64,000 nt of DNA from Schaalia vaccimaxillae DSM 15804 (GTDB taxonomy: Bacteria; Actinomycetota; Actinomycetes; Actinomycetales; Actinomycetaceae): NCBI RefSeq assembly GCF_000420425.1, contig NZ_ATUX01000007.1:248001-312000 (forward strand), given 5' to 3'. The position numbers and the translations under genes are program-made. Below are positions 1 to 64,000 of the stretch, one piece after another. Each line of letters starts with the position of its first letter. Positions within the stretch are counted from its first letter, which is position 1. The notes under the pieces were generated by a model. It saw nothing but the letters and a program-made list of their open reading frames with translations, was not told the DNA's origin and did not search any database.

Positions 1-210
1 CATGGGAGAGGTTCACAGGTTCAGATTCCTGCGTCCGATGGTCAGCTCGGCATTTTGCCGGGTCGTCAACCCTTGCTGACAACATTGGGGGAAGGCAAGG
101 TCATTGTGATCACGGCGTCTGGCCCGGTTTCTTTCGAGGTCGAGGGCGGGTTTGCCTCCATTGATTCCGATTTCGTGACCGTCGTCGCAGATCACGCTAC
201 AGTTCTCTAG
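1..210 (+). CDS. atpC: ATP synthase F1 epsilon subunit, C-terminal part (5' end outside window)
   Basis: Reading frame 1 is open from the left edge to a TAG at 208-210. It reads as the beta-sandwich part of the epsilon subunit, with a 'DGQLGILPGRQPLLT' stretch followed by 'FEVEGGFASI', the classic epsilon-subunit pattern. Epsilon belongs to the central stalk of the F1Fo ATP synthase at the cytoplasmic face of the membrane and couples rotation to catalysis. The chain ends about 25 residues after 'EGGFASI', so this is the short actinobacterial form without the full C-terminal helical hairpin. The following DUF2550 gene and nucS are its usual neighbours in actinobacteria. The start and about the first 20 residues lie outside the window. 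Confidence 0.9.
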   Translation, partial: HGRGSQVQIPASDGQLGILPGRQPLLTTLGEGKVIVITASGPVSFEVEGGFASIDSDFVTVVADHATVL

Positions 211-216
211 TAAGGC

Positions 217-241
217 GCCCCGCCCGGGACCCGGGCGGGGC
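217..241 (+). terminator. Stem-loop at the end of the atp operon
   Basis: A perfect 12-bp inverted repeat (GCCCCGCCCGGG / CCCGGGCGGGGC) with a one-base centre starts 6 bases after the atpC stop. It is all G and C, so it would form a very stable hairpin. No run of T follows, so it is either a U-less actinobacterial terminator or an attenuator. The next gene starts 31 bases later. Confidence 0.7.
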
Positions 242-272
242 TCAAACTTCACAGCGGCTGGAGGTCAAGGGC

Positions 273-680
273 ATGGGAGGCGTCCTGAGTTTCATGGTGT
301 GGGCCCTCGTCGCCCTCGTCATTATCGGCGTGCTGGGCTGGGCGTATATTAATCTGCGAGCCCGTAAACTCACCGATCAGGTGGGTTCTTTCCGCTGCTG
401 GTCACGTCCCGATACTCTCTCAGGCTGGACTTCTGGCATAGGCATGTACGGCCTAGACACCCTGAGTTGGTACCGACTCGTCGACCTTTCTTATAAGCCC
501 GTTTACACGTTGCCGCGCAGAGGCTTGGAGATCTCAACGCCCATCCAACATTCCTCTGACGGAACGGTTGTTGAAATCCGTATCAAATACCAAGAACGTC
601 GCTATGAGTTGGCTGTCGCTCGAGAAACCTACTCTGGTTTGGTGTCATGGATTGAGTCGGGTCCGCCGCACGTCGTCTAA
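273..680 (+). CDS. DUF2550 family membrane-anchored protein
   Basis: 135-residue protein with one N-terminal membrane helix (about residues 5-27), then a basic juxtamembrane stretch 'NLRARKL' and a soluble domain rich in beta strands. Sequence and position directly after atpC match the DUF2550 family, found in nearly all actinobacteria between atpC and nucS. Its function is not known. The helix followed by positive residues predicts an outside N terminus and a cytoplasmic domain. The ATG at 273 follows a purine-rich 'ctggaggtcaag' ribosome site. The nucS gene starts 24 bases after its stop, so the two are probably cotranscribed. Confidence 0.8.
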   Translation: MGGVLSFMVWALVALVIIGVLGWAYINLRARKLTDQVGSFRCWSRPDTLSGWTSGIGMYGLDTLSWYRLVDLSYKPVYTLPRRGLEISTPIQHSSDGTVVEIRIKYQERRYELAVARETYSGLVSWIESGPPHVV

Positions 681-704
681 CACGATCCTGATAGGCTCCC
701 ATCC

Positions 705-1403
705 GTGCGAGTCATCATTGCCACCTGTACCGTCGATTATTCCGGCCGTCTTTCAGCTCACCTGGATCCTGCCAAACGCGTCATTATGATGAAGGCGGAT
801 GGCTCCGTTCTCATTCACTCTGACGGCGGCTCCTATAAACCTCTCAATTGGATGAACGCTCCGTGCACCGTCACAGTTGAAGAACCAGCGGAGAGCGAAG
901 AGTTCGACGGCGTCACTCAAGTGTGGACTGTCCAAGCTGACAAGACCGATGATCGTTTGGTCATTCGTATTCACGAGGTCGCATCCGATGTGACCGAGGA
1001 TCTGGGGGTGGATCCAGGGCTGGTCAAAGATGGTGTTGAAACCCATCTCCAAGAGCTGCTAGCTGAGCAGGTCCCTCAGGTCCTAGGCGACGGATGGGAA
1101 CTTGTCCGGCGCGAATATCCAACCCCCGTGGGCCCCGTAGACCTTATGGTCCGTTCACCGCAAGGCCTGCCGGTAGCTATCGAAGTCAAACGTCGTGGTG
1201 GTATTGATGGCGTAGAGCAGCTCACGCGCTACCTGTCGCTTCTTGGTCGTGACCCGCTCCTCGAGGGCATTACAGGTATTTTTGCTGCTCAAGAAATCTC
1301 TAAACAGGCTCGCACCCTAGCCGAAGATCGCGGAATCGTCTGCCGCGTCCTCGACTACGATGCCATGCGAGGCTTTGACGATCCTGAGTCGCGACTCTTC
1401 TGA
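705..1403 (+). CDS. nucS: Mismatch-specific endonuclease NucS (EndoMS)
   Basis: 232 residues, starting with a GTG. NucS makes a double-strand cut at G-T, G-G and T-T mismatches and provides non-canonical mismatch repair in actinobacteria and archaea that lack MutS/MutL. The N-terminal dimerisation domain (about 1-110) precedes a RecB-like nuclease domain. The catalytic set is visible as D146 (GPVDLM), E160 and K162 (AIEVKRR), with Q172 and Y176 after it. The extreme C terminus is 'SRLF', which fits the beta-clamp-binding tip known in this family. All metal ligands are present, so the enzyme should be active. It lies just before an AlkZ-like glycosylase gene, with 3 bases between them. Confidence 0.93.
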
Positions 1404-1406
1404 GAT

Positions 1407-2630
1407 ATGGCTACGCCCAACACCCTGCCTCGGGATATCTCGCTGCTCAGAATTGCCGCTCAGGGACTGATCCTGGCGACTCGTGCCGACAGCGCGCTCC
1501 AGGCCGTTGACAGCCTCTTAGCTATTCAAGGACAACAACCCAGCGCCATTGCCCACGCGATCCTGGCGAGGAGTCCGGGGCGCAAGTCTGATGTAGTGGC
1601 GGCTTTTAACAGATATGAATTGGTTAGATCGTGGCCAATGCGCGGCACCATTCATGTCACTTCTGCGGCCGATCACCACTGGTTACGCACATCGTTGCGG
1701 CATCGCTACTCATCGTGGATTGACGCAACTCGGCGAGCGGGGACAACCGACGACCTCGTTCAACGTGGCGCAGACATTGCCTTGGAACTGATCACCTCCC
1801 GTGGCCCCATCAGTCGCAGTGAGCTCGTCAATGCGTGGGATGCCAACGGTCTCTTCTCCTGCGCGCCGCAGTGGATTCAGGCGGGTGAACGTCCCAAAGG
1901 TGGTCAACGCGACCAGGGTGTGAACCCACGCCACCTCATCATGCGATTGCACCTCGACGGTGTTTTAGCGCAGGGGCCAGTGCGTGCAGGAGAGCACCTT
2001 TTCTTCGACGCTTCCATCCTGCCTCAACCCTCAAGGGGAGTAGACGATGGGGTAGGAGTGGCGAGGGGCCAGGAAGGGCACCGCAGTGCGCTTGCTGAAA
2101 TTGCTAGACGCTACGCCTTGGGTCATGGGCCTATTGACGCTCGCGATCTGGCTCGCTGGACCGGATTGACGCTAACTGCGAGCCGAGATGCTCTCGAAAA
2201 CGCCGCTGAGATGGGGCAGATTGACAACGAAGTCCCAGTGGTCAGGCTTTGCGTCCAGAAGCACGGTCGCCGCCGCCTCATTCCCTATAAGTCGGGCTCG
2301 TCATCTGACCGTATCCTCTACGCCCGTGCTGACTGGGAAGCCCTCCTCTCACATCGACGTAGCGCGTCTGCCCCTTTATTCCTCGGGGCTTTTGATGAAC
2401 TCCATGTAGGTTACGCGGATCGGACATGTTTAACGGACGAAGCCGGAGAAGCGCTGATCTGTCCGGCCAAAAATGGAATGTTTCGTCCCCTTCTCATTGA
2501 AGGCGGACGTTTGGTGGCTGTGCGCCCACCTACTCAAGGGATCATCGCGGTACAGGCGTCCCCCTCGTCGCATTTAATAGCGTCGCTTGAGCGCAAGATC
2601 GATCAAATGGAGCAACGACTAGCGTCGTGA
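1407..2630 (+). CDS. Winged-helix DNA glycosylase-like protein, AlkZ/YcaQ (HTH_42) family
   Basis: 407 residues. The N-terminal part reads as the tandem winged-helix fold of the HTH_42 family (known members: AlkZ of Streptomyces and YcaQ/AlkX of E. coli), which excise bulky or crosslinked bases. The catalytic QxQ motif of AlkZ appears as Q41-G42-Q43 in 'AIQGQQPSA', and the 'WPMRGTIH' segment near residue 75 is also typical. The ATG at 1407 comes three bases after the nucS stop, so the pair is translationally close, which suggests a DNA-repair operon. Its substrate cannot be told from sequence; many actinobacteria carry such genes outside antibiotic clusters. A role in alkylation or crosslink repair is inference. 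Confidence 0.75.
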   Translation: MATPNTLPRDISLLRIAAQGLILATRADSALQAVDSLLAIQGQQPSAIAHAILARSPGRKSDVVAAFNRYELVRSWPMRGTIHVTSAADHHWLRTSLRHRYSSWIDATRRAGTTDDLVQRGADIALELITSRGPISRSELVNAWDANGLFSCAPQWIQAGERPKGGQRDQGVNPRHLIMRLHLDGVLAQGPVRAGEHLFFDASILPQPSRGVDDGVGVARGQEGHRSALAEIARRYALGHGPIDARDLARWTGLTLTASRDALENAAEMGQIDNEVPVVRLCVQKHGRRRLIPYKSGSSSDRILYARADWEALLSHRRSASAPLFLGAFDELHVGYADRTCLTDEAGEALICPAKNGMFRPLLIEGGRLVAVRPPTQGIIAVQASPSSHLIASLERKIDQMEQRLAS

Positions 2631-2668
2631 CGGACTATAAGCGGATCGCCCAGTGGCACAATAAGCCT

Positions 2669-3892
2669 ATGACTACACAACGAGTGCTCCTGCGCGGACG
2701 CCTTGTACTGAGCGACCGTATTATCCAAGACGGTGTCCTGGTCATCGAAGGCGAAGAAATCACGCGTGTGATCGATGCTGACGAACCGACGCAGCTGAGC
2801 CAAGACGACCGCAGTATTGTGGCCAGCGTGACCGGCAGCGATAAGACTTATCTGCCCGGTTTGGTTGATGTTCACTGTCACGGTGGTGGGGGAGAGTCCT
2901 TTCCTAACGCTGTGACCGAAGAACAAGCGATGACTGCAGTTCTAGAACACCGTCGCCACGGCACAACCTCATTGGTGGCCTCATGCGTGACCGCTTGTGC
3001 CGACGATCTGCGCGCGAGGGCCGCAACCTTGGCCGCACTGTCGCAGGCCGGCGAACTTGCGGGCATCCACTTTGAGGGTCCGTTTGTCTCCCATGAACGC
3101 TGCGGAGCCCAGGATCCGGCCCACATTATTGATCCTGACGCGGATCTGACGCGCGAATTGCTCGACATTTGTGGTGGGCACTGTCTGTCAATGACGGTTG
3201 CGCAAGAAAAACCTGGTGCCTACGGGCCCGATTCTGTTGCCGAAGCCCTGATTGATGGTGGAGCTATTCCTTCGTGGGGCCACACCGATTCTGGGGCTGT
3301 GCCAGCGCGTGAAGCAATCCAGTATTCCCTTGAGAGACATCGTGATTCCGGCTCTGTTCGTGCAACCGCATCCACGATCACTCATCTTTTTAACGGCATG
3401 CGTCCTCTTCACCATCGCGATACCGGACCTATTGGAGAGTTCCTGGCTGCGGCTGCCCGTAACCACACTATTGTTGAGGTGATTTGCGACGGCATCCATG
3501 TTGATCCAAGTTTGGTCCGCGACGTGTATGAGATCGCGGGCCGCGATCAAACGGTGTTCGTGACTGATGCAATGGCTGCCGCTGGCATGGCGGATGGGGA
3601 TTATGTGTTGGGCCCCCAAGAAGTCACTGTGCTAGATGGGGTGGCCCGGCTGACTCAGGGCGGTGCTATTGCAGGTGGCACCGCGCATCTGCTGGATTGT
3701 GTGCGTGTGGCGGTCCAGCAAGCGCAGATCCCTTTGGTTGACGCTGTCTACATGGCTAGCGTGCAGGGGGCGAAGATCTTGGGAGATACGAGTATCGGTC
3801 GTCTGTGCGAGGGCGTGCGGGCCGATATTGTCGAGGTCGATGGGGACTTGCGGCCCGTACGAGTGTGGCGGCGAGGAAGGCCGGTCGACTGA
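2669..3892 (+). CDS. nagA: N-acetylglucosamine-6-phosphate deacetylase
   Basis: Amidohydrolase-fold enzyme that removes acetate from GlcNAc-6-phosphate in amino-sugar catabolism and cell-wall recycling. Seen: the metal-binding HxH (H69 and H71 in 'DVHCHGGG'), 'HFEGPF' with the metal-ligand glutamate, 'WGHTDSGA', 'HLFNGM' and the catalytic aspartate in 'VTDAMAAAG'. All match NagA. An in-frame GTG at 2627 overlaps the preceding gene by 4 bases and would add 14 residues; I prefer the ATG at 2669 because the family's beta-strand start (VLLRGRLVL) follows at once. Neither start has a strong ribosome site. No nagB, nagE or NagR/DasR site is seen next to it. Confidence 0.9.
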   Translation: MTTQRVLLRGRLVLSDRIIQDGVLVIEGEEITRVIDADEPTQLSQDDRSIVASVTGSDKTYLPGLVDVHCHGGGGESFPNAVTEEQAMTAVLEHRRHGTTSLVASCVTACADDLRARAATLAALSQAGELAGIHFEGPFVSHERCGAQDPAHIIDPDADLTRELLDICGGHCLSMTVAQEKPGAYGPDSVAEALIDGGAIPSWGHTDSGAVPAREAIQYSLERHRDSGSVRATASTITHLFNGMRPLHHRDTGPIGEFLAAAARNHTIVEVICDGIHVDPSLVRDVYEIAGRDQTVFVTDAMAAAGMADGDYVLGPQEVTVLDGVARLTQGGAIAGGTAHLLDCVRVAVQQAQIPLVDAVYMASVQGAKILGDTSIGRLCEGVRADIVEVDGDLRPVRVWRRGRPVD

Positions 3893-4188
3893 TGGCTCGT
3901 CGCTCGTCAAAGAGGCCGTGGTCAGCTAGCCATCGGCCCTTGGACTTGACGTCACTTCACTCGATGCCACATTCGGAAATCGGACCGGATGGTTTTGATT
4001 ATCAGGTGCAACATCTCGCTAATTCGGCGAAGCCCTACGTTTGCCCGGGATGTTTGCGTCAGATTCCGCAGGGGAGCGCGCATGTGGTCGCATGGCCTGA
4101 AGAAGCCCCTTATGGCATGCCGCAGGGTGTTGAGGGCCGTCGGCACTGGCATTCAGATTGTTGGCGTCGGGGCTTGCGTCCGAATTGA
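3892..4188 (+). CDS. Small conserved actinobacterial protein with a Cys/His zinc-ligand set
   Basis: 98 residues. The ATG overlaps the nagA stop by one base (ATGA). The N terminus is basic (MARRSSKR) and followed by 'RPLDL', the pattern of a small actinobacterial protein usually annotated as hypothetical or 'ATP/GTP-binding', which has no visible P-loop. A 'CPGC' pair near residue 46 and 'RRHWHSDCW' near residue 85 would give two to three Cys plus His ligands, so a small zinc site is likely. The middle 'GSAHVVAWPEE' segment is also conserved in the homologs I recall. Function is unknown; nucleic-acid binding is possible but not shown. Confidence 0.7.
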   Translation: MARRSSKRPWSASHRPLDLTSLHSMPHSEIGPDGFDYQVQHLANSAKPYVCPGCLRQIPQGSAHVVAWPEEAPYGMPQGVEGRRHWHSDCWRRGLRPN

Positions 4189-4315
4189 TGCTTCCTTTGT
4201 GTTTTCCCTGTGAATTGCATGTGATGCGTCACGGACTTGTGCTGGGAGATGCCGAGTACCTATCCGACACCGTATCGTTGAAAAATCTATGCATCCGAAA
4301 GAGGAGTGGACACTA

Positions 4316-5821
4316 GTGGAGCGCATCAAGCACTTCTACGCATCGGCGGTGGCCGCGGTGATTGCTTTGATTCTCGTCATTGTGGGAATTCTTGCTGTCA
4401 CCGTCTTCAAGCCTGCGCAGGAACAGAGTTCGTCTGTCGTGCCCGCTACCGACATTGTGATGACTCGCGATGGCGTACTGCCACTTCTGGGAGACAAAGT
4501 ACAGGTGAGTGCTTCTTCGGCTTCCGGGGCAGATGTTGTCGTTATCTTGGGAACCAGCTCCGATGTTGCTGGGTGGGTGGGTGCTGACGCACACACCGAG
4601 GTCATTGGGATTGAGTCAGACCGCGAGAAGCTTAAAGTCGAAGAACGCGAGGAGGTCACTGCTCAGTCAGGTGCCCGAGCCCAGTCCGGCGACATCTCCC
4701 AATCGGGCGATGCCTCCCAATCTGGCTCCGACAATCAATCTGGTGCGCAGTCCTCATCGCAGTCTGGCGAGCAGACTCAGTCAGGGGAGCAAGCCCAGTC
4801 TGGTTCAGCGTCGAAAACAGATCCTCAGGCCTTGGCTCTGCTTGAACAGATTGAAAAGTCCGATATGTGGTTGGACCAGGCGTCGGGACAAGGCACCGCC
4901 TCGTTATCGATCGCGCAGATCCCGACTGGCCGCTCGGTAATGGCCGTGTCGGCTGCTGGTAGTGACGATTTGACTCTCACGCTGACTTGGAAGGTCCATC
5001 GCGCAAATACTCTTGCCATTGTCTCTTTCCTCTTTGCTGCTATTTTCCTTTTGGCCGCAGGTGTTCTCTTCCTGCCGAAGTGGAAGAGCATGCGAGATCG
5101 CGAGAAGCGCGCACAGCGTGTGGCACAACGCCAGGGCGCAGACATTACGGATACAACATCGATCAATACGGCTGAAGTTGCGGCCATGGCTGAAAAGGAA
5201 CGTCTCGACAAACTTGGCGAGACCAGCCCCGACGTTCTTGGTGTTGATGCCGTCTCATCGCACGATCACTTATCTGTCGTTGATGACGAGTCGAAAGACC
5301 AATCGGAAGACTTCGAACATTCCATTCAGTCCGATGCTCAGCTGCAGGTGGATTCAGGCTTTGACGAGGATGACGTGAATGTCCTTGGCGATGCTCAGCC
5401 CGACCATGAGGCCGAGCAAGATGTTGAGGGCGAGCAGGCAGACGAAAGTGATCCTGCCCCTGTGCTCCTTGTTGAGCAGGCCGAGCCAGTTGTGCGTGGC
5501 AGGCATGGGTCTACAGATGGTCCAATCGATGAGGATCCACCCGAGAAGGTTCCCACCGACACGGGGATCATCGATCTGTCTGCCATTCGTCCAGGTGCAG
5601 TTCTGCCGAGCCGGCGTGCCCTGCGTGAAGCTCGCGAAAAGGGTGAGCACAAGATCGTCATTGACGGCCATGAGTTTGATACCGGCATTATTCCTGTCGT
5701 CAAGGCGGACGAAGATGTCGAGCCAGCCAACCAAGAGCATGCGTCCGATGAAAAATCCTCAGGAAGCGGATGGAAGTCTTTAATGACTAACTGGAAGAAC
5801 CGCACACAGAAGGAGGACTGA
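4316..5821 (+). CDS. Membrane protein with Gln-Ser-Gly repeats and long acidic cytoplasmic tail
   Basis: 501 residues from a GTG that has GAGGAG 9 bases upstream; an in-frame ATG at 4289 has no such site. Layout: membrane helix near residues 10-32; an extracytoplasmic region including a roughly 50-residue stretch with about ten QSG repeats (4650-4810), rich in Q, S and G and surely disordered; a second membrane helix near 228-250; then about 250 acidic residues (many D, E, Q), predicted cytoplasmic. The mixture suggests a sensor or scaffold across the membrane, but I do not recognise a family. The stop overlaps the ATG of the lipoprotein gene (TGATG), so the two products are probably made together. 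Confidence 0.65.
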   Translation: MERIKHFYASAVAAVIALILVIVGILAVTVFKPAQEQSSSVVPATDIVMTRDGVLPLLGDKVQVSASSASGADVVVILGTSSDVAGWVGADAHTEVIGIESDREKLKVEEREEVTAQSGARAQSGDISQSGDASQSGSDNQSGAQSSSQSGEQTQSGEQAQSGSASKTDPQALALLEQIEKSDMWLDQASGQGTASLSIAQIPTGRSVMAVSAAGSDDLTLTLTWKVHRANTLAIVSFLFAAIFLLAAGVLFLPKWKSMRDREKRAQRVAQRQGADITDTTSINTAEVAAMAEKERLDKLGETSPDVLGVDAVSSHDHLSVVDDESKDQSEDFEHSIQSDAQLQVDSGFDEDDVNVLGDAQPDHEAEQDVEGEQADESDPAPVLLVEQAEPVVRGRHGSTDGPIDEDPPEKVPTDTGIIDLSAIRPGAVLPSRRALREAREKGEHKIVIDGHEFDTGIIPVVKADEDVEPANQEHASDEKSSGSGWKSLMTNWKNRTQKED

Positions 5822-6834
5822 TGATTCACAGGCGCCTCATCGCAATCGCAGCAGTGTCTATTCTTGCCTGTGCGGGCTGTAACGCAGGGGATCTTGTGGT
5901 CCCACCGTCCCAAATGACACCTCAATCGGGCAGCTCCGAAGCCAATCTTGATAATGAACGCATCAGCGCAGTTTTATCTGAAACAGAACAGGTTTTGGTC
6001 GAAGCTGATGAACAAAAGGATGCGTCGATTTTGGCTGGGCGCGTCGATGAGGCAGCGCTTCGCGTCAGAACAGCCCAATACGCGTACTCAAATGCCTCCG
6101 GTGATAGCGTTGAGCCCCTCGATCTGACTCCACAGACTGTGGCCATCACCAATTCATCATCCTGGCCACGTGCGATCTTTAATATCAGCGAGAGTGGATC
6201 CTCCCAGCTTCCCGTCGTTCAAATCCTCGTCCAAGACGACGCACGCTCCGAATACCGTCTGACGAATTGGGCAAGGTTACTTGGATCTACGCAGCTCACC
6301 TTGGCCCCAGCAGAATCAGGATCATCGTATGTGGGCGGCAATGCCAGCGGCTTTGTCATGACTCCTGATGAGGCAGTTGTTCGCTACATCGAGATGCTGA
6401 ACTCTGGTTCCCCCGATTCGCAGACTTTCACCAGCGACGAGTTCACCACCAACTACTTCGAGACCACCTCCAAACTCAATAAGAGCGTTGAAGCTGCGGG
6501 CAAGGTCAGCGCCGCCGCCCAAGAAACCGAATACCCTGTCTCGGGTATCCTCACTAAGGATGGGTCCGCCCTCGTCGCTGCGAATCTGACCTACACGCTG
6601 ACCTACGAACGAACCGTGGCAGGGTCTACTATGCGTCTTGGCGGCCAAACCGCAGTTCTGAACTCAGGTGATGATGACACTGTTGCCGGCAAAGCAACTG
6701 CAACCTATGTCGCAACGATCCTCATGAGGATTCCTTCAGCTCAAGCTGGTGGCCAGATTCAAATCGTTGGAGCTGACAGATTCATCGAATCAGTATCCCT
6801 TGACGGCTCATCCAACCCCGACCAGCAGGGGTGA
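5821..6834 (+). CDS. Predicted lipoprotein, unknown function
   Basis: 337 residues. The N terminus has two arginines, a hydrophobic stretch and 'ACAGC' with a cysteine near residue 20, a plausible lipobox although position -3 is Cys rather than Leu. The mature part is rich in Ser, Thr, Ala and Glu, with no motif I recognise; a region around 180-220 ('DEAVVRYIEMLNSG') resembles the NTF2-like folds seen in secreted actinobacterial proteins, but this is weak. The ATG overlaps the stop of the QSG membrane protein by one base, which points to a functional pair: an outer-face lipoprotein and a membrane partner. Confidence 0.65.
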   Translation: MIHRRLIAIAAVSILACAGCNAGDLVVPPSQMTPQSGSSEANLDNERISAVLSETEQVLVEADEQKDASILAGRVDEAALRVRTAQYAYSNASGDSVEPLDLTPQTVAITNSSSWPRAIFNISESGSSQLPVVQILVQDDARSEYRLTNWARLLGSTQLTLAPAESGSSYVGGNASGFVMTPDEAVVRYIEMLNSGSPDSQTFTSDEFTTNYFETTSKLNKSVEAAGKVSAAAQETEYPVSGILTKDGSALVAANLTYTLTYERTVAGSTMRLGGQTAVLNSGDDDTVAGKATATYVATILMRIPSAQAGGQIQIVGADRFIESVSLDGSSNPDQQG

Positions 6835-6896
6835 GGCTGCACGGGCCGGATGCCGACCTCGAACGGATCCATAATTGAGCTTCCAGTGGAAGGTGG

Positions 6897-7799
6897 ATGA
6901 CTTTAATGAATACGAACACGCCTGAAACAATGCCTGCCGACTCCCACGGAGCCGTCGATCTATCCGGGCGGGCAGAGCCACCTGTCGATGGTGATACTGC
7001 GACGCAGACGGATCACGGTGGAGTTGGCTTAGAGGTTCCTCTGATTGCTTCGGCGACGGATGAAACTTTCCAAGACGTTATGGCAGCGTCACAAACGGTT
7101 CCTGTCATCGTCGCACTGTGGTCGGGCAGGTCCTTAGAGTCCAAGCCCGCTCTGGCGGCGTTTGAAGAATCCGCCCGAGAGGCTGCGGGAGCATTCCAGC
7201 TTGTCGAAATCGATATTGATCAGGCTCCCCAGATTGCTCAGGCTTTCCAAGTGCAGGCTGTTCCGGCCTTCGTCGCTTTAATTGGTGGACGACCGGTGCC
7301 TCTCTTCCAAGGTGCTGCCTCAAAGGAACAGATCCGGCCGGTGATCGATCAGCTGCTCGAGGCTGCCGCACAGATGGGTGTCACGGGACGCGTTGCCGTG
7401 ACTCAAGAGCAAACAGCCCCACCGACTCCTGCCGAGCACGAGGCTCCGTTGGCAGCTGAAGAAGCAGGGGATTTGGATCTGGCCATCTCGGGTTGGGAAC
7501 GAGTCATTGAGCTCAATCCTCGTGACGATGCCGCTAAGTCTCATTTAGCTCGCGTTCGGCTGCTTGCCCGATCGGCCAGCGCAGATGGTGACGACCCTGC
7601 AGATCGCGCGGACGCGCTTTTCGCCTCCGGTGATGCTCAAGGAGCCTTTGATCTACTTCTGGGGATCTTGGAATCCGAAACGGATGAGGACAGGCGTAAC
7701 AGCGCGCGTTTGCGCCTACTTGACCTCTTCCGCGTGGCTGGATCCACTCCTGAAGTCAAAGCTGCCCGTATGCGTTTGGCAACCATGCTTTTGGTGTGA
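6897..7799 (+). CDS. Thioredoxin-fold/TPR protein, YbbN (CnoX) like co-chaperone
   Basis: 300 residues. After about 60 disordered residues comes a thioredoxin-like domain (about 60-160: 'VPVIVALWSGRSLES', 'EIDIDQAPQIAQAFQVQAVPAFV'), then TPR-like helices (about 175-300). This is the layout of YbbN/CnoX, a holdase that passes clients to GroEL or DnaK. The active-site CxxC is replaced by 'SGRS', so it cannot act as a disulfide reductase. The preceding lipoprotein gene ends 62 bases earlier, so it may share the operon. It ends at a strong bidirectional terminator. Family assignment is good; chaperone activity is inferred. Confidence 0.75.
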   Translation: MTLMNTNTPETMPADSHGAVDLSGRAEPPVDGDTATQTDHGGVGLEVPLIASATDETFQDVMAASQTVPVIVALWSGRSLESKPALAAFEESAREAAGAFQLVEIDIDQAPQIAQAFQVQAVPAFVALIGGRPVPLFQGAASKEQIRPVIDQLLEAAAQMGVTGRVAVTQEQTAPPTPAEHEAPLAAEEAGDLDLAISGWERVIELNPRDDAAKSHLARVRLLARSASADGDDPADRADALFASGDAQGAFDLLLGILESETDEDRRNSARLRLLDLFRVAGSTPEVKAARMRLATMLLV

Positions 7800-7858
7800 A
7801 ACCAGGAAATGAGGCTGGGGATCTGGCCAGGTCGCATCTCTCAGCGTATTGAAACAGA

Positions 7859-7897
7859 GGTGGCCTTGACCCAACGGGTCAAGGCCACCGATCTTTT
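7859..7897. terminator. Bidirectional intrinsic terminator between converging genes
   Basis: A perfect 14-bp stem (GGTGGCCTTGACCC / GGGTCAAGGCCACC) with loop AAC, followed on the plus strand by 'gatctttt'. It lies between the YbbN-like gene (+) and glgB (-), which end 60 bases before it and 3 bases after it respectively, so it can stop transcription from both sides. Confidence 0.85.
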
Positions 7898-7899
7898 AG

Positions 7900-10086
7900 T
7901 CAGCGCTTGGGCTTGAGCCATAGAGCGCCCAGTGGCGGCACCCTAAGCTCCACGGAAGTAGGCCTGCCATTCCACGGCATGTTTTCCGCAATGACCGAAC
8001 CCAGGTTAATCACTCCCGAACCACCGAATTCTTCATCGTCGGTGTTGAGGATCTCTTCCCATTCTCCTCCAAAGGGCAAACCGACACGGTAGCCCTCATG
8101 AGGATTGCCAGCGAAGTTAGCAACGCAAACGAGGACCTCTTGATCGCCGTGGCCGTTCGTACCTTTACGAAGATAGGAGATCAGGTTGTGATCGCCGTCA
8201 GAGGCATCAATCCACTCAAAGCCCGTGTAGTCGTCATCCCACATGGCGGGGCTCGACGTGTAAATCTCATTGAGGCGGCGCACCAGGCGTTGCACTCCCG
8301 CATGACCGGAGTTGTCGGTGAGCCACCAGTCCAATGAGTAGGCTTCGTTCCACTCTTGGCCTTGAGCAATCTCTTGGCCCATGAAAACTAGCTGCTTACC
8401 CGGATGAGACCACTGATAGGCGTAGAGGCAACGTAAGCCGGCAAGTTTTTGCCAATCGTCGCCAGGCATCTTTGCAATTAAGGAACCCTTACCGTGGACG
8501 ACCTCGTCGTGGGATAGCGGCAGCAGATAATTCTCTGAGAACGCATAGACGAGGGAGAAAGTTAATTCTCCATGGTGCCAGCGGCGATTAACCGGATCTT
8601 CTGCCAGATAGCGCAGGGTGTCATTCATCCACCCCATGTTCCACTTCATTCCAAAGCCCAGACCGCCCCCTGACGTTGGGGCCGTGACGCCTGGCCATGC
8701 GGTTGATTCTTCGGCAATCATGACGATGCCGGGATGGTTACGATACGCAGTTGCATTGGCTTCTTGGATGAACTCGATGGCTTCGAGGTTTTCACGCCCA
8801 CCGTATTGATTGGGACGCCATTGGCCGTCCTTGCGCGAGTAATCGAGGTAGAGCATGGATGCAACGGCGTCGACACGCAGACCGTCAATGTGGAAGTCTT
8901 CGAGCCAGTACAGGGCGTTGGCAACGAGGAAGTTACGGACTTCGCGCCTGCCGAAGTTAAATACATAGGTGCCCCAGTCAGGATGTTCCCCGCGCAGAGG
9001 ATCCGGATCCTCGTAGAGGGGAGTTCCATCGAAGCGGGCCAGCGCCCACTCGTCCTTGGGGAAGTGGGCGGGAACCCAGTCAAGAATGACCCCGATTCCC
9101 GCGTTATGCAGTTCGTCGACTAGGTAACGGAAATCATCGGGGGTTCCGTATCGGGCTGTGGGGGCGTAGTAGGAAGTCACCTGATAGCCCCACGAACCAC
9201 CGAAGGGATGTTCGGCAACGGGCATGAACTCCACATGGGTAAAGCCCATTTCCTTGAGGTAGGGGACCAGCTCGTCGGCCAGGCCTCGGTACCCCAGTCC
9301 TTGCTTCCATGAACCAACGTGAAGTTCGTAAATGGACATCGGACCATTGTGGAGGCTCTTGAGGGCCCGATTATTCATCCACTCGTCGTCGGTCCACTCA
9401 TGGAAGTAATCGGTGACAACGGAAGCAGTTGCTGGTGGAATCTCCGTGGCTCTGGCCATGGGGTCAGCTTTTTGGAACCAATTTCCGCCAGGGCCTTGAA
9501 TCTCGAACTTGTAGCGTGCGCCCACTTTGACACCGGGCACGAAGAGTTCCCACACGCCCGAGGCTCCCAGGGACCTCATAGCGGTCGCGCTGCCATCCCA
9601 GTAGTTGAAGTCGCCAACGACACGCACTGCCTGTGCATTGGGAGCCCACACGGCAAAAGCAACGCCTTTAACGGTTCCCATCTCGCCCTCGTAATGCTTG
9701 ACGTGAGCGCCTAAAACTTTCCAGAGATTCTCGTGGCGCCCCTCGGAGATGAGGTAAGTGTCCATTTCTCCCAGGGTCGGCAAGAATCTATATGGGTCAT
9801 CAATCGTGGTGATCTGATCGCCGTAGGTCACCCGGACCCGATAATCAGGGATGTCTTCAAATGGCAGAACCGCATACCAGACGCCCCCTCGCTCATGGGT
9901 AGCCGGGTAGCTCGCATCGACGGTGACAATATCTACGGCGTCGGCCAGATGGTGAACGGTTCGGATCGTCACTGATCCGTCGCCGATGTGTGCGCCAAGC
10001 ACATTGTGGGGCATGTAGTGGCAGCCCGCTGCGACGGCATCGAGGACGTCGGGGGCCACGGGAATGGGGCAGAGTTCGGGTTCCAT
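7900..10086 (-). CDS. glgB: 1,4-alpha-glucan branching enzyme
   Basis: 728 residues, the usual length of the family. It transfers linear alpha-1,4 chains to make alpha-1,6 branches in glycogen. Domains: N-terminal carbohydrate-binding modules (about 1-210, including '[16 protein letters not shown]'), GH13 barrel, and C-terminal beta domain. The catalytic residues are visible: D406 in 'GLRVDAVAS', E459 in '[10 protein letters not shown]', and D527 in '[10 protein letters not shown]'; these numbers differ by one from E. coli GlgB. It is the last gene of the minus-strand glycogen group; the maltokinase gene lies 101 bases upstream, so it may have its own promoter. Confidence 0.96.
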
Positions 10087-10187
10087 AGCGCAATCCTTGC
10101 ACGATTTTGTCTCAATTGTGAGCCGGGACTCATTGTGGATTCATTTGACTTGCTCAATGCTGCTGCTATTTGACTATATCTCCACCT

Positions 10188-11318
10188 CTAACGACTGAGT
10201 TTTTCTAGTGCTCGCAGGGGAATTTCTACCCAATCCGGTCGATAAGCCAGTTCATATTCGACCTCGTAAAGGGCCTTTTCGATCTCGAGGCAACGCAGAA
10301 GTTTTTCATCTTGCGAAGATAATTCCTTGCCACCATTCCACCCTTGAAGAAACGAGCGGCGAGCAAGGTAAGCCCACTCGGACTCAACGTCGCCAGTCGC
10401 GGCATAGTCGATAGATCGCAGCATCCCTGCAACATCACGTTCAACCAGGTCGCATTTGCCAGGTGAGGAGCTTGCGCTATGGGGCTCGCCCTCAAAATCA
10501 AGAATGAACCACCGCTGGCCTAATAGCGTCTGACCTAGATGGAAGTCAGCATGGATACGCTGTGTGGGCCAAGCGACAGCCATGTGATCTAAGTCGTTGA
10601 GATGCCTCTTCAGGCCAGCAACGATAGCCGGACTCAGCTGCGCAACATCCTGCGTCTGCTTGAGTTGTCTGTCGATTCGCTTCGCAAGCGATGACGCCGA
10701 GAGGGCTTGGCCTTCAGGAAACCTCTCGCCCAATATTTGATGGAGCTGCGCGGTGACAGCACCTAATTTGGCGAGCACATTGGTGCCGTCTTGGCCAGAG
10801 CGCGCCAGCGATGAAATTGTCGCAAAACCGTCGTTCGCCTCGTCGATCCACTGCGTCGCTAGGGTATCGAGGGCGCCTTTGGGCGTGCGGGTCCATCCCA
10901 CGACCGAGGGCGAGTGCTCCCAACGCTGGCTCTGGAGCGTCTGCAAAACTTCTAACTCCGGATTGTCCATCGCCTCCCTGGCGTATCGCTTAATGATCCA
11001 CTTGGGAGCCTCATCTATTGAAACGATAACCGATCGATTGCTCTGGTGCCCGTCGAAAAAGTCGGCAGACCAACCCGCTGGTAGATTGGCGTGTCCCTTG
11101 GGAACGTCACTGACCAGCCTGCGCAAAGGCTCAGCAAGGTGTCCTTGGTCTTGTGACCGTTGGGCCCACGCGCACACCCAGTCAGATGCGTCTTCGCGCT
11201 TGGAGCGCGACGCCAGGGATTTCAACGTCCCCAACGCGCCGTCACGGGTGGTTCGACCGAGAAGACGTGTGCGATGCGGGTCACGGGAGAGAGGGATACC
11301 CAATTCTTTGTGCCCCAT
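10188..11318 (-). CDS. mak: Maltokinase (Mak/Pep2), short N-terminal form
   Basis: Up to 376 residues, against about 455 in mycobacterial maltokinase. It phosphorylates maltose with ATP to give maltose-1-phosphate, the donor for GlgE. The aminoglycoside-phosphotransferase fold is clear: 'RIHADFHLGQTLL' holds the catalytic Asp and 'FILDFEGEP' the metal-binding Asp. The N-terminal cap region of the family is much shortened. The ATG at 11318 would overlap glgE by 97 bases with no clear ribosome site; a TTG at 11225 would overlap the glgE stop by 4 bases (345 residues). The first codons are therefore uncertain, but either way the gene is tightly coupled to glgE. Confidence 0.88.
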   Translation of the reverse strand: MGHKELGIPLSRDPHRTRLLGRTTRDGALGTLKSLASRSKREDASDWVCAWAQRSQDQGHLAEPLRRLVSDVPKGHANLPAGWSADFFDGHQSNRSVIVSIDEAPKWIIKRYAREAMDNPELEVLQTLQSQRWEHSPSVVGWTRTPKGALDTLATQWIDEANDGFATISSLARSGQDGTNVLAKLGAVTAQLHQILGERFPEGQALSASSLAKRIDRQLKQTQDVAQLSPAIVAGLKRHLNDLDHMAVAWPTQRIHADFHLGQTLLGQRWFILDFEGEPHSASSSPGKCDLVERDVAGMLRSIDYAATGDVESEWAYLARRSFLQGWNGGKELSSQDEKLLRCLEIEKALYEVEYELAYRPDWVEIPLRALEKLSR

Positions 11319-13261
11319 GTGTACTCGATGCCGTCAAGTTCGTCGACAACCGTGATATGTCCACCGGAGGTCTCCAACCCAAGTTCCCCAAGGTCGAGTT
11401 CCACTGTTCCGTCGACTCCGTGGTGAGGATCCAGGGATAGGACACAGATGACGGTGTCGGGCACACCCGAGTCTGTAAAGCGTCCTGGAACCTGCTTGGA
11501 GAAGCACAGGAGGCTCGGATGGGAGGTGGGATGGATACGAATCTGATGGAGCTGGCGTAAAGCGGGATGCTTGGCGCGAGCAGCATTGAGCAAGGTCAAT
11601 AGGCGTGAAATGCCGATGGCATCAGCCTCGTCCCAATTTCGAGGACGGTATTCGTACTTTTCGTTATCGTTTTGTTCTTCGAAGCCGGGTCTTTGGACGT
11701 TCTCGACAAATTCATAACCCGAGTAGATTCCCCAGTTTGACGAGCCCAGAGCTGCAAGAATTGCACGGATGGCAAAGATGGCTGTGCCGCCGGTGGTCAT
11801 CTGTGGAGTGAGGATGTCATGCGTGGTGGGCCAGAAAGTTGGGCGCATGAGGTGGGCAGTCTCGTTGGCGACTTCGCTCAGGTACTCTTCGATTTCTTCT
11901 TTGTCGGTGCGCCAGGTGAAGTACGAGTACGACTGGTCGAAACCAACAGCGCCGAGAGTTCTCATCATTGCGGGGCGAGTAAACGCTTCTGCCAAGAAAA
12001 GAACATCGGGATGTTTTTGATGCATCTCGGTCAGGAACCGCTGCCAAAAATTGACAGGCTTGGTGTGCGGGTTATCAACGCGGAAGAGCGTTACGCCGTG
12101 TTCAATCCACAGTTCGACCACGTCGCGGATTGCCTCGTAGATTCCCTCGGGATCGTTGTCAAAGTTTAGGGGATAGATGTCCTGGTATTTTTTGGGTGGA
12201 TTCTCGGCGTAGGCGATGGTTCCGTCAGCTCGGGCAGTGAACCATTCGGGGTGTTCGGCTACCCATGGGTGGTCAGGGGAGCACTGCAATGCGAGGTCGA
12301 GGGCGACTTCCATACCCAGATCGCGGGCCTTTTTCACAAAGTCATCAAAGTCGTTGAAGTCGCCGAGGTCAGGATGAATGGCATCGTGGCCGCCATCGGG
12401 TGAACCGATGCCATAGGGGGAGCCGGGGTCCTGGGGGCCCGCCTCCAAAGAGTTGTTCTTGCCTTTGCGGTGAGTGGTTCCAATGGGGTGAATGGGCGTC
12501 AGGTAGATGACGTCAAACCCCATAGAGGCAACTCGGGGAAGGTCTTGGGCAGCGTGGGCAAGGGTGCCCGATACCCAGGTGCCGTCTGATTTCTGGAAGG
12601 CTCCGGCTGAACGCGGGAAAATTTCATACCAGGACCCATAAACAGCCTTTTGTCGAGCAACGGCCAGGGGGTATGTCTTCGTTGATCCCAGCAGATCTCG
12701 CAGTGGGTGGTCACGGAAGTAGGCTCGCACGCGCGATGCTACGCCAGCCGACAAGCGTTGCTGGGCAGAACGCTCAGTGTCGCGCATCCGCTGGGCCGCT
12801 TTGAGGAGCATCTCTTGATCCTGGGAGGATGCGGGTTGCTGCGAGGGATTGGCCATTGCCCGGCCGGCTGCTGCCCGTTCGAGGAGGCGCGCGCCCTCTT
12901 CTAACATCAACTCAACATCGACGTGTGCGTCAATTTTGATTGTTGCGTCGTGGCGCCACGTTGCGTACGGATCAGACCAGGTGTCGACCCGGAATGACCA
13001 AGCCCCCGGCCTATCAGCCACGACCCACGCTTCGTAGCGGTTGTTCCCCGGTGCGATGTCGACCATTGGAGTACGTGAAAACTCTTGACCTAAGGGATCG
13101 AGGAGCACGGCTTCTGCAGCGAAGGCGTCATGCCCCTCACGGAAGACGGTCGCTCGGATGGGGAAGGGCTCGTGTTCGCCAGCTTTTGCGGCCAGGCTCC
13201 CTCCCTCGACAACTGGGAAAACTTCGAGGGCGGGTATACGGGGGAGCAGGTTCTCAGTCAC
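11222..13261 (-). CDS. glgE: Alpha-1,4-glucan:maltose-1-phosphate maltosyltransferase
   Basis: 679 residues, full length. GlgE adds maltose units from maltose-1-phosphate to alpha-1,4-glucan chains and is the polymerase of the trehalose-to-glycogen route in actinobacteria. An N-terminal beta-sandwich domain (about 1-110) and a helical insert are followed by the GH13_3 barrel. The nucleophile is D396 in 'LFRVDNPHTKP' and the acid/base E425 in 'FLAEAFTRP'; both lie two residues from those of the Streptomyces enzyme. 'PTTHDILTP' carries the third carboxylate. Its 3' end overlaps or abuts mak, its metabolic partner. No treS gene is seen in this window. Confidence 0.95.
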   Translation of the reverse strand: MTENLLPRIPALEVFPVVEGGSLAAKAGEHEPFPIRATVFREGHDAFAAEAVLLDPLGQEFSRTPMVDIAPGNNRYEAWVVADRPGAWSFRVDTWSDPYATWRHDATIKIDAHVDVELMLEEGARLLERAAAGRAMANPSQQPASSQDQEMLLKAAQRMRDTERSAQQRLSAGVASRVRAYFRDHPLRDLLGSTKTYPLAVARQKAVYGSWYEIFPRSAGAFQKSDGTWVSGTLAHAAQDLPRVASMGFDVIYLTPIHPIGTTHRKGKNNSLEAGPQDPGSPYGIGSPDGGHDAIHPDLGDFNDFDDFVKKARDLGMEVALDLALQCSPDHPWVAEHPEWFTARADGTIAYAENPPKKYQDIYPLNFDNDPEGIYEAIRDVVELWIEHGVTLFRVDNPHTKPVNFWQRFLTEMHQKHPDVLFLAEAFTRPAMMRTLGAVGFDQSYSYFTWRTDKEEIEEYLSEVANETAHLMRPTFWPTTHDILTPQMTTGGTAIFAIRAILAALGSSNWGIYSGYEFVENVQRPGFEEQNDNEKYEYRPRNWDEADAIGISRLLTLLNAARAKHPALRQLHQIRIHPTSHPSLLCFSKQVPGRFTDSGVPDTVICVLSLDPHHGVDGTVELDLGELGLETSGGHITVVDELDGIEYTWGTKNWVSLSPVTRIAHVFSVEPPVTARWGR

Positions 13262-13327
13262 GAGGCCAGCCTAATGGTTCCCAGGCTCCAATGTGACCCA
13301 CAGAACTACCAACCTGTTGTTGCTGTC

Positions 13328-14080
13328 TCAAACGGCGACGCCGAAAAGGTGCCCGACACCGTAGGCCAGAACCATGGCTGCGCCTCCGCCGACAACCAGG
13401 CGTAGCACCGCCCTCGTGCGAGGCGCCTGCCCCAAAGCGGCACTCACCCAGCCAGTCAAAGCCAAAGCGACAATCACCGCGCCAATCGTGGCAATGATCC
13501 TGAGAGGAGGCGGGGAGACAAGAATGGTCAACAGTGGCAGAGCAGCGCCAATGACAAATGCCAAGAATGACGAGATCGCTGCCGCCCACGGGCTGGTCAG
13601 GTCGTCAGAATCAATACGGTGTTCGATCTCAAGGTGGGCGCGCAAAGGATCAGCCTGGCTGAGTTCTTGAGCCACCAGGTCGGCTGTCTCCTGGGTGAGA
13701 CCGCGTTGAATCCACGCATTGGCTAGACGCTTTTGAGCTGCCTGGGGATTAACTGTTAGCTCGCGAGTTTTCCGTGCAACGACTTCGCGTTCAGCGTCGC
13801 GTTGAGCCGAAACTGACACGTATTCGCCGACCGCCATTGATAGTGCTGCCGACACGATTCCCGCAACTCCAGCGATAAGGATGGCACGAGTATCGGTGGA
13901 ATCGACTGCCGCAACACCAATCAACAGGCCGGAGATGGAGACGATGCCGTCATTGGCGCCGAGCACACCTGCTCGCAGCCAGTTGAGCCGCGATGCCAAA
14001 GATTGCTCTGCGGGGTGTGAGCGTGTCGGGGTTGACTGTCCAACTTCGACGGTTGAAAGATGCTGGGCGCACGTTGTCAT
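13328..14080 (-). CDS. VIT1/CCC1 family iron or manganese transporter
   Basis: 250 residues with about five membrane helices (around 45-65, 70-92, 160-180, 185-207, 220-245) and a long charged loop between the second and third. 'GANDGIVSISGLLIGVAA' and 'AGIVSAALSMAVGEYVSVSAQRD' are the two signature helices of the VIT1/CCC1 family, whose plant and yeast members move Fe2+ or Mn2+ into vacuoles and whose bacterial members export these metals. The cytoplasmic loop has several E/H residues that would form the metal-binding domain. It sits between glgE and trpS with no evident functional link. Export of excess Fe or Mn is inferred from the family. Confidence 0.88.
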   Translation of the reverse strand: MTTCAQHLSTVEVGQSTPTRSHPAEQSLASRLNWLRAGVLGANDGIVSISGLLIGVAAVDSTDTRAILIAGVAGIVSAALSMAVGEYVSVSAQRDAEREVVARKTRELTVNPQAAQKRLANAWIQRGLTQETADLVAQELSQADPLRAHLEIEHRIDSDDLTSPWAAAISSFLAFVIGAALPLLTILVSPPPLRIIATIGAVIVALALTGWVSAALGQAPRTRAVLRLVVGGGAAMVLAYGVGHLFGVAV

Positions 14081-14169
14081 GGCAGGAGTTTATGCCCGAT
14101 ATTTCAACGAATCTACGAAGGTCAAGCGTTCCTGAGGTGCTGTTGGAAAGCCTCTAATACACATACGTA

Positions 14170-14200
14170 GGGGCCCCTGAGTACGTAACTCAGGGGCCCT
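14170..14200 (-). terminator. Stem-loop downstream of trpS
   Basis: A 12-bp perfect stem (GGGCCCCTGAGT / ACTCAGGGGCCC) with a 5-base loop lies 23 bases beyond the trpS stop, between trpS and the VIT gene. No T-run follows on the minus strand, as is common for GC-rich actinobacterial terminators. Confidence 0.7.
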
Positions 14201-14222
14201 GTGTGAGATCAAATAGGCTCAC

Positions 14223-15323
14223 TCAGTAGATCATCTGCATGGCCTGTCGCACCTCGTTGAGAGTCTGATCTGCCTGTTCGTTAGCCTTCTCATTGCCCGC
14301 ACATAGAACGTCGAGCAGATAGTCCTCATTTGCAATCAAATCCGCCCTGCGCGCACGCATTGGAGCGAGCATGTCATTGAGCGCATCAGTGACCACGGAC
14401 TTCAAGGTGCCAGCGCCCTTGTCTCCAATGGACTGCGCAATTGCTTCGGGAGCCTGACCAGACGCCAGGGACGCAAGCATTAGGAGGTTAGACACCTCGG
14501 GACGCGCCTGCGGATCATAGGTGATGACACGGTCCCCGTCGGTCTTGGCTTTCTTGAGGATCTTCGCTGTCTCATCGGCACTCATCCGCAACTCGATGGT
14601 GTTACCGCGAGACTTGGACATCTTCTGCCCGTCAGTGCCCAGCAGCAACGGAACTTCAGACAGCAGAGCCTCGGGGCGAGGGAAGACGGGACGCTCGGGT
14701 ACTACGCGCCCGTAGCGTTTATCAAAGCGTTGAGCGATGACGCGAGCCTGCTCAATGTGGGGGAGTTGGTCTTGCCCCACAGGCACCAGGTTGGCTTTGC
14801 AGAACAAAATATCGGCGGCTTGGTGGACCGGATAGGTCAGCATGAGACCAGTCATTGCCCGCCCATCAGTTGCTTCCAACTCAGACTTCACCGTCGGATT
14901 GCGATGCAATTCGGATTCGGTGACCACCGACAAGAAAGGCAGCATCAACTGGTTGAGAGCGGGAATAGCTGAATGGTTGAAGATCGTTGAACGCTGCGGA
15001 TCAATTCCAGCAGCCAAGTAGTCAGCGATTAGACCGAGTACCCGTTCGCGAATCGGCCCGACTCCATCACGGTCTGTAATGACCTGATAGTCGGCGACTA
15101 GAACCCAGGTTTCGACACCGCGATCTTGCAGGAGAACTCGATTACGCAGAGTTCCGAAATAGTGGCCGAGATGCAGGTGTCCAGTTGGGCGATCACCCGT
15201 GAGGATCCTGAAGCGTGACGGATCTTCATCAATTGCTACCTCGATTTGAGCAGACCTGGCCTTTGAGCGGGCCAAGGACGCATCGGAGGTGGAATAAGCG
15301 AGGGCGTCTTCAGTGCTAGTCAT
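14223..15323 (-). CDS. trpS: Tryptophanyl-tRNA synthetase
   Basis: 366 residues; charges tRNA-Trp. It is a class I synthetase with the HIGH-like motif 'HLHLGH' (H51-H54) and a 'KMSKS' loop in 'DGQKMSKSRGN'. 'GDRPTGHLHLGHYFG' and 'HQAADILFCKANLVPVGQDQ' are diagnostic of TrpS. There is an extension of about 35 residues before the catalytic fold compared with the short bacterial enzymes; an internal start might be used, but no better one is obvious. A GC-rich stem-loop follows the stop. It lies between metabolically unrelated glycogen genes. Confidence 0.95.
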   Translation of the reverse strand: MTSTEDALAYSTSDASLARSKARSAQIEVAIDEDPSRFRILTGDRPTGHLHLGHYFGTLRNRVLLQDRGVETWVLVADYQVITDRDGVGPIRERVLGLIADYLAAGIDPQRSTIFNHSAIPALNQLMLPFLSVVTESELHRNPTVKSELEATDGRAMTGLMLTYPVHQAADILFCKANLVPVGQDQLPHIEQARVIAQRFDKRYGRVVPERPVFPRPEALLSEVPLLLGTDGQKMSKSRGNTIELRMSADETAKILKKAKTDGDRVITYDPQARPEVSNLLMLASLASGQAPEAIAQSIGDKGAGTLKSVVTDALNDMLAPMRARRADLIANEDYLLDVLCAGNEKANEQADQTLNEVRQAMQMIY

Positions 15324-15373
15324 AGTCCCAGCCTACCGTGACAGCGCCCGGACTCGGGCTCTCAGACCGATCC

Positions 15374-17665
15374 TTAACCCATGGGGCGAGCGGGAATATC
15401 CGATAAGAGCACGAGCATTGACAGAGCTTCGACACCAATGGTGGAACTTGACGGGATCTGCTCAAGGTCATGCGACAGCGAAACAGGATCGGTGTCTCTG
15501 GTAATGCCACCGTCTGCAATGTTCTTCCATCCGGTGTTAATGGTTACCATCCAGTCCAGACCATGGCCTCCAGGCAAGGTGACTTCCCGATCTTGAAGGG
15601 TGGCATTAACAATGACGAGGGCGTCATGATCCTTACTAGGCACCCCCGAACGCAACATCTGGAAAGTCCGGTTCGTGCAGTCGTGCCAACCATTTTCAGG
15701 CATGGGCATACCCTCGGCCGTGCACCAGGACAGATCTGGAATCGTGTCTCCCACCCAAATCTGGCCGGTAGCAAAGGTATCTGGACGCAACACCCTGTGA
15801 GCGCGCCGCAATGCAATCAACCATCGCATGAAGTCGATGCGATCGTGTTGGAAATCCTCAAGCTCCCAGTCAACCCAGGAAATTGGTGAGTCTTGGCAGT
15901 AGGCATTGTTATTGCCGTACTGGGTGCGCCCAAACTCATCGCCCCCCAAAAGCATCGGAGTGCCGGCAGAAATAAAAAGAGATGTCAGCATATTGCGCTG
16001 GGTTCTGTGGCGCAGCGCCGTCGTGGATGCATCTGCAAGCGGAACTGGATCGAGGTCGAGGTCGGCCCCATCAAAGGTGGCAGCGACGGTTCCTTCGACT
16101 CCGTGGTTCCACGACCTATTGTCATCTGAACCATCTCGGTTATTTTCCAGATTGGCCATATTGTGCTTGCGGTCGTAGGACGTCAGATCCGCGAGTGTGA
16201 AGCCGTCGTGGGCAGTGATGAAATTGATTGATGCGCGCGGTCCTCGTAAGCGTCCCACCCCGTGCTCAAACACGTCCTGCGAACCCGATATGCGGGTGGC
16301 AAGGTCGGTCGGCCCAGCGGGCAGTCCTCCGGTAGCCAAGGTACGAATATCCGAGAGCCAGAATCCTCGCAAGACTCCACGGTAGTGGTCATTCCACTCC
16401 GAGAAAGGAGCAGGGAAACTTCCCGTTTGCCAACCCCCTGGGCCGACGTCCCAGGGTTCTGCGATGAGCTTGGAATTACCAAGTTCAGGATCGGTAGCCA
16501 TCCCTATGAGGAGGGGATGTAATGGGGTGAATCCGGTCGAAAAACGGCCCAGAGTCGCAGCCAAGTCAAAACGGAAACCGTCAATTCCCACTTCAGCGCT
16601 CCAGTATCGAAGCGAATCCAAGACCATCTGCATGGTGCGTGGCTGATCAACATTGACGGTATTACCGCAGCCGGTCACATCAATCATCTGAGTGGGGCGG
16701 GTATTGGTATGGCGGTAGTACAGGTCTGAGTCCAGCCCTCGCCACGACAACGATGGGCCAGAATCCGAGCCCTCGCACGTGTGGTTGTACACGACGTCCA
16801 GGATGACTTCGAGTCCGGCCTCGTGAAGAATCGACACCATTCCTCGGAACTCATCGACGACTGCTTGGACGCCGCGCTCGCGGGCAGCAGCGGTGGCGTA
16901 ACTGGGCTCGGGCGCGAAATAGTTGAGAGTGGAGTATCCCCAGTAGTTGGTCAGCCCACGTTCGGTGAGGAACGTCTCGTCACACTTGGCGTGGATGGGG
17001 AGCAACTCGATTGATGTGACACCAAGGTCTTTGAGGTAGGCAACAGTCGCGGGGTGGGCGAGGCCGGCGTATGTTCCTCGTAATTCTTCTGGGACTCCGG
17101 GGAAATTTTTTGTGAATCCTTTGACATGGATTTCGTAGATCACTGTTTGTGACCAGGGGATACGCGGTTTAGGGGCCACGGGGAAAGATTCAGCTGTGAC
17201 GACGCTTAGGGGAGTATGACCGCGAGAGTCCAAGGGGGATCGTTGCCAGGGGAAAGTCGACGGGTAGAGATCGTCGTCGACGCTGTGAGCGTAAACTTCC
17301 GGCCCCATATCCACAACTCCCTCGAGGCCCCTGGCGTAGGGGTCAATGAGGAGTTTGGCAGGGTTGTGGAAGAGGCCGCCTTCGGGGTCCCAGGTGCCGT
17401 GGACGCGGAAGCCGTAGCGTGTCCCCAGGCCGAGGCCGGGAATGTGGGCGTGCCAGACACCTTCAAGGGGCCCAAGGAGTCGATAGCGTGTCTCGGACCC
17501 ATCGTCGCCGATGACGCAGAAATCGACGCCTGACGCTTTGCGAGCCACCACTGAAACGTCGAGTCCGCCGGCGTTGGGGCGAACGCCAAGTCGCCCAGGC
17601 AAAGAGTTTGGGACTGTTGCGTCGATGGAGGTGGTGCGGTGCTCCGACGTTGCTGAGAGCGGCAC
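15374..17665 (-). CDS. glgX: Glycogen debranching enzyme GlgX
   Basis: 763 residues from a GTG preceded by 'AAGGGGATG' on the minus strand. GlgX hydrolyses alpha-1,6 branches of limit dextrins. An N-terminal CBM48-like domain (about 20-150) precedes the GH13_11 barrel; 'EIHVKGFT', 'DVVYNHTCEG', 'GFRFDLAATLGR' (nucleophile Asp), 'LIAEPWDVGPGG' (acid/base Glu) and 'FITAHDGFTL' give all four conserved GH13 regions. 'NNRDGSDDNRSWNHG' is typical of GlgX/TreX. It stands apart from glgE and glgB with trpS and the VIT gene between. A 177-bp divergent intergenic region separates it from etfB and should hold promoters for both. Confidence 0.95.
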   Translation of the reverse strand: MPLSATSEHRTTSIDATVPNSLPGRLGVRPNAGGLDVSVVARKASGVDFCVIGDDGSETRYRLLGPLEGVWHAHIPGLGLGTRYGFRVHGTWDPEGGLFHNPAKLLIDPYARGLEGVVDMGPEVYAHSVDDDLYPSTFPWQRSPLDSRGHTPLSVVTAESFPVAPKPRIPWSQTVIYEIHVKGFTKNFPGVPEELRGTYAGLAHPATVAYLKDLGVTSIELLPIHAKCDETFLTERGLTNYWGYSTLNYFAPEPSYATAAARERGVQAVVDEFRGMVSILHEAGLEVILDVVYNHTCEGSDSGPSLSWRGLDSDLYYRHTNTRPTQMIDVTGCGNTVNVDQPRTMQMVLDSLRYWSAEVGIDGFRFDLAATLGRFSTGFTPLHPLLIGMATDPELGNSKLIAEPWDVGPGGWQTGSFPAPFSEWNDHYRGVLRGFWLSDIRTLATGGLPAGPTDLATRISGSQDVFEHGVGRLRGPRASINFITAHDGFTLADLTSYDRKHNMANLENNRDGSDDNRSWNHGVEGTVAATFDGADLDLDPVPLADASTTALRHRTQRNMLTSLFISAGTPMLLGGDEFGRTQYGNNNAYCQDSPISWVDWELEDFQHDRIDFMRWLIALRRAHRVLRPDTFATGQIWVGDTIPDLSWCTAEGMPMPENGWHDCTNRTFQMLRSGVPSKDHDALVIVNATLQDREVTLPGGHGLDWMVTINTGWKNIADGGITRDTDPVSLSHDLEQIPSSSTIGVEALSMLVLLSDIPARPMG

Positions 17666-17842
17666 TAGACATCCCCTTCTTTTCGTCTACCAATCGTTGA
17701 ATATGAGTCGTGAACGAACAGATCATAGATGACGCTCTTTCAGTATCCCTTACCGGCATGGGAAGGATCGTCACATGTGCAAATCCTCATGGACTCGGAT
17801 CTGAGCGGGGAGGGAGTGCAGGGTTGTGGCACGCTATGAACC

Positions 17843-18634
17843 ATGAGAGTTGTTGTGTGCGTCAAGCATGTCCCAGACACGCAGTCGGACCGTCGAATTG
17901 ACGATGGCTGTATTGTGCGCGGCGAAGATGATGTGCTGAACGAACTTGACGAAAACGCTATTGAAGAGGCTGTGAGCCTGTGCGAAAAGCATGGCGGGGA
18001 GGTCATTGCCTTAACAATGGGGCCCGAGGACGCCCAAGACGCGCTCATACGAGCGCTCCAAATGGGGGCGGATCGGGGCGTCCTCATTAGTGATGATCAC
18101 CTTGAATCAGCAGATGCCGTCGGCACCGCAGCCGTCCTTGCCGCAGCTATTCGCGCACTTCATGCCGAAACGCCCGTCGATCTAGTCGCCACCGGAATGG
18201 CCTCCCTTGATGCCATGACATCGATGCTGCCTGCGGCCCTTGCTGCCAATCTTGGCTATCCGATGCTCGGCCTCGCCCATCAGTTAGATCTCAACCTGGA
18301 TTCGAAGAGTGTCCAGATCGCTCGCGACACCGATGGGTATGAGGAAGTTCTACGAGCTTCTCTGCCTGCTGTGGTATCTGTTACCGACCAAATCAATGAA
18401 CCTCGATATCCTGCCTTCGCTGCCATGAAAGCAGCGCGCTCGAAACCAATGGACCAGTGGAATCTGGATGACATTGCGCCCCATCTTGATCAGTCCTTCG
18501 TCCAGAGCAAACCAGCACGGGTTCACGTCGTCGATGCTCACCAGACCACCCGTGACACTGAACCGGTGATTGTGACGGATTCTGGGCACGGTGGGGTACG
18601 CCTGGCGCAATATATCTTGGAAGTGGTGAAGTGA
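17843..18634 (+). CDS. etfB: Electron transfer flavoprotein beta subunit
   Basis: 263 residues; with EtfA forms the FAD-containing heterodimer that passes electrons from acyl-CoA or other dehydrogenases to the quinone pool. 'VVVCVKHVPDTQ', 'LNELDENAIEEAV' and the 'MGPEDAQDALIRALQMGADR' block are characteristic of EtfB. The ATG at 17843 begins the first beta strand. etfA follows after one base, so the two are cotranscribed and probably coupled. No dehydrogenase partner is seen beside them; the arrangement etfBA followed by a cysteine desulfurase and mnmA is common in actinobacteria. Confidence 0.93.
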   Translation: MRVVVCVKHVPDTQSDRRIDDGCIVRGEDDVLNELDENAIEEAVSLCEKHGGEVIALTMGPEDAQDALIRALQMGADRGVLISDDHLESADAVGTAAVLAAAIRALHAETPVDLVATGMASLDAMTSMLPAALAANLGYPMLGLAHQLDLNLDSKSVQIARDTDGYEEVLRASLPAVVSVTDQINEPRYPAFAAMKAARSKPMDQWNLDDIAPHLDQSFVQSKPARVHVVDAHQTTRDTEPVIVTDSGHGGVRLAQYILEVVK

Positions 18635-18635
18635 G

Positions 18636-19634
18636 GTGAACGAATTGTTAGATGCTCCGATCCTCATTCTCCTTGACCCCCAGGAAGACGCGGCAAAACC
18701 GCAAGCAACCCACGCATCGTTGCGTTTGGTTACTTTGGCGTCGCGGCTGACTACCGGACCCATTGACGCAGTCTGGTTGGGATCAGACAACGACGCCCAA
18801 TCCCTCCAGATTTCTGCTCTCCAACGCATTTGGACACCCGACTTGGGCGGGCTCAATCCGCGCACATCCGCCGTTGCTGCCGATGCAGTAGAGGCCTGCC
18901 TGGGTGCAGACACCTACCGTCTCGTACTCATTGACTCAACCTATCGAGGCCGTCAGATTTCTTCTCGCCTTGCCACGAGGCTTCGCTGCGGAGCGGTCGT
19001 GGATGCATCGTCGGTGCACATTGCTGAGGGAAACATCTATGCGACCAAGACTGTGTTGGCCGGTACATGGTCGACCACACTGCAGGTGTCCTCGCCGACC
19101 GCGATCATTGCAGTGCGTTCGGGCGCCACAGCAGATCTTGAACTTGCTCCAGGAACTGCGCCCGCCCAAGTCACTCCCATTCCCGTCAGCTTTACCCCCG
19201 AAGCCCGAGCGGTCGAGGTTATTTCGAGTCGCAAACGTGACACCGATGCCTCAGTGAGTCTCAATGAGGCACCCGTCGTTGTTGTGGGTGGTCGCGGTAC
19301 GGAAGGAGACTTCAGTCCGGTTGAGGAACTTGCTCAGCTCCTGGGAGGGGCTGTGGGTGCCACACGAGTGGCCACCGACGAAGGCTGGGTTCCGCGGTCC
19401 TGCCAGATCGGCCAGACCGGCGTCAGCGTGTCACCGCAACTCTACGTTGGCTTGGGAGTATCCGGCGCCATCCACCACACCGTCGGCATGCAGGCGTCCA
19501 ACCACATCGTTGCCGTGTGCGACGACCCGGATGCTCCGATCTTTGAGCTCGCTGATTTTGGGGTTGTGGGGGATCTGTTCGAGGTCGTTCCCCAGGCTAT
19601 TGAATACATCAAACAGGCCCGTTTGCAACAGTGA
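18636..19634 (+). CDS. etfA: Electron transfer flavoprotein alpha subunit
   Basis: 332 residues from a GTG one base after etfB. The C-terminal FAD-binding part is clear: 'VVVGGRGTEG', 'GATRVATDEGWVPRSCQIGQTG', 'YVGLGVSGAIHHTVGMQ' and the final 'DFGVVGDLFEVVPQ'. The N-terminal half is shorter and more diverged, as is usual for EtfA. Partner of EtfB in the cytoplasm. The stop overlaps the start of the cysteine desulfurase gene (GTGATG), so at least four genes from etfB to mnmA look like one operon. Confidence 0.93.
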   Translation: MNELLDAPILILLDPQEDAAKPQATHASLRLVTLASRLTTGPIDAVWLGSDNDAQSLQISALQRIWTPDLGGLNPRTSAVAADAVEACLGADTYRLVLIDSTYRGRQISSRLATRLRCGAVVDASSVHIAEGNIYATKTVLAGTWSTTLQVSSPTAIIAVRSGATADLELAPGTAPAQVTPIPVSFTPEARAVEVISSRKRDTDASVSLNEAPVVVVGGRGTEGDFSPVEELAQLLGGAVGATRVATDEGWVPRSCQIGQTGVSVSPQLYVGLGVSGAIHHTVGMQASNHIVAVCDDPDAPIFELADFGVVGDLFEVVPQAIEYIKQARLQQ

Positions 19635-20842
19635 TGCACTACCTCGACTACGCAGCAACGGCTCCTATCAGCCAGCGGGCCCTCGAAGCCTGGACACGAG
19701 CACAGCGCGATTTAGGCGTGGTCCCAGGAAACCCCGCGGCCCTTCACTCCGGCGGGCGCACTGCCCGACGGATGCTCGAGGATGCCCGCGAGCGCATCGG
19801 CTCAGCTTTGGGAGCAGATCGACACGAGGTGATTTTGACGTCGGGGGCTACCGAATCCGATGCTCTCGGTGTCGTGGGCGCAGCGCGCGGCATACGCAAG
19901 AAAGATGACGCCCGCACGGTGGTTTTGTCTTCGCTCGTGGAACATGACGCGGTGGCCGAGCAGCAGGCTCTCCTAGAAGGTGAGGGCTTTGCGTGGCGGA
20001 CGCTTCCCCTCGGGCAAGATGGAGTCAGCATTATTGGCCAGGACGCCCTCGCGTCGACACGTGACACGATCGCTGTGGCCTCGATGGCATGGGTGTCTTC
20101 TGAGATTGGAACAATCCAACCCGTTTCTGAGCTCGTTCGCGGCCTCCATGACGGCGACGAGGCTCACGGCGATTCGCGGCCTCTGGTCCATAGTGACGCT
20201 GCTCAGGCCGTGACAACGGTCGCCGTGAACTTTGAGGAATCCGGTTTGGATTTGCTCACTGTTGGTGGACACAAAGTGGGGGCGCCCGTGGGCACAGGTG
20301 TGTTGCTTGCACGCAGGGGAGTACCACTGTCCACAGACCGGCCCGGGGGAGGACACGAACGCGGTCTGCGTTCAGGAACACCAGACGTTGCTGGAGCATG
20401 CGCCTTGGCGGCCGCCCTCGAAGAGAGTGTCCAGAGGCGAGATGAATGGACCCGCAAGGCTGCACTTTTGCGTGACCGCCTCATCGCAGGATTGCCCGCG
20501 GGTGTGGCAACGACTGTGCCGGTTAACTGTGCTTGCCCTGCGATCATCCACCTGTCTTTGCCAACCTCGCGGCCAGAAGCCGTGTTGATGGCCATGGATA
20601 TGGCTGGGGTTATGGTGTCTGCTGGCTCGGCGTGCCATGCGGGAGTGACCCGCCCATCGGCAATAGTCATGCGCTTGGGACGAAGTGAAGAACAGGCGCT
20701 GGGGGTCTTGAGAATCTCAACAGGTTTTGACACAACCGAAGACGATATTGACGCGTTCTTAACGGCTTTGCCCCAGGCTATTCGCGCTGGCCAGTCGCTC
20801 GATCAAGTTGAGCACGTGCAGTCCGGAAGGAGTAAGAGGTGA
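19631..20842 (+). CDS. Cysteine desulfurase (NifS/IscS family)
   Basis: 403 residues, PLP enzyme that takes sulfur from cysteine as an enzyme-bound persulfide. 'DYAATAPIS' starts the fold; 'TSGATESDALGV', 'HSDAAQAV' and the PLP lysine in 'VGGHKVGAP' are all in place, and the persulfide cysteine sits in 'SAGSACHAG' near residue 335. The immediate downstream gene is mnmA with a 4-base overlap, so the likely role is sulfur supply for tRNA 2-thiouridine (IscS-like), possibly also Fe-S assembly. The start is either the GTG at 19631 or the ATG at 19634. Confidence 0.92.
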   Translation: MMHYLDYAATAPISQRALEAWTRAQRDLGVVPGNPAALHSGGRTARRMLEDARERIGSALGADRHEVILTSGATESDALGVVGAARGIRKKDDARTVVLSSLVEHDAVAEQQALLEGEGFAWRTLPLGQDGVSIIGQDALASTRDTIAVASMAWVSSEIGTIQPVSELVRGLHDGDEAHGDSRPLVHSDAAQAVTTVAVNFEESGLDLLTVGGHKVGAPVGTGVLLARRGVPLSTDRPGGGHERGLRSGTPDVAGACALAAALEESVQRRDEWTRKAALLRDRLIAGLPAGVATTVPVNCACPAIIHLSLPTSRPEAVLMAMDMAGVMVSAGSACHAGVTRPSAIVMRLGRSEEQALGVLRISTGFDTTEDDIDAFLTALPQAIRAGQSLDQVEHVQSGRSKR

Positions 20843-21933
20843 AGGTCTTGGCAGCCTTGTCGGGCGGGGTTGATTCTGCGGTTGCAGCCGCTAAAGCGGT
20901 GGAAGCTGGCCACGAGGTGGTTGGAGTGCATATGGCTCTTTCCTCAGAGCCTGCCCAATGTAGGGTCGGGTCACGCGGCTGCTGCTCCATTGAAGACGCG
21001 GGAGATGCTGCCCGTGCGGCTGAAATCATTGGCATTCCCTTCTACGTGTGGGACTTGGCTGAGGAGTTCGAACGAACGGTGATCGCAGATTTTGTTGAGC
21101 AGTATCGGGTTGGGCACACCCCCAACCCGTGCGTGCGCTGCAACGAATTCGTCAAGTTCCGTGAGCTGGCGCAGCGTGCGAAGGCTCTGGGGTTTGATGC
21201 CGTGTGTACCGGCCACTATGCCGCGATTGTTGATGGCGCTCATGGGCCGGAATTACATCGTGGAGCCGATTCCCTCAAAGACCAGTCCTATGTCCTGGCG
21301 ATCATGGGGCCAGAGGAATTGTCTCGGGTGGTGCTCCCCTTAGGAGATGCCCCATCGAAAGCGTGGGTTCGTGACGAGGCTGAACGTCTGGGCCTGGGCG
21401 TATCCAATAAGCCTGACTCGTACGACATCTGCTTCATTCCCGACGGGGACACGCAAGGATTCCTGCGTGCTCATCTGGGCGACGACGAGGGCGAGATTGT
21501 GTCCGTCGATGGCGAGGTTTTGGGTACCCACCGCGGGTATTGGAACTTCACGGTCGGCCAGCGAAAAGGATTGCGTATTGAGCAGCCTGCAGACGACGGC
21601 CGGCCTCGCTACGTGCTGGAAACCAGACCGTCCTCGAACCAGGTTGTTGTGGGAGCTGCAGAACTCTTGTCGGTCAACCACATTGAGTCCACGGATGCCG
21701 TGTGGTTGGCGTCCGACGACGATGCCTCTGACAATGCCGAGCTTTTTGTCCAGGTTCGCGCTCACGGTGCTCCCGTCCCCGTCGCCTCTTTGACGCACAC
21801 GGATGGGGGAGTGGGCCTGACGGTGGAATTGGCTGAACCACTGCGGGGAGTCGCAGCCGGACAGTCTTTGGTTGTCTACCGAGGCACCCGGGTTCTGGGT
21901 GAGGCAACCATTTCTTCAACTGCCCGCCGTTGA
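20839..21933 (+). CDS. mnmA: tRNA-specific 2-thiouridylase MnmA
   Basis: 364 residues from a GTG overlapping the previous stop (GTGA). MnmA adenylates and thiolates U34 of tRNA-Lys, -Glu and -Gln. The PP-loop 'SGGVDS' is at residues 8-13; the two catalytic cysteines lie in 'NPCVRCNEF' and 'YDICFIPDG'. 'GHYAAIV' and 'QKGLRIEQP' are also typical, and the C-terminal beta-barrels close the protein. It takes sulfur relayed from the desulfurase encoded just upstream. It ends 45 bases before tRNA-Leu. Confidence 0.96.
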   Translation: MKVLAALSGGVDSAVAAAKAVEAGHEVVGVHMALSSEPAQCRVGSRGCCSIEDAGDAARAAEIIGIPFYVWDLAEEFERTVIADFVEQYRVGHTPNPCVRCNEFVKFRELAQRAKALGFDAVCTGHYAAIVDGAHGPELHRGADSLKDQSYVLAIMGPEELSRVVLPLGDAPSKAWVRDEAERLGLGVSNKPDSYDICFIPDGDTQGFLRAHLGDDEGEIVSVDGEVLGTHRGYWNFTVGQRKGLRIEQPADDGRPRYVLETRPSSNQVVVGAAELLSVNHIESTDAVWLASDDDASDNAELFVQVRAHGAPVPVASLTHTDGGVGLTVELAEPLRGVAAGQSLVVYRGTRVLGEATISSTARR

Positions 21934-21978
21934 GCTCGATTCCCACCTTGGCCCAACTTGCCCTTACACTAGATGGGC

Positions 21979-22059
<81 letters not shown>

Positions 22060-22101
22060 CCGGATGCTCCGACACAGGGGTGGCGTACATAATCTTGGGT
22101 G

Positions 22102-23685
22102 TCACTGGGCGTGAATTGTCGATGCTTTACCGGAGCCTGTTATGAGAATTCCCAATGCCACAGTGGTTGCGAGGACACTCAAGAGGACAATTTGGGGCCA
22201 CAAGTTCGGGTACATTCCAGCGGTGGTGGCCCAGCCCCAGGGAGCTAAACGCCAGAAATAGGATGAAAGCGTTTCGTTGCCTGCGATGACGAGGGAATCA
22301 AGTACTCCCACCACAGTTACGGCAACTGAAATCCCGATACCGAATCGCTGTGTTAATGCCATCGAAACAGTGGTGAGCATCCAGGTAATGAAAGGCAGGA
22401 GCAATAGCATGTGGACTCCTGAGAATGACGGAGTCGTATTTGTGGTTGAGGACAACGGTATTTGATCGAAACCAGTTACTAACCCTGCTGCAAGGAAGAC
22501 GAGGGAGAGTACACCAGACGGAATCGCTACCAGTACCAGGATCATGCGTGTTGGACTGTCTCTTGTCAGCAGACTGCGCCAGGGTTCACTGACGGCACGC
22601 CAAGTCATAGTTCCAACAATGGAGCTCGCTACTGGCACTCCAACGAGGCCGAGTACGTCGAGCGCTCTGCTGGGGGAGTAGGTCAACCTAATCGTTGTCA
22701 AGATGACAACGAGTACAACGCTGAGCGACAGCCACACAATCCACGGAAGTGTCCGAATAAGGGCCAGAGAGCACCGGCGTCGAGGATGACGTACAGGAAT
22801 GTCTTCTCTGTGGATGGAAGGTTGTCTCGCGTCGCTAGAACTAACTGCGTTCGTGACCAGCTCATCAGGTAAAGGATTGCTCTTTATTCTGGATAGAGCT
22901 TCGCGTTTACTACTCGTTAGATTGCCCAATAGACCTAGAACAACCACGGGGATCGTGCCTATGAGGACAGTGAGAGGAAAGGCTGGCCAGACCGGATAGG
23001 TCCACGCCTGCGCACCGGGCTCAAGATTAATTGAGTTGCCGTGTACGCCCAGTAAAGGAAGCAAAGAATGTGGTAGCCACGCCCACGGCTGAACCAGCCA
23101 TGAGTCGCCTTCTGCTTGGATTGCACCGGCCATCGACCATATGAAACCCACGGCTGGGGCGACTGCAACACTAGCTCCACCGGCAAAACGAGCGAATAAG
23201 AGTCCCCAAGCTGCGCCTGCTGATTGTGAAAGTGTGAACAGAAACAAAAGAGCCATCCATGTGTTGACAGGCCCCAAACCTTCACCTACGACAAGAGACT
23301 GAATGAGGATAGGAAAGAATACCGTGAGCTGGCACAGGAAAGATCCCAGAGTAAGTACACCGATCCGTGCTAAGACAACGCGTTGGGGGTTTACGCTACG
23401 CCATCCTGTTCCGCCCTCGCGCCAGCGTTGCTCGCGATACTGGCACAGTGCTCCCATGAGCATCCCTAGTGGGATCAACACCGCGAATGGATAAAAGGAC
23501 AACCAACCCAGGATGTTGCCATTCCAGCGTCCCTGAGCGTAGGCGAGCCCACTATCAACGGTTGCGGCTGCCATGTACATGCAAAATGCTGTAACCGCCA
23601 GGCTCACAAGGCTAGCGCCCAAGGTAAAAGTACGATGTTGGCGAATAAGTTCAGCGCGTATGACGTGTGGACGAGTCTTCTTCAC
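22102..23685 (-). CDS. ABC transporter permease, two lantibiotic-immunity-like halves fused
   Basis: 527 residues with about twelve membrane helices in two sets of six. The first half (to about 265) has 'MLMGALCQYREQRWREGGTGWR' after the second helix, the hallmark of LanE/LanG-type immunity permeases; the second half (from about 315) repeats the layout in diverged form and ends with 'FWRLAPWGWA'. A charged, disordered linker of about 50 residues joins them. In most bacteria the two permeases (LanE and LanG) are separate proteins of about 250 residues. The start overlaps the stop of the ATPase gene by 4 bases (ATGA). Likely export of a peptide or lipid-II-binding antibiotic from the membrane; substrate unknown. 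Confidence 0.75.
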   Translation of the reverse strand: MKKTRPHVIRAELIRQHRTFTLGASLVSLAVTAFCMYMAAATVDSGLAYAQGRWNGNILGWLSFYPFAVLIPLGMLMGALCQYREQRWREGGTGWRSVNPQRVVLARIGVLTLGSFLCQLTVFFPILIQSLVVGEGLGPVNTWMALLFLFTLSQSAGAAWGLLFARFAGGASVAVAPAVGFIWSMAGAIQAEGDSWLVQPWAWLPHSLLPLLGVHGNSINLEPGAQAWTYPVWPAFPLTVLIGTIPVVVLGLLGNLTSSKREALSRIKSNPLPDELVTNAVSSSDARQPSIHREDIPVRHPRRRCSLALIRTLPWIVWLSLSVVLVVILTTIRLTYSPSRALDVLGLVGVPVASSIVGTMTWRAVSEPWRSLLTRDSPTRMILVLVAIPSGVLSLVFLAAGLVTGFDQIPLSSTTNTTPSFSGVHMLLLLPFITWMLTTVSMALTQRFGIGISVAVTVVGVLDSLVIAGNETLSSYFWRLAPWGWATTAGMYPNLWPQIVLLSVLATTVALGILITGSGKASTIHAQ

Positions 23686-24440
23686 CTCAGACCCTCCTGG
23701 GGGACAGCTGTCGACACAAGAGAAAGGTAAGCCTCTTCCAAACTTGTTGAACTTGTCCGATCAGCCAACCCATCAAGAGCGCCTTCATAAACAAGACGAC
23801 CTGCAACAAGCACGCCCACGTCATCGGCCATACGGGTCATCTCACCAAGCTGGTGACTGGAGACAACAACCGTTTTTCCGGATTGAGCCAGAGAACGCAA
23901 AAGGTCTCTCAGCTCGATGATGCCCTGCGGGTCGAGACCATTCTGCGGCTCATCAAGAATTAAAACCTCAGGGTCGGTGATCATGGCAATCGCTAGAGCT
24001 AAGCGCATCTGCATTCCCATGGAAAAACTCTTGGCTCGCTTACGTCCAACCCCTGAAAGGTTGACGACGTTCAAGACAGGATCGATGACATCTGGGTCCG
24101 TACCTGTGAGCTGGCAGTGAACAAGGAGGTTGCCTCGTGCAGATAACTGGGGGAAAAGTGCAGGACCGTTGATAGAAGCACCCACGTGAGATAGAGCCGT
24201 ACGGCTCCAGGGCTTCCCGAGAATCTCAACGTGACCAGTCTTGGGTTTCAATAGGCCCAGGGCAACTGATAACGCCGTTGATTTGCCAGCACCATTGGGG
24301 CCAAGCAGTGCATAAATTCGACCCGGCTTGGCGGTCAGATTCAAAGCATGTAAAACCGTGTGGCGACCATAAGAACACGTGATGTTGCGTAGGGTAAGTC
24401 CAGTAAGAGTGGAGTTGCCTAAAACTGCTGAGGTATCCAT
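23682..24440 (-). CDS. ABC transporter ATP-binding protein, LanF/BcrA-like
   Basis: 252 residues. Walker A 'GPNGAGKST', signature 'FSMGMQMRL' (the immunity-type FSxGM form rather than LSGGQ), Walker B 'EVLILDEP' and the switch 'SSHQLGEM' are all present. This pattern is typical of LanF and BcrA proteins that drive antibiotic-immunity transporters. Where LanF proteins usually have an E-loop glutamate ('IEEP' or similar), this one has 'SINGP', so it is not a strict LanF. It pairs with the fused permease encoded next. A two-component system lies just upstream on the same strand, which suggests induction by the substrate. Confidence 0.82.
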   Translation of the reverse strand: MDTSAVLGNSTLTGLTLRNITCSYGRHTVLHALNLTAKPGRIYALLGPNGAGKSTALSVALGLLKPKTGHVEILGKPWSRTALSHVGASINGPALFPQLSARGNLLVHCQLTGTDPDVIDPVLNVVNLSGVGRKRAKSFSMGMQMRLALAIAMITDPEVLILDEPQNGLDPQGIIELRDLLRSLAQSGKTVVVSSHQLGEMTRMADDVGVLVAGRLVYEGALDGLADRTSSTSLEEAYLSLVSTAVPQEGLR

Positions 24441-24537
24441 ACGCCCCAGCTTGTCTGATAACTCAAGGTGGGCGGATCCCCCTTGAGTACCCGATGTTGC
24501 GTCTTGAGAGTATCCGTCTCCTCCCTAAGGCGGAGGC

Positions 24538-25323
24538 TCAATGTATAGCGACGAGGTTCGTGCGATAAGCATGCACAATCAGTTCAACACGATTGGAACA
24601 GCCAGTTTTTCCTAGAATTGATTTGACGTGTGTTTTAATCGTTGATTCTGCTAGGAAAAGCCGTTGCCCAATAGCCACATTCGTCAGTCCTTCGCACACC
24701 AGGTTGAGGACGTCACGCTCACGATCAGTCAAGGGTTCATGAAGAGCATCGTTTATTGGTGATGATTGCTGGTGATGTGTGGGGGCGGATTCTGCTGGAG
24801 TGCGCGAATGAGCAAAATTATTCGAGTCCGCATCCGGGGCATCCCCTAAGTGAGACAAGACCGTGCCCGTAATAGCGGGGTCCAGCCATGCGCCGCCTGC
24901 AGCGATCGTACGTACAGCTTCAAGAAGTACAGCAGGGCTCGCGTCCTTGAGTAAGAAGCCTCGAGCTCCCGCACGCAGCGCGCCAAGGATGAGGTGCTCT
25001 TCATCGAAAGTTGTCAGGATAAGGAAGGGGAGATCTGCCAATGCATGCTCTTTACGGGCCGCGCGAAGTACACCGAGACCATCGAGGACGGGCATCCGTA
25101 TGTCGAGTAGAACCATGTCGATCTCAGTGCTGCGCGTTCGTATGATGTCGAGCGCTTCAGCCCCGTTAGCTGCGCTTGCGATGACGTGCAGGTCCTGTTG
25201 GGAATTGAGAAGTATTTCGAAGCCGCTGCGTACAAGCTCTTGGTCATCAACGATGAGAATGCGGATCAATCGTTGTGTGTCATTCAAAGGCGCATGAGTT
25301 GCTGATTTAGTTAATACCGTCAT
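24538..25323 (-). CDS. NarL/FixJ-family response regulator
   Basis: 261 residues. Receiver domain (about 15-135) with acidic pair 'VDDQE', phospho-acceptor Asp in 'VLLDIRMP', the 'LTTF' threonine and the 'LKD' lysine; then an unusually long, polar linker (about 150-195, 'SNNFAHSRTPAESAPTHHQQ'); then a LuxR-type helix-turn-helix 'LTDRERDVLNLVCEGLTNVAIGQRL'. It overlaps the kinase gene end by 17 bases. The ABC transporter genes start 97 bases downstream, and that gap may hold its operator. Probably controls that transporter. Confidence 0.9.
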   Translation of the reverse strand: MTVLTKSATHAPLNDTQRLIRILIVDDQELVRSGFEILLNSQQDLHVIASAANGAEALDIIRTRSTEIDMVLLDIRMPVLDGLGVLRAARKEHALADLPFLILTTFDEEHLILGALRAGARGFLLKDASPAVLLEAVRTIAAGGAWLDPAITGTVLSHLGDAPDADSNNFAHSRTPAESAPTHHQQSSPINDALHEPLTDRERDVLNLVCEGLTNVAIGQRLFLAESTIKTHVKSILGKTGCSNRVELIVHAYRTNLVAIH

Positions 25324-26674
25324 TGTTCTGGTGTTCTGTTTGACTGGAATTAGCTGAAATGCTGTCTAAGGGTTGGGTGGAGACAGGCACTCGTACTTTC
25401 AATATGAAGACGGGGATTGTCGAATTTTGGCGTAATTCTGTTGTCATCGCTCCGCCAACCAATCGCATTCGTTCACGTAAACCGTCCAATCCCGTACCTG
25501 CTTGTGCTGCCGTTGTGAGTGCAGCCGAACGCAAAGGATTAGTCACGCAGATGACGCACCACCCTGTATCAATGCTGACGTGCACAGTGGCTGTTCCGTC
25601 GCCATGTTTGAGCGCGTTTGTTAACCCCTCTTGGGTGGCGCGCAAGACAGCGAGGCGTTGCATCCGTGTCCATTGTGTGTCAGCCATTGTGATCTCATTT
25701 GAATCCAATATGTGGGCAGTCAACGCCAGTCCGACCGATTGAAATCGATCGACTTCCGTTCTGAGAGCACTCAGGCTTGCTGACGGTTCGATGTCTCCAA
25801 CGCCGCGTAAAAGCCGCACGAGTTCGCGGACTTCTTGAAGTGAAGATGCGGCTGTCTCCTCAATGAGTTTGAGCGCTGGTGATGCGTCCTCCTCGCTTGA
25901 AACAACCAGAGCGGATGCGGCCTGGACTTTGATCGCAGTCAAACTGTGGCCGACCAGATCGTGTAGTTCACGAGCCAATCGGAGACGTTCTTCAGCGGCG
26001 GTGGCTTGGCGAGCGGCCTCTTTTGTCAGTTCAAGTTCACGGTGCCAGTCTTGAACGCGACGGCGCCGAACAGAGGCATCCATCGCAGTCAAAGCCACGG
26101 AAAGCAGACAAACAGCAGCGGCGAGCAGCACAGTGATAAGCCAGCCTCCAGAACCGTCCACGGCCATCTGACCTGTCAGCGCTGAATAAGCAGGTGACAC
26201 ACGCAAGAGGAGGAGAGGATTCGCGAGGCTTCCGAGGATTGCGAGGGCGACGGCCGTTCTGCACCACTGCTTCGCTCCATCCCAACGGATTACTGCATGC
26301 AGGGTCGTCAGAGCTGTGAGATAGACCGGAGATAAACCTAGAGGCACCGGCGAAACAGCTAATAGAATACCCAAGGCGATCAGCGCCAATGCAGTAATGA
26401 CGAATGAAGTGCGAACCGCTGTGCGCCGAATGAACTGAGCAACAGCGATGATGAGGGTGAGGATAAAGCTAGCCACATAGGTCGGAAGCGGACCAAACTT
26501 GACGAGGAACTCAGCGTCAATCACCGCAATTATGAGAACTAGAGCTGAGAGCATCACGTCTACCAGAGGAACCGCCCAACGTGATTTTTGAGAACCTAGA
26601 AGCGTGCATTGGCGGCGCCAGTCGATCGCATAGAGGCGACTGGCTTGGTCCCGATCCTTCGTATAGACAGACAT
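25307..26674 (-). CDS. Sensor histidine kinase, HisKA_3 type
   Basis: 455 residues. Five or six membrane helices in the N-terminal half (about 33-220) with no large outer domain, so it probably senses something inside the membrane. A dimerisation helix holds the phospho-His in 'LARELHDLVGHSL', and the ATPase domain has 'ATQEGLTNALKHG' (N box) and 'GTGLDGLRERM' (G box). This is the standard partner of NarL-type regulators. It overlaps the regulator gene and heads the four-gene unit kinase, regulator, ATPase, permease. Confidence 0.9.
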   Translation of the reverse strand: MSVYTKDRDQASRLYAIDWRRQCTLLGSQKSRWAVPLVDVMLSALVLIIAVIDAEFLVKFGPLPTYVASFILTLIIAVAQFIRRTAVRTSFVITALALIALGILLAVSPVPLGLSPVYLTALTTLHAVIRWDGAKQWCRTAVALAILGSLANPLLLLRVSPAYSALTGQMAVDGSGGWLITVLLAAAVCLLSVALTAMDASVRRRRVQDWHRELELTKEAARQATAAEERLRLARELHDLVGHSLTAIKVQAASALVVSSEEDASPALKLIEETAASSLQEVRELVRLLRGVGDIEPSASLSALRTEVDRFQSVGLALTAHILDSNEITMADTQWTRMQRLAVLRATQEGLTNALKHGDGTATVHVSIDTGWCVICVTNPLRSAALTTAAQAGTGLDGLRERMRLVGGAMTTELRQNSTIPVFILKVRVPVSTQPLDSISANSSQTEHQNNDGIN

Positions 26675-26692
26675 CGGCGGCGTTGAAGGTAC

Positions 26693-28375
26693 TTAGTCGT
26701 TTGAATGACTGATAGCAGGTGTGATGGATCCGACATCCAGTGAACGATCTGAGTCAATTAGCGGCATCTTCCACCCGATCACGCCGGCTAAGGCGCAGGT
26801 CACCACGATCATCACGGCTAGGCCGCCGATGCCTGACCCCGTGGCTGAAAACACCACGTATCCCAGAAGTGAGCCGGTAGCACCAAGAAGAGCGTAGGGC
26901 AGCTGAGTATTGACGTGAGTGATGTGATTGCAGCCCGCCCCCGTACTCGACAGGATCGTTGTATCCGAAATAGGCGAGCAGTGATCACCCCACACGGCTC
27001 CGGCGAGCACCGCTCCAAAGGATGGAAGCAACCACTGGGCGCCCTCGGGCACCGCACCCATGATCTCCCCGGCAATCGGCAGTAGAATACCGAAAGACCC
27101 CCACGACGTGCCGGTAGAAAATGCCATTGCGCCAGCCACCAAGAACAGTAGCGGCACCAGCCATTGAGCTGACACATTTGCCGAAACAACTAGGGAACCG
27201 AGATAGTCTCCGGTTCCGAGCTCAGAGATCAACGATCCGAGCATCCACGCGAAGAGCAGAATCTCGATTGCGGGAAGCATAGAACGAGCACCCTCCCAAA
27301 CTCCTTTGACGAAGGTTTTGGCTTCGAACGTGGGGTCGGCATGAGTGAAACGGAAATAGTAGTAGGCCGCAACAACCAGTCCGGCAGCACCACCAATGTT
27401 CAAAGACAGAGCCACATCCGTATTCGCCATCATGTCCAGGACACTGGCTGAACCCGACGCCTGGTAGCCGGTGAGAAAAATGCCGGCTATGACGCCAACG
27501 ACGAGGACGACGAAGGGAACGATGAGGGCACGCATTGCCCCTGGTTCGTGGCGAGGCAGAGAATCGGTGAGCTGGCCAGGAATCTGATCCTCCGGGTCGT
27601 ATAGGTCTCCGCGCGAGACCGCACGTGTTTCTTCGCGTCGCATCGCACCAAAGTCAATCTCAAAAACCACGGTGATCCACAGCAGCAGTAGAGCTGCGAT
27701 GGCGTAGTAGTTCATTCCGGCTGAGCGCAGGAAAGCCCCAGCATCAGACACTTGGATACCGACGGCAGCAACGATCGGCCCCATAATGCCAATAATCGAC
27801 GCACCCCAGGACGAAAAGGGGGCCAGGACTGCAACCGGAGCTGAGCTGGAATCAATCAGGTAGGCAAGTTTGGCTCGTGAGACCCGTTGGCGATCTGACA
27901 CTGGCCGGGCCACCTGGCCTACCGCCAAGGCGTTGAAGTAGTCGTCAACGAAGATGGCCGTACCCAGTGCGGCGGCCAAAACTTGGGCGCCGCGGCGCGA
28001 CTTGATCTTCGTCATCGCCCATTCTGAGAAGGCCTGGGTGCCACCTGACATGAGTACCAGCGACGTGATGATGCCCAAGGTCAGCAGGAATACCAGGATG
28101 AGGATGTAGTAGGAGTTTGGGGCGCCCTCGCTCCAGAAAATCTGGGAGAAAGCAGCCCACACCTTTTTGACTGTCTCCACAATGGCGCCGTCTGCGACCA
28201 GGAAGGCTGCTGCAACCACACCTGCAGCAAGGGAAGGGATGACTTTCTTGGTTCCGATCACCAGCGCAATCGCCAGGATCGGCGGGACAAGGGTCAGAAT
28301 CGGATAAGACTCGATCACAAAGATCTCCATTCGCATCATGCTGGGGGCAATCAGGAGCAAGCATACGACGGTCAA
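26693..28375 (-). CDS. NhaC family Na+/H+ antiporter
   Basis: 560 residues, about 12 membrane helices. Family motifs are 'AIFVDDYFNALAVG', 'LIDSSSAPVAVLAPFSSWGA', 'STGTSWGSFGILLPIAGEI' and 'GAVWGDHCSPISDTTILSS'. These are the NhaC-type inner and core helices; members exchange Na+ for H+ or carry dicarboxylates or amino acids. Several N-terminal starts are possible; the methionine 15 residues in (MEIFVIESYP) is closer to the usual family start. Only 31-37 bases separate it from the divergent thiol peroxidase gene. Confidence 0.85.
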   Translation of the reverse strand: MTVVCLLLIAPSMMRMEIFVIESYPILTLVPPILAIALVIGTKKVIPSLAAGVVAAAFLVADGAIVETVKKVWAAFSQIFWSEGAPNSYYILILVFLLTLGIITSLVLMSGGTQAFSEWAMTKIKSRRGAQVLAAALGTAIFVDDYFNALAVGQVARPVSDRQRVSRAKLAYLIDSSSAPVAVLAPFSSWGASIIGIMGPIVAAVGIQVSDAGAFLRSAGMNYYAIAALLLLWITVVFEIDFGAMRREETRAVSRGDLYDPEDQIPGQLTDSLPRHEPGAMRALIVPFVVLVVGVIAGIFLTGYQASGSASVLDMMANTDVALSLNIGGAAGLVVAAYYYFRFTHADPTFEAKTFVKGVWEGARSMLPAIEILLFAWMLGSLISELGTGDYLGSLVVSANVSAQWLVPLLFLVAGAMAFSTGTSWGSFGILLPIAGEIMGAVPEGAQWLLPSFGAVLAGAVWGDHCSPISDTTILSSTGAGCNHITHVNTQLPYALLGATGSLLGYVVFSATGSGIGGLAVMIVVTCALAGVIGWKMPLIDSDRSLDVGSITPAISHSND

Positions 28376-28412
28376 GACTGCGCAAAGGACGTTGTCTTCT
28401 TAGACTGTGTCC

Positions 28413-28889
28413 ATGACTCAGCTGACCACCGGTACCCCGGCCCCCTCCTTCACCGCCGACTCAACTTCTGGCTCGCTTTCGCTAGCCGACCTTCTGGACA
28501 AGAGTCAAAAGGGGGTCGTCGTCTACTTTTACCCCAAAGCCTCAACCCCAGGGTGCACGAAAGAAGCCTGCGATTTTCGCGACAGCCTCAACTCGCTTCG
28601 TTCCGCTGGATACGAGGTCGTGGGCGTCAGCGCCGACTCGAAGTCGGTGCTAGAAAAGTTCGCGGACAAAGAGTCTTTGAACTTCCCCCTAGTTTCGGAC
28701 CCCGACCACGAAATCCTCCAAGAATGGGGAGCATGGGGCGAAAAGAAAAACTACGGGCGCACCTACGTGGGTATCATCCGTTCCACCGTTGTTGTTGCCA
28801 AAGACGGCACGGTTGAGCTGGCCCAATACAATGTCAAAGCCACGGGCCACGTTGCCCGACTGCGCCGCGACCTGGGTATCGACGACTGA
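28413..28889 (+). CDS. bcp: Thioredoxin-dependent thiol peroxidase (Bcp/PrxQ)
   Basis: 158 residues from the ATG at 28413 (a GTG at 28407 is also in frame). Peroxiredoxin that reduces H2O2 and organic peroxides using thioredoxin. Peroxidatic C48 in 'YPKASTPGCTKEAC' and resolving C53, five residues on, form the alpha2-type atypical 2-Cys pair of PrxQ. 'FPLVSDPDHE' and 'GRTYVGIIRST' (catalytic Arg) complete the fold. The stop overlaps the start of the MntR-like gene by one base, linking peroxide defence to metal control. Confidence 0.94.
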   Translation: MTQLTTGTPAPSFTADSTSGSLSLADLLDKSQKGVVVYFYPKASTPGCTKEACDFRDSLNSLRSAGYEVVGVSADSKSVLEKFADKESLNFPLVSDPDHEILQEWGAWGEKKNYGRTYVGIIRSTVVVAKDGTVELAQYNVKATGHVARLRRDLGIDD

Positions 28890-29602
28890 TGGACGCCCTG
28901 TCACAAGGTTGGCAGACCCCTGTCACACAGGACTATCTCAAGATCATTTGGGCAGCCCAGGAAGCCGGGGCAGTGGGGGTTTCAATCAACGAATTGGCAG
29001 CTAAGGCTGGGGTTGTTGCCTCCACCGCATCGGAAAATGTGCGCCGTCTCAAAGACCAGGGGTTGGTCTTCCATGAGCCCTACCAGAAAGTGCATTTGAC
29101 TGACCGAGGGCACGAGGTCGCCGTCGGTATGATTCGACGCCACAGAATCCTAGAAACCTACCTGCATGAAGAGTTGGACTTCGATTGGGATGAGGTGCAC
29201 GAAGAGGCTGAAATTCTTGAGCACGCGGTGTCCGATCGCCTCCTCAAACACCTTGACCGGGCGTTGGGCTACCCGACTCGCGACCCTCATGGAGACCCAA
29301 TCCCGCGTGAGGACGGATCAGTGACCAGCCTTCAAGTTGTTCCCCTGGGCAGCCTAGCTGTGGGCAGGCGTGCCCTCGTTGCCCGTATTTCTGATGCCCA
29401 TCCGCAGGTGCTGCGCGACCTCGAAGAGGCGGGCCTGCTGCTCGATACCAAAGTGCAGATTCAGGATCGTTCCTCGTCGGGAGACACTTTCGTCCTCGTG
29501 ACTAGAAACGGCAACGAGGGCGAAAGCGTGTGTCTGAGCCCAGAACAGTTAGCGGCAATACAAGTCTTGGTGGACGAAGACTCGGCACCTCAACCGCAGT
29601 AG
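28889..29602 (+). CDS. DtxR-family metal-dependent repressor, MntR-like
   Basis: 237 residues. N-terminal winged helix (about 1-70: 'SINELAAKAGVVASTASENVRRLKDQGLV'), metal-binding dimerisation domain (70-145) and SH3-like C-terminal domain (150-230). The ligand helix reads 'HEEAEILEHAVSD', with Glu where iron-sensing DtxR/IdeR has its key cysteine; Glu at this place is the pattern of manganese-sensing MntR. It should repress manganese uptake when Mn2+ is plentiful. It sits in one operon with bcp (one-base overlap). Confidence 0.85.
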   Translation: MDALSQGWQTPVTQDYLKIIWAAQEAGAVGVSINELAAKAGVVASTASENVRRLKDQGLVFHEPYQKVHLTDRGHEVAVGMIRRHRILETYLHEELDFDWDEVHEEAEILEHAVSDRLLKHLDRALGYPTRDPHGDPIPREDGSVTSLQVVPLGSLAVGRRALVARISDAHPQVLRDLEEAGLLLDTKVQIQDRSSSGDTFVLVTRNGNEGESVCLSPEQLAAIQVLVDEDSAPQPQ

Positions 29603-29612
29603 CGGGCAGCGA

Positions 29613-30059
29613 TTAGCCCAGGGCGGGCGAGCTCATTGACGCGGGAACGTGTGCCCGGTGCCCCGAGGCGATGAGTTGTTCACGCAGAATCGTCATTGCC
29701 TCATCGAGTTCTTCATTACCGGCCTTGGCAGCCTTGGACAGCAAAATGTCTGTTTCATCGCGCAAGGGAATGACGTGCAGGTGCGTGTGAGGTACCTCGA
29801 ATCCGGCAATAGCAAGTCCTGACCTTGGCACGTTGAAAGCCGTTTCTTGCGCCAGACCAATCGTGCGCGCAACCTTCATGAGGTGGGCAGCAACATCACT
29901 GGGAGCTTCGGTCCACTTGTCGTATTCCTCGCGCGGAACAACCAGGACATGGCCGGGGGAGGTGGGCTCGATGGTGGCAAAAGCAACGCAAATGTCGTCG
30001 GCCCATACGAATCGGCCTGCCCACTCGCCTGAGATGATCTTGGTAAAAACAGTGCTCAT
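29613..30059 (-). CDS. HIT-family nucleotide hydrolase or transferase
   Basis: 148 residues from the ATG at 30059; a GTG at 30077 is in frame. The active-site histidine triad is 'HTHLHVIPL', and 'GHVLVVPREEYDKW' is the preceding conserved strand. HIT proteins cleave nucleoside phosphoramidates or dinucleoside polyphosphates such as AMP-lysine and Ap4A. The exact substrate cannot be read from sequence. It is divergent from leuS, and its 3' end faces the MntR-like gene with 10 bases between. Confidence 0.9.
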   Translation of the reverse strand: MSTVFTKIISGEWAGRFVWADDICVAFATIEPTSPGHVLVVPREEYDKWTEAPSDVAAHLMKVARTIGLAQETAFNVPRSGLAIAGFEVPHTHLHVIPLRDETDILLSKAAKAGNEELDEAMTILREQLIASGHRAHVPASMSSPALG

Positions 30060-30176
30060 GGGTTCATTGTCACTCACCGCATGCGATCCGACTAGTGGCT
30101 GGTGGCGGCGCGGCGCAGCGCCGATGGCCTATTCTTGATGAGGCTTTGAATCGTCGAATTAAAGGGGAGAAACCCG

Positions 30177-33107
30177 ATGGCTGAGACTCCGGGAACCGAG
30201 CCTGCGCAGCGATACACCGCGCAGCTCGCCCAGCAGATCGAAACCCAGTGGCAGGATCGATGGGACGAACAGGGAACATTCCACGCCGACAACCCCGAGG
30301 GTGACCTTGCTGGCCCACTGGCCAATCAGCCTCCTTTCTTCCTCCTCGACATGTTCCCTTACCCGTCAGGAAAAGGCCTGCACGTTGGCCACCCCCTGGG
30401 ATACATCGCCACCGACACCTTGGCGCGTTTCCGCCGCATGAAGGGCGACAACGTCCTGTACACGATGGGGTATGACGCTTTTGGTTTGCCTGCCGAGCAA
30501 TACGCTGTGCAGACCGGCCAGCATCCACGAATCACTACTGACGAGAACATCGCGAATATGCGCAGGCAGCTGCGCCGCCTGGGGCTCTCCCATGATTCAC
30601 GCAGGTCCTTTTCCACCACGGACACCGACTATGTGCATTGGACGCAGTGGATTTTCCTGCAGATCTTCAACTCATGGTTCGACCCGCAGGCTACCGCGCC
30701 CGACGGCTCTATTGGTGCCGCCCGGCCCATTAGCGAATTGCGAGCCAAGCTCGAATCTGGCGAGGTCGAGCTCGAAGACGGACGCAAGTGGAGTGACCTG
30801 GACGAGGTTGAAAAAGCCAAAGCCGTTGACTCCTACCGGCTGGCGTATGTCTCCGAAGCTCCGGTGAATTGGTGCCCCGGACTGGGAACTGTGCTCGCCA
30901 ACGAGGAAGTGACCGCCGAGGGGCGTTCCGAGCGCGGAAATTACCCGGTATTCACACGCAACCTGCGTCAGTGGATGATGCGGATCACCGCCTACGGCAA
31001 GCGCCTAGCTGATGACCTTGACACCATCGACTGGCCAGACAAGGTGCGTTCCATGCAGCGCAACTGGATTGGGCGTTCCGAGGGCGCCACCGTGCGCTTT
31101 GAGGTTCCCGCGGCCACAGACGCTGGAGCATCGCAGACCTCACTTGAGGTCTACACGACCCGCCCGGATACTCTTTTCGGCGCCACTTTCATGGTGGTTG
31201 CTCCCGAACATCCGATTCTGGGTGGCGCCACTGTAGGAGACGGGGCAGACGAAGCCGCACTGACTGTGCCCGATTCGTGGCCCGAAGGCACCAAGGATGC
31301 ATGGACCGACGGCGCAAGGACGCCTCGTGCAGCAGTTGCTGCCTACCGCGCACAAGCGGCATCCAAAACCGATGCTGAACGTATTGACGAGGAACGTGCC
31401 AAGACGGGTGTCTTTACCGGCCTCTTCGGTATTGATCCGGTCAATGGCCGCCAGGTTCCGATCTTTGTTGCTGACTATGTGCTGTGGGGATACGGTACGG
31501 GCGCGATTATGGCTGTTCCGGCTCACGATGACCGCGACTGGGAGTTCGCCCGCAAGTACGAACTCGACATTATTCGCACCATTGGTCCAGCTGACGACCC
31601 CTGCAGCCACGATCTAGGTGAGTCGGCTTACACCGGTGATGGCGTGGCCGTAGATTCATCTAATGACGAGGTGAGTTTGAATGGCTTAGGCAAGGACGAA
31701 GCCAAAGCAAAGATGACGCAATGGCTCGAATCCAAGGGGCTGGGCTACCGCACCGTCACCTACCGTCTGCGTGACTGGCTGTTCTCACGCCAGCGCTACT
31801 GGGGTGAGCCTTTCCCCATCGTTTGGGATGAGGACGGCCTGCCCCACGCTGTGCCAGAAGAGATGCTGCCGATCGAGCTGCCCGAAGTCACAGACTATTC
31901 GCCGCGCAGCTTCGAGCCTGACGATGCCAACACTGAGCCCGAGGCTCCCTTGGGCCGCGCCCAAGAGTGGGTCAATGTGGAGCTGGATCTAGGCGATGGC
32001 CTCAAGAAGTACCGTCGCGAAACAAACACGATGCCGCAGTGGGCAGGATCGTGCTGGTACGAGATGCGCTACACGGACCCAACGAATTCTCAGGCCTTGG
32101 CATCTGCCGAAAACCTTGACTATTGGATGGGGCCGCGCGAAGGCAAGCCCACCGGCGGTACGGACCTGTACGTCGGCGGCGTGGAGCACGCTGTGCTCCA
32201 CCTCCTGTACTCGCGTTTTTGGCAAAAGGTGCTCTTCGACCTCGGCCACGTGCCCGACGCTGAGCCCTACCACACGCTCTTTAACCAGGGCTACGTCCAG
32301 GCTTACGCGTACAAGGATGCGCGCGGACAGTACGTACCGGCCGACGAGGTTGAGGGTGACGAGCAGTCTGGTTTTACCTGGCAGGGTGAGCCTGTGACCC
32401 GCGAGTACGGCAAGATGGGCAAGTCCCTGAAGAACATTGTCACTCCGGACGAAATGTATGACGCATACGGGGCAGATGTGTTCCGTGTGTATGAGATGAG
32501 CATGGGTCCCCTGGATGTATCCCGACCTTGGGATACGCGCGCAGTTGTTGGCTCGCAGCGTTTCTTGCAGCGACTGTGGCGCAATACTGTGGACGAAGAA
32601 ACCGGCGAACTGACCATTGTGGATGAGCCAGCAGACCTCGAAACGAAGCGTCTGGTGGCACGCACTATTGCTGACGCAACGGTTGAGTATGAGAATCTGC
32701 GAATCAACACGGCGATCTCTAAACTCATTGTGCTCAATAACCACTTGACGCAGCTTGATGCCGTGCCACGCGAAGCCATTGAAGCCCTGGTGCTCATGCT
32801 GTCCCCGGTAGCCCCTCACATCTGTGAGGAATTGTGGATGCGTCTGGGGCATCAGACGTCGCTGGCGCGCGAACCTTTCCCAGTAGTTGAGGATGAGTCA
32901 TTACTGGTCGAAGAATCGGTGACAGCCATCATTCAGGTCAATGGCAAACTGCGTGCGCGCATGGATGTTGCTCCCTCCATTGGCGAGGACGAGCTACGTG
33001 AAATGGCGTTGGCTCAGGGCCCCATCGTTAAGGCTCTGGAGGGACGCGATCCTCTCAAGGTGATCGTGCGGGTGCCCAGCCTGGTCAACGTCGTCATTCC
33101 TAAGTGA
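30177..33107 (+). CDS. leuS: Leucyl-tRNA synthetase
   Basis: 976 residues, with AGGGGAG-like ribosome site 7 bases before the ATG. Class I synthetase: HIGH motif 'HVGHPLGY', CP1 editing domain with '[12 protein letters not shown]' and '[12 protein letters not shown]' (post-transfer editing of mischarged isoleucine/norvaline), and the KMSKS loop in the variant form 'KMGKSLKN', usual in actinobacteria. An extra stretch around residue 175 ('[20 protein letters not shown]') is an actinobacterial insertion. The nei gene starts two bases after its stop. Confidence 0.97.
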
Positions 33108-33108
33108 T

Positions 33109-34071
33109 ATGCCTGAAGGAGATGCAGTCCGGCGGCTCGCTGGAACTTTGAATGAGCTCTTCGTTGGGGGTGAGGTTTCGGCCTCGTCCCCGCAAGGGCG
33201 TTTTGCCCGAGCGACCGAGCGCCTCGACGGCATGATTGTGGAACGTGTCCGAGTCCACGGCAAACACATGTTCATTGGTTTTGTGCCTGCGGATGCGGCG
33301 GGTTCTTGGCCCCAAGACTGGGTGCACGTCCACCTGGGACTGTACGGCTGGTGGCGTTTTAACGGCGATGAAACTCTGGTCGATGAGGGCCATGGCGTGG
33401 TCCACCGCATTGCTCCTGTGCCTAAAGGACAGTGGGATGGGCACTCGGAGACTCGCTGGGGCGAAGGCTATGGTCAGGCTGAGGCTGGCACGTGGGAACC
33501 TCCAGAACCGGTCGGCCAGGTACGCCTGCGTTTCTACAACGATCACGCTGTGGCAGACCTGGTCGGCCCTAATCGCTGTGAACTCATTTCAGATGAGGAA
33601 CGCGAAACTGTTGAAGCCAGACTTGGGCCCGATCCCTTAGATGAGGGGGCTCGAGACGACACTGAGGCGATGGAGCGTTTCGCTTCCGTGGCCCACGCGA
33701 AGAAACGCAATATTGGCGAGATTGTCATGGACCAGTCGATTATCGCTGGAGTTGGCAATATCTATCGAGCTGACGCCCTTTTCTTGGCGGGAATATCTCC
33801 CTACCGCAAGGGCGCGAACATCTCCGTCAAGCGCCTGCGCGAGCTTTGGGTGCTGATCTGTGACCTGATGAATCGTGGTTTGGCTGCGGGCAGGTTAGAG
33901 ACCATGGACCCTGATGAGGCTCCCAACCCGCCGATTGAAGGCGATGAGGAAGCGTCACGCTGGTACGTCTACCATCGCACCGGGCGCCCCTGCCTTCGTT
34001 GTGGCACGCTCGTGCGCGAAGCACTCATGCAGAATCGGCGCCTCTTTTGGTGTCCGTCGTGCCAACGGTAA
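33109..34071 (+). CDS. Fpg/Nei-family DNA glycosylase (Nei2 type)
   Basis: 320 residues. Bifunctional glycosylase/AP lyase for oxidised bases. The catalytic N-terminal 'MPEGD' (P2 after Met removal, E3) and 'RVHGKHMF' lysine are intact; the H2TH domain is seen in 'MDQSIIAGVGNIYRADALF'; the C-terminal zinc finger has 'CLRCGTL' and 'FWCPSCQ'. 'PEGDAVRR' rather than 'PELPEVE' places it with Nei rather than Fpg. It follows leuS by one base, so it is cotranscribed. Likely acts on oxidised pyrimidines. Confidence 0.92.
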   Translation: MPEGDAVRRLAGTLNELFVGGEVSASSPQGRFARATERLDGMIVERVRVHGKHMFIGFVPADAAGSWPQDWVHVHLGLYGWWRFNGDETLVDEGHGVVHRIAPVPKGQWDGHSETRWGEGYGQAEAGTWEPPEPVGQVRLRFYNDHAVADLVGPNRCELISDEERETVEARLGPDPLDEGARDDTEAMERFASVAHAKKRNIGEIVMDQSIIAGVGNIYRADALFLAGISPYRKGANISVKRLRELWVLICDLMNRGLAAGRLETMDPDEAPNPPIEGDEEASRWYVYHRTGRPCLRCGTLVREALMQNRRLFWCPSCQR

Positions 34072-34157
34072 GGTCGCGCCTACCGCAAGGGAGTGCCGCT
34101 GGGGTAGCGGTGGCCACTTCTGTGTGTGGGGGGCTAGCTTTGCGCTGGCGGTAGGAG

Positions 34158-34697
34158 TTAACCGTCTACTTCCTCAAAGCCCAGCATGTTGTAGAGCTTG
34201 GAAGCGTCCCCGTGGCTGGCGTCGAGGCGGAGTGAAAGGTTGTCGTATCCCCAGGCTTGACAGCGTTGGGCGACCTCGTTGACGAGGGCGGTGGCGATTC
34301 CTCTCCTGCGATATTCAGGGTCTACGACGAGGTCGGTGACGAAGGGGCCGTCGGGTGCATCGTCCCACGGGGATTCTTTGACGACCAGGATCGCTCCGAC
34401 GAGGCTTCCTCCATCCCATGCGCCAACGAATGAGTCTTCGGTGGTTTCGCCGAAAGCTCCTTCGAAGGTGAGGCGTAGTTCTTCGGAGGTTTCCAGGAGA
34501 TTTTCTGGCGTGGTGGGCTCCCCGTAGGCATCCAGGGTGAGGACTGCGAGGGTGGGGATGTCGTACTGGGTCAGCGTGGCAATTTCAACACCCGCAGGGC
34601 GGGCGGTTTCGGCCAACGCATCCAACTGGGCTTGTAACGTTCGCTGTTCCATGACCCAAGCATAGGTGACGGGTATCACTCTGTCCGGCTGTGCCAT
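34158..34697 (-). CDS. GNAT-family N-acetyltransferase
   Basis: 179 residues, or 164 from the internal ATG at 34652. The acetyl-CoA site is 'VTDLVVDPEYRRRGIATALV' (the R/Q-x-x-G-x-A pattern), and 'NLSLRLDASHGDASKLYNMLGFEEV' is the usual last strand-helix unit. The substrate is unknown. It converges on nei with 86 bases between. Upstream is the terminator-like region after cysE, so it is probably transcribed alone. Confidence 0.85.
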   Translation of the reverse strand: MAQPDRVIPVTYAWVMEQRTLQAQLDALAETARPAGVEIATLTQYDIPTLAVLTLDAYGEPTTPENLLETSEELRLTFEGAFGETTEDSFVGAWDGGSLVGAILVVKESPWDDAPDGPFVTDLVVDPEYRRRGIATALVNEVAQRCQAWGYDNLSLRLDASHGDASKLYNMLGFEEVDG

Positions 34698-34724
34698 GCA
34701 AAAATGCCGGTCCGCTCGATTCTA

Positions 34725-34761
34725 GGAGGCCTGGGCTGGGCATTTGTGCAGCTCAGGCTCC
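34725..34761 (-). terminator. Imperfect stem-loop downstream of cysE
   Basis: About 13 bp of pairing (minus strand GGAGCCTGAGCTG with CAGCCCAGGCCTCC) with one bulge, one mismatch and a 10-base loop, 20 bases after the cysE stop. No T-run follows. It could end the cysK-cysE transcript. Confidence 0.4.
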
Positions 34762-34781
34762 GACTCAGCTAGGACTCCTGC

Positions 34782-35390
34782 TCAGATATAGAGTTCAGGC
34801 TCGTCAAAGAAGTAGTTAGGATCGACGATCAGATCTTGATCCTCAGGCTTTTTCTCCGGGTTGGGTCGCAGCTTGGCAGGCACACCGATGGCCACTTTCC
34901 CACAGGGAACATCCTTTGTGACCACGGCGTTGGCGCCTACTTTGACGCCCTCACCCAAAGTGATCGGCCCCAAAACTTTTGCACCCGCACCGATCATCAC
35001 ATGTGATCCCACAGTGGGATGACGCTTGCCGGGATTCATTGATACGCCACCCAGGGTTACGCCGTGGAAGATCACGACGTCCTCGCCAACCTCAGTTGTT
35101 TCACCAATGACGACGCCGGTGGCATGGTCGATAAAGACCCTGCGTCCAATCTTGGCGCCCGGGTGAATGTCCACGCCGGTAAAGGTACGGCTAATGGAAG
35201 ACAAGACGCGCGCGGGCGTGTGAGCGCCGCGATTCCACAGGGCGTGAGAGACGCGGTGAGCCCACAGCGCGTGAACCCCCGGATATGCCAATGCAACCTC
35301 AAGGGTGCTGGTGGCCGCAGGGTCGCGCCTGCGGGCGGTCTGCAGATCCTCTTTGAAGAGGCGGATGGCCGTGCGGGGCAGCAGTGGCAT
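34782..35390 (-). CDS. cysE: Serine O-acetyltransferase
   Basis: 202 residues, the short bacterial form (EpsC type). Transfers acetyl from acetyl-CoA to serine, giving O-acetylserine for CysK. The left-handed beta-helix hexapeptide repeats run from about residue 70 ('[25 protein letters not shown]', catalytic His and Asp in 'DHATG') to '[15 protein letters not shown]'. The C terminus ends 'FDEPELYI', compatible with the C-terminal Ile that docks into CysK. It lies 96 bases downstream of cysK on the same strand, so a cysK-cysE operon. Confidence 0.95.
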
Positions 35391-35486
35391 GGGTGACTCT
35401 CAGTCTTATCGTGAGGGCTGCGAGGGTGAAACGCCCCCGGGTCCTTGCCCATCAAGCGAGGTCCCGAGGACGAGTCTAAAGGGTGA

Positions 35487-36419
35487 TCAGTCGCGAAGGT
35501 CTTCGAAGAGCTTCGTCGAAAGGTAACGCTCACCGGTGTCGGGCAAAACTGTGACGATCTTCTTGCCTGCGAATTCGGGGCGGGCTGCAATCTCAGCGGT
35601 TCCGGCCAGGGCAGCTCCCGAAGAAATACCAACGAGTAGGCCCTCTTCGGCGGCAGCGCGTCGCGCAAACTCGATAGCAGTGTCTGAAGCAACGGAGATC
35701 ACTTCGTCAACGACCTTGACGTTGTAGGTATCCGGGACGAAATTCGGCATGAGGCCCTGGATACCGTGAGGGGAAGGCTGACCGCCTGACAGCAGAGGAG
35801 ACTCTGCGGGCTGAACGGCAATGATCTTAATGTCGGGGTTGTGACGGTGGAGCACCTCGGCCACACCAGAGATAGTGCCGCCCGTGCCCACACCAGCAAC
35901 GAAGACGTCGATCTGACCGTCGGTGTCTGCCCAGATTTCCTCGCCGGTGGTGGCCACGTGTGCAGCGGGGTTGGCAGGGTTGGTGAACTGGGAGGCAATG
36001 ATCGAGCCGGGACGCTCATCGCGGATACGCTCGGCCTCGGCCACGGCAGCAGAAACGCCGCCCTTGGCATCAGTTAGTACCAGTTCTGCACCAAAGGCGC
36101 GCACGATTACGCGGCGCTCCACGGACATGGAAGACGGCATGACAATGACGACCTTGTAACCGCGAGCTGCACCCACCATGGCCAAAGCCAAACCGGTGTT
36201 ACCCGAAGTGGCTTCGATGATGGTGCCCCCGGGCTTGAGCTGGCCGGAAGCCTCAGCGGCATCGATGATCGAACGGGCAATACGATCCTTGACCGACGAA
36301 CCGGGGTTAAAGGCTTCAACCTTGGCGACGACGTCTACGCCTTCGCCGGCGACCTTGTTGATGCGGACGAGGGGAGATCCGCCGATGAGGTCGGCGACGT
36401 TGGAAGCAATGCGAGACAT
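35487..36419 (-). CDS. cysK: Cysteine synthase A (O-acetylserine sulfhydrylase)
   Basis: 310 residues. PLP enzyme that joins O-acetylserine and sulfide to make cysteine. PLP lysine in 'NPGSSVKDRIA', substrate loop 'EATSGNTGLALA', phosphate-binding glycines in 'GVGTGGTISG', and 'VGISSGAAL' near the C terminus. The start 'MSRIASNVADLIGGSPLVRI' is the normal family start, with 'CGGAGAAATT' just before it. An unusual nested inverted repeat lies 76-122 bases upstream (see that entry). cysE follows. Confidence 0.96.
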   Translation of the reverse strand: MSRIASNVADLIGGSPLVRINKVAGEGVDVVAKVEAFNPGSSVKDRIARSIIDAAEASGQLKPGGTIIEATSGNTGLALAMVGAARGYKVVIVMPSSMSVERRVIVRAFGAELVLTDAKGGVSAAVAEAERIRDERPGSIIASQFTNPANPAAHVATTGEEIWADTDGQIDVFVAGVGTGGTISGVAEVLHRHNPDIKIIAVQPAESPLLSGGQPSPHGIQGLMPNFVPDTYNVKVVDEVISVASDTAIEFARRAAAEEGLLVGISSGAALAGTAEIAARPEFAGKKIVTVLPDTGERYLSTKLFEDLRD

Positions 36420-36494
36420 AATTTCTCCGTAAATGGGTGGGTTCAGAAAAGTGGGAAGTCGGCTTGTGGGCCGCGCCGTTCAGACCGGCAACGA

Positions 36495-36541
36495 GGGCGA
36501 ATGACGGCACACAGAGGTGTACCCAATAGGGTCATTCGCCC
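36495..36541. repeat. Nested inverted repeat upstream of cysK
   Basis: Outer arms GGGCGAATGAC (36495-36505) and GTCATTCGCCC (36531-36541) pair perfectly over 11 bp. Inside, the minus strand can form a second 7-bp stem (GGgTACAC with GTGTGCC, one bulge) around CTCT. It lies in the 212-bp gap between the YigZ gene and cysK. No T-run follows on either strand. It could be a cysK leader structure, a regulator site, or a terminator for YigZ. The rest of the gap shows nothing else I can support. Confidence 0.6.
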
Positions 36542-36631
36542 CTAGGACAGGTGCAGATAGATGCCATGGACGAGGCCGCACGGTGGCAGGGCCCTAAGTT
36601 CATGCAGATCATGGCGTTCACGTGTGCCACC

Positions 36632-37288
36632 CTATTCCTGGTTGGAGGGGCCGTCCACTTCAATTTGCTCAGTGCCCACGTGTTGAAACTTTGCAACACC
36701 GCTGGTCAACTCGGCCAGGAGATTGTCGAAGGATCCCAGCTCGCCCTCGTAAACGCCGATGCGTAACGCGACTTTGCTGGCCCAGTCTGTGCCCAGGACG
36801 TGGGCGCCGGTGGCCCGTAACTCGGCTTCAATGCGCCCAGCGTCGCCGGGATTGAGTTGTGTTTCCAAGATGTGCAGGTCGGCCAGGTGTGCTCGTGGGC
36901 ACAGCGCTAACGCTTCGGAAACTGCTGACGAGTAGGCGCGGATCAGGCCGCCGCCGCCCAGAAGAATGCCTCCAAAATATCGGGTGACCACGCCTGTCAC
37001 ATTCCATACACCGGCAAGTCGCAGGGCCTCAAGCATGGGAGTTCCTGCAGTGCCAGATGGCTCCCCATCATCGCTGGAATGCTGCTGAGGATTCAGACCG
37101 TCGGCGTGAATCAGGTAGGTGGAACAGTTGTGACGGGCTTGCGGGTGGCTGGCCTTGACCTCATCAATGAGGGCGCGCGCGTCTTGGACAGAATCTGTGC
37201 GTGCGATGGTGGCAATGAACCGAGACTTCTTAATCTCGATCTCATGGCAGATGCGGGTGCCTGCTTTGATGGTCTCGATCGTGGCCAT
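36632..37288 (-). CDS. YigZ/IMPACT family protein (UPF0029)
   Basis: 218 residues. N-terminal domain with 'EIKKSRFIATIART', 'SDDGEPSGTAGTPML' and 'VVTRYFGGILLGGGGLIRAY', all diagnostic of the YigZ/IMPACT family; a C-terminal ferredoxin-like domain follows (about 135-210). The eukaryotic relative IMPACT regulates GCN2; the bacterial protein's role is not settled, though ribosome- or RNA-related binding has been proposed. It lies between cysK and the CobW-like gene on the same strand with gaps of 78 and 212 bases, so it may be transcribed alone. Confidence 0.9.
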   Translation of the reverse strand: MATIETIKAGTRICHEIEIKKSRFIATIARTDSVQDARALIDEVKASHPQARHNCSTYLIHADGLNPQQHSSDDGEPSGTAGTPMLEALRLAGVWNVTGVVTRYFGGILLGGGGLIRAYSSAVSEALALCPRAHLADLHILETQLNPGDAGRIEAELRATGAHVLGTDWASKVALRIGVYEGELGSFDNLLAELTSGVAKFQHVGTEQIEVDGPSNQE

Positions 37289-37366
37289 CGCTGCTCCTTG
37301 TCTGCCGGTCCTTCCGGGGTCAAGAGTACGCAGATTCGGCTCAATACGTTGGCGTAGGCTGCTAGA

Positions 37367-38410
37367 TCACCCTTCGAACCAGGAAGTCATTCCGTCATCG
37401 ACGCCCACCCATTGCAGAGCCTGAGTCATTTCTTCTTCGGTCATTAAAAGATATTCGAAAGCATCCAGGATCATCTGTTTGTCTGACTGTGGGCCGGTTC
37501 CTGTAACGACCAGGTGAGTGAAAGCATTGCCCACCCATTCTCCTGCTGACCCGACTGAGGCGCCGCCGCCACTGACTTCCCACGTTCCCACCATTGTGGG
37601 GCGCGACGGGATCCAGAAGCAGCCTCGCGCGCAGACCCCTTGCGGTGCAAGCATCGCCGCATCATTGGCGAGACGCTCGGGATGGAAAGGCCGGTCTGAA
37701 TGTAAGTCGAGGGTCCACACGCCTTCCGCCTCAGGTCCGCCCCATGCACGGGTGGAGGCCGGATGGATGCGGGCGATGGCTTCGTCAGGATCGTGGCGGC
37801 CAGCGAAGAGAAGGTCCTCGGTGAGTTCGTCGAAGTGGTGGACCATGAGGGTGTCGAGTGGTCGCAGGTGCTCGATGAGGTCGAGGCCGAGCTGGTTTTC
37901 ACCCAAGACACAGACGAGGTCGGCGTAGCCCACTCCATTCATCAGGAGTTCGCCGGTGCAACGCTCGTCTCCTTCAAACAGGTCGATGCCGGCCTCGTTC
38001 AATGGGACGTGTTCGAAGAGGTCCGAGGCTGCGGTGTCGGCGTCTGCAAGGTGGAGGTTCGACGAAAGAGTGACATCGTTGAGGGCATGATGTTCCTCGC
38101 AGGCATCACAGATTGAAGGCAGAGCGTTGAGTGCTTCAACGCCCACGGGCAGAGCGAGGATTAGAGTCTGGAGGCCATCGGCGCTAAGTTCAGCGATCAA
38201 CGGGAGAATGCCCTCACGAAGCGAGCACGTGATGCAGGAGTGAGCTAAGGGTACGCGGCTGTCTTGGAGTGTTTCCCATCCGTTGGTCAGACGCATGGAC
38301 ACGCCCTCGTCGTCGATGTCGACGGTGAGGATGGGGGATAGGTCGGCGCACGCCATGAGTGCTGCGGATCGGAGCAGGGCAGAGCCGCTCGTCAGTGCAC
38401 AGAGCTTCAT
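37367..38410 (-). CDS. CobW/COG0523-like protein without a recognisable P-loop
   Basis: 347 residues from the ATG at 38410; reading further upstream adds residues that cross the Zur promoter and are unlikely to be translated. Parts typical of COG0523 metallochaperones are 'HSCITCSLREGILPLI' (like the family CxCC site) and a C-terminal CobW_C-like domain ('GVCARGCFWIPSRP', 'TLDLHSDRPFHPERL'). The N-terminal P-loop normally written GxxGxGKT(T) is replaced by 'TSGSALLRSAAL', with no lysine, so GTP binding of the usual kind is doubtful. It is divergent from the zinc-free ribosomal genes and shares the Zur box region with them, so a low-zinc role is likely. Confidence 0.75.
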   Translation of the reverse strand: MKLCALTSGSALLRSAALMACADLSPILTVDIDDEGVSMRLTNGWETLQDSRVPLAHSCITCSLREGILPLIAELSADGLQTLILALPVGVEALNALPSICDACEEHHALNDVTLSSNLHLADADTAASDLFEHVPLNEAGIDLFEGDERCTGELLMNGVGYADLVCVLGENQLGLDLIEHLRPLDTLMVHHFDELTEDLLFAGRHDPDEAIARIHPASTRAWGGPEAEGVWTLDLHSDRPFHPERLANDAAMLAPQGVCARGCFWIPSRPTMVGTWEVSGGGASVGSAGEWVGNAFTHLVVTGTGPQSDKQMILDAFEYLLMTEEEMTQALQWVGVDDGMTSWFEG

Positions 38411-38435
38411 TGAATGTTCTTTCAGTCTCACACAT

Positions 38436-38464
38436 TTGATGAAAATGATTATCAATACTATAAC
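38436..38464 (+). promoter_or_regulatory. Zur box inside the promoter of the ribosomal paralog operon
   Basis: TGAAAATGATTATCA (38440-38454) matches the actinobacterial Zur consensus TGAAAATGATTTTCA at 14 of 15 bases. It lies wholly within the 17-base spacer of a promoter: -35 TTGATG (38436-38441, partly overlapping) and -10 TATAAC (38459-38464). Zur with zinc bound would block RNA polymerase; low zinc would release the downstream genes. The same site lies 30 bases upstream of the divergent CobW-like gene, which is probably co-regulated. Confidence 0.85.
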
Positions 38465-38518
38465 TAATCTAGTGAACGGTCGACATGACCCAAATGAGCA
38501 CAACCCGAAGGGAACAAT

Positions 38519-38755
38519 ATGAGCAGGCGCTGCCAAATCCTGGGAACCAAACCTAGTTTCAGCAAGTCCGTCTCCCACTCGCACAAACGCACCTCGCGAC
38601 GCTGGGACCCAAACGTCCAAACCAAGCGGTACTGGGTGCCCTCACTTGGGCGCAATATCACCATCACCGTTTCAGCCAGGGGAATCAAAACCATCGACAA
38701 ACTTGGTATTGAAGCCGTTGTTGCCAACATGCGCGCCCGAGGGGAGAAGTTCTAA
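38519..38755 (+). CDS. rpmB: 50S ribosomal protein L28, zinc-free paralog
   Basis: 78 residues; '[28 protein letters not shown]' pattern start and 'ISARGIKT'-like end ('[11 protein letters not shown]') are typical of L28. It has a single cysteine (C5), so no Cys4 zinc site: the C-minus form expressed when zinc is scarce. First gene behind the Zur-regulated promoter, with GAAGGGAA before the ATG. Its stop overlaps the rpmG start by one base. Confidence 0.95.
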
Positions 38756-38925
38756 TGGCATCGAAAAGCGCCGATGTGCGTCCCATCATCATCTTGCAAT
38801 CCACCGCCGGCACAGGCTTTCGTTACACGACCCGCAAGAACCGACGCAATAACCCGGATCGTCTTCGGATCCGCAAATATGACCCGATTGCTCGCCGACA
38901 TGTTGAATTCGTGGAGACCCGCTGA
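38755..38925 (+). CDS. rpmG: 50S ribosomal protein L33, zinc-free paralog
   Basis: 56 residues with no cysteine. '[21 protein letters not shown]' followed by '[11 protein letters not shown]' and '[14 protein letters not shown]' is the L33 pattern; the two Cys pairs of the zinc form are absent. Overlaps rpmB before it and rpsN after it by one base each (TAATG/TGATG). Confidence 0.94.
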
Positions 38926-39230
38926 TGGCTAAGAAATCCAAAATCGCTCGCAATATCCAACGCGAAGCTGTCGTCGCTAAATATGCGCAGCGTCGCGCCG
39001 AGCTCAAAGCAGCCTCCGTTAACCCCCACCTTTCTCAGGCTGAAAGGGACGAGGCTATGGCTGCCCTGCACGCCCTGCCCCGCAATGCCTCCCCGACGCG
39101 ACTACGCAACCGAGGGGTGAGTGACGGCCGCCCTCGTGGATACCTGGGCCACTTCGGTTTGTCCCGCGTCCAATTTAGGCAGATGGCCCTGCGCGGGGAA
39201 CTGCCTGGCGTCACGAAGTCGTCTTGGTGA
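38925..39230 (+). CDS. rpsN: 30S ribosomal protein S14, zinc-free paralog
   Basis: 101 residues with no cysteine. '[28 protein letters not shown]' style C-terminal half and '[12 protein letters not shown]' are the long S14 form (AltS14), which replaces the short zinc-binding S14. Starts within the rpmG stop (one-base overlap). 58 bases separate it from rpmE2. Confidence 0.95.
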
Positions 39231-39288
39231 ACCTCGTACGTGGTAAGCCTCAAACAATGCGACGAGCCTCAAATACAAGGACACATGA

Positions 39289-39555
39289 ATGAAACCTGGA
39301 ATCCACCCCGACTACCATCCGATCGTGTTCCGCGATCGTGCAGCCGACTTTGCGTTCCTCACCAAGTCGACGATGACCTCTGCGCAAACCATCGAATGGG
39401 AAGACGGCAATACCTACCCCGTAGTTGACGTTGAAATCTCCTCAGCCTCACATCCCTTCTGGACGGGTAAATCTCGTCTGGTTGACACCGCTGGCCGTGT
39501 CGAGAAATTCCGTGCGCGTTACGGCGAACGCACGCGCCCCAACGCTGGAAATTAA
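39289..39555 (+). CDS. rpmE2: 50S ribosomal protein L31 type B (zinc-free)
   Basis: 88 residues, no cysteine. '[16 protein letters not shown]' and '[14 protein letters not shown]' are the type B L31 signatures. AAGG lies 9 bases before the ATG. In the same direction and presumably the same transcript as rpmB-rpmG-rpsN; type B replaces the zinc-binding L31 under zinc limitation. The downstream rpmJ starts 11 bases after the stop. Confidence 0.95.
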
Positions 39556-39566
39556 GGAGTCCTAAC

Positions 39567-39689
39567 ATGAAAGTACGAGCATCGATTCGTTCCCTGGCCA
39601 AGCAACCGGGGTCTATGGTGGTGCGCCGGCGCGGTCACCTGTACGTCATTAATAAGAAGAATCCGCGACTCAAGGCGCGCCAAGGCTGA
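39567..39689 (+). CDS. rpmJ: 50S ribosomal protein L36, zinc-free paralog
   Basis: 40 residues, too short to be found by most scans. Reads '[15 protein letters not shown]' then '[23 protein letters not shown]'. L36 normally holds zinc with Cys-Cys-Cys-His; here there is no cysteine, so it is the C-minus form. AAGGAG lies 7 bases before the ATG. Confidence 0.93.
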
Positions 39690-39839
39690 GACGAGAATCG
39701 CACCGCTGGAGAGGTGTCCTGACTTCGTTGAGAGGCAGGACTCATGTTAAAGTTTCTGGGTTGCCGGAATGCATGAGATGCCTGTGGGCGATCTCCCGGT
39801 GAAGACAATCATCCGATTGAGAAGAGGAGCGGATAGGAC

Positions 39840-40010
39840 ATGGCAGTTCCCAAACGCAAGATGTCCCGTGCGAACACCCGCACTCGCCGGTCTGCATGGA
39901 AGGCAGATCTCACCGAGCTGAACACCATCAAGGTTTCCGGTCGTGAGGTCCGCGTCCCCCGTCGTCTGGCGAAGGCGTACAAGAATGGTCTGCTGGACGT
40001 CGAGGCCTGA
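39840..40010 (+). CDS. rpmF: 50S ribosomal protein L32, cysteine-free
   Basis: 56 residues: '[21 protein letters not shown]' beginning (one of the most conserved in L32) and '[15 protein letters not shown]' end, no cysteine. GAGGAG precedes the ATG. A 150-base gap from rpmJ contains a possible extended -10 (TGTTAAAGT at 39745-39753), so it may also be transcribed on its own. A terminator follows. It may be the only L32 of the genome rather than a low-zinc spare; this cannot be told from the window. Confidence 0.94.
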
Positions 40011-40025
40011 TCTCGACTTTTGCAG

Positions 40026-40054
40026 AAGCCCGGCACTTTTGTGTCGGGCTTTTC
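40026..40054 (+). terminator. Intrinsic terminator after rpmF
   Basis: 11-bp stem AAGCCCGGCAC / GTGTCGGGCTT (one G-U) with a TTTT loop and a following 'ttt' run, 15 bases after the rpmF stop. Ends the ribosomal-protein operon. Confidence 0.88.
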
Positions 40055-40076
40055 CATGCTCTTTTTGCCTTCCCGT

Positions 40077-40143
40077 CGAGAGCAGACCTTATGGTCGTTT
40101 TCGGCCCGAAAATGGGCGATTTTGACCAAAAAGTCTGCTCTCG
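40077..40143. repeat. 67-bp palindromic element
   Basis: Perfect 11-bp arms CGAGAGCAGAC (40077-40087) and GTCTGCTCTCG (40133-40143) enclose a second palindrome TTTTCGG-C-CCGAAAA (40098-40112) and a shorter TGGTC/GACCA pair. It stands just after the rpmF terminator and before the monooxygenase gene. It looks like a REP- or MITE-type dispersed element or a structured regulatory site. Only one copy is in this window. Confidence 0.6.
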
Positions 40144-40224
40144 GCGCAGGGGAGTAAGGGAAGTAGAATCGGGTCAGACTGCGACGGTGCAGCATTGACA
40201 AGAGCGATTGAGGAGAGGACAGAA

Positions 40225-40542
40225 ATGAAGATCCTGTACGCACAGTTCACAGCCACCCAGGGCAATGCTGACGAGGTCGCAAGCATGCTTGCCGACCTTG
40301 CACGCAACGTTCATCAAGAACCCGGCAATATTCGTTTCGAACCCTTCCAACACGAGGACGATCCCCACAAGTTCTTCGTCATGGAAATCTACCGCGACGA
40401 AGAAGCCTTCCAAGCTCACATGAACATGCCTTACGGCAAACCCTTCAATGATCGTCTGAACGAGCTCATTGTTGAGCCGCATTCTCAGTTGACCTTTGTT
40501 GAACCCTTTGACGGGGGAGAGTTTTTCAACGATAGGTTCTGA
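40225..40542 (+). CDS. Putative quinol monooxygenase (ABM domain)
   Basis: 105 residues from the ATG at 40225, which has GAGGAG 11-16 bases upstream. The small ferredoxin-like 'antibiotic biosynthesis monooxygenase' fold is recognised from 'ARNVHQEPGNIRFEPFQHEDDPHKFFVMEIYRDEEAFQAHM', as in YgiN and similar enzymes that act on quinols. Such proteins are dimers without cofactor. No pathway neighbours. 99 bases later comes the convergent end of the NhaC gene; no clear terminator is seen between. Confidence 0.85.
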   Translation: MKILYAQFTATQGNADEVASMLADLARNVHQEPGNIRFEPFQHEDDPHKFFVMEIYRDEEAFQAHMNMPYGKPFNDRLNELIVEPHSQLTFVEPFDGGEFFNDRF

Positions 40543-40641
40543 ACTGTGAATGTTTGACATCCTGATTGCTTATGGCAATTCCTTCCTCGAGCACTAACCG
40601 TTTCGTAGAGAATCTTTCTAGGCGAAGGGTCCAGGAATAAA

Positions 40642-42117
40642 TCAGACAGAGAGCCTATTTTTGAGTTCAGCATCCGACAATCGGGCGATACCGATACCCG
40701 TTGCGCCCCACAGGAGAGCAAAGCCAATAGCTATCCAGTTACAGATTGCCCACGGCATGTACGACAGTGTTGCTACGCCGAGAGTGCCCGCCATGTATGC
40801 GCCTGCTGATGTCCAAGGCAGAATTGGCTCCCACAGGGTTGCTGAATCTTCAATTGTCCGTGACAGGTTCTTCGGATCTAAACCACGCTTGATGTACTCG
40901 GAACGGAGCATTTCACCAGGGATCAACAGAGAAACTTGTCCATTTGATGTAATGCCGATAGTCGCCAGACCGGTGATCACAGTGGCGGCAATGAGTCCGA
41001 ATGCGCCCTTGATGGGCTTAAGTAGATGTGAGATCAAAACGTCTAATGAGCCAGATACCGATACAACACCGGCGAAAGTGATCGCACAGAAACAGATGAG
41101 CAAGACAGACATCATTGAATTCATACCGCCTCGGTTAAGTAAACGGGTGACATCTTCGATAACTGATGCAGCATTGAAACCGTCGCGTGTGACCATTTCA
41201 ATGTCGAATCCGTTGACCGAGGAAATAATACTGTCCTTGAAAGAGATGCCCTGGAAAACCACAGCATTGAACATTGCAATTACGCTCGATACAAGGATTA
41301 CAGGGATCGTTGGTTTTTTCCACATGGAGCCGCCCAACACAACGATGATCGGTACCAATAGCATCAGGTTCCATGAGAAGGCAGAATCCAGAGTTGCGAG
41401 GATTTCACCGACCTTGACGGGTACCTCGCCACCATGTAAGCCCAAGCCGAAAAGTAAGTAGACAACGCCTGCAACAACAAAGGACGGAAGGGTTGTCCAT
41501 AGCAGGTGTTTGATGTGGGTAAAGAGGTTGACGCCGGTGGCCATTGAAGCGATATTTGTTGTGTCCGATAGCGGTGATAACTTGTCGCCGAAATAAGCTC
41601 CCGAAACGACTGCGCCAGCGACCATTGCTAGATTTGCGTCCATACCCACCGCAACACCCATAAATGCGACACCTACGGTACCGGCTGAGCCCCATGAGGT
41701 ACCTGTGCACAGCGAAACAATTGCGGTGACAACCAAGGCAATCAGAGCCAAGTACTGAGGGTTGATTATCTTCAGGCCGTAGTAGATAAGCATAGGGATC
41801 GTGCCGCCAGCCATCCATGTGCCGATGAGCATGCCAACGCTAATAAGAATTAGAACAGCCGGCATCGTCTTGGCAATTTTGTCTGCGATGGAGCTCATGA
41901 TTTCTTCCCACAAGTACCCGAGGTGCCGAGCCACAATACCGGCTACAACAGCCGATGCAATGAGAAGAGGTTCTACGGGAAGTTCGGCGAAGATGTATCC
42001 GCCACCAAGTAAGACGATGAGAGTAATGACGGGCATTGCTGCGATAAGGAGTGTTGGGCGTCGATGCTCAGTATCTTGCGTGAGCTTAGTAGCGCCGTGG
42101 GATGATTGCGACATCAT
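40642..42117 (-). CDS. nhaC: NhaC family Na+/H+ antiporter-like transporter
   Basis: 491 residues, about 12 membrane helices. 'CTGTSWGSAGTVGVAF', 'VSGAYFGDKLSPLSDTTNIAS' and 'SNGQVSLLIPGEMLRSEYIKRG' are NhaC family motifs. It is closer to the classical NhaC (Bacillus) type than the other NhaC homologue in this window (26693-28375). It is the third gene of a regulator-PatB-NhaC unit, so the transported solute may be an amino acid or an anion handled with the PatB reaction, not only Na+; this is inference. Confidence 0.87.
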   Translation of the reverse strand: MMSQSSHGATKLTQDTEHRRPTLLIAAMPVITLIVLLGGGYIFAELPVEPLLIASAVVAGIVARHLGYLWEEIMSSIADKIAKTMPAVLILISVGMLIGTWMAGGTIPMLIYYGLKIINPQYLALIALVVTAIVSLCTGTSWGSAGTVGVAFMGVAVGMDANLAMVAGAVVSGAYFGDKLSPLSDTTNIASMATGVNLFTHIKHLLWTTLPSFVVAGVVYLLFGLGLHGGEVPVKVGEILATLDSAFSWNLMLLVPIIVVLGGSMWKKPTIPVILVSSVIAMFNAVVFQGISFKDSIISSVNGFDIEMVTRDGFNAASVIEDVTRLLNRGGMNSMMSVLLICFCAITFAGVVSVSGSLDVLISHLLKPIKGAFGLIAATVITGLATIGITSNGQVSLLIPGEMLRSEYIKRGLDPKNLSRTIEDSATLWEPILPWTSAGAYMAGTLGVATLSYMPWAICNWIAIGFALLWGATGIGIARLSDAELKNRLSV

Positions 42118-42211
42118 TGTCCTTTCATGAGGGGATTAACAAGTGGCTGGCAGAGTTTTCATTAAGTCTGTGTGTCTGCACATCAGCCTTGGAATTGATA
42201 CTGATCTTGGC

Positions 42212-43396
42212 TTAGTATCTGAGTTCATTTGCTAAGCGAGAGATTCCTTCGAGAAGCTCGTTCCTGGGCAGCGCGACGTTGATGCGGCAAAAACCTTCGT
42301 ATGGAACGCCGAAGTCTTTGCCCGGACTGACAGCTACATGCGAGTGGAGACTCGCTTTTTCGAGAGAAGAAGCGGAAACGAGGTAGTGCCGAGCGTCGAC
42401 CCATAGCAAATAAGTGCCGTCAGGATCTAGCACACGGGCGTAGGGTAATTCTCTGGTGAGCAATTCACGGGCGGCGACGATATTCGAGTCTATGGTCTCT
42501 AAGAGCTGGTCAACCCATCGGTCACCCTGGGTCCAGGCAGCAATACTTGCGGGGATAGAAAAATAGTTTGGGTTATGCAGTCCCATACGCCTCTTAGCGG
42601 CTTCCAACCGCTCTCCCATCTTGGACGTAGTGATGACGGCGGTGGCCTCCAGACCTGCGATGGTGAAGGTCTTTCCAGGGGACGCGCAATGAATGAGACG
42701 GCCATCTTCCCATAGGTCTGGGCACAGAGTGGCGAGTGGGGTATAGCGATTGCGCCCGGGGCGTTCGAAATCGCCATGGATATCATCGCTCAGAATGAGA
42801 AAAGAATTTCTTCTGGCGATTTCGCACAAGAACTCCAGTTCATCACGATGCCATACTCGTCCAGTTGGATTGTGAGGGTTACACCATAGGAGTAAATCCG
42901 AACCAGTGAGGGCCTTGTCGAGAGATTCCCAATCGATGGTTGGTGAACTCGATACATCAGAGATGAGTTCGACTCGGCGAATCTCGGCCCCTGAGGCTTC
43001 GCACACTTCGATGAGCGGAGAGTAAGCGGGGCTCAGACTGACTACCGTGACAGGGGAGCATTCTTTGTCTCGAAGGATAAAATTCACGAGGGCTGAGACG
43101 CATTGAACAACGCGTGGGAAAAAGTGGACATGGCTAGGATCAACATCCCAGGAGTGTCTGCGTCTCTGCCAACCGGCAGCTGCCTGAGCGAAATCTGGGA
43201 AGATCTCGGTATAGCCATAGGAAGCGTGCTCGGCCGCCTTTATGACGGCATCAACAACCTCTGGACACGTGGTGAACTCCATGTCCGCCACAGACAAGCA
43301 GATGGCATCGGATCCGAGGTCGGCAGCGAGGAGGTCCCACTTAGCGCTGTGCGTGCCCCATCTGTTGAGATGACGGGTAAAAGCATCGTTAGTCAT
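42212..43396 (-). CDS. MalY/PatB family PLP aminotransferase (cystathionine beta-lyase-like)
   Basis: 394 residues. Class I/II aminotransferase fold with 'SVADMEFTTCPEVVDA' (the MalY/PatB start), 'LLWCNPHNPTGRVW', 'LSDDIHGDFE', and the PLP lysine in 'CASPGKTFTIAGLEA'. Family members cleave C-S bonds in cystathionine or cysteine conjugates, giving a keto acid, ammonia and thiol. The start overlaps the regulator's stop by 4 bases (ATGA), so the two are coupled. Ends 95 bases before nhaC. Confidence 0.9.
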   Translation of the reverse strand: MTNDAFTRHLNRWGTHSAKWDLLAADLGSDAICLSVADMEFTTCPEVVDAVIKAAEHASYGYTEIFPDFAQAAAGWQRRRHSWDVDPSHVHFFPRVVQCVSALVNFILRDKECSPVTVVSLSPAYSPLIEVCEASGAEIRRVELISDVSSSPTIDWESLDKALTGSDLLLWCNPHNPTGRVWHRDELEFLCEIARRNSFLILSDDIHGDFERPGRNRYTPLATLCPDLWEDGRLIHCASPGKTFTIAGLEATAVITTSKMGERLEAAKRRMGLHNPNYFSIPASIAAWTQGDRWVDQLLETIDSNIVAARELLTRELPYARVLDPDGTYLLWVDARHYLVSASSLEKASLHSHVAVSPGKDFGVPYEGFCRINVALPRNELLEGISRLANELRY

Positions 43397-44070
43397 CGAC
43401 CTAGCTCAATCTCATTGAGGTAGTTATAAATCGTGTAGCGAGTACACTGGAGAGCTTGACCAGCGGTAGCGGCAGCGTCGCGTAGAAGAAAAAATCCACG
43501 GTCTTTGAGGACACGCACAATGTCGATCTTGTGCTCTTTACGCATTTGATCAACGGGGACAGGACAGGCATTAATAGCCTGATTAATTAGGATCTGAGCA
43601 AGTTCATCTATGTCCTTGACGAAGGACTCATCAATCATCTTCGTAGATGGTGCTAAAGGCGAAGCGACATCAATGTCTTCGGTACCCGTTGCTGATTGTA
43701 TGAGCCGTCCAATCTCGTTCCATGGAGTGGTATCCCGATTGATGCATAATGCCGCGACGGGCGTGCCTTGGCTATCGTGGACGATAACGGTGGTTGAGAG
43801 TAGATCTCGTCCATCGGGAGCGATGGTGCGATACCCAATATTGGTCTCAAGTTTGCCGCTGACTGCAGACTCAAGGAGCTTGTCCGTAGCAGGATCTCCA
43901 ACACTGCGACCGGTGATATCACCGCTGATAGCAATAATGGAGTGAGGCAGGCGTTCAAGGTCGTGCAGTGCAACCTCTGCAGGACCGACGATAGAGGCGA
44001 CAAGCGGATCAACGAGTTGTTGAAGAACGGATAGAATTAGCTGTTTCTCGGGCTGCTTTATTGTTGACAT
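43393..44070 (-). CDS. YheO/DauR-type PAS-domain transcriptional regulator
   Basis: 225 residues. N-terminal YheO-like PAS domain (about 10-125: 'LVASIVGPAEVALHDLERLPHSIIAISGDITGRSVGDPATD') and C-terminal HTH_22 helix-turn-helix (about 170-225: 'RKEHKIDIVRVLKDRGFFLLRDAAATAGQALQCTRYTIYNYL'). In the family, DauR controls D-amino-acid catabolism. It heads the unit with PatB and NhaC and has a palindromic site just upstream of its start, suggesting self-regulation. Confidence 0.85.
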   Translation of the reverse strand: MSTIKQPEKQLILSVLQQLVDPLVASIVGPAEVALHDLERLPHSIIAISGDITGRSVGDPATDKLLESAVSGKLETNIGYRTIAPDGRDLLSTTVIVHDSQGTPVAALCINRDTTPWNEIGRLIQSATGTEDIDVASPLAPSTKMIDESFVKDIDELAQILINQAINACPVPVDQMRKEHKIDIVRVLKDRGFFLLRDAAATAGQALQCTRYTIYNYLNEIELGR

Positions 44071-44081
44071 AGGACCTCAAT

Positions 44082-44100
44082 ATCAGATGTTTTGTCTGAT
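44082..44100 (-). promoter_or_regulatory. Candidate operator upstream of the PAS regulator
   Basis: ATCAGA (44082-44087) and TCTGAT (44095-44100) form a perfect 6-bp inverted repeat with a 7-base spacer, 12 bases before the regulator's start codon. Size and place fit an autoregulatory site of the HTH_22 regulator. Not proven; no second copy was looked for beyond this window. Confidence 0.45.
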
Positions 44101-44257
44101 GAAAGCTGAGTTTAGCAAGCTGCTTGCGGTTGGTCAACAAACTGTTGAAAAGTGGACTGGTGTGATGAGTTTTTATGGCTATGAACACTGCGTGGTCCGT
44201 AGTTTTGAGTGACTTGGTGTCAGAGGCTACGCTGGCATCAGTGTCATGCGACGCTGT

Positions 44258-44330
44258 GCCTCCGTAGCTCAATGGATAGAGCACCGGCCTTCTAATCCGA
44301 TGGTTGCAGGTTCGAGTCCTGTCGGGGGCG
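44258..44330 (+). tRNA. tRNA-Arg (anticodon TCT)
   Basis: 73-base cloverleaf. Acceptor GCCTCCG / CGGGGGC, D arm 'GCTCAATGGATAGAGC', anticodon loop CTTCTAA (anticodon TCT, reads AGA), T arm 'GCAGGTTCGAGTCCTGT', discriminator G, no encoded CCA. The anticodon stem CCGGC/TCCGA pairs well only in its three middle positions (C-U at 31-39 and C-A at 27-43). The loop, T33 and A37 are normal. Confidence 0.92.
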
Positions 44331-44439
44331 CTTAGAAATCAGGGTTTAACTACGCGTAGATAGATTCTCTGAGCCGCGGCGTTTGAAACAGATCGCGTCA
44401 CAGGACTATTTTCTGGCTTTTATCTCGTAGGACTGAACG

Positions 44440-46209
44440 CTAAAAGCCGTTCGGCTTCTGAGCCGATGAAGAGATGCGCCAGCGTTCCACGTGGGACTGA
44501 TCGTCCCAGAATTGTCTATAGGTCCCACCCGCCTCGTAGAGCTCATCATGGGTGCCTACAGCCTCAATCCCGCCCTCGTTCACAACAACAATGCGATCTG
44601 CGCGACGGATAGTTGATAGACGGTGGGCAATCACCACAACAGTGCGACCACGCGACAACTCAGTTAAAGCATTCGTTACCGATGCTTCGTTCATCCCGTC
44701 TAGTGCACTCGTCACCTCGTCCAGCAGGAGGATCGGTGAATCCTTCAAGAATGCGCGGGCGATTGCTACCCGCTGACGTTCGCCGCCAGACAGAGCACAT
44801 CCACCCTCGCCCACAATGCTGTTCCACCCATCTGGAAGACGTTCAATGACTTCTGTCAAACCTGCGCGCTTCGCAGCAGCAGTCACTTCCTCAGCAGTCG
44901 CATTGGCACGGCCGATCCTGACGTTTTCCTCAATTGACGTGTTGAACAGGTAGACATCTTGGAACACCATTGAAACCTGAGCCATCAGGTCATTTGAGTA
45001 GACATTACGTACATCCGGGCCGCCTACGCAGACGCTTCCTTCCCCAACATCCCAGAAACGGGCGAGCAACCGCAACAGAGTGGACTTTCCGCAACCTGAA
45101 GGCCCTACCAACGCTGTCACAGAACGCCCAGGAACATTCAGATCTACACGTTCAAACACTGGGCGGTCAGACGAATAACCAAAAGACATGTCTCGCACAG
45201 AAATATCGAACGGCTCGCCAAGACTTTCAGCAGACACACCATCTGGCTCATCCAGAACAGAAGCACTCGTAATCGACTCAACTTCGTCAAGAGCAACCTG
45301 CTGTTCATGCAATGCGTCGACGTAGAATGCCAACATACCGATTGGCTCGGCAAAACGTGCAGCCATTAACGCCAATGCTATGAACGTCGTAGTGGACAAA
45401 GTCCCGCCCAACAGACCGAAAACACCCATTCCGATGGCCAGAACCATACTGACCTGAATGCCTGTGTGGAACATGGTGCCCGCAGGACCCTTCGCGGCAC
45501 CTGCCCTGCTTGTTGCCTCGTGCTCATCTGTGAATGCTTGCTCCAACGGAGCCCAACCATTCGACAATACATCGCTAGCACGCAGAACAGGTTGAAGCTG
45601 CGAGAACTCAACGATCCGGGAGGATAACACGGACATCGCATGCTCATGCGCACGGTGCTCTGCTACCACCGTGCGGGCCAACAAACGCAGCGCCACGTAT
45701 GACACGGGCAGACAAATCGCGATCGATAGAGCTATCCGCCAATCAACCACCAATGCCGAAATGAGAATTGCAATTCCTGCTCCTCCCATCGATGCCAATT
45801 GCGGCAGAACAATCGAAGGCAGGTGTGACAGCGTCGAGACGCTAGTTGAGGTAGCGGTCGCAACGCGACCGGTTGAGGAAGCATCAAACCAACCCAACGG
45901 CAGCTCCTGCACATGCATGCCGACCTTGCGAATCATCGTTCCGCACACGTCAAAAGATGCCACCTTGAAGGCGGTGATTGACCCCAGCATTGACAAACCG
46001 ACGGAGAGGATGACAGCCGAAAAAATCCACGCAGCCGCCACTAGATCAGGCCGACCCGAGGATAGGAAAGAGCTGAGGAACGGAACCAGCAGGGCAAGTG
46101 AAACTCCCTGAAATATCCCCGACAGGACGTGGGCTACTAGAACGATGACGAACGAACGACCCGAGTCGAGTAGTCGCAAAAGACTTGAGATCACAGCTGT
46201 GCCTCCCAT
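44440..46209 (-). CDS. ABC half-transporter, exporter fold, IrtB/YbtQ-like
   Basis: 589 residues: about six membrane helices (15-310) fused to an ATPase domain (340-580). Walker A 'GPSGCGKST', signature 'LSGGERQRV' and Walker B 'PILLLDEVTSALD' are intact. Type IV exporter-fold half-transporters next to iron or siderophore importers (IrtAB, YbtPQ) act as importers; the gene order with an ECF importer here suggests the same. It is the second of a pair with an 18-19-base overlap, and probably forms a heterodimer with the next-listed protein. Substrate unknown. Confidence 0.85.
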   Translation of the reverse strand: MGGTAVISSLLRLLDSGRSFVIVLVAHVLSGIFQGVSLALLVPFLSSFLSSGRPDLVAAAWIFSAVILSVGLSMLGSITAFKVASFDVCGTMIRKVGMHVQELPLGWFDASSTGRVATATSTSVSTLSHLPSIVLPQLASMGGAGIAILISALVVDWRIALSIAICLPVSYVALRLLARTVVAEHRAHEHAMSVLSSRIVEFSQLQPVLRASDVLSNGWAPLEQAFTDEHEATSRAGAAKGPAGTMFHTGIQVSMVLAIGMGVFGLLGGTLSTTTFIALALMAARFAEPIGMLAFYVDALHEQQVALDEVESITSASVLDEPDGVSAESLGEPFDISVRDMSFGYSSDRPVFERVDLNVPGRSVTALVGPSGCGKSTLLRLLARFWDVGEGSVCVGGPDVRNVYSNDLMAQVSMVFQDVYLFNTSIEENVRIGRANATAEEVTAAAKRAGLTEVIERLPDGWNSIVGEGGCALSGGERQRVAIARAFLKDSPILLLDEVTSALDGMNEASVTNALTELSRGRTVVVIAHRLSTIRRADRIVVVNEGGIEAVGTHDELYEAGGTYRQFWDDQSHVERWRISSSAQKPNGF

Positions 46210-47933
46210 AGTTGGGCGTAGGTTCCTCCAAGAGCTAAGAGCTGGTCATGGGTTCCAACCTCGCTGATACATCCACCATCGAGTACGAGGATCTGGTCCG
46301 CATCGACAATTGTGGCCAGACGGTGGGCAATAACGATCGTTGTACGTCCTCGCGCCAGAGCTCCTAGAGCCTCTTGAATACGTCGTTCTGAATGAGGATC
46401 TGCTTGAGCTGTTGCCTCATCGAGCAGCAAGACAGGTGAATCGGCGAGGAAAGCCCTGGCCAACGCAATACGCTGAGCTTCTCCACCAGAAAAGTGAGTG
46501 CCCTTGCTACCCACCAAAGAATCGTATCCTTCGGGTAACGCCATGATCCGGTCATGAATTCGTGCTGCTGTTGCCGCAGCAATGACTTCATCGATATTTG
46601 CGTCGGGGCGGCCCAACCGGATGTTTGCCGCAACGGTGTCGTTCATGAGACCACAGTCTTGAAGAACCAAGGCTAATCGTGACAATAGCTGCGTCGTTGT
46701 CATGCGAGTGATCGGAACGCCTGACAGCAAAATTTGGCCTGAGGACACGTCCCAGAAGCGTGCGATGAGTTTAACTAACGTCGATTTTCCTGATCCGGAA
46801 GGGCCGACGACAGCCGTGACCGTACCTGCCTTGAAGGTTGCATTGATGTGGCTGAGCACTTCGGGACCATCGTGCTGGTAGCAGAACGACACATCCTCGA
46901 AAACAATGTCAGCTGCTTGGGATTCGTTAATTTCAGCTGGAAATTCAGGCTCTGTCAGGATCGGTGAATCAAGGAGCTTGCCGATGCGGGAAGCTGCGTC
47001 CTGTCCCTGTGTTAGCAGATGAACCAGAGGGACGATTGATTGGAAGCCTGCAGGAATGGCCAGACCAACCAAAAGGAAGGGGACAATGAGGACAGGGGCA
47101 ATGATATTCGTGTTGGCCAGCATCCAGGCACCGCCAATCACGGGAATAAGCATTCCTGCTGGGGACATTAAGACCATGATGATTGCCATTGGCGCTCCGG
47201 GGCCGCGCATCCACTCATACGAGGCCGTCGTGTAGCGATCCAATGCGCGAGAGAACCGGGAGAACAGTTCCCCAGATAAACCGAATGCTTTGACCGTTGC
47301 GATTCCGTCAACCATTTCAATGGTGGATGAGGCGAGGTCTTTCTCAGCTTCGGTGAACTCGGCGATCGCGCTGGCGGGGCTCAATGTCATGGCGACAGCG
47401 AAAATGACGAAGAGCAACAATAACCAGCCGATGACAATCAATGCATACTGCCACGACAGGGTAAATAGATAGATTGATCCCAGAGCCACCGTCCCTAATG
47501 CAACTCCCAAATCAGCGCCGAAATGGGCGATGATCGTGTGGATCTTGGTGACATCTTCCCCGATGAGGGTCCGGACAGTTCCGGAGGACTCTCGGACGAA
47601 CCAACCTAAGGGGAGACGAGAAATGTGGTTGGCGATGCGAGAACGCAGCTCATGGCGGAATCGGAACTCTAGCTGGTGGGCGTATCGGGTGGCCCCCATT
47701 GCTATGAAATGAGAGGAGAAAAAGCCTATTGGTACCAAGGCGAGCCATTGCCACGCATTGTGCGCGCTCAGACTTCCATCGAGGGCGGTTTGAGTCAGAT
47801 GCGTGATTGCGATGGGAGCCAGCAGGGCGAATGCCGCTGAAAGGAAACCGCACGAAAATACTGCTAGAAGTCGCCCTCGTAGTGGCATGAGTAGCGTTGT
47901 CAGGGTGACTGCTGGTGTTGATGATGTCGTCAT
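46191..47933 (-). CDS. ABC half-transporter, exporter fold, IrtA/YbtP-like
   Basis: 580 residues, same layout as its partner: membrane domain (about 10-310) then ATPase. Walker A 'GPSGSGKST', signature 'FSGGEAQRIALARAF' and Walker B 'PVLLLDEATAQAD'. The membrane part has 'RLPLGWFVRESSGTVRTLIGEDVTKIH', the coupling-helix style of YbtP and similar proteins. Overlaps the partner by 19 bases and follows EcfT by 4 bases on the same strand, so all five genes from 51085 to 44440 look like one transcript. Confidence 0.85.
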   Translation of the reverse strand: MTTSSTPAVTLTTLLMPLRGRLLAVFSCGFLSAAFALLAPIAITHLTQTALDGSLSAHNAWQWLALVPIGFFSSHFIAMGATRYAHQLEFRFRHELRSRIANHISRLPLGWFVRESSGTVRTLIGEDVTKIHTIIAHFGADLGVALGTVALGSIYLFTLSWQYALIVIGWLLLLFVIFAVAMTLSPASAIAEFTEAEKDLASSTIEMVDGIATVKAFGLSGELFSRFSRALDRYTTASYEWMRGPGAPMAIIMVLMSPAGMLIPVIGGAWMLANTNIIAPVLIVPFLLVGLAIPAGFQSIVPLVHLLTQGQDAASRIGKLLDSPILTEPEFPAEINESQAADIVFEDVSFCYQHDGPEVLSHINATFKAGTVTAVVGPSGSGKSTLVKLIARFWDVSSGQILLSGVPITRMTTTQLLSRLALVLQDCGLMNDTVAANIRLGRPDANIDEVIAAATAARIHDRIMALPEGYDSLVGSKGTHFSGGEAQRIALARAFLADSPVLLLDEATAQADPHSERRIQEALGALARGRTTIVIAHRLATIVDADQILVLDGGCISEVGTHDQLLALGGTYAQLWEAQL

Positions 47934-47937
47934 ATTT

Positions 47938-48762
47938 TTAAGCTCGGTTCGGCATCAAGGCAAAGCCCGTGTCCCAGAGGGAATGGATAAGGAAGATGGA
48001 GCTGGTCCACGCAATCACAATGAGCACTGTGTCGCGGTGGCGCCAGGCGAATGGGGTGCGGTGCGTCCGCCTTTCTAAGGCTCCGAAGGCTCGAGAATCC
48101 ATCGATATGGCGACGCGTTCAGCGTGTCGGATTGCTGCCGCAACGAGGGCGGGTGTCGAACGCAGCCAACGAACAGGTACTTCGACTATTGGCAGGTCGA
48201 AGCGTGACCCGCGCAGCAGATGTGCTTCGAGAATTGACGCGTGTTCACGCCGCAAAACATGCCCGAAATTGAGTGCTACGATCCCCGCCTGGCCGATCCG
48301 TTCGGGCATTTTTAGATGTACGACAAAGGCGCGGACTGTCTCCTGCGGGTCAGACAACATACCTGTCAGGATGACAAGACTAATGATTGAACCGATGCGT
48401 GAGCTGATATTGAGCGCGTAGTTCCAGTGAGTTGGTGGGAACCAGGGGAGGAAAGATACAGCGTCGGGTGTGTCGATGACCGCGGTCGGAGTTGGGCTGG
48501 TGGCAAATCCGAAGGTGAGCAAAGCGCTGAAAGCGATCATTGCGATGGCGGCTGCTGACCCGCGGCGTGGCTGGGTAAGAACAGTGAGGCACACACTGAG
48601 GGCGAAAATGGGGATTGCTGGGTGCCACGACAAGCTCGTTCCGATGATTCCAATAAATGGAAGGATCGCAACTAGGGGTGCGAGTGGGTCAAAAGCTAGG
48701 CGACCAGCTATTCCGGGACGGATTTTCTTTGGGGGAGGAAGGACTGTAGGTGTTGTTTTCAC
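47938..48762 (-). CDS. ECF transporter transmembrane protein EcfT (YkoC-like)
   Basis: 274 residues from the GTG at 48762, which overlaps the ATPase stop by 4 bases (GTGA) and has AAGGAAT 6 bases upstream; an ATG at 48798 would overlap more. Four to five membrane helices (about 25-115, 230-260). The coupling helices carry the two 'Ala-Arg-Gly' type sites, here 'HLLRGSRFD' and 'SMDSRAFGA'. It links the two-domain ATPase to the S component in the membrane. Confidence 0.85.
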   Translation of the reverse strand: MKTTPTVLPPPKKIRPGIAGRLAFDPLAPLVAILPFIGIIGTSLSWHPAIPIFALSVCLTVLTQPRRGSAAAIAMIAFSALLTFGFATSPTPTAVIDTPDAVSFLPWFPPTHWNYALNISSRIGSIISLVILTGMLSDPQETVRAFVVHLKMPERIGQAGIVALNFGHVLRREHASILEAHLLRGSRFDLPIVEVPVRWLRSTPALVAAAIRHAERVAISMDSRAFGALERRTHRTPFAWRHRDTVLIVIAWTSSIFLIHSLWDTGFALMPNRA

Positions 48763-50501
48763 GGTCGATTCCTTGCTCTTAAGGGGACGTCCTCCCACCT
48801 GATCCAGGGGGCGACTTTGGCACCTCGATCACGGGCCTGCTGGGCTAAGGAGACTAGGGGAGGTGGAAGCAGGCCGCAGGATGTGAGTAACTGAATGTTG
48901 GTAAGGATTAAATCGGTGGGGCCGTCGGCGACTATCTCTCCGTCGTTCATAACAATGATCCGGTGTGCGTAGGACGCGGCAAGCTCAAGGTCATGGGTGG
49001 CGAAGAGAACAGCCCCGCCGTGTCCACAGAACTGGCACATGTGTCCCATGAGAATCTCCGCGCTGTTTGCATCCTGACCAAAAGTTGGTTCGTCGAGGAG
49101 AAGCAAATCGCGGGGAATTGTTAAAGCTGCTGCAACACTCAGGCGACGTTTCTGCCCACCTGACAACGTGAATGGGTTGTGATGGGCGACATTGTCGAGC
49201 GCATACTCGGCTAGAAGTCGTTCAACCGTCCGGTTGATCTCGTCGTGTGGATGCCGGGCAATCCTCATGGAGTGGGATAGTTCGGCACGCACATCGGATG
49301 TGACGAACTGATGTTCAGGGTTCTGTGTCACCAGCGTGCATGATGTGTTTAGGTGTGACCTACGCGCTTTGAAAGCCTGTCCTGGTGAAGAAAATGACAC
49401 TGTGCCGCTTCTAGGGCGCTCGAGGCCAGCAAGGGTCCGCAGAAGAGTCGATTTGCCTGATCCGTTGGCTCCGATAAGAGCAACCATCTGCTGAGCGTTA
49501 ATCGATAGATTGATATCGCTAAGGATGTTTCTACCCGATCGCGCTACCCGCAGTCCGCGCGCTTTGATTATTTCGCGTTTGTTGCTAGGCCGGGTCTGCG
49601 AGTTCACGGGTTCGGCGCTGTTGAGCTCCTCGCGGTTTGTCCCTCCCGTGGCGTGAAGTGAGGAATTCCTTTTCTTGATGGCGTCTATCGCCTGATGGCG
49701 GGTGATTGGGTAAGGGATGGCATCCAGCAGTATTCCCAAGCGAGTGGGAGAAGGCAGGCGTATGCCCGCTTCGATGAGTTCGAGCGCATGGTTGGAAAAT
49801 ACTTCTTCGGGGCTTCCTTGAGTGATGATCCTTCCCTCGGAGTCAAGTGCAATGACGTGAGTGATGAATTCGATGAGATCGTCGAGGTTGTGCTCGATAA
49901 TGACAACGGTCATTCCCTCGTTGACGAGGCCGCCGACGGCTTTGTAAAAGCCTGCTGCGGCTACTGGATCGAGGTTTGCTGTTGGTTCGTCGAGGACGAG
50001 GATGTCCGGTTTCTGCGCGAGGGCACCCGCGAGCACGACTCGTTGGCGTTGCCCGCCGGATAGAGTCCAGGGGTCTCGATCTGCTAGATGCTCGATTTGT
50101 AACAGTTTCAGAGTGTAGGCAGCGCGCGAGTCGATCTCTTCGGTCGGTAGGCACAGGTTTTCTAGGGCGAAGCAAACCTCATCCCACACCCGTGATGTCA
50201 CGATTTGTGCGTCTGGATCCTGCATGACGAGAGCGACGCTGCGGGCCAACTGTGTGACGTCAGTTTCTGCGACTTCTGAGCCGGTTACGGTGAGCGATCC
50301 GGAATAATCGGATGGAATTGAGTGCGGGATTGCTCCGTTGAGTGTCAGTGCAAGAGTCGACTTTCCACACCCGGATGGACCGATGATGACTGTGGAAGAA
50401 CCGGCTGGGATGTCGGCAGTGATGGGAGTGCGGGGGATCCATCTGCCAGTGCCGTGATAGCGGACTTGGATGTTGGCCAGTTGCGCAGCGGCGGTACTCA
50501 C
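48759..50501 (-). CDS. ECF transporter ATPase, two fused ABC domains (YkoD-like)
   Basis: 580 residues with two complete ABC domains. First: 'GPSGCGKSTLALTLNG', 'LSGGQRQRVVLAG', 'ILVLDEPTANLDP'. Second (from about 325): 'GANGSGKSTLLRTLAG', 'LSGGQKRRLSVAAAL', 'LLLLDEPTFGQD'. Such fused energising subunits are found in YkoD-type ECF importers. It overlaps the S-component gene by 4 bases. A weak middle stretch (about 290-315) links the domains. Confidence 0.92.
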   Translation of the reverse strand: MSTAAAQLANIQVRYHGTGRWIPRTPITADIPAGSSTVIIGPSGCGKSTLALTLNGAIPHSIPSDYSGSLTVTGSEVAETDVTQLARSVALVMQDPDAQIVTSRVWDEVCFALENLCLPTEEIDSRAAYTLKLLQIEHLADRDPWTLSGGQRQRVVLAGALAQKPDILVLDEPTANLDPVAAAGFYKAVGGLVNEGMTVVIIEHNLDDLIEFITHVIALDSEGRIITQGSPEEVFSNHALELIEAGIRLPSPTRLGILLDAIPYPITRHQAIDAIKKRNSSLHATGGTNREELNSAEPVNSQTRPSNKREIIKARGLRVARSGRNILSDINLSINAQQMVALIGANGSGKSTLLRTLAGLERPRSGTVSFSSPGQAFKARRSHLNTSCTLVTQNPEHQFVTSDVRAELSHSMRIARHPHDEINRTVERLLAEYALDNVAHHNPFTLSGGQKRRLSVAAALTIPRDLLLLDEPTFGQDANSAEILMGHMCQFCGHGGAVLFATHDLELAASYAHRIIVMNDGEIVADGPTDLILTNIQLLTSCGLLPPPLVSLAQQARDRGAKVAPWIRWEDVPLRARNRP

Positions 50502-51085
50502 TGGCTAATCCCGAGCCTGGCGCGCGTCAATGAGCGGCGGAGAAGAAGGACAAGTGCAAGTGTGATGTAACAGGAAGCTATCGAGCAGACGATTCCGAGA
50601 ACAAATTGGGTGCTTGTTTGGGAAACCCCGTAGGCGGTGCCGTACATTCCAGCGTTGAAGGCTCCAAAAATTGTTGCTCCCAAAGCGTATGTCCACCATG
50701 TCCATTTTCTATAAAGAAAAACAAGCATTGGGATTTCGAGGAATGCTGCTCCAATGACGTTGCCGATGATGGCACCAGGACCTAAAGGCGTGGTGAAAGT
50801 ACAGACAATTCCCATGAGTAGGCCTGCAATGATGAAGGCTCCAGGCTTGCGGACAAAGACACCGGGCAGAAGGTAGGCCACATACCAAGCGCCCATGATT
50901 GCGCACAGGATGACGAGTGCACGCGGAGTGGTTGCGAATACAGGTGTGAAGATGCTCAGGGGCACAACCACTAGGGAGCCAACGACAGACAGTGCGGCGA
51001 TGGTCATGAGGTTTCGAGTTCCAAGCACTGAATCTCTTAAACCGGAACGTGAGGATGTGCGAATGTTGTTCGCTTGGTTGGTCAT
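50498..51085 (-). CDS. ECF transporter substrate-binding S component, YkoE-like
   Basis: 195 residues, about six membrane helices. 'AYLLPGVFVRKPGAFIIAGLLMG' and 'GPGAIIGNVIGAAFLEIPML' match the YkoE/cobalt-type S component. YkoE proteins in Bacillus take up a thiamine precursor, but no TPP riboswitch is seen upstream, so the substrate here is open. A promoter-like stretch and a palindrome lie in the 5' gap. First gene of the five-gene ECF plus half-transporter unit. Confidence 0.8.
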   Translation of the reverse strand: MTNQANNIRTSSRSGLRDSVLGTRNLMTIAALSVVGSLVVVPLSIFTPVFATTPRALVILCAIMGAWYVAYLLPGVFVRKPGAFIIAGLLMGIVCTFTTPLGPGAIIGNVIGAAFLEIPMLVFLYRKWTWWTYALGATIFGAFNAGMYGTAYGVSQTSTQFVLGIVCSIASCYITLALVLLLRRSLTRARLGISQ

Positions 51086-51112
51086 GTTGTTCCTGACTAG
51101 GTTTATGCCATT

Positions 51113-51127
51113 TGAGAATGCATCTCA
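51113..51127 (-). promoter_or_regulatory. Palindrome upstream of the ECF operon
   Basis: TGAGA (51113-51117) and TCTCA (51123-51127) are perfect 5-bp arms with a 5-base centre. It lies 28 bases before the S-component start, just downstream of an AT-rich stretch that on the minus strand reads CTTATATGTTAAAAG and may hold the promoter. A repressor bound here could stop transcription. Evidence is position and symmetry only. Confidence 0.35.
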
Positions 51128-51403
51128 CTTTTAACATATAAGGCAGCCCTAAGTAAAGGGTGTTTGGGCTTAGGTTGATTGATTAAATGTCTCAACTCGA
51201 CTGAGGTCGTTTGTTACACAGTCCCACATTCTGGAAGGCGAATTGACTCGGCTTGCTCCGGTGGAACAGACTATGGCCCATGAGTGCTTTCGCGAACCCG
51301 ATGTGCCGCCCCATGTGCGGCGACATGCGTGCGCGAATGTGTATGTGATTGACGCTCCCAAATCCCTGTCAATCACTGCCGCAGTGATCTAGCCACACGA
51401 GGA
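51128..51403. other. Long gap between the ECF operon and the orphan winged-helix gene
   Basis: The gap holds the probable ECF promoter near 51130-51165. I see no terminator with a T-run, no tRNA and no riboswitch core. One plus-strand frame stays open to a TAG at 51390-51392 but lacks a good start and looks non-coding. The stretch may be decayed sequence next to the DUF1295 remnant. Confidence 0.4.
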
Positions 51404-51877
51404 ATGTGTGTGCGTGCGGCACCAAAGAATCGGATACACACCATGACTCTGGTCAACACTCCCGTCGCAGCCACCTCCTCGATCAACGAGGCTGCACAAA
51501 CCACTTTCGACGAATTCCTTGACATCCTCGCAGGCCTTAAACTCAGCTCGAATCTGCTTGAGATCAACCTCGACCAGCGCATCGTGACCATCGGCGGGCA
51601 AGACGCTTCCCTATGTGGCAAGGAATACCAACTACTCGCATACTTGGCATCCAACGCTGATCGGCCCGTCTCCAGGCAAGAACTCTTCGAAACTGTCTGG
51701 AACGGCTCGGGGCTCGACTCCGATTCCCGTACGGTTGACGCACATATCCGACGCCTTCGCAAGAAGCTCGAAGCTGTTCCGGATGTCATTTCGACCGTTC
51801 GTGGACAGGGATATCGTTTCAACGTCACTCCCGGAGTCCACCTCATCAACACGCCTGTCCATTCGCTGGCTGCTTGA
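51404..51877 (+). CDS. Orphan OmpR-type winged-helix DNA-binding protein
   Basis: 157 residues, or 144 from the ATG at 51443. The C-terminal part (about 60-145: 'LCGKEYQLLAYLASNADRPVSRQELFETVW', 'SRTVDAHIRRLRKKLE', 'ISTVRGQGYRFN') is a complete OmpR/PhoB effector domain. The N-terminal part has no receiver Asp or acidic pair, so it cannot be phosphorylated in the usual way. Such stand-alone domains may act constitutively. No kinase is near. The start is uncertain, as neither candidate has a clear ribosome site. Its target is unknown; the ECF operon it points away from is a guess. Confidence 0.8.
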   Translation: MCVRAAPKNRIHTMTLVNTPVAATSSINEAAQTTFDEFLDILAGLKLSSNLLEINLDQRIVTIGGQDASLCGKEYQLLAYLASNADRPVSRQELFETVWNGSGLDSDSRTVDAHIRRLRKKLEAVPDVISTVRGQGYRFNVTPGVHLINTPVHSLAA

Positions 51878-51908
51878 GCGGTGACCGTATCAGGCAGCTG
51901 TTTGGCGG

Positions 51909-52184
51909 TTGGTAGGTGATTGTAGATTGTCCTGGTCGCGACACTCGAACTATTTTGGCGAAATCCTGCTCTGGATCGGTACCTTCATCATTGTTGCCCC
52001 GGTGCTTCAAGGCTGGCAGTGGGTGGCGGTTCTTTCGCCGTTCTTCGTGGTCTTCCTGCTCACCCGCGTTTCAGGCATTCCACTGCTGGAAAAGAAAGCT
52101 GATCGCAAGTGGGGCGATCGCACCGACTATCAGCGCTACAAGCGCGCAACTTCCGTGCTGATTCCACTCCCGTCTGGGAAGTGA
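51909..52184 (+). pseudogene. Remnant of a DUF1295 (steroid 5-alpha-reductase-like) gene
   Basis: Only the last 80 or so residues are left: 'SRHSNYFGEILLWIGTFII', 'LLTRVSGIPLLEKKADRKWGDRTDYQRYK'. These are the highly conserved C-terminal motifs of DUF1295 membrane proteins, which are usually about 260-290 residues. The region before 'SRHSNYFG' ('GDCRLSWS') is a degraded copy of the normal 'DTGLWRYSRHPNYFGE' motif, and nothing further upstream reads as the rest of the gene. The fragment converges on ilvA, ending 5 bases before its stop. A truncated, probably inactive gene. Confidence 0.8.
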
Positions 52185-52188
52185 AGGT

Positions 52189-53481
52189 TCAAATGAGCAA
52201 GCGGAAGATCTCCGAGTCTGCCTGAAGTTCCTCAACGTGTAGGGGAGAGGTCTCCATCCTCTGGCGCAGGCCCGTAATGTCTTCCTTTGCCGCAATATCA
52301 ATTCCGACGAGGGCGGGCCCAGATTCTCGGTTGTTCTTCTTGGTGTATTCAAAGTGAACGATGTCGTCGCTTGGGCCGAGGACTTCTTCGAGGAAGAGCC
52401 GTAGGGCGCCGGGTTGCTGTGGGAACGTTACGAGGAAGTAGTGGCGTAGGCCTTCGTGGCGCAGGGAACGCTCTTGGACCTCGGCATAGCGCGTTAAGTC
52501 ATTGTTGCCACCAGAAACAATGCACACGATGGAACCTGTGGTAGTTCCCAGTAGCTCCTGGCGTTGTTGCGGCGTTGACAAATATTCGGCAGCCGCAGCG
52601 GATGCGAGGGCTCCTGCTGGTTCCGCAATAACGCCATCGGTTTGGTATAGGCCCAGCATTTCGGTGCAAACTGCGCCCTCGGAGATTACGACCACGTCAT
52701 CGACGTACTTCATAACCGCATCGAATGGCAAAGTTCCCGCCCGTCCGACGGCAGTTCCATCAACGAAAGGATCAACACGATCGAGGGTGACGGGCATTCC
52801 GGCATCCATGGCGGCGCGCATCGAAGGTGCACCCTCGGGTTCAACACCGATAACTTTGATTCCTGGGCGCATGTGATGCAGATACGTGGCTATCCCCGCG
52901 ATCAAACCTCCTCCACCGATAGGGACGAGGACGGCCGCTGTGTCGTCAGGCATCTGATCAATGAGTTCCACGCCGACGGTCCCCTGGCCCGCAATAGTCA
53001 ACGGATCATCGTAGGGAGGGACGAAAATTCTTCCTGAAACTCGTGCGCTTTCTTGCGCCAACGCATTGGCACGGTCGAAAGTGCCGTCAACAATGACCTG
53101 CTCAACCCACTCGCTACCGATGGAAGCAATCCGAGCACGCTTTTGACGAGGAGTATTGGAAGGCAGATAGATCGTGCCCCGGATCCTCAAGCGTGCGCAG
53201 GCAAAGGCAACACCCTGCGCGTGGTTGCCTGCCGACGCACACACGACACCCTTTTCCCGTTCAGCTCCCGTAAGTTGCACCATTCGAGAGAATGCGCCGC
53301 GCACCTTAAAAGAGCGGCAACGCTGCTGGTCCTCGCGCTTGAGGTAAACGTCAACGCCGAGGCGGTCGCTCAACCGGTCGCTGAGGTCGAGGTGGGTGCG
53401 ATGAACGACGCCTTGGAGAGCCTGCGCTGCCTGAGTGATGTCGTTGAGGCGGGCTGGGGTTAGTTCGTGGGCTGGGCACAT
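52189..53481 (-). CDS. ilvA: Threonine ammonia-lyase
   Basis: 430 residues from the ATG at 53481, which has CAGGAG 6 bases upstream; an in-frame start 48 bases earlier lacks this. It converts threonine to 2-oxobutanoate for isoleucine synthesis. PLP lysine in 'RCRSFKVRGAF', cofactor loop 'SAGNHAQGVAF', 'PIGGGGLIAG'. A single ACT-like regulatory domain follows (about 340-430: 'FLVTFPQQPGALRLFLEEVL'), suggesting the feedback-regulated biosynthetic form. Divergent from orn by 99 bases. Confidence 0.93.
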   Translation of the reverse strand: MCPAHELTPARLNDITQAAQALQGVVHRTHLDLSDRLSDRLGVDVYLKREDQQRCRSFKVRGAFSRMVQLTGAEREKGVVCASAGNHAQGVAFACARLRIRGTIYLPSNTPRQKRARIASIGSEWVEQVIVDGTFDRANALAQESARVSGRIFVPPYDDPLTIAGQGTVGVELIDQMPDDTAAVLVPIGGGGLIAGIATYLHHMRPGIKVIGVEPEGAPSMRAAMDAGMPVTLDRVDPFVDGTAVGRAGTLPFDAVMKYVDDVVVISEGAVCTEMLGLYQTDGVIAEPAGALASAAAAEYLSTPQQRQELLGTTTGSIVCIVSGGNNDLTRYAEVQERSLRHEGLRHYFLVTFPQQPGALRLFLEEVLGPSDDIVHFEYTKKNNRESGPALVGIDIAAKEDITGLRQRMETSPLHVEELQADSEIFRLLI

Positions 53482-53580
53482 GTTCACTCCTGGGGTGTCT
53501 ATCTGCTGTGCGAGTTTAGTGGGAGACACTCCACGGACCGCGCAGCGATCATCTGTCGGTCAGGGGCATACACTTGGCGT

Positions 53581-54213
53581 GTGACTTCGACTATCAAAGA
53601 TCCGCTGGTGTGGATCGACTGCGAAATGACCGGACTGGACGCAACCAAGGATGCCCTCATTGAGGTTGCCGTCGTCATTACCGACGCAAACCTCAAGATT
53701 GTGGATCCAGGTATTGATGTCCTCATTAAGCCTTCCCAAGAAGCCCTGGATCAGATGAATGATTTTGTGCGCAACATGCACACCACGTCGGGACTTCTCG
53801 ACGAATTGGCTCAAGGACTGACAATGGAGGAGGCCACCACCCAGGTTCTCGACTACATCAAGTCCTTCGTTCCGACAAAGGGCAAAGCGATCCTCGCAGG
53901 CAACTCTGTAGGAACTGACAAGATGTTCCTTGAAGCGAACATGCCCGAGGTCATTGATCACCTGCACTATCGCCTCGTCGATGTGTCCTCTATTAAAGAA
54001 CTCGCTAAGCGTTGGTACATGGGTGCCTATGCGGAATCCCCGCAAAAGCATGGCGGACACAGAGCACTGGCCGACATCCTGGAATCAATCCAGGAACTTG
54101 AGTACTACCGCAGGGTATTGTTCCCGTCTGAGCCTGTGCGATCAGCCGATGCGAAGAAAATTGCTCAAGAGGTCGTTGACCTAGGAATCGCTCAAAGCCC
54201 GGTGGCGAAGTAA
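53581..54213 (+). CDS. orn: Oligoribonuclease
   Basis: 210 residues from the GTG at 53581; upstream in-frame codons would run back into the ilvA region. DEDDh exonuclease that degrades RNA fragments of 2-5 bases, an essential last step of RNA decay. 'VWIDCEMTGLDATKDALIEVA' (D and E), 'LAGNSVGTDKMFLEANMPEV', 'HGGHRALADILESI' (H and D) give the catalytic set, as in E. coli Orn. Followed by a strong stem-loop. Confidence 0.96.
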   Translation: MTSTIKDPLVWIDCEMTGLDATKDALIEVAVVITDANLKIVDPGIDVLIKPSQEALDQMNDFVRNMHTTSGLLDELAQGLTMEEATTQVLDYIKSFVPTKGKAILAGNSVGTDKMFLEANMPEVIDHLHYRLVDVSSIKELAKRWYMGAYAESPQKHGGHRALADILESIQELEYYRRVLFPSEPVRSADAKKIAQEVVDLGIAQSPVAK

Positions 54214-54247
54214 TCTGCGATTCTCAATAATTTTTCTCAATATTGTC

Positions 54248-54277
54248 GAGGCGGTCGTCCGGTTGGGCGGCCGCCTC
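54248..54277 (+). terminator. Terminator after orn
   Basis: 13-bp stem GAGGCGGTCGTCC / GGGCGGCCGCCTC (two G-U pairs) around GGTT, 34 bases after the orn stop. No clear T-run follows. Confidence 0.75.
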
Positions 54278-54281
54278 TGAC

Positions 54282-54316
54282 TTATCCACAAGAAATACTT
54301 CACCCCTGTATCCACA
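54282..54316 (+). promoter_or_regulatory. Two DnaA-box-like sites upstream of the ssb paralog
   Basis: TTATCCACA (54282-54290) is an exact match to the DnaA box consensus; GTATCCACA (54308-54316) matches at 8 of 9. They are on the same strand, 26 bases apart, between the orn terminator and the ssb paralog. This is not oriC (no dnaA or dnaN near). They could let DnaA control ssb, or be a small DnaA-binding locus. Confidence 0.5.
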
Positions 54317-54400
54317 GAAAAATAGAGGGATGTTTCAAGACGCTCATGGCTTCGGCGAGCCTGAAGGAACCGGTACATACCGGAAGAACTTCAGGAGGAC

Positions 54401-55057
54401 ATGATGAGCGACATGACAGTGACTCTACGGGGCCGCATTGGTACCGATCTACGAACCTACAAGACTTCCACCGGACGTTTGATCGTACGTTTCCGTTTGG
54501 CGGTGCCAGTTTGGAGAGTCAATGACGCGGGTGAGTTAATCGAAGACAGAACCAATTGGTATACCGTGCGAGCGTGGGATCGTCTTGCCCACAACATTTT
54601 GCGATCCGTGCATAAAGGTCAGCCCGTCATTGTTGTGGGACGGCCGACCGCGAGTGGGTGGATGGACGATAAAAAAGAAATACGTTCCCAGGTCATCATT
54701 AGTGCCCAATCTATTGGCCACGACCTGTCCAAAGGAATCGCTGGCTTTGAAAAGCCCGTACAACCAGGCCAATATGCATCCGAAGATCATGAAGATCGAA
54801 GCCAGGAAATGGCTCCTGAGGATTCTTCGCACGACGCGCTAGATACGCCAGAGGTGGCTCAGGAACCAGATGCAACTCAGGGGCAATCGTGCCCACCCGA
54901 TGCTCACGGCCTAACCGACATCGCCCCTGATGAGAACCTCGACGTAGATGAAGATAATGACGACATCGAAGCAGAACACACCACATCGAGTTCTCAAAAG
55001 TCTCAAATTTCAGGCCAAGGTTTTGCGTCAAGTCCGCAGCCTGCTTTCACCTACTGA
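54401..55057 (+). CDS. Single-stranded DNA-binding protein paralog
   Basis: 218 residues. An OB-fold SSB domain covers about 5-110 ('VTLRGRIGTDLRTYKTSTGRLIVRFRLA', 'NWYTVRAWDRLAHNI', 'VGRPTASGWMD'), followed by an acidic, disordered tail of about 100 residues. The usual conserved tip (DDDIPF) that recruits repair and replication proteins is absent; the chain ends 'SSPQPAFTY'. It is therefore an SSB paralog rather than the main SSB (usually between rpsF and rpsR). AGGAGGAC precedes the ATG at 54401; a small inverted repeat CCGGTA-CA-TACCGG (54370-54383) lies upstream. Confidence 0.85.
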   Translation: MMSDMTVTLRGRIGTDLRTYKTSTGRLIVRFRLAVPVWRVNDAGELIEDRTNWYTVRAWDRLAHNILRSVHKGQPVIVVGRPTASGWMDDKKEIRSQVIISAQSIGHDLSKGIAGFEKPVQPGQYASEDHEDRSQEMAPEDSSHDALDTPEVAQEPDATQGQSCPPDAHGLTDIAPDENLDVDEDNDDIEAEHTTSSSQKSQISGQGFASSPQPAFTY

Positions 55058-55520
55058 TGCCGCCTGCCTCAATGAGGACTTGAGCAATAGCGTAGGAGCC
55101 GTCGTGGCTTATAGAAAGGTGCAGGTGTAGCTTGTCATTCAAGGGGCCCCAGATTTCGTCCATGGAGGAGTAGAAGGATTGGGCTAAGTGGGAGTGAAGC
55201 TGTAAAGCTGGACGGCCCCAACGGTCGTCAACCACTTCCGCCATCTTCCAATTCACTTCATCACGCTCAATCACCGGCGCAACGCCATATAACGCCTCTG
55301 ACCATGCCTTGATGAAGGCTTCTTTGGCGGCCCAGCGTCCGCCCGCATGACGAGCGACAAAAGCTGGATCATCTGATCCGCCGACCGCGGTTGCGCGGGC
55401 GTGAACCCTGCGCAACTCCCTCGCAGTCAAAATGCTCTCGAGGAAATGCGACCCAGGTGTCTCTACCTGAGTTTGGAACTCAGGTAGAGACACCAGATCA
55501 ATTCCGATTCCAAGAATCAC
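55047..55520 (-). CDS. acpS: Holo-[acyl-carrier-protein] synthase
   Basis: 157 residues. Transfers phosphopantetheine from CoA to the Ser of the carrier domain, here presumably of the adjacent type I FAS. 'GIGIDLVSLPEF' has the Mg-binding Asp, 'RWAAKEAFIKAW' the conserved Glu and Lys, and 'LHLSISHDGSYAIA' the last motif. The GTG start overlaps the fas stop (GTGA), so the genes are translationally coupled. Bases 27-65 of the gene form an 18-bp perfect hairpin (separate entry). Converges with the ssb paralog, overlapping it by 11 bases. Confidence 0.94.
   Translation of the reverse strand: MILGIGIDLVSLPEFQTQVETPGSHFLESILTARELRRVHARATAVGGSDDPAFVARHAGGRWAAKEAFIKAWSEALYGVAPVIERDEVNWKMAEVVDDRWGRPALQLHSHLAQSFYSSMDEIWGPLNDKLHLHLSISHDGSYAIAQVLIEAGGISR
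55456..55494 (-). repeat. 18-bp perfect hairpin inside the start of acpS
   Basis: GGTGTCTCTACCTGAGTT (55456-55473) and AACTCAGGTAGAGACACC (55477-55494) pair perfectly around a 3-base loop. On the minus strand it begins 23 bases after the fas stop and lies 26 bases into acpS, encoding residues about 10-22 (between 'GIDLV' and 'GSHFL'). Such long, perfect pairing is unusual in coding sequence. It may act as an attenuator between fas and acpS or limit acpS translation. Confidence 0.85.
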
Positions 55521-58500
55521 TTGTTGGAATCCTCGGGCAGGTGATAGATGCCGTCCTCACCAAGCCTTGCTCGCGGGTCTAGCAGCAATGCTGCTTCGAC
55601 CTCGTGCGGATCACCCGCGGCTCCCTGAGTAACGTCGGTGGCCGGTAGGCGACGTCCCTCGACAGGCTCGAAGAGCGGAGCGTGGCCAAGCATGCCGGCT
55701 TCAACTGTTCGAGTACCGGCCCGCAGACGCGAATCCGACGCCACTCGCCACTGTTTGAGCCGATCCTCACCAAGCTCCCGCTGAACGATTGCCTCGAAAG
55801 CTCCGGGGTTGACTAGCGCCAGGATTCCGGAAACATGCCCGAAGCCTAGCGAGGTTGCAAAGGCCGCACGAATTGGCCCAAGTGCCGACGTATCCAACGG
55901 TGAACGCAGCCACACGAGGTGAGGGTACTGTGCCATCTTGTCGTCGACGCAATCCAGAGCCGCATTCGCGGGGATTATTCCCGTGCGGAACACATCGATG
56001 ATGCCACCGACCTGGAAGACACAAGCGCCGCCTTTAGCGTGGCCAGTCAGAGTCTTCTGAGAGATCACCATGAGCGGATTGCCCTCTGATCTGCCTAGAG
56101 CACGCCCGATACGAGTATGCAGGTCGGACTCGTTTGGGTCGTTCGCATTGGTAGACGTATCGTGCTTAGAGACCACGGCAACATCGTCAATCGTCACACC
56201 CAAGGCAGCCAAGTTACGAGCAAGCGCAGACTTCTGACCCGCACGAGCCACACCCAACGCGCCAATGCCGGGAGCCGGAATCGAAGTGTGGGCGCCGTCG
56301 GCGAAAGTCTGAGCATGCGCAACAACCGCGAGCACAGGCAGACCCATTTCGACGGCGATGGATGCGCGCGTCAACAGCACAGTGCCACCACCTTGGGCCT
56401 CCACGAAGCCAGCGCGACGTCGATCGTTTGCCCGGGACACGAAACGATGAGAAATACCTTGGGCGAGCATATCGTTCGAATTCGCCGTCGCATTCATTGA
56501 ACCGAAGCCAACGATGGATTCGACCTGGATGTCGTCAATAGCTCCAGCGACAACGAAGTCCGCTTTACCGCAGAAAAGCTTATCGACACCCTCCTCAATA
56601 GACACCGCTGCCGTCGCACATGCGCCAACCGGGTTAATCATTGAGCCGTAGCCACCGACGTAGGACTGCATTGTGTGGGCTGCAACCACGTTCGGCAGAG
56701 TTTCCTGCAGGATATCTTGCGGATAATCCTCACCCAAGAACCTGTCAACGAAGAGCTTGTGCATAGAACGCATGCCGCCAAAGCCCGTACCCTGCGTGGA
56801 AGCCACCGTTGACGGATGGACGATTTGCAAGAGCTCGGTCGGGCTGAAACCAGCGGATACGAAAGCGTCTACCGCTGAGACAAGGTTCCATACCGCAATG
56901 GGATCAATGGAATCGATGAGGGATGTGGGAATCCCCCAACGCGCGGGATCGAAACCAGTGGGGAACAAACCACCGATTCGACGATCCAGAGTCGCCCTCT
57001 TAGGTACACGCACCTGGGCCCCAGCCTTGCGGGTCACTTGCCATTCACCGAATGGTGTGCGAGCAATCTGAGTGAACTGAGGATCCGCATCCAGGTAGGA
57101 ACGAGCCTCATCCTCGTCATCGACGGTAAAGGTGATGTCCTGATCTAGGAATACCATCGCCGATTCGGGAGTCCAGCCGTTGTGCAGCGGACCGTCGTCC
57201 TCGAAGAATCGGATACCGCAACGGGCCACGACCTCGTCCCGATACCGTTCGAAGATATCGGACTCATCAACCAGTTGATCCTCAGCGTCGTACCAGCCGC
57301 CTACCGGCGTATCAGACCACGTCAACAATCCCGTCATCCATGCCAGTTCCAGGACACCAGCGGGAGTCAGATCGACGGTCCCATCCGAATGAATACCCAG
57401 TTCGGCTTGAGCCCTGGTGCGTGCCGAACCCCATGGCCCGACCTCGCCGTGACCAACGATGACGACGGTGTCTTCCAGAGACGCTGTCGTCTGCCCCCAA
57501 TCAGCAGGATCCAGGTGGGGGACAGCGGTCACAGTGGGTGAGGGCAGCGCAGAAACAGTGACTGACTCGACCGGCTCTTCATGGGCAACTGGGGTCGCTA
57601 TTGCCTGATCACGCAGAGCACGCAAATCGATCGACTCGTCCAAGCCTCCCGTCAGATCGGCGTGGATTGGGCCGCGAGCAGCCTCCGAGCGGTTTTCCTC
57701 AGATGCCAATTCGAGGAGGGCATCAGCCATTTCCTGGGTTGACCAGGTGCGTACACCAGCCTTTTCGACAGCATCGACGAGCGGATCATTACCACCCATG
57801 AGGCCCGTGCCTCGTACCCAACCGATGAGCGGGTGCGCAATCGAAATGCGAGATGACCAAATTGGCTCAGCAGACCAGCGGGTCGTGATGGCGTCGAAGG
57901 ACGCCTTCGCCTCACCGTAGGCTCCGTCACCACCGAACATGCCGCGGTTGGGCGAGCCAGGCAAAACAACGTGCACTCTGTGGTCAGCGTGAGTATCAGC
58001 TCCGATACGCGACAGGTTCGCGATCGTACGTTCAACCGACCACACCAGCAGGCGGTACTGATTCTCTGAGGCAGGCCCCGCTTCAGCCATCGTGCCTGAA
58101 ACCCTGGGTGCTGCGAAGGGGAAGAACAAGGTTGGAACCATTGCTTCCTTCGTGACCTGCACATCTGCACCCACGGTCTTTGTTTGCTCGCTACCAATCC
58201 AGTCGGTGACAGCATCGATATCACGGTAACTTGCCAAGTTTGCCGGCAGTAACCAGAGTTTTGCCCCAGGAGCAGCGTTCTGACGATAGAGGCGCTTGGC
58301 AAAGGCCAGTCGTGATGCCGAAATATTCGACGAGGTCGCGATAACGGTTGCGCCACCGCGCAGCAGACGAGCGACCACACCACCAGCAATCGACGAGGGC
58401 GTCATGCCTGTCACAAGAGCAACGTCCTTGCGGTAGGGCAGGCGATCAGTCAGCGACTGCCCCGACACGCGTGCTTCTTGAGCGATGGCACGCAGAGCCA

Positions 58501-61500
58501 TCGAAAGATCTGACTTGCCTACCGCCTCAGTCCGATCCGCCCACCAATCAGCATGGTCACCAACAGTGTCGCCAGCTCCAAGGAACACCGGGGAACCATC
58601 AAGCTCGCCCTGTGTGGCCAAACGTGCCACGTCCTCGCGGGCCGACGCCCACCGATCGTCGAGAAGGACCGCGCGACGAGCATCGAAACGAGGCTCAACA
58701 AGATCAACCCATCCGGAACCTAACTCGGCCGAGATAGCTTCAATTGCGGCTGCGCCGTCCTCGTCCTCGTCATCGGTTGGAACTGGAGTATCCAGGCCCA
58801 ACTGGTTGAGTACCTGGCGGGCGGTGTTAGCCAAAATGCCGTCGGGTCCGGTCACTTGAGCAGCGAAGGCGTCCAGAGCAGCCGAGTCGACGACTCCCGC
58901 GCCTGCAGAACCGCCAGCGCTTGGCAGAGCCACTGAAATGCCGTGGCGTGCGGCTACCGACTGGACTGCCTGGTCGATGAGAGCATCCACGCCGGCAGCG
59001 TTTGATGGTGCTTCAGAATTCAGAACCGCTAATTCGCCTTCGCGAGTCGACGCGCCTTCGCGCGTTCCCAAGAGGATCTCAGCAGTAACGTGGTTGGCCC
59101 AGCCGTCTGTTAGCTGCCAAGTTCCCGTGACACGATCAGCCACCCTTGAAGCTTTAACTCCAGCAGCGCCGAAGAGTTTACGGGTGCGATCCTTAATGGC
59201 TTCGCCAAGGACGGGCCCGAAAGCCTTGTACCCTCGAGCCGCCTTGTCGACTGTCACGGACAAGGTCTTAATGTCAGCTTCACCGGCCCCGTCAATGGAA
59301 GACAAGCCCAACTCTGCTGACAGGTCCATGAGGAGTTGGTTGCGTCGCGACGAGACACCATTGGTCAGCGACTCTGTCGTGTCAGAATCGCCCACTTCAT
59401 CGAGGCGGATTTTCGCCGACAGGGCCAACAGCACACGAATGGCACTGGAGGCCGTGAAAGGTAGGTCCGCAACGTCGGCGCCCGAAGGGCCAGCCGTTGA
59501 GGTCGCTGCAACCGATGTAGAAACGGGAGTCTGTGCAACGGGGGCAGCGGAAGCAAGAGGAGCTGTCTGAGCTTCAACGGGACTGTCGGCAGGAGCCTCG
59601 TCCTCATCATCTTGCGTCACGATATTGACATCGGTGCGCATGACGCGAGCCGCATCCCTCTGAACATTGAATACATCCACATTGCGACCCGCGAACGCAG
59701 GCTGAGCCAAAGTGCGAGAAGCAAGATTGGCCAAAGTGGGCGCAGCGCCAAGACCAACCTCAACAACCTCGTCCACTGCCAGAGCGCCTGGCTCGTCTGA
59801 GAAGAGAACACGCTGAGTTTCGATCCAACGCACCGGCGAGGCAAATTGCCAGCACAGCAGCTCAATGAGCAACGTTCGGGCCAACTGCTCAGGGTCAGCC
59901 GCAGCGCTATCCCACGCCTCATCGCAAGCAACCAGAGCTTCAATTGCCTGCGACGGCACCACATCGAGGATTGCTTGGGCGAAATCGCGGGTCAGTTCGA
60001 AGGGGCGAGCCACCAAGTTGGGGATGTAGTTGCCAACGAGGGCGGACGGATCGACACCGTCGGTAATCCGGTCTTGCAACTTCTTGCGGAACTCGTCGAC
60101 ACCGCCGCGCAATACCGTCGAGTGGAAGGGCACATCAATGCCAGGAACATACATGAACGGACGCTTACCGCCGTAGTTCGCTGCACGCTCTTGGGCATCA
60201 GCTGCCAAAGCCTCCAGGCCCGCAACCGTGCCGGCAATCGAATACTGGCTACCAGCAAGATTGAAGTTGACAATCTGGAGGAATTCACCAGTCTGCTGTG
60301 CGATCGAATCTACATATTCAACGACGTGCTCATCGTCGACACCGAATTGGTTGGGACGCAGAGCCCCCATTCGGTAGTTAGAACGGCCGTGCTCATCGCG
60401 TGCGACCAGGGAATGCATGGTGGAACCGCGTTGGAAAACGAGGTCGAGCACAGTCTCAAGCGGGAAGACGCGGCCATAGGCGGCCAGGGCCGTGTATTCA
60501 CCCAAAGAATGGCCAGCAAACGCGGACCCCTCAACGAGGGCACCTTCTTCGCGCAACCTTTCGGTCTGTCCAATGGCCAAGGTCGCGAGCGCAACCTGGG
60601 TGAACTGGGTGAGATTCAAGACGCCGTCGGGATGGCGATAAGTCACACCCTTGGCGCGGATTGATGTCGGATTATCCCTGACGATTGCGAGGATGGAGAA
60701 GCCCATGGCTTCGCGCGTGTGAGCATCAGCTCGCCTCCATACGGCATCGACTGCCGGCGACTGAGCACGTTCGTCCAATCCCATACCCGCCGACTGGATG
60801 CCCTGACCGGGGTAAACGTAGGCGGTACGCCCAGCCGTGGTGGTGGCAGCGGCGCGAGACACCACTTGCTTGTTGATACGGCAGGTGACTTCCAAAGCCA
60901 ACCCGCCCCCAGCGAGGCGACCGGTGCGTTCGACCGTAATCTCAACCTGGTCATTTAAGTCGACGGTGCCGTACATGTAATACGTCCAGGACCGCAGGTG
61001 CAGACCAGGGTGACCGTCCAGAGCAGCCGAAACAGCGTGCTGAGCCGTAGCTGACAGCCACATGCCGTGCACAAGAGGCGCTTCCATTCCAGCAACCTTG
61101 GCTGCCGTCCACGAGGTGTGAATCGGGTTGTAATCGCCCGAGACAATGGCAAATGGCGTCATATCGTCGGGTGCCTGGACCGTGACCTGGCGCAGTACAG
61201 AGCGGGGAGTTTCACGGACCTCTACATCGATGCCCGCATAGGGAGCAGCGGGGGCCGGTGGGCGATTTCCTGTGGCGCGGCCTCGGATCGCAAAACGTTC
61301 CTGGGTCGATCCGATGGGGTGTCCATTGGCGCTCATCTGCAAAACCACGGTGACGATGCGCCCGGATGAAGATTCTTCAATCGACGCAGCGTGAGAGCGC
61401 ACGTCAATGGTGGTCACGCCCTCGCTCAGTAGTTCTTCCGGGCTGCGGTTAAACTCGATGGAATGATCCAGATGGACAGCGTTGAGTAGTCCCTCAATGA

Positions 61501-64000
61501 CTGGATAGTCGTTGTGAATCGCCGAACCCAAGGCCGCGTAAATCGCGGGCCACGCAACACCCAGTAGAGCATCGGGTACCCAGGCAGCCAGATCGTAAGA
61601 AGCGGGAAGAGCCCCTCCAGTAGCTTCGGCGTGGTCGTGTCCCAGCGTCTGCGCCAAGGTGAAGGAGTAGTGGGCTTCACCGAATTCACTGAGCTGCGAA
61701 TCCACCATCTGCGGCATAGCGCTCACGGCATCTCCGGCAACCGAGGTTGAACCCACACCTGCTGTAGCCGCGAGCATCGCGTACATCTGCTCGGGTAGGC
61801 GCTCTTCGTCAATAACGGGGACACCCCCATCGTGGGTTGGCAGAGTCAACGGGAAGACAAGTTTGCGTACGGCGTGCTTGTCTTCGCCGTGGGGGTCTTG
61901 ATCCCACGCAGTATCTAGGAGGATGACCAACGAAAGACCGGCCTCGTCCACGTCGATGACGACACGTTCTGAGGGCAGGACTGCCGCCGGATTTGTCATG
62001 AGGTGGCCAGTCCACGAAATGAAGGGCACAGTGCGCAGCCACTCTTCGAGACTGGAAGCGGGCTTGCCATTACCCAACCTGGTTAAAACAGCGGATGCTT
62101 CGACTCCCGCTTGGGTGAGCCTTTCGACAGCAGCGTTCTCGAAGCGTCCCAGCAGCTCAGCGACAGGTTCATCGACACGATCAATACCACCGACTGACAC
62201 GGGGCCGGGAATAATACGCACGGAATCAGCGCTGTAGCGTTCATCCTGGGCCTGCCACAAACCATCCTGACCCCACCAGCGGATCAAATCGTCATCCAAG
62301 ACCGGCACGAAGGGCATGGGCTTGGGATACTCGCGGCACAAAGTTGGGAACCACGCGGCATCGATGGGCGTGACATACGTCGAGGCGGCGTTCGGGTAAG
62401 CCTCAAGGATCCGCTTGACCGCTGCGGGCCCGTCTTGGCAATCCTGGGCAGTGGGGAAGAGAGTCTCAACTTCACCATGATCAACGGCAGAAAGACGGGC
62501 TTCGATTCGTTGGAGCAGGTGATGGAAACGCAGCTGCCAGGTCGGATCCACCCACGGGAAAGACAGATCGGCGAAACGGGTCACCCACTGGGCGTAGGTC
62601 ATATCTTCTAAATCGCCAAAGTAAGGCTTTGCGGTGCGGTCCAGGATCTCAATGATCTCGGCTTTGCGTTGACGTACTTGAGCCCCATCTGAACCAATTT
62701 CGGCAATCAAGCGGGCAGCAGCTGCAGCAGCGTTGTCAACCTCGTGCATATCGGCGCGAAGATGCGAGAGGCCGGAAGTCACACCACCCTCGGATTTGCC
62801 TACTCCAACCCAACCCTTCGCAGCCGAGGAAGCTGAGACTCCCGGGGTCTGGACCAGCAGTTCTTTGACAGCCTTCGTGGTGCGCGCCTCTTTGGTTGTC
62901 ATTGCCGCAGTGCCCACCAGAACACCGTCAACGGGCATCGCAGGGCGCCCATGTTCAAGAGACCACTGACCCGTGAGGAAGTCAGCGGCGCGTTCGGGAG
63001 TACCGATTCCACCGCCGACTGTTAGAACAATGTTGTCATGGGTGCGCAGATCGGCGTAGGTGGCCAACAGCAAATCGGAAAGGTCTTCCCAGGAATGGTG
63101 GCCACCGGAGTGCCCATCTTCAACCTGGACAATGATCTTGGTGGGGTGTGCCTCCTGCGCGATCTTGATGACCTGGTGAATCTGGTCGACTGTGCCGGGC
63201 TTGAAAGCAACGTAGGGGAACCCGTCAGCACGTAATTGCTTGATGAGTTCAAGGGCTTCCTCTTTATCGGGGATACCTGCCGAAATGACGACACCGTCAA
63301 TGGGAGCGCCGTTGACTCGAGAACGCGATACAATCCGGGCCTGACCGAATTGCAGGTTCCACAGGTAACGGTCCAAGAACATGGAGTTGAACTGGGCAGC
63401 GTGGCCCGGTTTTAACTGCTCGCGAAGACCGGCGAGGTTTTCGTTATACACCTCCTCGGTGACTTGGCCGCCGCCAGCTAGTTCCGCCCAATAACCCGCG
63501 TTGGCCGCAGCAGCGACAATCTCTGGGTCAACGGTGGTTGGGGTCATACCGGCCAGAAGGACCGGAGAACGACCCGTCAAACGCGAAAAACGTGTGTCAA
63601 CGACGGTACGGCCGTCAGCTAGCGTGATCAAACGAGGAGCCAGGCTGGTCCAATCCGCAACCGGGGCAGGTTCCCATCCAGGTGTAGAGGCTTGGTCGCG
63701 ATCAGCATCCGTTCCCGCAGGCACTACCCCCACGCCCGTACCCTCCACGAGAGCGCGAGTCATACGGACGGTAGTCTGCCCCGGACCTAGATCTACGATC
63801 CAACGAGCCCCAGCCTGCACAGCTTCACGGACCTGAGCCGGCCAATCCACAGGATCGACCAATACAGCTCTGGCTAGCTGCTCAGCCACATCACTATCGA
63901 GCTCACACTCTTGCGCCCACGCCATCACCTGGTCCACAGCACCTTGAAGGAGGGACGAATGGAAAGGAATATGGACCGGCAGGAATTCTAAGACTGGGCT
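55517..64000 (-). CDS. fas: Type I fatty acid synthase, multidomain (5' end outside window)
   Basis: 2,827 codons are visible; the reading frame stays open to the right edge, so the start is missing. Bacterial FAS-I makes long acyl-CoAs in the cytoplasm. Domain order on the minus strand: end of the acetyltransferase ('PVHIPFHSSLLQ', at 63950), FMN enoyl reductase ('VLLAGMTPTTVDPEIV', near 63550), dehydratase hot dog ('VSGDYNPIHTSW', near 61130), malonyl/palmitoyl transferase (catalytic Ser of 'AGHSLGEY', 60506-60508), acyl carrier ('NGVSSRRNQLL', near 59350), ketoreductase ('LVTGMTPSSIAGG', near 58400), ketosynthase (Cys of 'VGACATA', 56618-56620; His in 'VSKHDTSTNAND' and 'TGHAKGGA'). No phosphopantetheinyl transferase domain; acpS supplies it. 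Confidence 0.97.
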   Translation of the reverse strand, partial: SPVLEFLPVHIPFHSSLLQGAVDQVMAWAQECELDSDVAEQLARAVLVDPVDWPAQVREAVQAGARWIVDLGPGQTTVRMTRALVEGTGVGVVPAGTDADRDQASTPGWEPAPVADWTSLAPRLITLADGRTVVDTRFSRLTGRSPVLLAGMTPTTVDPEIVAAAANAGYWAELAGGGQVTEEVYNENLAGLREQLKPGHAAQFNSMFLDRYLWNLQFGQARIVSRSRVNGAPIDGVVISAGIPDKEEALELIKQLRADGFPYVAFKPGTVDQIHQVIKIAQEAHPTKIIVQVEDGHSGGHHSWEDLSDLLLATYADLRTHDNIVLTVGGGIGTPERAADFLTGQWSLEHGRPAMPVDGVLVGTAAMTTKEARTTKAVKELLVQTPGVSASSAAKGWVGVGKSEGGVTSGLSHLRADMHEVDNAAAAAARLIAEIGSDGAQVRQRKAEIIEILDRTAKPYFGDLEDMTYAQWVTRFADLSFPWVDPTWQLRFHHLLQRIEARLSAVDHGEVETLFPTAQDCQDGPAAVKRILEAYPNAASTYVTPIDAAWFPTLCREYPKPMPFVPVLDDDLIRWWGQDGLWQAQDERYSADSVRIIPGPVSVGGIDRVDEPVAELLGRFENAAVERLTQAGVEASAVLTRLGNGKPASSLEEWLRTVPFISWTGHLMTNPAAVLPSERVVIDVDEAGLSLVILLDTAWDQDPHGEDKHAVRKLVFPLTLPTHDGGVPVIDEERLPEQMYAMLAATAGVGSTSVAGDAVSAMPQMVDSQLSEFGEAHYSFTLAQTLGHDHAEATGGALPASYDLAAWVPDALLGVAWPAIYAALGSAIHNDYPVIEGLLNAVHLDHSIEFNRSPEELLSEGVTTIDVRSHAASIEESSSGRIVTVVLQMSANGHPIGSTQERFAIRGRATGNRPPAPAAPYAGIDVEVRETPRSVLRQVTVQAPDDMTPFAIVSGDYNPIHTSWTAAKVAGMEAPLVHGMWLSATAQHAVSAALDGHPGLHLRSWTYYMYGTVDLNDQVEITVERTGRLAGGGLALEVTCRINKQVVSRAAATTTAGRTAYVYPGQGIQSAGMGLDERAQSPAVDAVWRRADAHTREAMGFSILAIVRDNPTSIRAKGVTYRHPDGVLNLTQFTQVALATLAIGQTERLREEGALVEGSAFAGHSLGEYTALAAYGRVFPLETVLDLVFQRGSTMHSLVARDEHGRSNYRMGALRPNQFGVDDEHVVEYVDSIAQQTGEFLQIVNFNLAGSQYSIAGTVAGLEALAADAQERAANYGGKRPFMYVPGIDVPFHSTVLRGGVDEFRKKLQDRITDGVDPSALVGNYIPNLVARPFELTRDFAQAILDVVPSQAIEALVACDEAWDSAAADPEQLARTLLIELLCWQFASPVRWIETQRVLFSDEPGALAVDEVVEVGLGAAPTLANLASRTLAQPAFAGRNVDVFNVQRDAARVMRTDVNIVTQDDEDEAPADSPVEAQTAPLASAAPVAQTPVSTSVAATSTAGPSGADVADLPFTASSAIRVLLALSAKIRLDEVGDSDTTESLTNGVSSRRNQLLMDLSAELGLSSIDGAGEADIKTLSVTVDKAARGYKAFGPVLGEAIKDRTRKLFGAAGVKASRVADRVTGTWQLTDGWANHVTAEILLGTREGASTREGELAVLNSEAPSNAAGVDALIDQAVQSVAARHGISVALPSAGGSAGAGVVDSAALDAFAAQVTGPDGILANTARQVLNQLGLDTPVPTDDEDEDGAAAIEAISAELGSGWVDLVEPRFDARRAVLLDDRWASAREDVARLATQGELDGSPVFLGAGDTVGDHADWWADRTEAVGKSDLSMALRAIAQEARVSGQSLTDRLPYRKDVALVTGMTPSSIAGGVVARLLRGGATVIATSSNISASRLAFAKRLYRQNAAPGAKLWLLPANLASYRDIDAVTDWIGSEQTKTVGADVQVTKEAMVPTLFFPFAAPRVSGTMAEAGPASENQYRLLVWSVERTIANLSRIGADTHADHRVHVVLPGSPNRGMFGGDGAYGEAKASFDAITTRWSAEPIWSSRISIAHPLIGWVRGTGLMGGNDPLVDAVEKAGVRTWSTQEMADALLELASEENRSEAARGPIHADLTGGLDESIDLRALRDQAIATPVAHEEPVESVTVSALPSPTVTAVPHLDPADWGQTTASLEDTVVIVGHGEVGPWGSARTRAQAELGIHSDGTVDLTPAGVLELAWMTGLLTWSDTPVGGWYDAEDQLVDESDIFERYRDEVVARCGIRFFEDDGPLHNGWTPESAMVFLDQDITFTVDDEDEARSYLDADPQFTQIARTPFGEWQVTRKAGAQVRVPKRATLDRRIGGLFPTGFDPARWGIPTSLIDSIDPIAVWNLVSAVDAFVSAGFSPTELLQIVHPSTVASTQGTGFGGMRSMHKLFVDRFLGEDYPQDILQETLPNVVAAHTMQSYVGGYGSMINPVGACATAAVSIEEGVDKLFCGKADFVVAGAIDDIQVESIVGFGSMNATANSNDMLAQGISHRFVSRANDRRRAGFVEAQGGGTVLLTRASIAVEMGLPVLAVVAHAQTFADGAHTSIPAPGIGALGVARAGQKSALARNLAALGVTIDDVAVVSKHDTSTNANDPNESDLHTRIGRALGRSEGNPLMVISQKTLTGHAKGGACVFQVGGIIDVFRTGIIPANAALDCVDDKMAQYPHLVWLRSPLDTSALGPIRAAFATSLGFGHVSGILALVNPGAFEAIVQRELGEDRLKQWRVASDSRLRAGTRTVEAGMLGHAPLFEPVEGRRLPATDVTQGAAGDPHEVEAALLLDPRARLGEDGIYHLPEDSNK

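Follow-up and report, generated by a model that had tools for sequence, protein, structure and literature searches.

The first codons of acpS in Schaalia vaccimaxillae DSM 15804 contain a long RNA hairpin directly behind the end of fas, the gene of a type I fatty acid synthase. According to our preferred explanation, to which we assign a probability of roughly two in three from the sequence comparisons, this is the 3′-end hairpin of the fas mRNA, a putative partial U-less terminator or exonuclease barrier, which is written into the acpS codons and would keep fas RNA above acpS RNA.

Results

Structure of the fas-acpS junction

The features of the junction (Table 1) are located in a DNA stretch of 64,000 nucleotides, in the following called the window. 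The arms of the perfect hairpin (55456-55473 and 55477-55494, 18 nt each) are 100% complementary, which confirms the two 18-base arms without mismatch and the 3-base loop described in the initial annotation; the paired region reaches beyond them on both sides. Among the perfect inverted repeats listed for the 64-kb window (arms up to 60 nt apart), the next-longest measure 12 nt. Folding of the plus strand between 55420 and 55530 gave a z-score of -5.4 against 200 shuffled sequences, none of which was as good, and the acpS-sense strand folds with -38.1 kcal/mol over 60 nt into 24 bp with one bulged base. The earlier placement of the hairpin just past the fas stop and inside the first codons of acpS is also right, with a stem onset 19-20 nt past the TGA and perfect arms that correspond to codons 9 to 22.

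Table 1 Features at the fas-acpS junction of S. vaccimaxillae DSM 15804 (positions in the window)
Feature	Position	Strand	Method
Perfect hairpin, 18 bp, 3-nt loop, acpS codons 9-22	55456..55494	-	inverted-repeat detection
Full stem in the fas-acpS RNA, about 24 bp and one bulged base, acpS codons 7-24	55449..55500	-	RNA folding
fas, type I fatty acid synthase, 2806 aa, stop codon TGA at 55517-55519	55517..63937	-	
acpS, phosphopantetheinyl transferase, 157 aa, start codon GTG at 55518-55520 overlapping the fas TGA	55047..55520	-	
SSB-domain gene, convergent neighbour, shares 11 nt with the acpS end, outside the hairpin unit	54401..55057	+	

The Pfam ACPS match begins at AcpS residue 4, and the stem therefore lies in genuine acpS coding sequence. 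Directly before the perfect stem stands the Asp of the AcpS GxD motif, which we take to be a metal ligand. The hairpin arms have no second copy in the genome at up to three mismatches, and an origin from a repeat element was rejected on this ground. Rfam gave five matches between 55001 and 56000, all of them under the gathering cut-off, the best being mir-643 with 29.9 of 65 bits.

The hairpin has the stable stem and short loop of a canonical intrinsic terminator, and it lacks the U-tract after the stem, as its 8-nt tail contains 2 T. Neither of the two sites returned by the terminator scan corresponds to it. It does have the sequence features of an I-shaped (U-less) terminator, namely the missing U-tail and a distance of less than 50 nt from the fas stop codon. 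Similarly, it resembles operon-internal protective hairpins: it is stable, lies inside the downstream reading frame without a U-tract, and is kept in relatives with constraint on synonymous sites.

Synonymous recoding and sliding controls

The recoding test covered twenty codons (60 nt) from the GxD anchor, for which 1000 synonymous recodings were generated with local codon usage. It was applied to a sample of 152 acpS loci, which includes the best 80 of 99 confirmed loci. A family search, in which 120 of 200 genomes matched (31 of these in the genus), contributed 38 loci picked by hand outside the genus and two in the genus. Anchoring succeeded for 149 loci, that is, all except L126, L149 and L164, and the removal of 21 duplicates left 128 distinct loci. 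The near clade consists of 16 distinct loci, our own and those 15 relatives with a tight junction whose acpS and fas are closest to ours; its membership was our choice, and the similarly close, spacer-bearing loci L015 and L017 were kept apart. Two sets of records in the collection deserve a remark. The acpS and fas genes of L036 (titled Xylanimonas cellulosilytica) and L038 (titled Sanguibacter keddieii) are of the Schaalia odontolytica type, and these titles may be incorrect. In some assemblies acpS is present twice at a distance of about 6-8 kb (L032 and L033; G009 and G016), which represents either a duplication or an assembly artefact.

In our own locus the native fold (z -5.25) was matched by none of the 1000 recodings. 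The same result (0/1000) was obtained in 13 of the 16 near-clade loci, while three recodings were as stable in each of L011 and L036, and 24 in L002, where our reading of sequence and fold finds a 13-bp perfect stem in a shifted register. With a longer stretch (75 nt, 600 recodings) the values were slightly weaker, at 0/600 in nine loci and 1-15/600 in the other seven. In a sliding control that covered acpS together with about 700 nt of fas, the lowest mean z (-3.89) was that of the hairpin position, against a background of -0.40 (sd 1.13) over 1362 other windows. No rival position was as low in 12 of the 16 loci; equally low ones occurred elsewhere in L002 (seven), L036 (four), L034 (two) and L007 (two). 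Chance and a mere protein by-product are disfavoured by these recoding and sliding controls. The hairpin is more than a by-product of the protein, since none of 1000 recodings was as stable and a strong stem is kept in 15 near relatives, often with other bases. The earlier statement that AcpS code and structure share one stretch is upheld by the Pfam match and by this excess over synonymous recodings.

Base-pair changes and strand preference

A fixed 20-pair helix was scored on a gap-free alignment of the 16 near-clade loci. In this alignment 86.9% of the cells were paired, compared to 36-58% when the helix was slid, and natively 15-20 of the 20 pairs are kept, whereas recodings average 11.5-14. 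The peptide hence contributes to pairing, because this level is already reached when the same peptides are recoded. Cells changed on both sides numbered 16 versus 6.0 in shuffled alignments (0/500 as high), a count inflated by shared ancestry since the near-clade loci are not phylogenetically independent, and the covariation score was 0.210 versus 0.103 (0/500). Counted as pairs, 5 were changed on both sides versus 3.7 in shuffled alignments, which is not significant (70/500). The initial annotation had named unconserved pairing, with synonymous changes breaking the stem, as evidence against its proposal; at the sequence level the opposite was found, and in the acpS alignment that it had suggested, the 15 closest relatives with coupled genes retain the pairing with altered bases, above the level of synonymous recodings.

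The sense RNA folds more strongly than the antisense RNA in all 16 near-clade loci, with 1-8 G-U pairs on the sense and 0-2 on the antisense side. The difference between the strands exceeds its recoding null (at most 30/600) in just seven of the 16 loci, and the antisense strand also beats its recodings in many loci, including our own (0/600). It is probable but not certain that the sense RNA is the acting form, because its fold is always the stronger one, yet the gap stands above the null in less than half of the loci and the antisense strand folds too.

Gene-end hairpins of the genome

Hairpins with a net stem of at least 11 bp were collected from 484 kb of the 2.34-Mb genome with a crude custom gene caller. 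This sample, which comprises 122 tight codirectional gene pairs, yielded 35 hairpins, 31 outside called genes and four inside. Most of those outside genes (26 of 31) are located at most 120 nt past a gene end, mostly at 4-35 nt; when all hairpins are pooled, 29 of 35 lie within this distance. Three of the four in-gene hairpins directly follow the end of another gene, namely the acpS hairpin, C7:93075-93115 and C5:6141-6175. The 8-nt tails contain 0-6 T, and 15 of the 35 have two or fewer, as is the case for the acpS hairpin. In size, tail and position the acpS hairpin thus matches the gene-end hairpins of its genome; its oddity is that the next gene has already begun.

The hairpin C5:6141-6175 (L203), 16 bp and perfect, is located 6 nt past a gene for a sugar-binding-protein-like product and is followed by a permease gene, an arrangement similar to that of malE-malF. 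The permease start may have been called too far upstream, in which case this hairpin would be intergenic.

Dependence on the spacing between fas and acpS

The 128 distinct loci were sorted by their junction, with loci regarded as coupled when the fas stop lies at most 35 nt before the acpS anchor. A z below -2 was found in 31 of the 56 sampled loci with coupled fas (median -2.14), in 4 of the 41 with fas upstream but farther away (median -0.16) and in 1 of the 31 without fas close upstream (median -0.13). The difference between coupled and spaced loci was pronounced (rank test, p 2.7e-6, uncorrected for ancestry). The signal is missing from 25 of the 56 coupled loci, including 7 of 9 in records titled Corynebacterium. 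The class-level set, which consists of the loci returned from 29 of 46 matching genomes with our own left out, had a z below -2 in 3 of 29 loci and no signal in the other 26, and an extension of the hairpin to the whole class hence failed. As these coupled and class-level loci lack the signal, the candidate device is not general to fas-acpS operons; it is a trait of many Actinomycetaceae and a few others. Strong acpS stems of a different geometry (z -3.0 to -4.2) were also observed in L093, titled Trueperella pyogenes, and in L025, L027 and L028.

Where fas and acpS are separated, the hairpin is often found in the spacer. Spacers of at least 60 nt contain a long hairpin in 14 of 30 cases compared to 3 of 600 dinucleotide shuffles, a count that allows G-U pairs, drops L014 and L018 and includes near-identical relatives (L065 and L067 have the same hairpin). 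Ten of the 14 spacer hairpins begin within 35 nt past the fas stop, and one of the 14 loci (L156) also has an acpS z below -2. No long hairpin was detected in the other 16 spacers. A stricter count with G-U pairs barred gave 8 of 32 versus 3 of 640 shuffles, with the coupled loci L014 and L018 wrongly included. In L015 and L017, the fas tails of which are 77% identical to that of our own locus, the spacers contain U-poor hairpins of 16 and 21 bp, 73 and 89 nt past fas, which exceeds the usual spacing, and acpS has no excess hairpin. Blanks from the simple hairpin finder that gave these two distances do not equal absence, because it misses bulged stems. The acpS genes of these two loci are preceded by TAGGTT with an ATG 7 nt on, in our own reading a possible leaderless promoter. 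On balance, the hairpin behaves as part of the fas end.

A similar hairpin at the junction of a ZnuA-type gene and an ABC ATPase gene

The hairpin C7:93075-93115 (13075-13115 in L117; 16-18 bp) begins 20 nt past a ZnuA-family gene, inside the overlapping gene of an ABC ATPase. This junction was compared in 26 loci (L207-L232, our own included; L233-L236 with lower identity were left out), 25 of which could be scored, as one has a stop in the stretch. The recoding test gave a z below -2 in 17 of the 25 loci, or 16 of 24 without our own. Stems of at least 11 bp, the longest mismatch-free one with 19 bp when G-U pairs are allowed, were found in 13 loci, 14-26 nt past the stop of the binding-protein gene and in the variable N-terminus of the ATPase. 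In L213-L216, where the offset is 64 nt, a stable stem begins about 32 nt past the binding-protein stop; its 3′ arm touches the first possible ATPase start codon, and hence most but not all of the stem precedes the gene. These four spacer loci and the hairpin distances in L015 and L017 fit less neatly with the reading as a fas-end hairpin.

Discussion

Proposed role of the hairpin

The hairpin would belong to the genome's class of long, nearly perfect, U-poor gene-end hairpins and would have retained their usual distance, about 20 nt past the fas stop codon. It is encoded in acpS codons because acpS begins inside the fas stop codon, and selection at synonymous sites would maintain it there. 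A fraction of the RNA polymerases may halt or stall at the hairpin; alternatively, it may bar 3′ exonucleases once the transcript has been cut downstream. By either route fas RNA would accumulate above acpS RNA, and as judged from the sequences partial termination and exonuclease blocking have about equal standing. Much synthase and little of the activating enzyme are plausibly needed, which fits an excess of fas RNA. What the sequences show is a conserved structure in excess of protein constraint, the stronger sense fold, the position, and the long hairpins in about half of the separated lineages; 3′-end formation and the dosage effect are what we infer. The initial suggestion that the hairpin stops or slows fas transcripts gains from its position, from the other gene-end hairpins and from the spacer hairpins of relatives, and loses from the 25 of 56 coupled loci without signal. 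A further point against a fas-end hairpin is that ribosomes starting acpS would melt the stem.

Alternative explanations

The main rival is a translational role at the coupled start, which we regard as unlikely. A stem about 20 nt past the overlapping GTG could act as a brake on acpS, as the initial annotation also suggested, or as a barrier keeping the ribosome that terminates on fas in place at the acpS start, and the footprint of an initiating ribosome is expected to end just short of the stem onset. Such a role agrees with a signal found mainly at tight coupling (31/56 versus 5/72 elsewhere) and with the stronger sense fold in 16 of 16 loci. Separated lineages, however, often carry the long hairpin after fas (14/30) and not at the acpS start, and the same class of hairpin follows many other genes, as 26 of the 31 outside genes do. 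The anchoring hence looks upstream, because hairpins trail fas in spacers and trail many other genes as well. A terminator acting in both directions, or on the antisense strand for the convergent SSB-domain gene, is far less probable. Both strands of the palindrome are able to fold, in our own locus the antisense fold exceeds its recodings (0/600), and a convergent SSB-like gene is found downstream in 14 of the 16 near-clade loci; nevertheless, the sense fold is stronger throughout the clade, the distance from the SSB gene end to the hairpin is 396 nt in place of the usual 4-35 nt, and L093, L025, L027 and L028 have a stem without an SSB match in about 1.46 kb downstream.

Slightly less credence still is given to two explanations without a function in RNA. 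The hairpin could be a by-product of the protein code, with the half-palindromic LPEF..QV motif of the clade completed by chance codon choice. Recodings do reach an average of 11.5-14 of 20 paired positions, but no recoding out of 1000 matched the native fold in 13 of the 16 loci, and class-level loci with a similar peptide (VSIPDFAEQVDQPG) have no excess. It could equally be a mutational palindrome, in which template switching perfected a quasi-palindrome free of selection, as the exact 18 bp of our own locus would suggest; in relatives, by contrast, the stem is kept with different bases, with bulges and with G-U pairs favouring the sense RNA, and 29 of the 35 hairpins of this type are found no more than 120 nt past a gene end. 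The least probable proposal is a frameshift stimulator that yields a Fas-AcpS fusion. In fungal synthases the transferase is fused to the synthase, and a stable stem downstream of the fas stop would suit such an event, but among relatives the fas stop occurs in all three frames relative to acpS (offsets -14, -17, -18 and -25) and inspection by eye found no slippery heptamer before the fas stop of our own locus. A programmed frameshift fusion was rejected, as the frame relation between fas and acpS is not conserved.

Relation to known systems

Compared with published systems, a fas-end hairpin written into acpS has its closest precedent in the hairpins at differential decay boundaries of Escherichia coli, which in the accessible portion of PMC5927463 are likewise protective-type hairpins within downstream coding sequence. 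A hairpin in the codons of the downstream gene is thus of a known kind. The E. coli hairpins are located on average 107 nt into the gene, decay was measured for them, and they are attributed to exonuclease resistance and not to termination (same portion of PMC5927463). The acpS hairpin differs from this set: it begins about 20 nt past the upstream stop at a start-stop overlap in an actinobacterium, and it belongs to the class of gene-end hairpins of its genome. The intercistronic malE-malF hairpin, also treated in that portion (PMC5927463), shares the position after the first gene and holds this gene above the later ones, but it is intergenic whereas that of acpS is coding.

Among actinobacteria, the I-shaped (U-less) terminators, as far as the available sections of PMC12288462 and PMC5335608 describe them, share with the acpS hairpin the missing U-tail and the distance of less than 50 nt past the stop codon. 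They are placed downstream of genes and not within the codons of the next one, although one of them, T-tsaD, is located inside an operon (PMC12288462, PMC5335608, in part). U-less termination is disputed for the mycobacterial polymerase (same sections): a U-less hairpin lowered expression in a Mycobacterium smegmatis reporter (PMC5335608), while in work cited there the M. bovis polymerase required at least an imperfect U-tract in vitro. For M. tuberculosis a dearth of strong termination sites was described (PMC10937400, available part). In Streptomyces clavuligerus, the 3′ ends termed HS-U-lack are also highly structured, with fewer than 3 U in the 8 nt past the stem-loop; according to the accessible text of PMC8269248, 342 3′ ends inside open reading frames were excluded from that study, and the acpS hairpin lies within such a frame. 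The same two genes form one operon in mycobacteria, where the regulation described in the available part of PMC7652896 is exerted by FasR at the promoter and differs from a hairpin at the junction. Class-level loci with Mycobacterium-like AcpS peptides had no excess hairpin in the recoding test.

Titles and the beginnings of abstracts contained no description of a hairpin within acpS or at its junction with fas, in a search with most subscription papers outside its scope. As far as our searches reach, new are the occurrence at fas-acpS, the placement at gene-end distance across a start-stop overlap, and a location in spacer or codons that depends on gene spacing.

Possible implications for operon organization in Actinomycetaceae

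In a tentative generalization, which we consider possible with the odds somewhat against it, the hairpin would represent a general operon device of Actinomycetaceae. A gene-end hairpin would be kept about 20 nt past the stop codon by rewriting the first codons of the next gene, would shift between spacer and codons as the gene spacing evolves, and would set unequal dosage in pairs such as fas-acpS and znuA-ATPase; translation of the second gene may melt it and thereby let transcription continue. In both pairs the first product is plausibly required in larger amounts than the second. Such a device predicts a class of coding-sequence hairpins that would differ from ordinary gene-end hairpins solely by their in-gene location and could be found by their position and their excess over synonymous recodings. 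The acpS hairpin would also offer a natural test case for U-less 3′-end hairpins in actinobacteria, the role of which is disputed. If true, the explanation would account for how one operon with overlapping genes and no room for a spacer signal yields a giant enzyme in large amounts and its activator in small amounts.
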